Source of the DNA: a virus
Direction: 5' to 3' (one strand)
Length of the DNA: 23,370 nucleotides
Virus record (IMG/VR): IMGVR_UViG_3300009285_001999
Coordinates: 1 to 23,370 of that record
How positions within the stretch are numbered: the stretch's first letter is position 1; each line of letters opens with the position of its first letter. Below the pieces are notes generated by a model. That model was not told the origin of the DNA and did not search any database. It saw nothing but the letters and a program-made list of their open reading frames with translations. Below are positions 1 through 23,370 of this stretch, piece by piece. The position numbers and the translations under genes were made by a program.

Positions 1-2
1 TG

Positions 3-335
3 TATAACGAGGTCACGGGCAGGCTTATAGACGGTCATTTGCGCCGTGAGGTCGCTGGCGACGCTGAGGTGCCGGTGCTCATCGGCTCTTGGACTGAGGA
101 GCAGGAGCGGCTGATATTGGCGAGCCTGGACCCCATAGGCGCGATGGCAGATGCGGACAAGGACGCGCTTTCTGCGCTGCTCGCCTCCATCCCAGCGAGG
201 GACGCTGACATGCAGCGGCTTCTTGAGGCTGTGGCCCGTGAGTCTCATGTGCCCCTGCCGTATCAGCCTGGCAAAGCGCTCTATTGGTTGGGCGCGATTT
301 TGTTGACCACCGGTGTGCTCGTCATGCGAGGCTGA
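3..335 (+). CDS. ParB/sulfiredoxin-like nuclease-domain protein, C-terminal part
   Basis: This is the end of a gene that begins before the window: the frame is open from position 3 and no start is needed inside. The visible N-terminal part reads NEVTGRLIDGHLRRE, followed by VPVLIGSWTEEQERLILASL. That matches the ParB-like nuclease fold often found next to phage terminases, where a GH[RL]R motif lies in the active or DNA-binding core and is followed by a P-V strand and an 'EERLIL.SLD' helix. A helical segment follows. The last ~20 residues (ALYWLGAILLTTGVLVMRG) look like a single membrane-spanning helix, unusual for this family. Its stop lies three bases before the terminase ATG. The exact role is not shown by the sequence; the ParB-like assignment is by motif only. 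Confidence 0.6.
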   Translation, partial: YNEVTGRLIDGHLRREVAGDAEVPVLIGSWTEEQERLILASLDPIGAMADADKDALSALLASIPARDADMQRLLEAVARESHVPLPYQPGKALYWLGAILLTTGVLVMRG

Positions 336-338
336 GTG

Positions 339-2564
339 ATGGGCGTCCGAGAGCGCGAGCTGATCCTCGGCCACTTGGAGCTCGCCGCACGGCTGGCGGC
401 CAACCGGAAGCAGCGTCCTCTGCAATATGCTACGCCCAGCGCTCTAGCTCAAGTTGACGATTCCCGGTGGCTAGAGCCACCCCACATCAAGGCGCTTGAC
501 GCGGCGCTCCTAGCACTGAGCCAACGTCACATACGGCGCCTCATCGTCGAGATGCCGCCACGGCACGGCAAGAGCTTCATGTGCTCCAAATACTTCCCCG
601 CTTGGTATCTCTCGCAGCACCCTGAGCAGAATGTCATCCTAGCCTCGTATGAGGCCAATTTCGCCACGCTCTGGGGTAGGCGGGTCCGTGATGTTGTGAC
701 GGCGCACTCAGAGCGTCTTGGATTTGCGCTGCGCGAGGACAGCAAGGCAGCAGGGGCCTGGGAGACGACGCAAGGCGGCGGCATGTTCTGCACCGGTGTC
801 GGCGGTCCCATGACGGGCCGCGGCGCCAATGTGCTCATCATTGACGATCCCGTGAAAAACCGCGATGAGGCTGAGAGTGTCACCTACCGTGAGCGCACCT
901 GGGAATGGTGGCAGTCCACAGCATACACCCGCCTTGAGCCCGATGCGGTCGTCATCGTCATCATGTGTATGACTGGCGATACGCCCGTGCTCATGGCTGA
1001 TGGCACTGAACTCCCATTGCGCGAAATCAAAGTGGGCGACCAGGTGGCAACCTACGATAATGGCAGGCTAGCAACGTCCACAGTGCGAAACCATAGGAGT
1101 AATGGTCCTGATTCTGTCTTTAGAATTACGACGACTTGTGGTAAAATTGTCCATGCAAACGAACGACATCCGTTTCTCGTAGAAGAGAATGGACAACTCA
1201 AATGGATAAGACTGAAAAACTTGACTACAGCGCACAAAATCGTAACCGTAAGGGACAGTGGGGAAAATGGAAGGGAAAGACATGCTCCGTTGAGGGCTGT
1301 GAGAAACCCGTTAGCGCCCGGGGCTATTGCGCTTCGCACTACAGCAAGAAGCAGTGGGCAGATGGGCATCGCCCACCGTCAATCAATCCAGAGTCACGCC
1401 GCAGCGCGCGCCTCAAGCATAGGTACGGAATCACTGCCGCCGATTATGACGCAATGTATGAAGCGCAAGACGGCAAGTGCGCTATCTGCAAACAGCCCCC
1501 AGGCGACAATGTACGCGCGCATTGGGGTGGGAAACTGTGCATCGATCACTGCCACGAAACAAATACCGTTAGGGGACTTTTATGCAATGACTGTAACCTC
1601 GCCGTGGGATATGCCAAGACAGAGGCAACAGCACTTGCCATTGCCGAATATTTTCGACTTTACAACGGCGCAGATTAAAAGCATTGAACCTGCGGGCGTT
1701 GAGGAAGTATTTGACATTCAAATCGAGCGCACAGAGAACTTTATTGCCAACGGCTTAGTAAGCCACAACACCCGCTGGCATTCCGACGACCTTGCGGGCA
1801 GGCTGTTGCGCCAGGTGGACGACGGCGAGCCTTGGGAGGTACTGCGGCTGCCGGCCATCGCTGAGGAGGATGATCCTGTTGGCCGCGCTGAAGGTGAGGC
1901 ACTGTGGCCAGAGCGCTACGCTGTGGGCAAGCTTTATGAGCTACGTCGGCGCATTGGTGAGTATTGGTGGGCGAGCCTTTACCAGCAGCGCCCAGCCCCG
2001 CGGGAGGGAGCGCTGTGGAAGTGGGATTGGATCGAGCAGCAACGGGTAGAGGTGCCGCCGCAGCTAGAGCGCATCGTCATTGCTATAGACCCAGCTGGAT
2101 CGACGCGCAAGCATGCGGATCAGACCGGCATCGTGCTTGCTGCCAAGGGTGAGGACCGCCATTACTATGTGATGCGTGCGCTTGGACTGCGTGTGAGCCC
2201 GAATGCTTGGGCTGAGCGGGCAGCAGCGCTCTATCAGAATTGGCGGGCGGACCGTATCGTGGCGGAAAAGAACTACGGTGGTGAGATGGTTGAGGCGACG
2301 CTTCGGCGTGTGCGGCCGGACTTGCCGATTACGATGGTGCAAGCGAGCCGTGGCAAGGTGCTACGGGCTGAGCCTATCGCAGCGCTCTATGAGCAGGGAC
2401 GGGTGCACCATGTTGGGCGCTTTGGCGAACTTGAGGAACAGATGACGAGTTTTCCTGTGAGCAATGAGCATGATGACTTAGTGGATGCACTGGTGTATGC
2501 TTTGACCGATCTCATGGAGGCGGGAGGCGAGTATGACGACCAAGGATTCGTCGGCGGATACTGA
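339..2564 (+). CDS. terL: Terminase large subunit, interrupted by an in-frame intein
   Basis: ATP-driven DNA-packaging motor and headful/end-cutting nuclease that docks on the portal. The ATPase domain shows Walker A PPRHGKS (about residues 73-79) and Walker B VLIIDDP (about 166-171). The strand VVIVIM continues as TRWHSDDLAGRLL only after removal of a 268-residue intein (966-1769). The C-terminal RNase H-like nuclease shows AIDPAGS near 2082-2100 and HDDLVDALVYAL near 2469-2504, the usual acidic residues. The spliced protein is about 473 residues, a normal size. ATG 339 is preferred over the adjacent GTG 336 because GAGG near 328-331 is better spaced. The reading frame stays open across the intein even where another gene is written in a second frame. 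Identification is firm; activity depends on protein splicing, which is inferred from intact splice-site residues. Confidence 0.95.
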   Translation: MGVRERELILGHLELAARLAANRKQRPLQYATPSALAQVDDSRWLEPPHIKALDAALLALSQRHIRRLIVEMPPRHGKSFMCSKYFPAWYLSQHPEQNVILASYEANFATLWGRRVRDVVTAHSERLGFALREDSKAAGAWETTQGGGMFCTGVGGPMTGRGANVLIIDDPVKNRDEAESVTYRERTWEWWQSTAYTRLEPDAVVIVIMCMTGDTPVLMADGTELPLREIKVGDQVATYDNGRLATSTVRNHRSNGPDSVFRITTTCGKIVHANERHPFLVEENGQLKWIRLKNLTTAHKIVTVRDSGENGRERHAPLRAVRNPLAPGAIALRTTARSSGQMGIAHRQSIQSHAAARASSIGTESLPPIMTQCMKRKTASALSANSPQATMYARIGVGNCASITATKQIPLGDFYAMTVTSPWDMPRQRQQHLPLPNIFDFTTAQIKSIEPAGVEEVFDIQIERTENFIANGLVSHNTRWHSDDLAGRLLRQVDDGEPWEVLRLPAIAEEDDPVGRAEGEALWPERYAVGKLYELRRRIGEYWWASLYQQRPAPREGALWKWDWIEQQRVEVPPQLERIVIAIDPAGSTRKHADQTGIVLAAKGEDRHYYVMRALGLRVSPNAWAERAAALYQNWRADRIVAEKNYGGEMVEATLRRVRPDLPITMVQASRGKVLRAEPIAALYEQGRVHHVGRFGELEEQMTSFPVSNEHDDLVDALVYALTDLMEAGGEYDDQGFVGGY
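966..1769 (+). mobile_element. Intein in the terminase ATPase domain
   Basis: A protein-splicing element inserted between VVIVIM and TRWHSDD of the terminase. It begins with Cys1 (codon 966-968) in CMTGDTPVLMADGTELPLRE, a classical block A, and continues IKVGDQVATYD. Block B is represented by HANERHPFLV, with the conserved His but Asn where the usual TxxH motif has Thr. The C-terminal blocks read VFDIQIERTENFIANGLVSHN from about 1710 to 1769, ending in the penultimate His and terminal Asn, followed by Thr as +1 nucleophile. Splicing residues therefore look intact (class 1, Cys1/Thr+1). The N-terminal splicing part spans roughly 966-1250 and the C-terminal part roughly 1650-1769. The ~130 residues between them have no recognisable fold in this frame, because that DNA encodes an endonuclease in another frame. 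Confidence 0.93.
1202..1678 (+). CDS. Endonuclease VII-type (His-Me finger) nuclease nested out of frame in the intein
   Basis: A 158-residue protein in the -1 frame relative to the terminase, wholly inside the intein. An N-terminal Cys/His cluster (C28, C33, C43, H46, in TCSVEGCEKPVSARGYCASH) resembles the small zinc knuckle in front of many phage HNH enzymes. The C-terminal part is a recombination endonuclease VII domain: paired cysteines C93/C96 (KCAIC) and C128/C131 (CNDCN), with LCIDHCHETNTVRGLLC between. D115, H116 and N132 correspond to the metal and catalytic residues of T4 endonuclease VII. It is probably the homing nuclease for the intein. No strong Shine-Dalgarno precedes ATG 1202 (only AAGAG near 1183-1187), so its expression route is unclear: internal start, or a -1 slip near 1214-1220. 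The frame has coding-like composition and a complete domain. Confidence 0.9.
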   Translation: MDKTEKLDYSAQNRNRKGQWGKWKGKTCSVEGCEKPVSARGYCASHYSKKQWADGHRPPSINPESRRSARLKHRYGITAADYDAMYEAQDGKCAICKQPPGDNVRAHWGGKLCIDHCHETNTVRGLLCNDCNLAVGYAKTEATALAIAEYFRLYNGAD

Positions 2565-2757
2565 CGGGCCTCCTGCTGATTGGCTGGATAAGCTCCCAGG
2601 TTCGAATGAGGGCGATGTGTTCGCGGCTGGTGGCTGGGGCTACGTGCCCAGCGCGGACTCGCTTGTGACGTGGGATGCCAACCTGCCACGCCCGAAGCCT
2701 GAGATGGTGAGAGATGACGATGCCAAGGCATACCGTGAGGGATTCAGGGAGCGGTAA
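2533..2757 (+). CDS. Small hypothetical protein between terminase and portal
   Basis: A 74-residue acidic protein without a domain I recognise. ATG 2533 lies inside the terminase end (32-nt overlap) and is preceded by GGGAGG at 2522-2527 with a 5-nt spacer, a strong ribosome site embedded in terminase codons. The protein has a Gly/Trp stretch (AAGGWGYVP) and a charged C-terminus (DDDAKAYREGFRER). It ends three bases before the portal start. Small genes at this place in other phages can encode head-tail joining (gpW-like) proteins, but this one shows no clear similarity and could simply be an accessory gene. Confidence is for it being translated. Confidence 0.7.
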   Translation: MTTKDSSADTDGPPADWLDKLPGSNEGDVFAAGGWGYVPSADSLVTWDANLPRPKPEMVRDDDAKAYREGFRER

Positions 2758-2759
2758 TC

Positions 2760-4256
2760 TTGGGTATCCTTGATCGCTTCCTCCGTCCCAACGTCGAGCG
2801 CCTTGCCGAGCAGCGCGCTGGCGAGATGGTGCGAGAGTACATGGGCGGCTTCCAGCTCACTGAAGCGGCCTACGACAGCACCTTTGATTTCGAGTTCGGG
2901 CAGCCCTTTGCAGGCAACACGCAAGCATCCCTTGAGGGTATGCCAGTTCCCGACAAGATACGAGAATGGACGCCTGCTGAACGCGAGGAAGTCATACGCC
3001 GAGCGCATTTCCTGTGGGAGCGTAACTCACTTGCCAAGGGTGCCATTCGCGTCATCCGAGGCTTCGTGGTCTCGACAGGACTCTCAATCACCTACCGAAA
3101 TCCCAGGGTCAAGGCGATCTTGGAGCAATTCCGTGTAGACAACCGGCGCAAGATTCAGCGCTGGGAACGCCAGTGGTTTGAGCAGTTGCTGCGTGACGGT
3201 GAGGTATTCGTGCGCATCGTCGGTAACGGACAGCAGGGCGAACTTGTCCGCGCCGATGCCGTGACGCTAAAACCGTGGCTTGTCGAATACGTGGAAAGTG
3301 CCGAGGGCAACCGCGACGATGTGGTGGCCTACCATGTGCATCCTGAGACTGGGACAGGGGCCCCTGGCTACCCACAGATCGAATCAGGCAAGCTAGAGCG
3401 CATTGACGCCAGTGAGATCGTGCATGGCTATATCAACACCGTTGGCTACGAGGTGCGTGGTCGCTCTGAACTGTTCGCCATCATGCCGTGGCTACGGGCT
3501 TACAACGATTGGCTCGCCAACCGCGCCCGTATCAACCGTTACAAGGGCTTTCTCTACCATCTCCAGCTCAAGGACGCGACACAAGGACAGGTGAACGCGA
3601 AGCGGTCTGCATTCAGGCAGCCGCCTGCCCCTGGCTCTGTCTACGTAAGCAGCGACAAGGAAGTGCTGAACGACATGGGCGGCTACGTCGGCGCGGACCG
3701 TGCCGCGGAGGACGGGCGGCAGATCAAGCTCATGGCCCTTATTGGCTTCCCGATTCCCGAATACATGGTGAGCGAAGGTGAGAATGCCAATCTCGCAACC
3801 GCTCGCTCACAGCAACTCCCCGCTCTGCGCTCGTTCTTGGCTTACCAGGACATTTACACGCAGGAGGTATGGCGCCCTGTCTATGAGGCCGTGCTACAGC
3901 TCGCTGGTCTAGACCTTGAGGGCGAGATCGAGGAATATACCGAGGATGAGGAACCGACGGGAAAGATGATCCGCATCTATGAATCCTTCGAGGTGACGGC
4001 GCAGCAGATTGTGGATGACGACCCGAAGGAGTTGGCGGAAGCGCTCACATTGCATCAGCAGAACGGCTGGGCGAGCAAGTCCACCATCGCGGCCAGGGCT
4101 GGCTACGATTGGCGTGTTGAGGAGGAGAAGATCGATGCGGAGGATCAGGCTGATGCCGCTGCTGTGATGGCGGGCCGTAAGCTGGGCAATGAATTAGTCC
4201 CAAGCATCCCAGGGCGCAATGGGCGAAATGAGCCAGAAGAGGACGAGGAACCATAA
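2760..4256 (+). CDS. Portal protein
   Basis: A 498-residue protein directly after the terminase, of the right size and place for the dodecameric portal at the head vertex through which DNA enters and leaves. The start is TTG 2760, preceded by AGGGAGCGG just before the stop of the upstream gene. The N-terminus (MGILDRFLRP) is typical of portals. The middle contains QWFEQLLRDGEVFVRIV, DASEIVHGYIN and YKGFLYHL, matching the portal clip and stem region. The C-terminal third contains GENANLATARSQQLPALRSF, a pattern common in lambda/HK97-like portals, followed by an acidic tail (EEDEEP). The stop TAA 4254-4256 shares its last A with the next ATG. Assignment rests on position, length and these patterns. 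Confidence 0.85.
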   Translation: MGILDRFLRPNVERLAEQRAGEMVREYMGGFQLTEAAYDSTFDFEFGQPFAGNTQASLEGMPVPDKIREWTPAEREEVIRRAHFLWERNSLAKGAIRVIRGFVVSTGLSITYRNPRVKAILEQFRVDNRRKIQRWERQWFEQLLRDGEVFVRIVGNGQQGELVRADAVTLKPWLVEYVESAEGNRDDVVAYHVHPETGTGAPGYPQIESGKLERIDASEIVHGYINTVGYEVRGRSELFAIMPWLRAYNDWLANRARINRYKGFLYHLQLKDATQGQVNAKRSAFRQPPAPGSVYVSSDKEVLNDMGGYVGADRAAEDGRQIKLMALIGFPIPEYMVSEGENANLATARSQQLPALRSFLAYQDIYTQEVWRPVYEAVLQLAGLDLEGEIEEYTEDEEPTGKMIRIYESFEVTAQQIVDDDPKELAEALTLHQQNGWASKSTIAARAGYDWRVEEEKIDAEDQADAAAVMAGRKLGNELVPSIPGRNGRNEPEEDEEP

Positions 4257-4516
4257 TGGCCCAGCGAGGCAGACCGAGGAGGAACGGCGTGCAACAGGAA
4301 CAAATGCGGGTAGTAGAGGCTGTGACAGCGACGCTGGTGCGAGACAGTTCCTTACTGCGCTGCCCGCGTCTCGGCTGTGGTGCCGTGCGGTTCCATAAGA
4401 CAGACTCCGTGGAGGTGTTCTCAAACGGCACTGAGAGCATCATTGAAACGATCTATCGTTGCATTGAATGTAACAGCACCTATCATCTTGACCAACTGGA
4501 GCCATCGGGACGCTAA
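4256..4516 (+). CDS. Small zinc-ribbon-like protein
   Basis: An 86-residue protein starting in a one-base overlap with the portal stop (TAATG), so probably translated by coupling. After a basic N-terminus (MAQRGRPRRNG) it carries two Cys pairs: RCPRLGCGAVRF and YRCIECNSTYHL, about 30 residues apart, the arrangement of a treble-clef or zinc-ribbon knuckle. Function is unknown; such proteins may bind nucleic acid or be accessory virion parts. It is one of several Cys-pair mini-genes in this window. Coding sequence of the next gene in the -1 frame begins just before this gene stops. Confidence 0.75.
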   Translation: MAQRGRPRRNGVQQEQMRVVEAVTATLVRDSSLLRCPRLGCGAVRFHKTDSVEVFSNGTESIIETIYRCIECNSTYHLDQLEPSGR

Positions 4517-4680
4517 CCGAGCAGATCAGCGATCCGCGTCTCGCCCGTCTCCAAGCCTACACCGTCAACCGTATTCGGCGTCTTGAGGATGAGGCGATTC
4601 TCCGTCTACGCGGCTACTACATCGATGCTGCCCGTGAGCTCTCGCGCATCCTCCAAGACACCTTCCTCCGCTTCGGCGCT
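4492..4680 (+). other. Upstream coding extension of the Mu F-like gene without an ordinary start codon
   Basis: Read in the frame of the gene starting at 4681, this DNA has no stop from 4492 onward and translates to a protein-like helical segment (TLTEQISDPRLARLQAYTV, RIRRLEDEAILRLRGYY, then IDAARELSRILQDTFLRFG). It contains no ATG, GTG or TTG. GGAG at 4498-4501 is 8 nt before an ACG codon at 4510, so rare ACG initiation is possible. ATC 4504 or a -1 shift out of the preceding gene (stop at 4514-4516) are alternatives, although no classical slippery heptamer is seen. The choice of mechanism is inference; the open, protein-like frame is seen. Confidence 0.6.
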
Positions 4681-5454
4681 ATGGCATGGAGCATCACTGA
4701 CGTAGGTCAACCTCAGCGGCAAGTATTTCTCTTCCAGCAGCTTATTCAGCGGATTGATACGCTGACTAGCCAAATCGCTCTTGATCTGCGAGACGCATTT
4801 CAACAGAACTATCGAGACTCCTATTACCTGCGTGGCTGGCAACTCTCGCAGTCTCTCCCAATTCAGGTTGCCTTTACGCTACCGCTTCTGCCGGAGCAAG
4901 CCGTTATCGCCGCAATGGTATTCCCTTACGAAGGGGCGCATTTCTTTGACCGGCTGGGCGATGCACGAATCGACTTTATCCGTAAGTTGCGCAACAGCAT
5001 GACGGCGAGCCAAGTGCTGGGAGAAGGCATCTATCAAGCGCAGAAGCGGCTCGCAAACGAACTAGGCTGGCCCATAGGGCGCCGCACAAAGGCAGCAGCC
5101 ATCGCCAACAAGGGTAACTTCGCGCGGACTGAGATGATAGCGCGAACTGAATTACTGCGGTCGAGTAATCTCGGCGCCGCCGCCGTCGATGCAGCACGAG
5201 CTGACATCTTGCAGGGCTGGGAATGGGTGACAGCGCGAGATGACAGAGTGTGTCCCATCTGTGGCCCGCTCGATGGGCGCGTATGGCCGATAGGACAAGG
5301 GGAGCGCCCGCCCCGGCACGTTCGCTGTCGTTGCGCGACAATTCCAGTGCGCAAATCCAACCGCGAATTGGGTTTGCCGGAGATCGAGAGCGAGTTCCCG
5401 CCGCGTGAGACGTACGCACAATGGAGGGACAAGCGAAGGCTGCCAGCACTATGA
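4681..5454 (+). CDS. Mu F-like / SPP1 gp7-like minor head morphogenesis protein
   Basis: A minor head protein that usually sits inside the procapsid near the portal and helps assembly or DNA delivery. The first ATG is 4681 (257 residues), but coding sequence clearly continues upstream to about 4492, so the real product is probably ~60 residues longer. The C-terminal half carries the family signature: ARTEMIARTELLRSSNLGAA, then WEWVTARDDRVCPICGPLDG, then PPRHVRCRCATIPV, in which paired cysteines (CPIC and CRC) are thought to bind metal. Placement right after the portal is the standard position. The stop overlaps the next ATG (ATGA at 5451-5454). Confidence 0.88.
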   Translation: MAWSITDVGQPQRQVFLFQQLIQRIDTLTSQIALDLRDAFQQNYRDSYYLRGWQLSQSLPIQVAFTLPLLPEQAVIAAMVFPYEGAHFFDRLGDARIDFIRKLRNSMTASQVLGEGIYQAQKRLANELGWPIGRRTKAAAIANKGNFARTEMIARTELLRSSNLGAAAVDAARADILQGWEWVTARDDRVCPICGPLDGRVWPIGQGERPPRHVRCRCATIPVRKSNRELGLPEIESEFPPRETYAQWRDKRRLPAL

Positions 5455-5699
5455 AAATCTCCTTCACTTGGCACCATCCTTCAGGTCGATCTGAAACAGA
5501 AACCATTGTTATGATGGAAGGTGACATCACAGAATTCTTTCAACCAAATGGCACATTGTTCCTTACAGTTCGAGTGCATGGGCGACAAACCCATGAATCC
5601 TTGTTGAAACGACTTATGCGCTTACTTCCTTTACGCCTAGCAGGATTGACGGACCAAGAAGTCAGGAAGATAGAGGCGCTTGCTGATGATAGCCGCTGA
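5451..5699 (+). CDS. Small hypothetical protein
   Basis: An 82-residue product when started at ATG 5451, which forms an ATGA overlap with the stop of the Mu F-like gene; the in-frame ATG at 5421 lies deep in that gene and is less likely. The sequence begins MKISFTWHHPSGRSETETIV and ends with a helical, charged segment (GLTDQEVRKIEALADDSR). No family is recognised. The DNA is visibly richer in A/T than its neighbours, suggesting a more recent acquisition. Confidence 0.65.
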   Translation: MKISFTWHHPSGRSETETIVMMEGDITEFFQPNGTLFLTVRVHGRQTHESLLKRLMRLLPLRLAGLTDQEVRKIEALADDSR

Positions 5700-5904
5700 T
5701 CGGCGTATCCTTTGCGAATCCTGCCAGCGGCGCAACAACGCCGTGACGATGGCGCGGCTCAAGGGCAGCGTGCTGGTGCTGTGGGGGCGTCATCATGGGC
5801 AGCAGCATGAGCAGGCCATCGAGCTGAGCGAATTACTGCCTGAGCCCGACTCCGAGGAGTATGCGGCGATTGTGGCAGACCTCTTGCGGCGCATTCCCGG
5901 GTAG
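5686..5904 (+). CDS. Small protein with a CxxC pair
   Basis: A 72-residue product from ATG 5686. The same frame has TTG at 5680, but AGAGG at 5672-5676 is better spaced for ATG 5686. It overlaps the preceding gene by 14 nt. The N-terminus carries CESCQRRNN, a single Cys pair, followed by MARLKGSVLVLWGRHHG and an acidic C-terminus (LPEPDSEEYAAIVADLL). The Cys/His residues suggest metal binding, but a single CxxC is weak evidence. Function is unknown. Confidence 0.6.
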   Translation: MIAADRRILCESCQRRNNAVTMARLKGSVLVLWGRHHGQQHEQAIELSELLPEPDSEEYAAIVADLLRRIPG

Positions 5905-5908
5905 GCTT

Positions 5909-5971
5909 ATGGGCGAAACGAGTTATCATTACTTCGTTGACCATGTTTGCCCTGCCTGTGATCTAGCCTAG
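5909..5971 (+). CDS. Possible 20-residue Cys-pair peptide or remnant
   Basis: ATG 5909 starts a frame of 20 codons ending at TAG 5969-5971. The peptide MGETSYHYFVDHVCPACDLA contains a CPAC knuckle. It could be a truncated zinc-ribbon gene or chance; no strong ribosome site is seen. Its 3' half overlaps the first promoter-like element. Confidence 0.25.
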   Translation: MGETSYHYFVDHVCPACDLA

Positions 5972-5979
5972 ACACAACC
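5937..5979 (+). promoter_or_regulatory. Promoter-like element, copy 1 (weak)
   Basis: TTGACC at 5937-5942 lies 27 nt upstream of TAGCCTAGACACAACC (5964-5979). That 16-mer recurs with one mismatch at 6068-6083 downstream of a better TTGACA box. This copy has longer spacing and is the weakest of three. Confidence 0.35.
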
Positions 5980-6042
5980 TGCTCGGTAAACCGTCCGGCG
6001 GGGCTACACATCCTAGGTTCTGGTCGTAGCTTTCCGAGCAGG
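5978..6042. repeat. 9-bp inverted repeat in the head-gene leader region
   Basis: CCTGCTCGG at 5978-5986 is perfectly complementary to CCGAGCAGG at 6034-6042. The enclosed segment contains further short pairs (CGGTaaACCG and GCTAC/GTAGC), so the RNA could form a branched structure. No T-run follows, so it is not an obvious terminator. It starts inside the first TAGCCTAG element and ends just before the TTGACA of the second. Confidence 0.5.
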
Positions 6043-6043
6043 C

Positions 6044-6088
6044 TTGACAAACAAGACCATCTGCGTATAGCCTAGAAACAACCGAATA
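6044..6088 (+). promoter_or_regulatory. Promoter-like element, copy 2, upstream of the capsid genes
   Basis: TTGACA at 6044-6049 matches the sigma70-type -35 box. TATAGC at 6066-6071 (16-nt spacer) is a fair -10 box. The adjoining TAGCCTAGAAACAACC (6068-6083), followed by GAATA, is shared with elements at 5964 and 20875. The TTGACA-to-TAG distance (24 nt) is the same as in the copy at 20851. It is the likely promoter for the capsid operon. Box recognition is by eye. Confidence 0.55.
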
Positions 6089-6092
6089 TCTA

Positions 6093-6146
6093 GGCGGTAA
6101 GCCGCCCAGTCTGTGCGATTCAGTCGCCCAAGCTGGGCGGCTTTTT
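6093..6146 (+). terminator. Intrinsic terminator with competing upstream hairpin (attenuator-like)
   Basis: GCCGCCCAG at 6101-6109 pairs perfectly with CTGGGCGGC at 6133-6141, followed directly by TTTTT (6142-6146). This is an intrinsic terminator with a 23-nt loop. Its 5' arm can instead pair with GGCGG at 6093-6097 (loop TAAG), a mutually exclusive small hairpin. It lies downstream of the TTGACA element and upstream of the protease start at 6170, so it may stop read-through from upstream and also attenuate the local promoter. Confidence 0.7.
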
Positions 6147-6169
6147 GTTGTGCCAGAGGGGCCTTCGCA

Positions 6170-7441
6170 ATGCCAGAAGCAGCGATAGCCGAAAAAGAAG
6201 AGACGGAAGATGTAGACCTCAGCTTCATCACTGAGGATGAGGACATCTTCGAGCGGGAGTTCAGCGCTGATGAGCGAGAACGGCTTGCCAAGGCGGGTAA
6301 AGCCATGTCTGGGGGCGGCTTCCCCATTCAGAGCCGCCTGGACCTCATGAACGCCATGCACGCCATCGGGCGGGCGAGTGACCCTGCTGCGGCTAAGGCC
6401 CACATCCGCAAGCGTGCAAAGGCTATGGGCATGAGCGCCGCGCTTGGTGACGCCTTCAAGGAGGATGAAGAGACGGTGCTCGCTGGCGTGACTGAGGCGG
6501 TCGAGATTGGAGAAGAGGCTGAGGGCATCGTCGATGTGACGATCATCAAGGCTGGTTGGTCCGAGAATGGCCGCTACTACAGCCCCGATGTGCTGCGCCA
6601 ATCGATCAAGCTCTTTGAGGGAACCTCTGCGTTCATTGACCATCCCAGCCGCACGGAGCAGCGTGAGCGGCCCAATCGTTCCGTATCTGACTTGGCGGGT
6701 ATCTTTGAGAATGTGCACCAAGCCCCGAATGGCGATCTCAAGGCGAAACTGCGGCTCATTGGCAAGGCCAAAGAGGAACTGCTGCCGTGGGTGCAGGAGG
6801 CCATCGCTGGCAAGGCGGACATCGGCATCAGCCTCCGCGCCGGCGGGCGCACCCGTGAGGGCATCGCTGATGGGCGAAAAGGCACCATCGTCGAAGGACT
6901 CACCGTCGTGCATTCGGCGGACATCGTGACGAAGCCGGCGGCCGGCGGGCGCTTCGAGCGACTCGTGGCTTCGGACTGGCTGGCCGATCTCCTCAAGGAC
7001 GTTTCATTCGATGACTGGCGAAACTATCACCCTGAACACAAGGAGGTTCAGATGACGGACATCAATGAGCAGGTCGCCTCTGTGGTTCAGGAGGCCATCA
7101 AGCCGCTGGCCGAGCAATTGGAGGCGAGCAAAAGACGCGAGAGCGCTCGCGCCAAATTGGAGGCGTCGCCACTGCCCAAGGTGCTCTTCAGCGATCTGCT
7201 GGAGCAGGCGGCTTTGCTTGCCGAGGATGAGCAGGACGCCTTTGTGGAATGGCAGGTGGGGATGATCAAGAAGCTCAATCTGCGCCCAATTATCACCGGC
7301 GCTGGGCAGGGATCTTCAGCCGACGAGACCACCGTGACGGAAGCCTTCGGCACCAAGGTTCTCGGCATTCGTGGTGCGTTTGTCAAGCCAGGTGAGAGCG
7401 TTTGGGAATATCGTGACCGCATCCGTGGACAGACCGCCTAG
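6170..7441 (+). CDS. Capsid maturation protease fused to scaffold protein
   Basis: A 423-residue prohead protease with a C-terminal scaffold. ATG 6170 is chosen over an in-frame ATG at 6113 because a terminator lies between them and GAGGGG precedes 6170. After an acidic N-terminus, residues ~95-265 resemble herpesvirus/HK97-type serine proteases: GWSENGRYYSPDVLRQSI, FIDHPS with the probable catalytic His (~158), DIGISLRAGG with the probable catalytic Ser (~221), then GLTVVHSADIVTKPAAGGRF. The C-terminal part (VASVVQEAIKPLAEQLEASK) is a charged, helical scaffold-like region. In related phages the protease cleaves scaffold and itself before DNA packaging. It is placed directly before decoration and capsid genes. 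Catalytic residue assignment is by motif. Confidence 0.85.
   Translation: MPEAAIAEKEETEDVDLSFITEDEDIFEREFSADERERLAKAGKAMSGGGFPIQSRLDLMNAMHAIGRASDPAAAKAHIRKRAKAMGMSAALGDAFKEDEETVLAGVTEAVEIGEEAEGIVDVTIIKAGWSENGRYYSPDVLRQSIKLFEGTSAFIDHPSRTEQRERPNRSVSDLAGIFENVHQAPNGDLKAKLRLIGKAKEELLPWVQEAIAGKADIGISLRAGGRTREGIADGRKGTIVEGLTVVHSADIVTKPAAGGRFERLVASDWLADLLKDVSFDDWRNYHPEHKEVQMTDINEQVASVVQEAIKPLAEQLEASKRRESARAKLEASPLPKVLFSDLLEQAALLAEDEQDAFVEWQVGMIKKLNLRPIITGAGQGSSADETTVTEAFGTKVLGIRGAFVKPGESVWEYRDRIRGQTA
7052..7441 (+). CDS. Internal in-frame start producing a separate scaffold protein
   Basis: Within the protease gene, a perfect AGGAGG (7041-7046) sits 5 nt before an in-frame ATG at 7052. It would give a 129-residue protein (MTDINEQVASVVQEAIKPLA onward) identical to the scaffold part of the fusion. 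This mirrors lambda C/Nu3, where the scaffold is made in excess from an internal start. The ribosome site is far stronger than expected inside a gene; production of the short form is inference. Confidence 0.7.
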   Translation: MTDINEQVASVVQEAIKPLAEQLEASKRRESARAKLEASPLPKVLFSDLLEQAALLAEDEQDAFVEWQVGMIKKLNLRPIITGAGQGSSADETTVTEAFGTKVLGIRGAFVKPGESVWEYRDRIRGQTA

Positions 7442-7478
7442 TGTGAGACACGGCCACTAGGCTTACGGAGGAACAACA

Positions 7479-8036
7479 ATGGCAGAAGTAAAGTATTTCC
7501 CACTCTCGCAGCCCGGGGTTCACGCCATCGTGGACATGAAGGCGACGACCAACACGGCCCATGTCGGCGACTTCCTCTTCTTCTCAGGCGGCACAGCGAT
7601 CGCCGTCTCAGGAGCGAACACTGCACTGGGCTATATCGCCCATTCAGGCATCGGCATCGCGCTGGATCAATCGCCGAAATGGACCAATCAGGGAAGCGCT
7701 TACCATCTCACGGCGATGCCAGTGGGTGGGCCTAGCAACATCTACCGCGTGACGGGCCATTCGGCCTACACAGCAGGGACGTGGCTTCAACCTACTGACG
7801 GGGGCTCTGGTCAGGTGGGTCAGACAGGGCGCACAGGGAAGGCGGCGATCTGGTCCGCAGCGAATGCGCCGAACTTCATCACCGGCATGGGCAACGCAAC
7901 CGCAGCTGTCTCGGCCTACCCGAACTCTGCTGTGGCGCGCGTGCTGCGGCGAGCCACGACAGGCGGCGCGGATGGCGTGAGCGCGCAACTCGATATCCAA
8001 ATCGTCCCGAACCTCTTCGGGCTCTGGCAAACATAG
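7479..8036 (+). CDS. Putative head decoration protein
   Basis: A 185-residue Gly/Ala/Ser/Thr-rich protein between protease-scaffold and capsid, the usual place of a capsid-stabilising decoration protein. GGAGG at 7467-7471 precedes ATG 7479 by 7 nt. It begins MAEVKYFPLSQPGVHAIVDM, has GDFLFFSGGTAIAV and NALGYI-type short beta segments, and ends in VSAQLDIQIVPNLFGLWQT. No membrane segment or enzyme motif is present. Assignment is by position and beta-rich composition. Confidence 0.6.
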   Translation: MAEVKYFPLSQPGVHAIVDMKATTNTAHVGDFLFFSGGTAIAVSGANTALGYIAHSGIGIALDQSPKWTNQGSAYHLTAMPVGGPSNIYRVTGHSAYTAGTWLQPTDGGSGQVGQTGRTGKAAIWSAANAPNFITGMGNATAAVSAYPNSAVARVLRRATTGGADGVSAQLDIQIVPNLFGLWQT

Positions 8037-8045
8037 GAGGGCCAC

Positions 8046-9116
8046 ATGGCTACGGCTCCAGCATATAACGGCGGGTTTGGACTCCAGCTCCTAGAGGGTC
8101 GTGGCCGCGCTCGCCTCTCGGACTGGTATGAGCAGTCAATGGCACAGCAGGTCGGGCATTTCCAAGAGGATGCCCTGACGACTTCGCAGATGTCGGTGCT
8201 GCTCCAGGACGGTCTGCGATCCATCGTGTTCAGCTCATTCTCAGCTGAGCCATCGACCTGGGAACAGGTCGCTGCCCGTGAGACCTCAAACAAGGAACTT
8301 GAGACATGGGTCGAGTTGGGGCGGCTCGGCACACTGAGGACAGTGGGCGAGGGGGAGGCATACCCTCGTGTGCGCCCTGAACTCCTACCAGAGCGCCGTA
8401 TCCGCAACTACAAGTATGGCGATATTCTGGCCATCACCGAGGAGATGCTGAAGTTCGACCGCACCGGCCTTATCCGGCAACTGGCGGAAGACCAGGGAGC
8501 GCGAGCGGCTCAGACAATCGAGGAGGCCGTCTATACGCCACTCTTCGCCACTGCGAACTACGTGAAGACCTCAGCCGACAACGATGTTGGCAACAACACC
8601 AACGCCACAACGCTGAGTGCTGCTGGCCTCGAGCTGGCTTTCTCGACCATTGCAACAATGAAGGACCCGCGCTCAGGGCGTTATCTCAACATCCGTCCTG
8701 ATACGCTCATCGTCGGCCCACGCAGCGAATATGCGGCACGGCAGTTGCTCTTCAGCACACAGCTTCAGCGAACTGGGCCTGCGGTCTTCGAGACCGCGAA
8801 CGTCGCCGCCAATGTCTACGGCACCGGCACGGATAACGTCTTCCGCGGCATGGTGCGAAACCTCATCGTCACGCCTCAGGTGGCCCGGGGTGGCAACGCC
8901 TACAACTGGGTGCTTGGCACTGCTCGGCGCGGCTTCGTCATGCAGGAGGTCGAGCCGCTGCAAATCCTCCAGGCAACGGGAGCGGACGCGAACAACGAGG
9001 AGTATCTGGCCTCCGATGTGTTTCGCTACCGTGTGCGTGTGTGGTTCGGCGTCGGCTTCACGGACGACCGATACTGGTATCTCAGTTCGAGCTCGACGGC
9101 GCCAACCGTAGCATAG
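8046..9116 (+). CDS. Major capsid protein (HK97-fold type)
   Basis: A 356-residue protein of typical capsid length after the protease and decoration genes. It starts at ATG 8046 behind AGGAGGGCCAC. Features include DWYEQSMAQQVGHFQEDAL near the N-terminus, ERRIRNYKYGDILAITEEML with LIRQLAEDQGARAAQTIEEAV (spine helix-like region), RPDTLIVGPRSEYAARQLL, and ASDVFRYRVRVWFGVGFTDD near the C-terminus. The late 'yrvR.wfG...D.R' pattern is typical of Mu-like/HK97-like capsid proteins. Capsid subunits self-assemble on the scaffold and are matured by the upstream protease. Identification rests on order, length and these patterns. Confidence 0.85.
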   Translation: MATAPAYNGGFGLQLLEGRGRARLSDWYEQSMAQQVGHFQEDALTTSQMSVLLQDGLRSIVFSSFSAEPSTWEQVAARETSNKELETWVELGRLGTLRTVGEGEAYPRVRPELLPERRIRNYKYGDILAITEEMLKFDRTGLIRQLAEDQGARAAQTIEEAVYTPLFATANYVKTSADNDVGNNTNATTLSAAGLELAFSTIATMKDPRSGRYLNIRPDTLIVGPRSEYAARQLLFSTQLQRTGPAVFETANVAANVYGTGTDNVFRGMVRNLIVTPQVARGGNAYNWVLGTARRGFVMQEVEPLQILQATGADANNEEYLASDVFRYRVRVWFGVGFTDDRYWYLSSSSTAPTVA

Positions 9117-9125
9117 GGCGGCCAC

Positions 9126-9446
9126 ATGGCCGAACGGGGCTTCCTCTTACTGAGCGCAACGGCCAGCGGCACAGGATTCGATGCCGCTGGCCAGCCCCTC
9201 ATTGTCTCGGGATACGCCTACCGGAATGGCATGGTCTACTGGAGCGGCGTCGGCACTGGATCAGGAACGCTGTGGGGAAGCCCACATCCTAGTATGGGAT
9301 GGTTCCCGATTAGCGCCTTCGCCTGGAATAACACCGTGTTTCGGAACAGCGCCATGCTCAGCGGCAACTACGGGCACCTCATGGCAACGCTGACCTTCAC
9401 CGCCAATGCGACGGGGCAACTCTTCGCGCAGTGGAGTAACCGGTGA
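9126..9446 (+). CDS. Small virion-type protein, first of two tandem paralogs
   Basis: A 106-residue protein starting at ATG 9126 behind AGGGCGGCCAC. It shares RGFLLLSA, VSGY, a SPHPxMGWxPxxAxAx block, SxNYGxLxAT and a FAQW C-terminus with the next gene, so the pair arose by duplication. It is small, aromatic and Gly/Ser-rich, like a head fibre, decoration or adhesin unit. No enzymatic motif is present. Function unknown; strong expression is suggested by a ribosome site shared with the capsid gene. Confidence 0.75.
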   Translation: MAERGFLLLSATASGTGFDAAGQPLIVSGYAYRNGMVYWSGVGTGSGTLWGSPHPSMGWFPISAFAWNNTVFRNSAMLSGNYGHLMATLTFTANATGQLFAQWSNR

Positions 9447-9784
9447 GCGATCGTGGATTCCTATTGCTCTCAGCCAGCGCCCTCGGAACAGCGCTGGGGG
9501 GTCAGGTTGTCTCTGGCTACGATAACAGCGTCGGGATGGTCCATTGGATTCATACGGCGATCACCTCAAGCGCAAACTCTGCCAGTCTCGGCGGCACGCT
9601 CCACGCCAGTCCGCATCCTGGGATGGGCTGGTATCCCGTCACTGCCTGGGCGTTCACAGGGGCTGCCAACAGCGGCTCTGCGATTATCTCCGCCAACTAT
9701 GGGTATCTGCAAGCAACCGTTGATTGGCTCAGCGGTATTGGCACTGGCAGGGTAAGCATGTTCGCGCAGTGGGCTGATCACTAG
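9443..9784 (+). CDS. Small virion-type protein, second tandem paralog
   Basis: A 113-residue paralog of the preceding gene, starting at GTG 9443 in a GTGA overlap with its stop. Shared blocks are RGFLLLSA, ASPHPGMGWYPVTAWAF, SANYGYLQAT and FAQWADH. It differs by a shorter N-terminal loop and a ~9-residue insertion before the SPHP block. The conserved core with divergent loops suggests two structural variants of one virion component. Function unknown. Confidence 0.75.
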   Translation: MSDRGFLLLSASALGTALGGQVVSGYDNSVGMVHWIHTAITSSANSASLGGTLHASPHPGMGWYPVTAWAFTGAANSGSAIISANYGYLQATVDWLSGIGTGRVSMFAQWADH

Positions 9785-9793
9785 GAGGACAGG

Positions 9794-10336
9794 ATGAGCG
9801 AGTATTTTCAGTTACAACCACGCGATCCGAAACTCGAAGACCTGAACCGCGAGCACGCTCTGCCTGAAGCGCAGAGCGTGCATGGTTACTTCGGCGCTCG
9901 GCTTTGGGATCGCAATCCCGTAGATGGCGTTATCCCACCAGACGCGCGGCTGAAGGTTGAACAGTGGTTCCCTAACATCGTCACTACCACAGGCAAGAAC
10001 ATGTTGGCGGGCTACTTCACCGGTGGCGTGGCCGGCGGCTTCGCCATAAACCTTGGCATCGGCACAGGCTCGACAACGCCGGTAGTTGGCGATACGACGC
10101 TTACGACAGAGCAAGGGACGCGTGTCTCGGCTGGGCGTGCAATCACCGCGAATACGGCCTACTACAGCGGGCTCTTCACGGCCACGAATCCCGCCACACA
10201 GCAGGTCATCATCGAATACGCCAACTTCTCACTGAACGCGGCAGGCTATATCTTCGCTCATAGCACTGGAGCAGGCGGGATCACCAAAGAAACCACAGAT
10301 ACCTTGGAGGTCCAATACCGCTTTGCGTTTCCCTGA
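9794..10336 (+). CDS. Putative structural protein
   Basis: A 180-residue protein behind a good AGGAGG site, ATG 9794. It has an N-terminal helical part (PRDPKLEDLNREHALPEAQS) and a beta-rich part with LGIGTGSTTPVVGDTTLTTE, a pattern often seen in phage tail or baseplate-like structural proteins ('GtG...gDt.L..E'). It ends in LEVQYRFAFP. It is the last gene before an intergenic hairpin, so may close the capsid operon. Role assigned only as structural. Confidence 0.6.
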   Translation: MSEYFQLQPRDPKLEDLNREHALPEAQSVHGYFGARLWDRNPVDGVIPPDARLKVEQWFPNIVTTTGKNMLAGYFTGGVAGGFAINLGIGTGSTTPVVGDTTLTTEQGTRVSAGRAITANTAYYSGLFTATNPATQQVIIEYANFSLNAAGYIFAHSTGAGGITKETTDTLEVQYRFAFP

Positions 10337-10375
10337 TTGATAACATACGCGGCGTAGCTGAGCGGGCGGTGAATC

Positions 10376-10417
10376 GCGGGCTGCTTGGGGTTATGCTCCT
10401 TTCCCTGGGCAGCCCGC
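10376..10417 (+). terminator. Strong intergenic stem-loop, possible terminator
   Basis: GCGGGCTGC (10376-10384) is perfectly complementary to GCAGCCCGC (10409-10417) around a 24-nt loop. Only TTGCTG follows, so it lacks a proper T-run. It may be a weak or factor-dependent terminator or a processing/stability structure. The whole 10337-10478 gap otherwise holds only the ribosome site and mini-ORF described next. Confidence 0.5.
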
Positions 10418-10440
10418 TTGCTGTAGGAGGATGCCGTGAG

Positions 10441-10497
10441 ATGGCCGTATTGACCCAATCTCAGTTCGAGGTGAAACCATGCCACAGTACAACCTGA
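10441..10497 (+). CDS. Possible leader mini-ORF with strong ribosome site
   Basis: A perfect AGGAGG at 10425-10430 is followed by ATGCCGTGA (10431-10439), an immediate stop, and by ATG 10441, which opens an 18-codon frame (MAVLTQSQFEVKPCHSTT) ending at 10497. The mini-ORF overlaps the start of the next gene (10479) in another frame. It may couple translation of that gene or be fortuitous. Confidence 0.3.
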   Translation: MAVLTQSQFEVKPCHSTT

Positions 10498-10949
10498 CAG
10501 GCCCTGAGCGCGAGATAGTCGTCTCCTGGCTGTTCGAGCAGGTGGGCTATCTCGACGTGGCTATCAACGATGTTGGGGTATCGGCTCGGCAGGCCCTCAC
10601 AGCGACTCCTAGCCTGGACGTGACGGTGTGGATTCGCACTCAAGTCAAGGGTGTTGGGGTTGACCAGCGCGATTGGGACGCCACAGGCATGGTCTGGTGG
10701 ATATGGAAGCACAATGGCGTGAACGTGACGCCACCTCAGCGACCGCCTGAGTCAGCACTGTGGGTGGGCATCCTCCAGGAGTGGGCAGCCTCGATAGATC
10801 GTGCGTTCCTGCGTGTGGATTCTGTGGCTCGCAATGCTAACACCGTGCCCATCACGGCTGAGGACGGCACAGTTACGACCATGCCATCAGGGACACAGTT
10901 GATTCACCAGCGCGGACTATTCGATAAGGTGATTGGAGTGCTGAGCTAG
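10479..10949 (+). CDS. Hypothetical protein before the repeat protein
   Basis: A 156-residue protein starting at ATG 10479, with GAGGTG at 10468-10473 as ribosome site. It has no recognised domain: N-terminus LTGPEREIVVSWLFEQVGYL, a Trp-rich middle (GMVWWIWKHNGVNV, ALWVGILQEWAASI) and a charged C-terminus. Its stop TAG shares its last G with the GTG start of the repeat protein, so the two are probably translated together. It could be a small virion part or assembly helper for the repeat protein; this is inference from linkage only. Confidence 0.65.
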   Translation: MPQYNLTGPEREIVVSWLFEQVGYLDVAINDVGVSARQALTATPSLDVTVWIRTQVKGVGVDQRDWDATGMVWWIWKHNGVNVTPPQRPPESALWVGILQEWAASIDRAFLRVDSVARNANTVPITAEDGTVTTMPSGTQLIHQRGLFDKVIGVLS

Positions 10950-13288
10950 TGGCGCAGCTTGTAGCCCCTAACGCAGACGGAACGGTACAATGGGGGGCTT
11001 CGCCATCTGACCCTGGCGCTGGGCTTCGATATTCCATGCTGGATGAAGGCTTTCCTTCGGACGATTCGGGAAGCTTGTGTACTGAGGTTACTGACCTCGA
11101 ATATATGTGGTTTGAGTGCGGGAATCCCACAGACCCAGGAGTGGATACAGGACACATAATCCGTATCCGTAATCGTAAAAACGATGCAGCCGGTCAGCAA
11201 CAAGACCATATCTTTAGGATATACAAAGGGAATAATGTCACTCAGATTGCCACAACGACGTTGTCCAATGTAGACGAGGTCTGGACAACCAGAGAGTATA
11301 CACTCTCGACTGGTGAGGCTGCGAACGTTGATTATAACGACATCGAACTGTACGTTCATCTCGACGAGGTCGGCGGTGGTGCTGGCCGTGTGGCGCATGT
11401 CTCAACCTTAGAGTTCGAGTGCCCCGCTGCTGGCGGTGCCTATGTCACCGTGACGCTCTCGGAGTCCATGACGGTGAGCGAGGCCGCTGGCCGAACGCCT
11501 ACGCGTGTGCTCACCGAGTCCGAGACGGTGAATGCGGCTCTTGTTCGCATTGTCGCCAAGATTGTTGCGGAATCCGAGACGCCAAGCGAAGCCGTTATCC
11601 GTGCCATCGCCCATGTCATCCTCGAAAGCCTCACGCCATCTGAGGTGCTGATTGCCTTCAAGTGGCTCCAGGCGCAGATCGCTGAGTCTGTCACCATCTC
11701 AGAGGCCGTCGCTAAGATCGTGACCAAGGTATCGACGGAGAGCCTTACCATCAACGAGGCGATGACGAAGTTCGTCCAGAAGGTGGCGCCTGAATCTGTC
11801 TCGCTCAATGAAGCGGTAGTTCGCAGCTATGCCAAAGTGCTGTCCGACAGCATCACCGTCACTGATACGCTCAGCACGGCCTTTATCAAGTTCGTCTTCC
11901 TGGACGAATCCATAGCCACCTCAGAGACCGTTATCCGCGTTGTGACAAAGGTGCTGGCCGAATCTGAGACGGTGAGCGAAGCAGTCATCCGCAGTTTCAG
12001 CAAGGTGCTATCAGAGTCCGTCTCACTCAGCGAAGCCGTGGTTCGTGCTGTCGCTCATATCATCGCCGAGAGCATCACGGTCCAAGAGGCAGTCATCACG
12101 GCGCTGACGAAGACCGTCATCCTTGCTGAATCTGTCTCGCTCTCAGAGGCCGTCATACGGGTTGTGACCAAAGTGCTCACGGAGTCTGAAACGGTGTCAG
12201 ATGCCACCATCCGCGCTGTCTCCAAGGTCATTGCCGAGAGCCTAACACTTGACGATAAGTTGACGTTGACCTACAGCAAGGACGTGGTTGAGACGATCTC
12301 GGTGCAAGAGGCGCGTAACTGGGTTATCACGAAGCTCATTGCAGAGGGCGTGACGCCTACCGATGCAACCATCCGCAGCGTGACGAAGGTGCTATCAGAG
12401 TCCATCACCGTAAGCGACGACTTCACGGCGACACTCATAGGGGCCTTGGTTGCGATCCTATCAGAGCAGATCACAATCTCAGAGGCTGTGGTGAGGAGCT
12501 ATCAAAAGCTGGTATCCGAATCCACTACGCCTTCAGAAGCCGTCGTCCGCGTCGTGAGCAAGCTCCTGAGCGAGAGCGAGACGGTTGACGATCGGCTAAC
12601 GCTCACCGTCACGAAGGCGGCGCTTGAGACGATCTCGATACAGGATACCGTCGCTTGGACAATTCAGAAGGTTATCGGCGAGAACGTTAGCCCTAATGAT
12701 GCTGTGGTCCGCGCTGTTACCAAGGTGTTGGTTGAATCCATCACGGTCAATGATGATCTGATTGCCACGCTGATCGGCGCTCTTCTTGCCATCCTCTCCG
12801 AGCAGGTCACGGTCAACGAGGCTGTTGTGCATAACGTGACAAAGCTCCTCAGCGAGCCGCTCACGCCGTCTGAGGTTGTGGTGCGCCTCACAAGCAAGCT
12901 GCTTACGGACTCAATCACCGTCAACGAGGTCGTGCTGTGGGAAGTCGGGAAGGTTGTGAGCGAGACGGTGAGCGTTCAGGACGTTGTGCTCAGGGCCTTC
13001 ACCAAGGTTGTCAACGAAGCTGTCACTGTCTCCGAGGCGTTGACCCGCTACTACACAAAGATTCTAACGGAGAGCATCAGCGTCATCGCCCTACTTGGTA
13101 CGCCGTTGATCACGATGCAGGAGATACTGACGATTGTGGACTCCATCGCCGTCCGGCTTCTTGGCCGGCCAGGGCGACTCATGCAGACCGTGAGCACACG
13201 GACATTACAGGGACGCGGCTTCGCGTCGACCGAACGGCTCAAGGATGAGGGAGAATTAGAGCCAACGCCGAGGCTAACTGGCGCTTGA
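10949..13288 (+). CDS. Large repeat protein, putative fibre or adhesin
   Basis: A 779-residue protein beginning at GTG 10949 (overlapping the previous stop). Residues 1-~168 form a non-repetitive, probably beta-rich head (FECGNPTDPGVDTGHIIRIR; HVSTLEFECPA). Then 29 imperfect repeats of about 18 residues follow, consensus [LIV]xES[IV]T[VP]SEAVVRxVTKV, covering 536 residues (11456-13063). The C-terminus (~75 residues) is non-repetitive and basic (VRLLGRPGRL; RTLQGRGFAST). No enzymatic motif, signal peptide or membrane helix is seen. Its place between head and neck genes, size and repeats suggest an elongated virion fibre, spike or adhesin, but no receptor-binding domain is identified. Ser/Thr-Glu-rich repeats could be glycosylation targets of the downstream cassette (inference). 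Confidence 0.75.
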   Translation: MAQLVAPNADGTVQWGASPSDPGAGLRYSMLDEGFPSDDSGSLCTEVTDLEYMWFECGNPTDPGVDTGHIIRIRNRKNDAAGQQQDHIFRIYKGNNVTQIATTTLSNVDEVWTTREYTLSTGEAANVDYNDIELYVHLDEVGGGAGRVAHVSTLEFECPAAGGAYVTVTLSESMTVSEAAGRTPTRVLTESETVNAALVRIVAKIVAESETPSEAVIRAIAHVILESLTPSEVLIAFKWLQAQIAESVTISEAVAKIVTKVSTESLTINEAMTKFVQKVAPESVSLNEAVVRSYAKVLSDSITVTDTLSTAFIKFVFLDESIATSETVIRVVTKVLAESETVSEAVIRSFSKVLSESVSLSEAVVRAVAHIIAESITVQEAVITALTKTVILAESVSLSEAVIRVVTKVLTESETVSDATIRAVSKVIAESLTLDDKLTLTYSKDVVETISVQEARNWVITKLIAEGVTPTDATIRSVTKVLSESITVSDDFTATLIGALVAILSEQITISEAVVRSYQKLVSESTTPSEAVVRVVSKLLSESETVDDRLTLTVTKAALETISIQDTVAWTIQKVIGENVSPNDAVVRAVTKVLVESITVNDDLIATLIGALLAILSEQVTVNEAVVHNVTKLLSEPLTPSEVVVRLTSKLLTDSITVNEVVLWEVGKVVSETVSVQDVVLRAFTKVVNEAVTVSEALTRYYTKILTESISVIALLGTPLITMQEILTIVDSIAVRLLGRPGRLMQTVSTRTLQGRGFASTERLKDEGELEPTPRLTGA
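11456..13063 (+). repeat. 29 tandem 18-residue (about 54-bp) coding repeats
   Basis: The protein is built of 29 consecutive units averaging 18 residues. Most are exactly 18; a few are 19-20, and two are 22 because of a LIGAL insertion. The conserved core is ESxTxSEAVxR followed by TKV. The DNA is diverged at wobble positions, so the repeats are old or selected at protein level rather than freshly copied. Confidence 0.85.
12230..12901 (+). repeat. Two tandem 112-residue (336-bp) super-repeats
   Basis: Six consecutive units (12230-12565) correspond one-to-one with the next six (12566-12901): DDKLTLTYSK/DDRLTLTVTK, ETISVQEA/ETISIQDT, EGVTPTDA/ENVSPNDA, then the 22-residue unit ending TLIGALVAI/TLIGALLAI, then LSEQITISEAVV/LSEQVTVNEAVV and a TPSE unit. 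Each copy is 5x18 + 22 residues, showing a block duplication on top of the basic repeat. Confidence 0.8.
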
Positions 13289-13321
13289 CAGCAGTCTCGC
13301 TCCTGTCTCACTATAGGAGCG
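13285..13321 (+). promoter_or_regulatory. Short gap with TTGACA and a hairpin over the ribosome site
   Basis: TTGACA (13285-13290) overlaps the stop of the repeat gene. CGCTCC (13298-13303) pairs with GGAGCG (13316-13321) around a 12-nt loop, so the GGAG before ATG 13322 would be hidden in a stem. Possible promoter box (TATAGG at 13312-13317) is too far away (21 nt) for a standard promoter. Weak evidence. Confidence 0.3.
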
Positions 13322-13516
13322 ATGGCACTACTCCTGCGAGACGCCGAAGAGACAGACAAGCGCCAACGCCACGGCGCATACTTCGATGGCAGTATTACCC
13401 TCTGTCGCCTCTACGTCGGCGATGTTGACGCTGCCTACCAGCATGGCTTGCTCGAAACCGCAAGACAGCCTATGAATTGCCAACGCTGCCTGGACGTGCT
13501 GCATGGCGCTCTCTAA
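13322..13516 (+). CDS. Small protein with CQRC pair
   Basis: A 64-residue protein overlapping the next gene by 14 nt. It has a helical, charged start (LLLRDAEETDKRQRHGAYFD) and a C-terminal CQRCLDVL. The single Cys pair puts it with the other Cys-pair mini-genes. The ribosome site GGAG is very close to ATG 13322 and inside a hairpin stem, so expression is uncertain. Function unknown. Confidence 0.5.
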   Translation: MALLLRDAEETDKRQRHGAYFDGSITLCRLYVGDVDAAYQHGLLETARQPMNCQRCLDVLHGAL

Positions 13517-14027
13517 TCTCGTTCGCCTTCGTCTCAATGTACGTGACCCGTATCGTGAGTTCCAGGAGAGCCAACTGGGAAATGGCTCCGCCGTCCATTT
13601 CCGCCTTTCGTCTTATCCCGTACTTGCGGCATCCGAGCAGATTTATATCGCTGGAACAGCGCAAACCGATCCCGCCAATTACAGCCTCGATGACGATACG
13701 GGCAAACTAACGTTTGTTTCGGCTCCTGGGACTGGGACCGAGATTTTCGCCCGGGGCGAAGCCAGCGTCTTCAGCGACACCGAGCTGAACGATATTATTC
13801 TCCAGCAGGGCAACGTGCTGAGTGCCACGCTCCATGTGCTGCGTCTCTTGATGGCGGATCATGCACTGCGCGAGAAATGGCGTGCCGGCGAGCTCGAAAG
13901 CGACCCCAGCGTTATCTCACGCAATCTCAAGGACCTCTATGATCTTTGGCTCAAGGACGCACAGGCAGCGGCGATTGACAGCGGTGGCGTTGAGGAGTGG
14001 GCGGTGGAGCAGCAATTCTACCGATGA
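13503..14027 (+). CDS. Head-tail connector (adaptor) protein
   Basis: A 174-residue neck protein expected to sit under the portal. After an N-terminal beta-rich part (GNGSAVHFRLSSYPV; ANYSLDDDTGKLTFVSAPGT) comes FSDTELNDIILQQGN and a long helical C-terminus (LHVLRLLMADHALREKWRAG), the 'sD.EL...l' plus helices pattern of phage head-tail adaptors. It is placed after the head genes and before other neck genes. Ends in an ATGA overlap with the next gene. Family assignment is by pattern and position. Confidence 0.65.
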   Translation: MALSNLVRLRLNVRDPYREFQESQLGNGSAVHFRLSSYPVLAASEQIYIAGTAQTDPANYSLDDDTGKLTFVSAPGTGTEIFARGEASVFSDTELNDIILQQGNVLSATLHVLRLLMADHALREKWRAGELESDPSVISRNLKDLYDLWLKDAQAAAIDSGGVEEWAVEQQFYR

Positions 14028-14305
14028 TCAAAGAAGTCTGTTCTTGCGGAGCATCGTTTGAGATTGATATAGGTTTGCGTGGCGAAGGAACACTAGCATT
14101 CCTTGGAACACATGAAAGATTTACTGAGCTAACGGCATTGCGCACATGGGAGAGAGAGCATGCCTACGCATGTAAAATAATGTATGAGCAGATTGCACCG
14201 AGATTAGCACTTATCAAGGAGCATCAAGCAACACGAGATAATGAACGCACAGTGAGGATAGAAAAAGCTCGCAAAAAAAGGCTAGAGAAAGCGCAGGTCG
14301 CATGA
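14024..14305 (+). CDS. Small A-rich gene with an N-terminal Cys pair
   Basis: A 93-residue product from ATG 14024, which overlaps the previous stop (ATGA); an upstream in-frame start at 13997 is less likely. N-terminus MIKEVCSCGASFEIDIG carries CSC; the rest is helical and basic toward the end (EKARKKRLEKAQVA). The coding DNA is clearly more A-rich than the flanking neck genes, consistent with later insertion between them. It ends in an ATGA overlap. Function unknown. Confidence 0.65.
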   Translation: MIKEVCSCGASFEIDIGLRGEGTLAFLGTHERFTELTALRTWEREHAYACKIMYEQIAPRLALIKEHQATRDNERTVRIEKARKKRLEKAQVA

Positions 14306-14670
14306 ATATCGCCCGCGTCCGTAACATCGAGCGTGGTCTTGACTCCGTCTTCCGTGAAGCGGGGCAGAACGTGACGTGGTTCAAGTACAGCGGCACGGCG
14401 GCTGGTCTGCCTGAGTTTGGCCTTGGCTACAGCACAACCTATTACACGGCTTACGTCCAAGCCATCCTAGACCGTGGGCGCCCAATGGAGTTGCCAACGC
14501 CAGGGGGCGCAAGTGAGCAAGGGATGCTGAACCTACTTGTGCGGGAACCTTTGGGCAAGGACGACATGATGGAGTTGGCGACCATCCGTTACCGCGCCGA
14601 GGGTTCGCCTACGCCCATATTCCTGGGAGCGACGCAGTTCTATCGCGTGCCGGTGCGGAGGAGCGAGTGA
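14302..14670 (+). CDS. Putative head closure / neck protein
   Basis: A 122-residue protein in the neck-gene position. It begins MNIARVRNIERGLDSVFREA, has GTAAGLPEFGLGYSTTYYTA and ends FLGATQFYRVPVRRSE. The size and order fit a head-completion or head-tail joining protein, and the central LGKDDMMELATIRY resembles beta-barrel closure proteins, but similarity is faint. Translation is coupled to the preceding gene by an ATGA overlap. Confidence 0.5.
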   Translation: MNIARVRNIERGLDSVFREAGQNVTWFKYSGTAAGLPEFGLGYSTTYYTAYVQAILDRGRPMELPTPGGASEQGMLNLLVREPLGKDDMMELATIRYRAEGSPTPIFLGATQFYRVPVRRSE

Positions 14671-14674
14671 GCAA

Positions 14675-15037
14675 ATGGAAGAGCAGATAGCAGCAATTCT
14701 AGACCTGTTGACCCAGCGCTTTGGTGGGCTTGCCACGGAGGTGTGGAGTATCTACGTCCGACAGAAGCTCATTGAGGGGGTGCTAGGCACGGTCAGCGGA
14801 GCGGGGATGCTTCTATCAGTACCCCTCTTCGTATGGCTAACTGTGAGGTATGGGAAGAAGGCAGACAAGGCGGGTCGGGATGAGGGTCGGGATGATTCGG
14901 GAGAGGTAATCTTGTGTATCGCGTTTGGGGCTGTTGCCATCATCCTGTTGGTAGCGGGAATGCTCTTAGTCACACCCGCCGTTCCCAAAATGCTGAACCC
15001 AGCGTACTACGCACTACAATCGTTACTTGGCAGGTAG
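14675..15037 (+). CDS. Two-helix membrane protein (holin-like)
   Basis: A 120-residue membrane protein with an amphipathic N-terminus, TM1 at about 36-59 (TVSGAGMLLSVPLFVWLTV), a charged loop (KKADKAGRDEGRDD) and TM2 at about 78-101 (LCIAFGAVAIILLVAGMLLV). Its size and two TM helices are compatible with a class II holin, but there is no neighbouring endolysin in view and the position between neck and sugar genes is unusual. It could instead be a superinfection-exclusion or membrane-anchoring protein. Ribosome site GGAGGAG lies at 14657-14663. Confidence 0.6.
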   Translation: MEEQIAAILDLLTQRFGGLATEVWSIYVRQKLIEGVLGTVSGAGMLLSVPLFVWLTVRYGKKADKAGRDEGRDDSGEVILCIAFGAVAIILLVAGMLLVTPAVPKMLNPAYYALQSLLGR

Positions 15038-15166
15038 ATGGGCGCAGAATTGAACGAGCACAAGCACTGTTGGCATACTGTAGGCGGTAATTGGCCTGAG
15101 TATCGGCAAACTTGCTGTATTCAAGGCTGCGATGCCCAACGCATCCTCTCGAAGGCGATTGCGTGA
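15038..15166 (+). CDS. 42-residue Cys/His-rich peptide
   Basis: ATG 15038 follows the previous stop directly and the frame ends at TGA 15164-15166 in a GTGA overlap with the glycosyltransferase start. The product has HKHCWHTVGG and TCCIQGCDAQR: four Cys and several His in 42 residues, typical of a tiny zinc knuckle. The ribosome site is weak (CAGG). Function unknown; tight coupling to neighbours supports it being real. Confidence 0.55.
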   Translation: MGAELNEHKHCWHTVGGNWPEYRQTCCIQGCDAQRILSKAIA

Positions 15167-16689
15167 GAATCCTCATCTTCAGCGACCTGCCAATCCCCAG
15201 CGGCTTTGGGCGTATATCCACATACATCGCCCGCTATTTGCACTACCGAGGGCATGATATACGCGGCGCTGGCCTATACTATAACGGCGACCCGCATCCG
15301 CACCCGTTCCACATCTTCCCACTCGCTGGGCAGGATATATGGAGCCGTCTCACGCAGATCATCAACACAGGGGTGGGTGATGGTTGGACACCCGAGTTGG
15401 TCATCGCTTCGCAGGACTTCCCCTATCTTGTCTCCTTGCTAAGAGATTGTCCGATTGATTGGAGCGACAAGCGATTCATTGGCATCACGCCCATAGACGG
15501 CACGCCGGTATACAAGGAGTGGGAAGCTGTCGCGCGCATCGCGGATCGAATCATGGTGATCTCGCGCTTCGGCGTAGAGGCGATGCGGCAGCAGGGCGTG
15601 CAGGTTGATCTCTGCCACCCAGGTGTGGACACGACAGAGTTCTGGCCAGCGACGGCTGAGGAGAAGGCGGCGCTACGGGCGAAGGCGGGCATTCCTGCTG
15701 ACTACTGGCTCTATGGGCACTTCTCCATGAACCAAGGGCGGAAGGCCATCCCCGATACACTGCGTGGCTTCTGGGAGTTCGCCAAGGACAAGCCGAAGGC
15801 AGCGCTCTATCTTGATATGGATGAGACTTCGCCTGCTGGCTGGAATATCGGCTTTCTCGCGCAGAGCATGGGCATTCCGACTGAGCGCATTCTCCTAAAA
15901 AAGCAAATACAGGGAGCATTACCTAGCCTGCGGGAGCGGTATGCGATCCTCGATGCGCATGGCGTGTTGGCCTATCGTGAGGGCTTCGGCCTGCCGTTGC
16001 TAGAGAGCATGGCGATGCGACTCCCCACCTTCGCCCAGGACTGGTGTAGCGGCACCGAAGTCGTAGGCGATGGCAAGGGCTATCTCGTGCGGATACGGCG
16101 GGATTCCTACGGCGATCCGATCCAGACGCCTGGGACTTGGGGCAATGCCCACGATGCGCTCCCTGATACGCGCCACTTCGCCGAACTCCTGAATGACTGC
16201 TACAGCAGACCAACAGAAGCGGCGGCGGTGGCGGAGCGCGGCTATCAGTGGGCGATCCAACAGACCTGGGAGACTACTGGCAAGCAGGTGGAAGATGCAA
16301 TCGTCCGAATTTATGGCCCCAGTGCTCTCAGTCATCGTGGCTACCTTCAACCGCAATTGGGAGGCAATAGCGCACACGCAGCGGTGCCTAGCGAGCCTCA
16401 TGGCGACCAGCGACCCGAACCTGGTGGAGATCATCATAACCGACGATTGCAGCCCGATATGGCAGCCGATCGAATGGTATGGCCCGCCGATCAAGGTGAG
16501 CCGCAACGAGCGGAACCTGGGTTTCGCGGCGAATTGCAACCAGGGCGCGAAGCTGGCAACGGCACCGTGGCTCTTGTTCCTGAACAGCGATACATTGGCG
16601 CAGATGGGCTGGATGCAGGAGTTACTGGTGGCGATAAAGCGCCATCCAAACGCCGTGCTGGGGCCGAAGCTCATATTCCCCCCGACTGA
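15163..16689 (+). CDS. GT4-type glycosyltransferase with out-of-frame C-terminal overlap
   Basis: A retaining GT-B glycosyltransferase transferring sugar from a nucleotide donor. GTG 15163 (GTGA overlap) is preferred, since RILIFSDLPIPSGFGRIS is a classical GT4 N-terminus; an ATG at 15112 would only add unrelated residues. The donor site shows EGFGLPLLES (Glu ~273 and ~281, the E-x7-E motif), preceded by CHPGVDTTEFWP. Family similarity ends near QVEDAIVRIYG (~16314). The frame then runs on for about 125 residues over the next gene, as a Pro/Gly/Arg/Gln-rich sequence without family resemblance, to 16689. Either this tail is an overprinted extension, or a stop has been lost or missed by an indel. 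Acceptor unknown. Confidence 0.85.
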   Translation: MRILIFSDLPIPSGFGRISTYIARYLHYRGHDIRGAGLYYNGDPHPHPFHIFPLAGQDIWSRLTQIINTGVGDGWTPELVIASQDFPYLVSLLRDCPIDWSDKRFIGITPIDGTPVYKEWEAVARIADRIMVISRFGVEAMRQQGVQVDLCHPGVDTTEFWPATAEEKAALRAKAGIPADYWLYGHFSMNQGRKAIPDTLRGFWEFAKDKPKAALYLDMDETSPAGWNIGFLAQSMGIPTERILLKKQIQGALPSLRERYAILDAHGVLAYREGFGLPLLESMAMRLPTFAQDWCSGTEVVGDGKGYLVRIRRDSYGDPIQTPGTWGNAHDALPDTRHFAELLNDCYSRPTEAAAVAERGYQWAIQQTWETTGKQVEDAIVRIYGPSALSHRGYLQPQLGGNSAHAAVPSEPHGDQRPEPGGDHHNRRLQPDMAADRMVWPADQGEPQRAEPGFRGELQPGREAGNGTVALVPEQRYIGADGLDAGVTGGDKAPSKRRAGAEAHIPPD

Positions 16690-17119
16690 CGGAATCGCTC
16701 GTATACAGAGTGCCGGCGGGCTCTACGATAGCGGCAAGCATCCATTCCATCGTTACATCGGGAGCAAGGCAGACTGGAGCGGCGTCAATATTGAGGAGCG
16801 CGTGGCCTGGACGACGGGAGCTGCCATCGCCATGCCGAAAACGCTCTTTGAGGCGCTTGGAGGCTTTGATGAGGGCTTTGTGCGGGGATATTTCGAGGAT
16901 GTGGACTTGTGCGAGCGAGCCAAACAAGCGGGGGCCGAGATATGGTATGTGCCAAGCGCGTGCTTCATTCACGCGACTGGACAGAGCACAGCGGCGCAGG
17001 ATGAGGATGAGAAGGTACGTTTCGCTCGGACTTTCCAGCACAACCGTCAGCGGTTCCATGCTCGCTGGGATAGTGTGATCGAGCCTGACATCGGCGCGGT
17101 CTTGCAGCCAGGTCTATGA
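16295..17119 (+). CDS. GT2-type glycosyltransferase
   Basis: An inverting GT-A glycosyltransferase of the rhamnosyltransferase-like type. The first residues give LSVIVATFNRNWEAI, then IITDDCSP (donor-binding Asp pair), NERNLGFAANCNQGAK, LLFLNSDTLAQMGW (NSDT as the metal-binding motif), WTTGAAIAMPKTLFEALGGF and FEDVDLCERAKQAG (ED acidic motif). ATG 16295 follows AGGTGGA; ATG 16313 is an alternative closer to the conserved core. The first 395 nt overlap the preceding GT4 gene in another frame. No membrane segment, so cytoplasmic. With the GT4 gene it probably adds sugars in sequence to one acceptor. Confidence 0.9.
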   Translation: MQSSEFMAPVLSVIVATFNRNWEAIAHTQRCLASLMATSDPNLVEIIITDDCSPIWQPIEWYGPPIKVSRNERNLGFAANCNQGAKLATAPWLLFLNSDTLAQMGWMQELLVAIKRHPNAVLGPKLIFPPTDGIARIQSAGGLYDSGKHPFHRYIGSKADWSGVNIEERVAWTTGAAIAMPKTLFEALGGFDEGFVRGYFEDVDLCERAKQAGAEIWYVPSACFIHATGQSTAAQDEDEKVRFARTFQHNRQRFHARWDSVIEPDIGAVLQPGL

Positions 17120-17328
17120 GCGAACCCAAGTTTGAATTGAAACCAGAACCATTGCGGGGCACGCGCCCATTATTTATTGCCTATAATTGTTCTGACTGCC
17201 AGTTACAGTTTTACATTCCTATTGATGCTCCTAAGCACATGGATGGCCTATCAGAAGACATGCTGAGTTGCCCCTGGTGTGATTCTAACTGCTGGCCTGC
17301 CGTGGCTGGGCATATGCTAGAGCTATGA
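17116..17328 (+). CDS. Zinc-ribbon-like small protein
   Basis: A 70-residue protein with CSDCQLQFYI and SCPWCDSNCW, two Cys pairs about 26 residues apart forming a rubredoxin/zinc-ribbon pattern. Start ATG 17116 and stop both lie in ATGA overlaps with neighbours, so it is embedded in the cassette operon. The DNA is somewhat A/T-rich. Function unknown; metal binding is inferred. Confidence 0.75.
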   Translation: MSEPKFELKPEPLRGTRPLFIAYNCSDCQLQFYIPIDAPKHMDGLSEDMLSCPWCDSNCWPAVAGHMLEL

Positions 17329-17984
17329 CTACGGTCTGGGGTGTCACATCGTTCGATAGCGGTGCCGGTGGCTACGCCGTTCACTGTCTCTTCACGACGG
17401 AAGCTGAAGCGCAGAAGTACGCCTCGCAGGATTCCGAATATGAGGTAGAAGAGTTCACGCTGTATGACCAGGCCCCTGAGCCTTACACCTACTGGGAACG
17501 CATTGCGGAAGTCTACCCAGACAGGCATGTTGAGGAGTCTACTAGGGAGACACAGGCCCATCCACCTTACGTAATGCCTCCTCTAGACGATGACATCGGC
17601 CCACATGATGGGCATATGCAAGGCCATTGCGGTGAACACGTCTACGTCTCCGGAACGGACAGGGTACTAGTTGAGCAGTCATTTCAGCGCCAGGTCGCTG
17701 AGGCCATAGCGCGTCAGGATGGGATTTGTCACAACACCTTTGGTAAGCACGAAGGAGCGGTAGATGGCATCAACATCTACCAGGCTGACTGGAGAACCGT
17801 GCGGCGCAGAGGCATGACTGAAACGGAAAAGCTAGCGTGCGGCAATTATTTCGAGCACGACTGGGGAGAATGGAGCGCGTGGCGTGAAGTCGCTCCAGGG
17901 CAATTCAACCGACAACAGATTTGCAAGCGTTGTGTCTCTTGTTCAATCAGCTTTAGCAATATGCCGATAATGGCAGGGCTATGA
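17325..17984 (+). CDS. Hypothetical protein with C-terminal Cys cluster
   Basis: A 219-residue protein in ATGA overlap on both sides. N-terminus WGVTSFDSGAGGYAVHCLF and FTTEAEAQKYASQDSEYEVE resemble small domains that read out an entry and 'AEAQ.YA' helix, common in phage accessory proteins. The middle is His-rich (GPHDGHMQGHCGEHVYVSG). The C-terminus has DWGEWSAWREVAPGQFNRQQ followed by CKRCVSCS, another Cys cluster. No enzymatic motif recognised. It is part of the cassette by coupling, but its role is unknown. Confidence 0.65.
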   Translation: MTTVWGVTSFDSGAGGYAVHCLFTTEAEAQKYASQDSEYEVEEFTLYDQAPEPYTYWERIAEVYPDRHVEESTRETQAHPPYVMPPLDDDIGPHDGHMQGHCGEHVYVSGTDRVLVEQSFQRQVAEAIARQDGICHNTFGKHEGAVDGINIYQADWRTVRRRGMTETEKLACGNYFEHDWGEWSAWREVAPGQFNRQQICKRCVSCSISFSNMPIMAGL

Positions 17985-18322
17985 CACTGTATAGGTCAGG
18001 CAATCCAGATGAGTTCTGGCGGATTCATGGTGCTATGATGCAAGAAGGACAATCATCACGCGATGCTATCAATATTGCTGGGATTGCTGAACACATCGCT
18101 CCTATGAGCCAACCACAGACAGAGGAGCCCAAAAGCGCTGGGTATTTCTATGAGATGATGGGGTTACCGCCGCCGTTACCCATAGACACTGACGAATATC
18201 GAAGACTAACCGCCATCATCAGTTCTAACACCATCGACTCACAGATTGCCAAGGCGCTGGGCCTAGCGCCAGGGAAGCGATATCTCATCGCATTGCTCGG
18301 TGAAGCGCCGCCGATCAAATGA
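17981..18322 (+). CDS. Hypothetical protein
   Basis: A 113-residue protein with ATGA overlaps on both sides. N-terminal helix (NPDEFWRIHGAMMQEGQSSR), a proline-rich linker (GLPPPLPIDTDEYRRL) and a C-terminal LGLAPGKRYLIALLGEAPP. No cysteines, membrane segments or known family. It separates two zinc-ribbon-like genes in the same coupled chain. Confidence 0.6.
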   Translation: MTLYRSGNPDEFWRIHGAMMQEGQSSRDAINIAGIAEHIAPMSQPQTEEPKSAGYFYEMMGLPPPLPIDTDEYRRLTAIISSNTIDSQIAKALGLAPGKRYLIALLGEAPPIK

Positions 18323-18570
18323 GCTTTTGCCCACAGGACTTTTCACCTATTCCTATGCTGAACGGGATCGGCATCTGCCCGAAGTGCGACACGGTCTATA
18401 TCACGGCGCTCACGGAACTACGGGTGAACTGCGACCACATCCCACAGCCGATTAGAGGTCGCTACAGCTTTCGTGGTCGTGAGGTGCCTTATGCCTATTG
18501 CAGCGCCGAATGCAAGGCTGAGAGCGAGCAGCGATACGGGAGCATGATGCGGGATTTGGGGCTATCATGA
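18319..18570 (+). CDS. Zinc-ribbon-like small protein
   Basis: An 83-residue protein with GICPKCDTVYITAL, a lone Cys in NCDHI and a YCSAECKAESEQR C-terminal knuckle, a four-Cys metal-site pattern. ATGA overlaps at both ends couple it to the methyltransferase downstream. Metal binding is inferred; function unknown. Confidence 0.7.
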   Translation: MSFCPQDFSPIPMLNGIGICPKCDTVYITALTELRVNCDHIPQPIRGRYSFRGREVPYAYCSAECKAESEQRYGSMMRDLGLS

Positions 18571-19220
18571 GGCCGAATCCCTACCGTGACAGCGCATGGG
18601 AACATGCCGTCGCTATCACGCGGGGCTGGCCAGATGCCTCAGAGATACCATCAGGACGCAAGCTGAATCTGGGTAGTGGGCGCATCTGTCTGCCGAATGA
18701 GGATGGCTGGGTGAACGTGGACATCGTGCCAAGCGAAGGCGTGGACGTGCGCTGTCACCTGTTCTCGTTCCCGTGGCCGTTCCAGGACAACAGCGTGGAC
18801 TACATGCTGGCTGTCCATATCGTCGAGCATGTGCCCCACCAAGTCTATTCGACTCGCTGTGGGTGGCAGCGCCCGCTTGCGCTGAACGGCTTCTATGCCT
18901 TCTTCAACGAGGTCTATCGCATCCTGCGACCTGGGGGATATATCTGTGTGGTCGTGCCATATGCCTACAGCCGCGGCGCCGTGATGGACCCGCAGCACAC
19001 ACGCTTCCTGCTGCCTGAGAGCTTCGGCTATCTCGCGGGGCAAGAGGACGACAACTACGACTACGCGCTGCCTTTCCGCTTTGAGGCCATCAACAATACA
19101 CCGTATCTGATGGGGCTACCTTGGACAGGTGGCATGACGCAACTGCAGTTCGAGCAATCAGTGCAGACGCTTTGGAACGTCGTGGACGTGATGCGGGTGG
19201 ATTTGAGGCCAGTGAAGTGA
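18567..19220 (+). CDS. SAM-dependent methyltransferase (type 11-like), paralog 1
   Basis: A 217-residue class I methyltransferase. Motif I is LNLGSGR, followed by LPNEDGWVNVD with the acidic residue that would bind the SAM ribose, then FPWPFQDNSVDYMLAVHIVEH and VYRILRPGGYICVVVPY, the standard late motifs. The domain order and IVEHVPHQVY match its paralog at 20172. Small enzymes of this kind next to glycosyltransferases often methylate sugars or sugar-linked groups, but the substrate is not shown. ATGA overlap with the upstream gene and GTGA overlap with the next. Confidence 0.85.
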   Translation: MRPNPYRDSAWEHAVAITRGWPDASEIPSGRKLNLGSGRICLPNEDGWVNVDIVPSEGVDVRCHLFSFPWPFQDNSVDYMLAVHIVEHVPHQVYSTRCGWQRPLALNGFYAFFNEVYRILRPGGYICVVVPYAYSRGAVMDPQHTRFLLPESFGYLAGQEDDNYDYALPFRFEAINNTPYLMGLPWTGGMTQLQFEQSVQTLWNVVDVMRVDLRPVK

Positions 19221-20200
19221 GAGTCGGCGTTTATCGCGCTTATGCTGTCAACGACTCAGACCGCATGACGTACCAGGCGGCGAGCGGGGACGGGATCGAG
19301 TTTGATTGGATCGCCGACCCGAACACGACCGAGCCGCAGGTTCTAGCGGCTGGTTATGATGCCGTTGACGTGGCCGATCCGTGCTATCAATGGGCATGGG
19401 AGATATGTGAGCAACACCCATGCCCTATACTCACTGTGTGGGAGAACCTACCCTGGAATATGCTTCCTAGTCAATGGCGCCGCTGCTTTGATCTCGCTAA
19501 GTTGGTCGTCTTCCGCTCGCCGCTAGCTATGTATTCAGGGATTGAGATGGGTTGCCCGCCTGAGAAGGCTATCGTCATCCCTGCTGGTGTGGACACCGAG
19601 AAGTTCGTACCCTACACCAAGCCTGGGGGCATCGTCCTCTATGCTGGTCGTATGGTCTGGCAGAAGGGTATCTTTGATCTCATCATGGCTTCGGCTGGGC
19701 AACCGTGGAAGCTCATTATGGCAGGCGGTGGAGAACAACTAGAAGAGGCGCAAACTTGGGCGGCGGCATTGGGTATGTCCAACATTGAGTTTCTTGGCCC
19801 CATCCCTCACGCTGAGATGCCAGCCATATATGGCGTCGCTGACGTGTTCTGCTATCCGAGTTGCCCAACACCAGGCTGGCAGGAGCAGTATGGCATCGGC
19901 GTCCTGGAGGCGGCAGCGGCGGGCTGTAAGATCATATTGAGTGAACAGAACGTCTTTCGCTGGCTGGGCGAGTTGTTCCGAGTGGATGCCTACGTGCCGC
20001 CTGGCGATTGGATGCGTCTACGCTATTGGATTGGCGAACTCTTAGCGCGCCCACCCTATACCGTCAGGGACGAATGGAACAAGCGCCAGCGAAATCTTGG
20101 TTTGATGCCGTTACCAACAGGTATGGAAAAGGTGAGCAGCGAGGCCGTGGGTAAGATGCTACGGGAGGCGTATGGAAAATTGGTGGCAGTGGGCGTCTGA
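19217..20200 (+). CDS. GT4-type glycosyltransferase, second
   Basis: A 327-residue GT-B glycosyltransferase. GTG 19217 in a GTGA overlap is chosen; the frame opens further upstream (19121) inside the methyltransferase, but MRVGVYRAYAVNDSD is the natural N-terminus. It shows VIPAGVDTEKFVPY and VLYAGRMVWQKGIFDLI (strand before the donor domain), KLIMAGGGEQLEEA, EFLGPIPHAEMPAIYGVADV and EQYGIGVLEAAAAGC (E-x7-E donor motif). The N-terminal domain is shorter than usual. It is distinct from the first GT4 gene and sits between the two methyltransferases. Acceptor unknown. Confidence 0.85.
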   Translation: MRVGVYRAYAVNDSDRMTYQAASGDGIEFDWIADPNTTEPQVLAAGYDAVDVADPCYQWAWEICEQHPCPILTVWENLPWNMLPSQWRRCFDLAKLVVFRSPLAMYSGIEMGCPPEKAIVIPAGVDTEKFVPYTKPGGIVLYAGRMVWQKGIFDLIMASAGQPWKLIMAGGGEQLEEAQTWAAALGMSNIEFLGPIPHAEMPAIYGVADVFCYPSCPTPGWQEQYGIGVLEAAAAGCKIILSEQNVFRWLGELFRVDAYVPPGDWMRLRYWIGELLARPPYTVRDEWNKRQRNLGLMPLPTGMEKVSSEAVGKMLREAYGKLVAVGV

Positions 20201-20885
20201 GCATACGGCCGGTTGGCCAAGCAAGGAGGAAGTGCCGCAAGGTGTGCGACTCAATCTTGGCTGCGGGCGGGTGATACTGCCGAACGACGAAGGATGGATC
20301 AACGTCGATAGTCAACCGCTCGCTGGCGTGGATCAGGTGGTCAATCTCTTCGAGTTTCCTTGGCCCATCGCAGATAATTACGCCGACTACATCGTCGCCA
20401 GTCATCTGATCGAGCATATCCCGCATCAGGTCTATCAGCGGAGCACTGCCTATGAGGAGCGCATCGGCAGCGCCAAGATCTTCCATCCTCAGGGGATTCG
20501 TGAACCGCATCCTCTTGACGGCTTCTTTGCCTTCTTTGCCGAGGCGTGGCGGGTTTTGAAGCCTAACGGCGTAATAACCTGCATTGCGCCTTATGGGGCT
20601 ACGGACATGGCCTTCCAGGACCCGACACATACGCGCTATATCGTCCCTGAGACATTCACTTACCTTATGCCCAGCATGGATTCTCCCTATGACTACGGCT
20701 TACCGTTCCGCTACGAGTTCGCCCGCAATCTGATGGTGTTCCCCACGATGGCCTTGAAGGACTTAGCCGAGCAAGTTATCCAGCACCACATGACGCATAG
20801 CTGGAATGCGGGCCATACGATTAGGGCTGACCTGCGGGCACTGAAAGGCATTGACAGCGAGAATCGTATCGCCGTAGACTACTGA
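20172..20885 (+). CDS. SAM-dependent methyltransferase (type 11-like), paralog 2
   Basis: A 237-residue paralog of the 18567 gene: shared GWP..E.P.G, LNLGCGRVILPNDEGWINVD, FPWPIADNYADYIVASHLIEH, IPHQVYQ and WRVLKPNGVITCIAPYG, with later PTHTRYIVPETF and YDYGLPFRYEF in both. It has a ~20-residue insertion after HQVYQ. ATG 20172 lies inside the previous gene (29-nt overlap) behind GGGAGG. The duplication suggests two related methylations of one glycan, or one redundant copy. It is the last cassette gene. Confidence 0.85.
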   Translation: MENWWQWASEHTAGWPSKEEVPQGVRLNLGCGRVILPNDEGWINVDSQPLAGVDQVVNLFEFPWPIADNYADYIVASHLIEHIPHQVYQRSTAYEERIGSAKIFHPQGIREPHPLDGFFAFFAEAWRVLKPNGVITCIAPYGATDMAFQDPTHTRYIVPETFTYLMPSMDSPYDYGLPFRYEFARNLMVFPTMALKDLAEQVIQHHMTHSWNAGHTIRADLRALKGIDSENRIAVDY

Positions 20886-20895
20886 CAACCGAATA
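20851..20895 (+). promoter_or_regulatory. Promoter-like element, copy 3, upstream of the tail genes
   Basis: TTGACA at 20851-20856 is 24 nt before TAGACTACTGACAACC (20875-20890), which continues GAATA. This is the same arrangement as at 6044-6088 (17 of 21 aligned bases agree, by hand). TAGACT could serve as -10 with an 18-nt spacer. It overlaps the end of the methyltransferase gene and would drive the tail genes from 20971. Promoter activity is inferred from motif and repetition. Confidence 0.5.
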
Positions 20896-20908
20896 GACGT
20901 GTCCGCGT

Positions 20909-20951
20909 AGGCGGCCTGTTTCGTGCTCGTAGGAGCCCCAACAGGTCGCCT
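20909..20951 (+). terminator. Nested stem-loop after promoter copy 3
   Basis: AGGCGGCCTGTT (20909-20920) pairs with AACAGGTCGCCT (20940-20951) with one G-T wobble, and inside the loop GCTC (20925-20928) pairs with GAGC (20933-20936). Followed by CTTTG rather than a real T-run, so termination is only partial at best. The arrangement mirrors the attenuator before the protease gene. Confidence 0.5.
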
Positions 20952-20967
20952 CTTTGCGTAGAGGTGG
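20949..20967 (+). promoter_or_regulatory. Ribosome site that can be sequestered by a hairpin
   Basis: CCTCT (20949-20953) pairs with AGAGG (20960-20964), which is part of the Shine-Dalgarno GAGGTGG (20961-20967) for TTG 20971. The pairing is mutually exclusive with the larger upstream stem, which uses 20949-20951. Possible translational switch; inferred. Confidence 0.35.
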
Positions 20968-20970
20968 CCT

Positions 20971-21498
20971 TTGGCGTTCTCCTGGCCTCGCAGCACCTAT
21001 AACGCCCGCGCATCCTTCAACCGCTGGTTTCGCGTGAATTACAGCGCGGCGGGCTGGCCAGCGGCATACACGGCTGGCGGCATCCCCGTCAACTTCGAGT
21101 ATCCCGATGTGCCGCTGACATTCCCCTCCTTCTCTGTGACACATCTCGGCGAGATCGACGGGCAACGCTTCCAGGGCGACCGCATGAACGGCGGCACGGG
21201 TTCCTATCGCTATGCAATCACCGAGGTGTCCTGTTGGGCTAGCGGGGATGCGAGTGGTGCTTGGAGCCGCGACCTCTGGCAGATGCATGACATGGCCGCC
21301 TATCTCTTCCAGAGTGCCCGCAGCATCCCTCTCCTCAATGTCTACGCGACGACTGCTACAGCCAATCTCACGGCCATTGGTGTCCTACGCCTTGGGCCGG
21401 ATTCTGTCTATGAGGACGTGGAAGCGCCTATGGAACCATCTCGCAACGTTCACCGACTCCGTATGCTAGCCCACTGGTTCTATCGAGCACAGGTCTAG
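20971..21498 (+). CDS. Putative tail terminator / tail completion protein
   Basis: A 175-residue protein starting at TTG 20971 behind GAGGTGG. N-terminal ARASFNRWFRVNYSAAGWPA, middle FPSFSVTHLGEIDGQRFQGD and SYRYAITEVSCWASGDAS, C-terminal HRLRMLAHWFYRAQV. The order (directly before the tail tube) and the 'W..g' and 'R...W' ends resemble tail terminator proteins that cap the tail tube at the head-side end. Evidence is positional with faint pattern support. Confidence 0.55.
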   Translation: MAFSWPRSTYNARASFNRWFRVNYSAAGWPAAYTAGGIPVNFEYPDVPLTFPSFSVTHLGEIDGQRFQGDRMNGGTGSYRYAITEVSCWASGDASGAWSRDLWQMHDMAAYLFQSARSIPLLNVYATTATANLTAIGVLRLGPDSVYEDVEAPMEPSRNVHRLRMLAHWFYRAQV

Positions 21499-21507
21499 GG
21501 AGGCCAC

Positions 21508-21993
21508 ATGACACAAGAGGTAAGGACTTACAGGGAAGGGACGCTGCGCTGGGTGCAGGCATCCGGTCGTGGCACGAGCTGGGCAACGGCCTCGGCGCCG
21601 CAGTCTGGGCTGTTCGGCTTCGTGGAAGCGGGGCTGAACTTCCAACGTGGTGAGGAGTATGCCGCCATCTACAATCGTGGCGTTCTGAGCCACAACAAGC
21701 TCATTCGGGCGCTGCCGGTTGAAGGATCGTTCACCGTCCTCGAAGGCGTGACCGCCGATTGGCCTGACAATGTCATCGGCACCGCCAGCGGCGCGAGCGT
21801 CAAGATGATGCACCTGGAGTTCCGGTACAACTATACCGAACTGGGCACCAATACAGGCTACTTTTACCAGGTGATGGGCGTGCCGTTCCCCATGCAGATC
21901 ACGCTCACCGAGGCCCCTGAAGGCAACACGAGGGCCTATACGTTCCGCGGACTCACGGCCAACGGACCCACAGCATCCGGCTATCTCAGCTAG
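21508..21993 (+). CDS. Tail tube (major tail) protein
   Basis: A 161-residue protein after the terminator-like gene, behind the strong AGGGAGGCCAC site shared with the capsid gene, suggesting high expression. Beta-rich: GLFGFVEAGLNFQRGEEYAA, LPVEGSFTVLEGVTADW, MMHLEFRYNYTELG, PFPMQITLTEAPEGN, AYTFRGLTANGPT. This fits the small beta-barrel proteins of siphophage tail tubes. No enzyme motif. Assigned by position, size and expression signal. Confidence 0.65.
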   Translation: MTQEVRTYREGTLRWVQASGRGTSWATASAPQSGLFGFVEAGLNFQRGEEYAAIYNRGVLSHNKLIRALPVEGSFTVLEGVTADWPDNVIGTASGASVKMMHLEFRYNYTELGTNTGYFYQVMGVPFPMQITLTEAPEGNTRAYTFRGLTANGPTASGYLS

Positions 21994-22002
21994 GAGCCGT
22001 CA

Positions 22003-22410
22003 TTGGCCCGGGAAGCCTTCGCATGGCCTGAGGCGTCTGTGTTCTTCTACAGCGCAGGAGAGGCTGGCGTCGGGCAGGCGTTTGTGGAGGGCGTCACCTT
22101 TCAGGCGCGCTTCGGCTATCGCACCTATCGCAATCTCACGACGGGAGCATGGGCTTCGCGGTTCACCGAGGTGCTGTCGGACAAGCTCGTGACAGTGGAC
22201 TTCCGGCATATCTGGACGGATTCGACAGCGTTGATCCGAGCCAACAGCGGGACAGCGTGGAATTTCGCCGTGAGCGCGGTGAGCCCGCTCCAGACAGGCG
22301 CCTTCCAGATATGGAGCGGCGTCATCACAGAGTTTCAAATGCAGGGGCAAGAGAACGGGTTGTGGAAAGGGAGTATGCAGTTTCGAGCACATGATTACAG
22401 CGCCATCTAG
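22003..22410 (+). CDS. Tail structural protein
   Basis: A 135-residue protein starting at TTG 22003, with AGGAG at 21992-21996. Beta-rich (VFFYSAGEAGVGQAF; VTFQARFGYRTYRNL; LVTVDFRHIWTD; FQIWSGVITEFQMQG). It ends next to AGGAGG of the next gene. It lies between tail tube and assembly chaperones, so it is probably a second tube or tail-associated protein. No family recognised. Confidence 0.55.
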   Translation: MAREAFAWPEASVFFYSAGEAGVGQAFVEGVTFQARFGYRTYRNLTTGAWASRFTEVLSDKLVTVDFRHIWTDSTALIRANSGTAWNFAVSAVSPLQTGAFQIWSGVITEFQMQGQENGLWKGSMQFRAHDYSAI

Positions 22411-22419
22411 GAGGATGTG

Positions 22420-22947
22420 ATGCCGAGACAAGCAGCAAATGGACGGGTGCCGTTGTCGGCGCTGGTGGAAGAGGCGATTGAAGTCGAGATCGTGTCGCCT
22501 AGCGGGAAGCGCACGAAGTTGCACATGCGGCCGTTGACGCACAGCGAACTGCTGGCGCGTGATCGGCTGTTCCCGCTACCAACAGCGCCGCTAGGCGACA
22601 TGGTGCGTAATCAGCAGACGCTCAAGATTGAGCGCGTCATGAACGAGAATGATCCCGTTTATCTCGAAAAGCGAGATGAGGCGGTGCAACTACGGGCATC
22701 GGCGGCACTTCTCAGCAGCCTCACCGATTTGGACGTGCCAGGAGAGACGGAACAGGAACGTGTCCAACATTTCCACATGACGATCCAGATGTGGGCGAAG
22801 CAACAACTCTTCGACGTGTTCAACCGTATGAACGGCTTCACGCCGGAGACGATCAAAGAGGCTGAGACAGAAGTTACCCCTTTAGACGGCGGGTCTATGC
22901 CATCCTCGCCCGTCTTGGTTGGAGCAGCGAGCAATGGGACGCTCTGA
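22420..22947 (+). CDS. Tail assembly chaperone, upstream (G-like) frame
   Basis: A 175-residue protein from ATG 22420, chosen because AGGAGG (22409-22414) lies 5 nt upstream; GTG 22417 is too close. The N-terminus is beta-rich (IEVEIVSPSGKRTKLHMRPL), and the rest helical (IQMWAKQQLFDVFNRMNGFT). It acts in trans on the tape-measure protein during tail assembly in the lambda G/GT model. Slippery CCCTTTA at 22878-22884 produces a minor, longer form. Without the shift it terminates after ~21 further codons. Confidence 0.75.
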   Translation: MPRQAANGRVPLSALVEEAIEVEIVSPSGKRTKLHMRPLTHSELLARDRLFPLPTAPLGDMVRNQQTLKIERVMNENDPVYLEKRDEAVQLRASAALLSSLTDLDVPGETEQERVQHFHMTIQMWAKQQLFDVFNRMNGFTPETIKEAETEVTPLDGGSMPSSPVLVGAASNGTL

Positions 22948-23093
22948 CTATGGCGGAGCAACGGCGCATTTTCGCGTGGACTGAGATCAACGCCCGTGAA
23001 TTGCAGGGCATCATTCGCGGTTTCTCGAAGGAGCATGGCGACCCAGGGGCCTATATGCAGGTGCTTCTAGAACTGCGGCGGTGGTTGGGATGA
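22420..23093 (+). CDS. Tail assembly chaperone, frameshifted (GT-like) fusion
   Basis: Programmed -1 frameshift product: codons 22420-22884, then the -1 frame from 22884 to the stop at 23091-23093, giving about 224 residues. The -1 frame is open from 22866 and reads RRRVYAILARLGWSSEQWDA then LTMAEQRRIFAWTEINAREL, which is a convincing T-like chaperone C-terminus. The same frame has ATG 22950, but the conserved part begins upstream of it, supporting fusion rather than a separate gene. Length and placement before the tape-measure region fit lambda GT. Confidence 0.75.
22878..22884 (+). promoter_or_regulatory. Slippery -1 frameshift site CCCTTTA
   Basis: In the upstream frame the site reads C CCT TTA, a perfect X XXY YYZ heptamer, from which both tRNAs can slip to CCC and TTT. 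AGACGG (22884-22889) can pair with CCGTCT (22910-22915) just downstream, a possible stimulatory stem, although it lies closer than the usual 5-8 nt spacer. Confidence 0.75.
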
Positions 23094-23370
23094 GAGCATC
23101 AATCGATGCCCGCGATGTGGTGGTGCATCTGCAAGCGTTGCAGAAGGCTACGCCTGAGGTCAAGCGGCAACTTTGGACAGCATTACGGGCCACGGATGTT
23201 GACCTAGAACGCGGCGTGAAGTCGCAGATGCCAGTCGATACGGGCCGCGCCCGGGCTTCCTGGGGTTCTTGGACGCCCAGCGATCTTGTAAAGCCGAATG
23301 CGGATGCCAGCGCTGGCGATGCAATCCATGAGGAACATCAAACCAACCTAGAGATTGTGCAAGGGACGAA
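23090..23370 (+). CDS. HK97 gp10-like tail completion protein, N-terminal part
   Basis: ATG 23090 overlaps the stop of the chaperone fusion (ATGA), with GGTGG upstream. The frame is open to the window end, giving 93 residues. SQMPVDTGRARASWGSW is the hallmark of the HK97 gp10-like family ('.P.DTGrlr.s'), following a helical N-terminus with LQKATPEVKRQLWTAL. These proteins help join head and tail. In most siphophages this gene lies before the tail terminator; here it follows the assembly chaperones, an unusual order. Truncated by the window, not by mutation as far as can be seen. Confidence 0.7.
   Translation, partial: MRASIDARDVVVHLQALQKATPEVKRQLWTALRATDVDLERGVKSQMPVDTGRARASWGSWTPSDLVKPNADASAGDAIHEEHQTNLEIVQGT

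Follow-up and report, generated by a model that had tools for sequence, protein, structure and literature searches.

An endonuclease VII-type gene, putatively for homing, overprinted in the -1 frame of a phage terminase intein

How can one stretch of DNA encode both the interior of an intein and, in another frame, a complete nuclease, and what would such a nuclease do? Inteins are usually described with an in-frame homing nuclease domain, and these decay to mini-inteins. The locus considered here lies in a 23,370-nucleotide stretch of viral DNA (the window; IMG/VR record IMGVR_UViG_3300009285_001999), where the gene for the terminase large subunit (TerL) contains an intein and the middle of that intein contains an endonuclease VII gene in the -1 frame (Table 1). 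The architecture, its conservation, the start codon, stop avoidance, selection on the nuclease, transfer, empty sites and a decay series were computed for the window and its relatives. We favor the interpretation that the intein is mobile and that a separate -1 frame gene within its central loop, not a domain of the intein, supplies the homing endonuclease; we give this interpretation a probability of roughly 0.8.

Table 1. Terminase, intein and nested nuclease features in the window.
Feature	Coordinates	Strand	Remarks or basis
Terminase large subunit (TerL, Terminase_6 type)	336..2564	+	742 aa, frame continuous through the intein
N-extein, ATPase domain	336..965	+	ends ...VIVIM at the conserved C-motif
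Intein, Cys1 ... His-Asn268, +1 Thr	966..1769	+	268 aa; Pfam, NCBIfam, exact empty sites in relatives
N-terminal splicing half, residues 1-98	966..1259	+	AlphaFold2, Foldseek
Conserved intein Gly codon GGA	1191..1193	+	position of Shine-Dalgarno-like GGAG in many relatives
Nuclease ATG start	1202..1205	+	last base of a Lys codon + TG of the invariant Trp TGG (1203-1205)
Nested Endonuclease VII / DHHRN-type nuclease with N-terminal zinc finger	1202..1678	+	158 aa, -1 frame
Intein-frame linker, residues 99-228	1260..1649	+	stop-free by-product of the nuclease gene; pLDDT <50
Nuclease N-terminal zinc finger, C28-x4-C33 ... C43-x2-H46	1283..1341	+	invariant columns
Nuclease catalytic core: C93-x2-C96, D115-H116-x-H118, R124, C128-x2-C131-N132	1478..1597	+	invariant or nearly invariant columns
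C-terminal splicing half, residues 229-268	1650..1769	+	AlphaFold2, Foldseek
C-extein, TRWH... to RNase H-like nuclease domain	1770..2561	+	Terminase_6C, E = 7.8e-24

A preliminary description, made from the window sequence, had claimed that the terminase frame is stop-free across an intein with intact splicing blocks and that a complete 158-codon endonuclease VII gene is nested inside it. Profile searches bear out both claims. The Pfam Intein_splicing model matches terminase residues 220-478 (E = 1.5e-14), and the NCBIfam intein_Nterm and intein_Cterm models both match the same protein. The intein corresponds to terminase residues 211-478 and runs from Cys (966-968) to Asn (1767-1769), which is followed by Thr; the extein junction reads VIVIM/TRWH. 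Cys1, the RHPF motif with the block B His, Asn268 and the +1 Thr are invariant among related inteins, and the penultimate His is nearly invariant. The window copy possesses the N- and C-terminal motifs and each of these residues, the pattern of a class 1 type intein, and it is inserted precisely into a conserved host motif for which relatives supply empty alleles with the exact junction (the pairs Phlyer/Philly and Affeca/Paries). These features point to a class-1-like intein, and splicing of the window copy is predicted. The locus is not a canonical large intein with an in-frame nuclease domain, the nuclease being -1 in every intact locus, nor is it a split intein with the host gene in two ORFs, the terminase being one continuous ORF. 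A second contig (L007) is 100% identical to the window over the gene, which makes a sequencing error in the window unlikely.

The nested ORF matches Pfam Endonuclease_7 with E = 5.1e-20 and PHROG endonuclease VII with E = 8e-30, and a profile of the nuclease family run against the PDB finds T4 endonuclease VII (E = 2.3e-9). The zinc and catalytic residues vary little or not at all across 38 relatives. D115, H116, H118, R124 and N132 of the nested nuclease correspond to D40, H41, H43, R54 and N62 of the T4 enzyme, residues described as essential for enzymes of the Endo VII/F-CphI family (PMC6083498). The D, H, H, R and N residues together with the CxxC...CxxC zinc site place the protein in the DHHRN family, and it has the Endo VII catalytic domain that typifies the T4-type Holliday junction resolvase. 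The structural model of the nuclease has a mean pLDDT of 84; its best Foldseek matches in the PDB are T4 Endo VII and Hpy99I, both with weak E-values (8e-3 for T4 Endo VII). The zinc finger also matches Zf_WRKY19 with E = 9.6e-5, which is below the curated cut-off of that model.

Structure prediction distinguishes the parts of the intein that are expected to fold from the part that is not. Alignments for structure prediction were made with rows from phage records left out. AlphaFold2 modeled residues 1-98 and about 229-268 of the intein frame mostly at pLDDT >90 and residues 99-228 at <50. The ordered part (about 139 residues) aligns with the Ssp DnaB mini-intein (1mi8) with a Foldseek TM(target) of 0.88, which identifies a HINT fold. 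The intervening linker of ~130 residues is predicted to be disordered, and the stretch that encodes it coincides with the core of the nuclease gene.

Relatives were gathered from IMG/VR scans for the nuclease and for the N-terminal splicing half, to which phage records and the window were added. The resulting set has 158 measurable intein loci and 99 non-redundant ones after clustering at 90% DNA identity. A comparison of TerL inteins with and without the nuclease at this site had been proposed in the preliminary description, and the nuclease is present in 95 of the 99. Every intact nuclease is in the -1 frame relative to the intein. Only L034/L227, L065 and L220 depart from this, by single-base shifts that look like assembly errors or pseudogenes. 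The first scan had the -1 arrangement in 77 of 79 measurable loci, and among the intein loci scanned no relative was found in which nuclease and intact intein share a frame or in which an indel makes them do so. When the nested ORF was compared with 50,697 phage records, the best matches sat under genes annotated as terminase. The isolated Gordonia phages Affeca, Vivi2 and Angelicage, the Mycobacterium phages Phlyer and Vincenzo, and phi1_186018 all have an open terminase ORF with the nuclease in the -1 frame, and in these six records the nuclease is nowhere annotated as a separate gene. A note in the Vincenzo record mentions a homing endonuclease within the intein. The N-terminal splicing half of the window shares 62% identity with its Affeca counterpart and 55% with the Phlyer one. 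On bacterial genome contigs, which include isolates of Bradyrhizobium, Nonomuraea and Mycolicibacterium, 11 of 11 closest relatives share the arrangement with 0 intein-frame stops. Free-standing relatives of the nuclease returned by the same search act as a built-in control, and most of them have stops in the corresponding frame. The arrangement is confirmed to extend beyond the window and is far more general than the preliminary description had claimed.

Whether the open frame is maintained was assessed from the stop codons that the nuclease sequence could have produced. Expected numbers were calculated by drawing synonymous nuclease codons from the terminase codon usage of each locus. The 95 non-redundant nuclease-bearing loci, which are related and not independent trials and whose GC3 spans 27 to 94%, contain 0 intein-frame stops against 310 expected, and the third frame of the same loci contains 1198. 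Stops in the intein frame of relatives had been named beforehand as evidence against overprinting. At the window alone, about 10% of synonymous nuclease recodings leave the intein frame stop-free, and therefore the comparative data carry the case. The double use of this DNA is a real, maintained design and not a quirk of one sequence.

Substitution rates in the two frames, a comparison also proposed at the outset, assign the selection to different regions. The intein frame has pN/pS values of 0.45 in the first 8 nuclease codons, 1.29 in the core and 0.70 in the last 12 codons, and the corresponding nuclease-frame values are 0.70, 0.29 and 0.48. The intein frame is thus the more constrained of the two over the first 8 codons, and both frames are constrained over the last 12. 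Across the core it is the nuclease that is under selection, with the intein frame only kept open. These regional values mean that the edges are dual-functional and that the core functions as nuclease sequence overlaid by a frame kept clear of stops. The earlier proposal that both frames encode functional protein at both edges is upheld in this graded form; the proposal that the nuclease must also preserve a stop-free linker is upheld for the open frame but not for the linker's amino acids, which are not under selection in the core. A conserved function of the linker core was considered and rejected on its intein-frame pN/pS and its pLDDT.

The nuclease start codon is built from intein codons. 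It is ATG in 80 and GTG in 15 of the 95 loci, and its TG is always provided by the invariant Trp codon of the intein. Where the codon before this Trp is fourfold degenerate, its third base is A in 14, G in 9, C in 0 and T in 0 loci, compared with expected values of 3.4, 8.1, 7.7 and 3.9. The upstream Gly codon is GGA in 62 of 91 loci compared with 12.5 expected and yields GGAG-type sequences at ribosome-binding distance. Both biases indicate selection of the base before Trp and of the Gly codon for initiation. The window itself has a weak Shine-Dalgarno sequence, GGAC. A general Shine-Dalgarno score (at least 4 matching bases) is reached by 70 loci versus 57 with randomised codons; this modest excess is too weak for a strong claim, and the codon-specific GGA test is the solid part of the analysis. 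Any ATG placed in the -1 frame has to share its TG with a host-frame TGN codon. The HINT domain already supplies such a codon for its Trp, and the use of this TGG as a source of the start codon may explain why the frame is constantly -1.

Pairwise comparisons indicate that the intein and nuclease move between terminases. The window nuclease is 84% identical to those of L008/L170, with C-exteins that are about 31-33% identical, and L172/L173 have a nuclease-frame pS of 0.13 versus 0.69 in the C-extein. Apart from the intein, 10 mismatches over 1761 bp separate the terminase genes of Phlyer and Philly. Affeca, Vivi2 and Angelicage correspond to Paries with the intein added; between Vivi2 and Affeca the gene is nearly the same and the inteins are clearly distinct. 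Intein and nuclease are wholly missing from the near-identical phages Philly, Paries and Akoma. Single in-frame deletions within the nuclease are found in comparisons of L210 with L046 (399 bp) and L183 with L207 (321 bp) and in L241 (171 bp). L072 has a nonsense codon in the nuclease with the intein frame open, and the L251 nuclease is likewise interrupted. Distances of the splicing domain, nuclease and exteins correlate with Spearman coefficients of 0.39-0.45, values that taken alone are compatible with shared descent as well as with co-transfer; the discordant pairs tell the two apart. Such a series of gain, decay and loss is what would be expected of a homing element and does not fit a nuclease on which the phage depends. 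Homing is well supported by inference from these comparisons.

Terminase inteins at this position have been described. The TerL6-f inteins of cluster B mycobacteriophages occupy the same type of host protein and the same insertion site, in the ATPase C-motif immediately before TRWH, and the Chandler gp6 TerL6-f intein spliced in an assay (Kelley et al. 2016, PMC5050341). The main text of that paper reports an identifiable endonuclease for TerL1-b and -c only and describes no out-of-frame nuclease for TerL6-f. The closest parallels to the overprinting are the ShiLan domain and the Pacc40 gp60 insertion (Arsenault, Gosselin, Gogarten 2025, PMC11855218), in which the host frame is likewise stop-free with the nuclease in another frame. 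The ShiLan domain has a patchy distribution. It differs from the window in having no splicing domain, a non-essential methylase host, an HNH nuclease and no detectable ribosome-binding site, whereas the window carrier is a complete intein, with its splicing domains, in an essential gene. The enzyme F-CphI, of the DHHRN family, is an Endo VII-motif enzyme serving homing (Fang et al. 2018, PMC6083498). All residues of its motif, CxxC-DHxH-R-CxxCN, are present in the nested nuclease, but F-CphI has a separate ORF (ORF177 of cyanophage S-PM2) and the main text of the paper does not mention inteins. T4 endonuclease VII (gp49) has the catalytic core in common with the nested nuclease by profile; the T4 enzyme resolves Holliday junctions and has a gene to itself, whereas the nested nuclease has an N-terminal zinc finger and moves with an intein. 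Canonical large inteins (LAGLIDADG/HNH) also place a nuclease between N- and C-terminal splicing halves, but as an in-frame domain and not as a separate overprinted gene. No intein with an out-of-frame nuclease was found in the accessible literature, where the only cases were the ShiLan domain and the Pacc40 insertion. These two cases are not inteins. The preliminary description knew of no standard account of this arrangement; it was already present, unannotated, in public phage genomes. The closing remark of PMC11855218 states that overlapping frames are frequent in actinobacteriophages and cites 10.1101/2025.01.02.630785 and Gorbalenya 1998. It is possible that at least the mycobacteriophage cases were described earlier, perhaps in that 2025 preprint.

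We infer nuclease translation, empty-site cleavage and homing along the following lines. Translation of the terminase frame would give a precursor in which a mini-intein-like HINT fold is joined to the disordered loop, and the intein would excise itself to produce active terminase. Ribosomes would also initiate within the intein, at the ATG or GTG that shares its TG with the HINT Trp and has a Shine-Dalgarno-like GGA(G) upstream, and this internal start would release a free 158-residue Endo VII-type nuclease. In mixed infections, the most likely targets of the nuclease are terL alleles that lack the intein, and repair after the cut would copy the intein and nested gene together. The -1 frame would suit this scheme in that an A or G before TGG gives a start near the usual entry point of homing endonucleases in inteins.

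An expressed nuclease could instead serve the phage as a junction resolvase or packaging accessory, like T4 gp49 or a terminase-associated HNH protein, and be co-expressed with no part in homing. The identity of its catalytic residues with those of T4 Endo VII agrees with such a role, as does Kala et al. 2014, as cited in PMC12613952. Yet Philly, Paries and Akoma, near-identical to carriers, do without it, other loci have lost it through in-frame deletion or nonsense while the intein persists, and it travels with the intein between very different terminases; Phlyer and Vincenzo also own a separate RuvC-like resolvase gene. A nuclease that is absent, deleted or broken in close relatives does not behave as a vertically kept recombination or packaging gene, and we regard a service role as unlikely. 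Programmed -1 ribosomal frameshifting, which would fuse the nuclease to the N-extein and N-terminal intein half, would account for the constant offset but not for a start codon present in 95 of 95 loci or for a Gly codon and a base before Trp that are selected for initiation. It is further disfavored because 34 loci have a nuclease-frame stop within 5 codons upstream of the start, 7 of them immediately before it. No obvious slippery motif was seen on reading through the window. Frameshifting was rejected as the origin of the nuclease on the invariant start codon and the upstream stops, and we consider it very improbable.

That the insert is an unspliced, tolerated terminase loop with a hidden nuclease gene has a precedent in the ShiLan domain, an out-of-frame HNH insertion without intein motifs (PMC11855218). 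Against this precedent stand the conserved splicing motifs with Cys1, His-Asn and the +1 Thr, a HINT fold predicted at pLDDT >90, an insertion site within the ATPase C-motif, and the splicing of the Chandler intein of the same group in the assay of Kelley et al. (PMC5050341), and together they leave such a loop with hardly any probability. The stop-free fraction of about 10% among recodings of the window would by itself make room for a chance open frame, a sequence error or a non-functional relic. For the family this explanation is refuted by the absence of intein-frame stops over the 95 loci, and the nuclease pN/pS of about 0.1-0.3 and the identical second contig also count against it, so that it is the least credible of all.

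With a mobile overprinted intein as the preferred interpretation, one DNA stretch would specify two proteins, a loop discarded by splicing and a conserved nuclease with its start signal taken from intein codons. This would open a route for nuclease entry into an intein without fusion, help to explain why apparently nuclease-free inteins may still spread, and constitute a natural dual-coding system within an essential gene. Phlyer and Philly, which differ in the presence of the intein, share the host M. smegmatis mc2 155, which makes homing and the need for the hidden gene directly testable.

Other inteins are overprinted as well. A second, unrelated terminase intein, located near the C-terminal nuclease motif, contains a -1 frame HNH_3 gene in the isolated phages Tetrasphaera phage TJE1 (L331), Acinetobacter phage Highwayman (L332), Rhodobacteraceae phage LS06-2018-MD07 (L334) and the metagenomic loci L024 and L259. 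Each of the five has 0 host-frame stops compared with 1.5-5.5 expected, and the chosen HNH_3 start overlaps Trp in three loci and Cys in two. A search of IMG/VR for close relatives of the L259 HNH_3 gene yielded just L329, a second record of the same sequence. A helicase intein in L326 holds a DUF559 gene in the +1 frame, for which no close relatives were found in IMG/VR. Overprinting of inteins seems to have arisen more than once, and overprinted homing endonuclease genes probably represent a general form of intein organisation that has evolved repeatedly. In that case, an out-of-frame endonuclease may be concealed in many inteins now classed as lacking one, and a nuclease can settle in an intein as an entire gene with no need for in-frame fusion. 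Separately from its helicase intein, L326 contains an Endo VII gene that is also out of frame and lies where no intein motifs are recognised.

An HNH_3 nuclease gene lies out of frame (-1) inside a second terminase intein, which is inserted near the C-terminal nuclease motif and is unrelated to the intein family of the window. This arrangement is found in phages TJE1, Highwayman and LS06-2018-MD07, where the terminase is the sole annotation at the locus, and in two metagenomic contigs without annotation. Reading of the sequences shows two or three inteins apparently stacked per terminase ORF in three records (L258, L251 and L046), at the P-loop, the Walker B region and the C-motif. The nested nuclease of L046-type loci is ~40 residues longer and has an extra N-terminal Cys-rich segment; its frame and start position are unchanged relative to the other nested nucleases.

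Coordinates of nuclease genes, inteins and associated loci
Feature	Record	Positions
Terminase intein, -1 HNH_3 gene	L331 (Tetrasphaera phage TJE1)	1104-3290
Same	L332 (Acinetobacter phage Highwayman)	999-3281
Same	L334 (Rhodobacteraceae phage LS06-2018-MD07)	1104-3152
Same	L024 (contig)	2125-3030
Same	L259 (contig)	3960-4967
Terminase ORF, apparent stacked inteins	L258	710-4492
Same	L251	1155-4157
Same	L046	935-4354
Longer nested nuclease (example)	L046	2824-3408
Joined terminase gene, Endo VII nuclease	L330 (Escherichia phage MaxBurger)	683-3113
DUF559 gene, helicase-like intein	L326 (Deltaproteobacteria contig)	1497-2423
Out-of-frame Endo VII gene	L326	3062-3523
Glycosyltransferase-like genes (two)	Window	15112-17119

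Phage MaxBurger is a parallel case in which the same nuclease type is employed at the terminase. There the span of the joined (two-piece) terminase gene encloses, probably within an intron, the gene of a related nuclease of the Endo VII type, which carries the annotation homing endonuclease. Within an intein, the helicase-like ORF of L326 harbours a +1-frame gene for a DUF559 nuclease; a second out-of-frame gene in this ORF is of the Endo VII type. No recognised intein motifs were found in the stretch around the latter, which resembles the ShiLan domain, an out-of-frame HNH insertion without intein motifs (PMC11855218). Downstream in the window, past the head genes, PHROG matches identify two glycosyltransferase-like genes.
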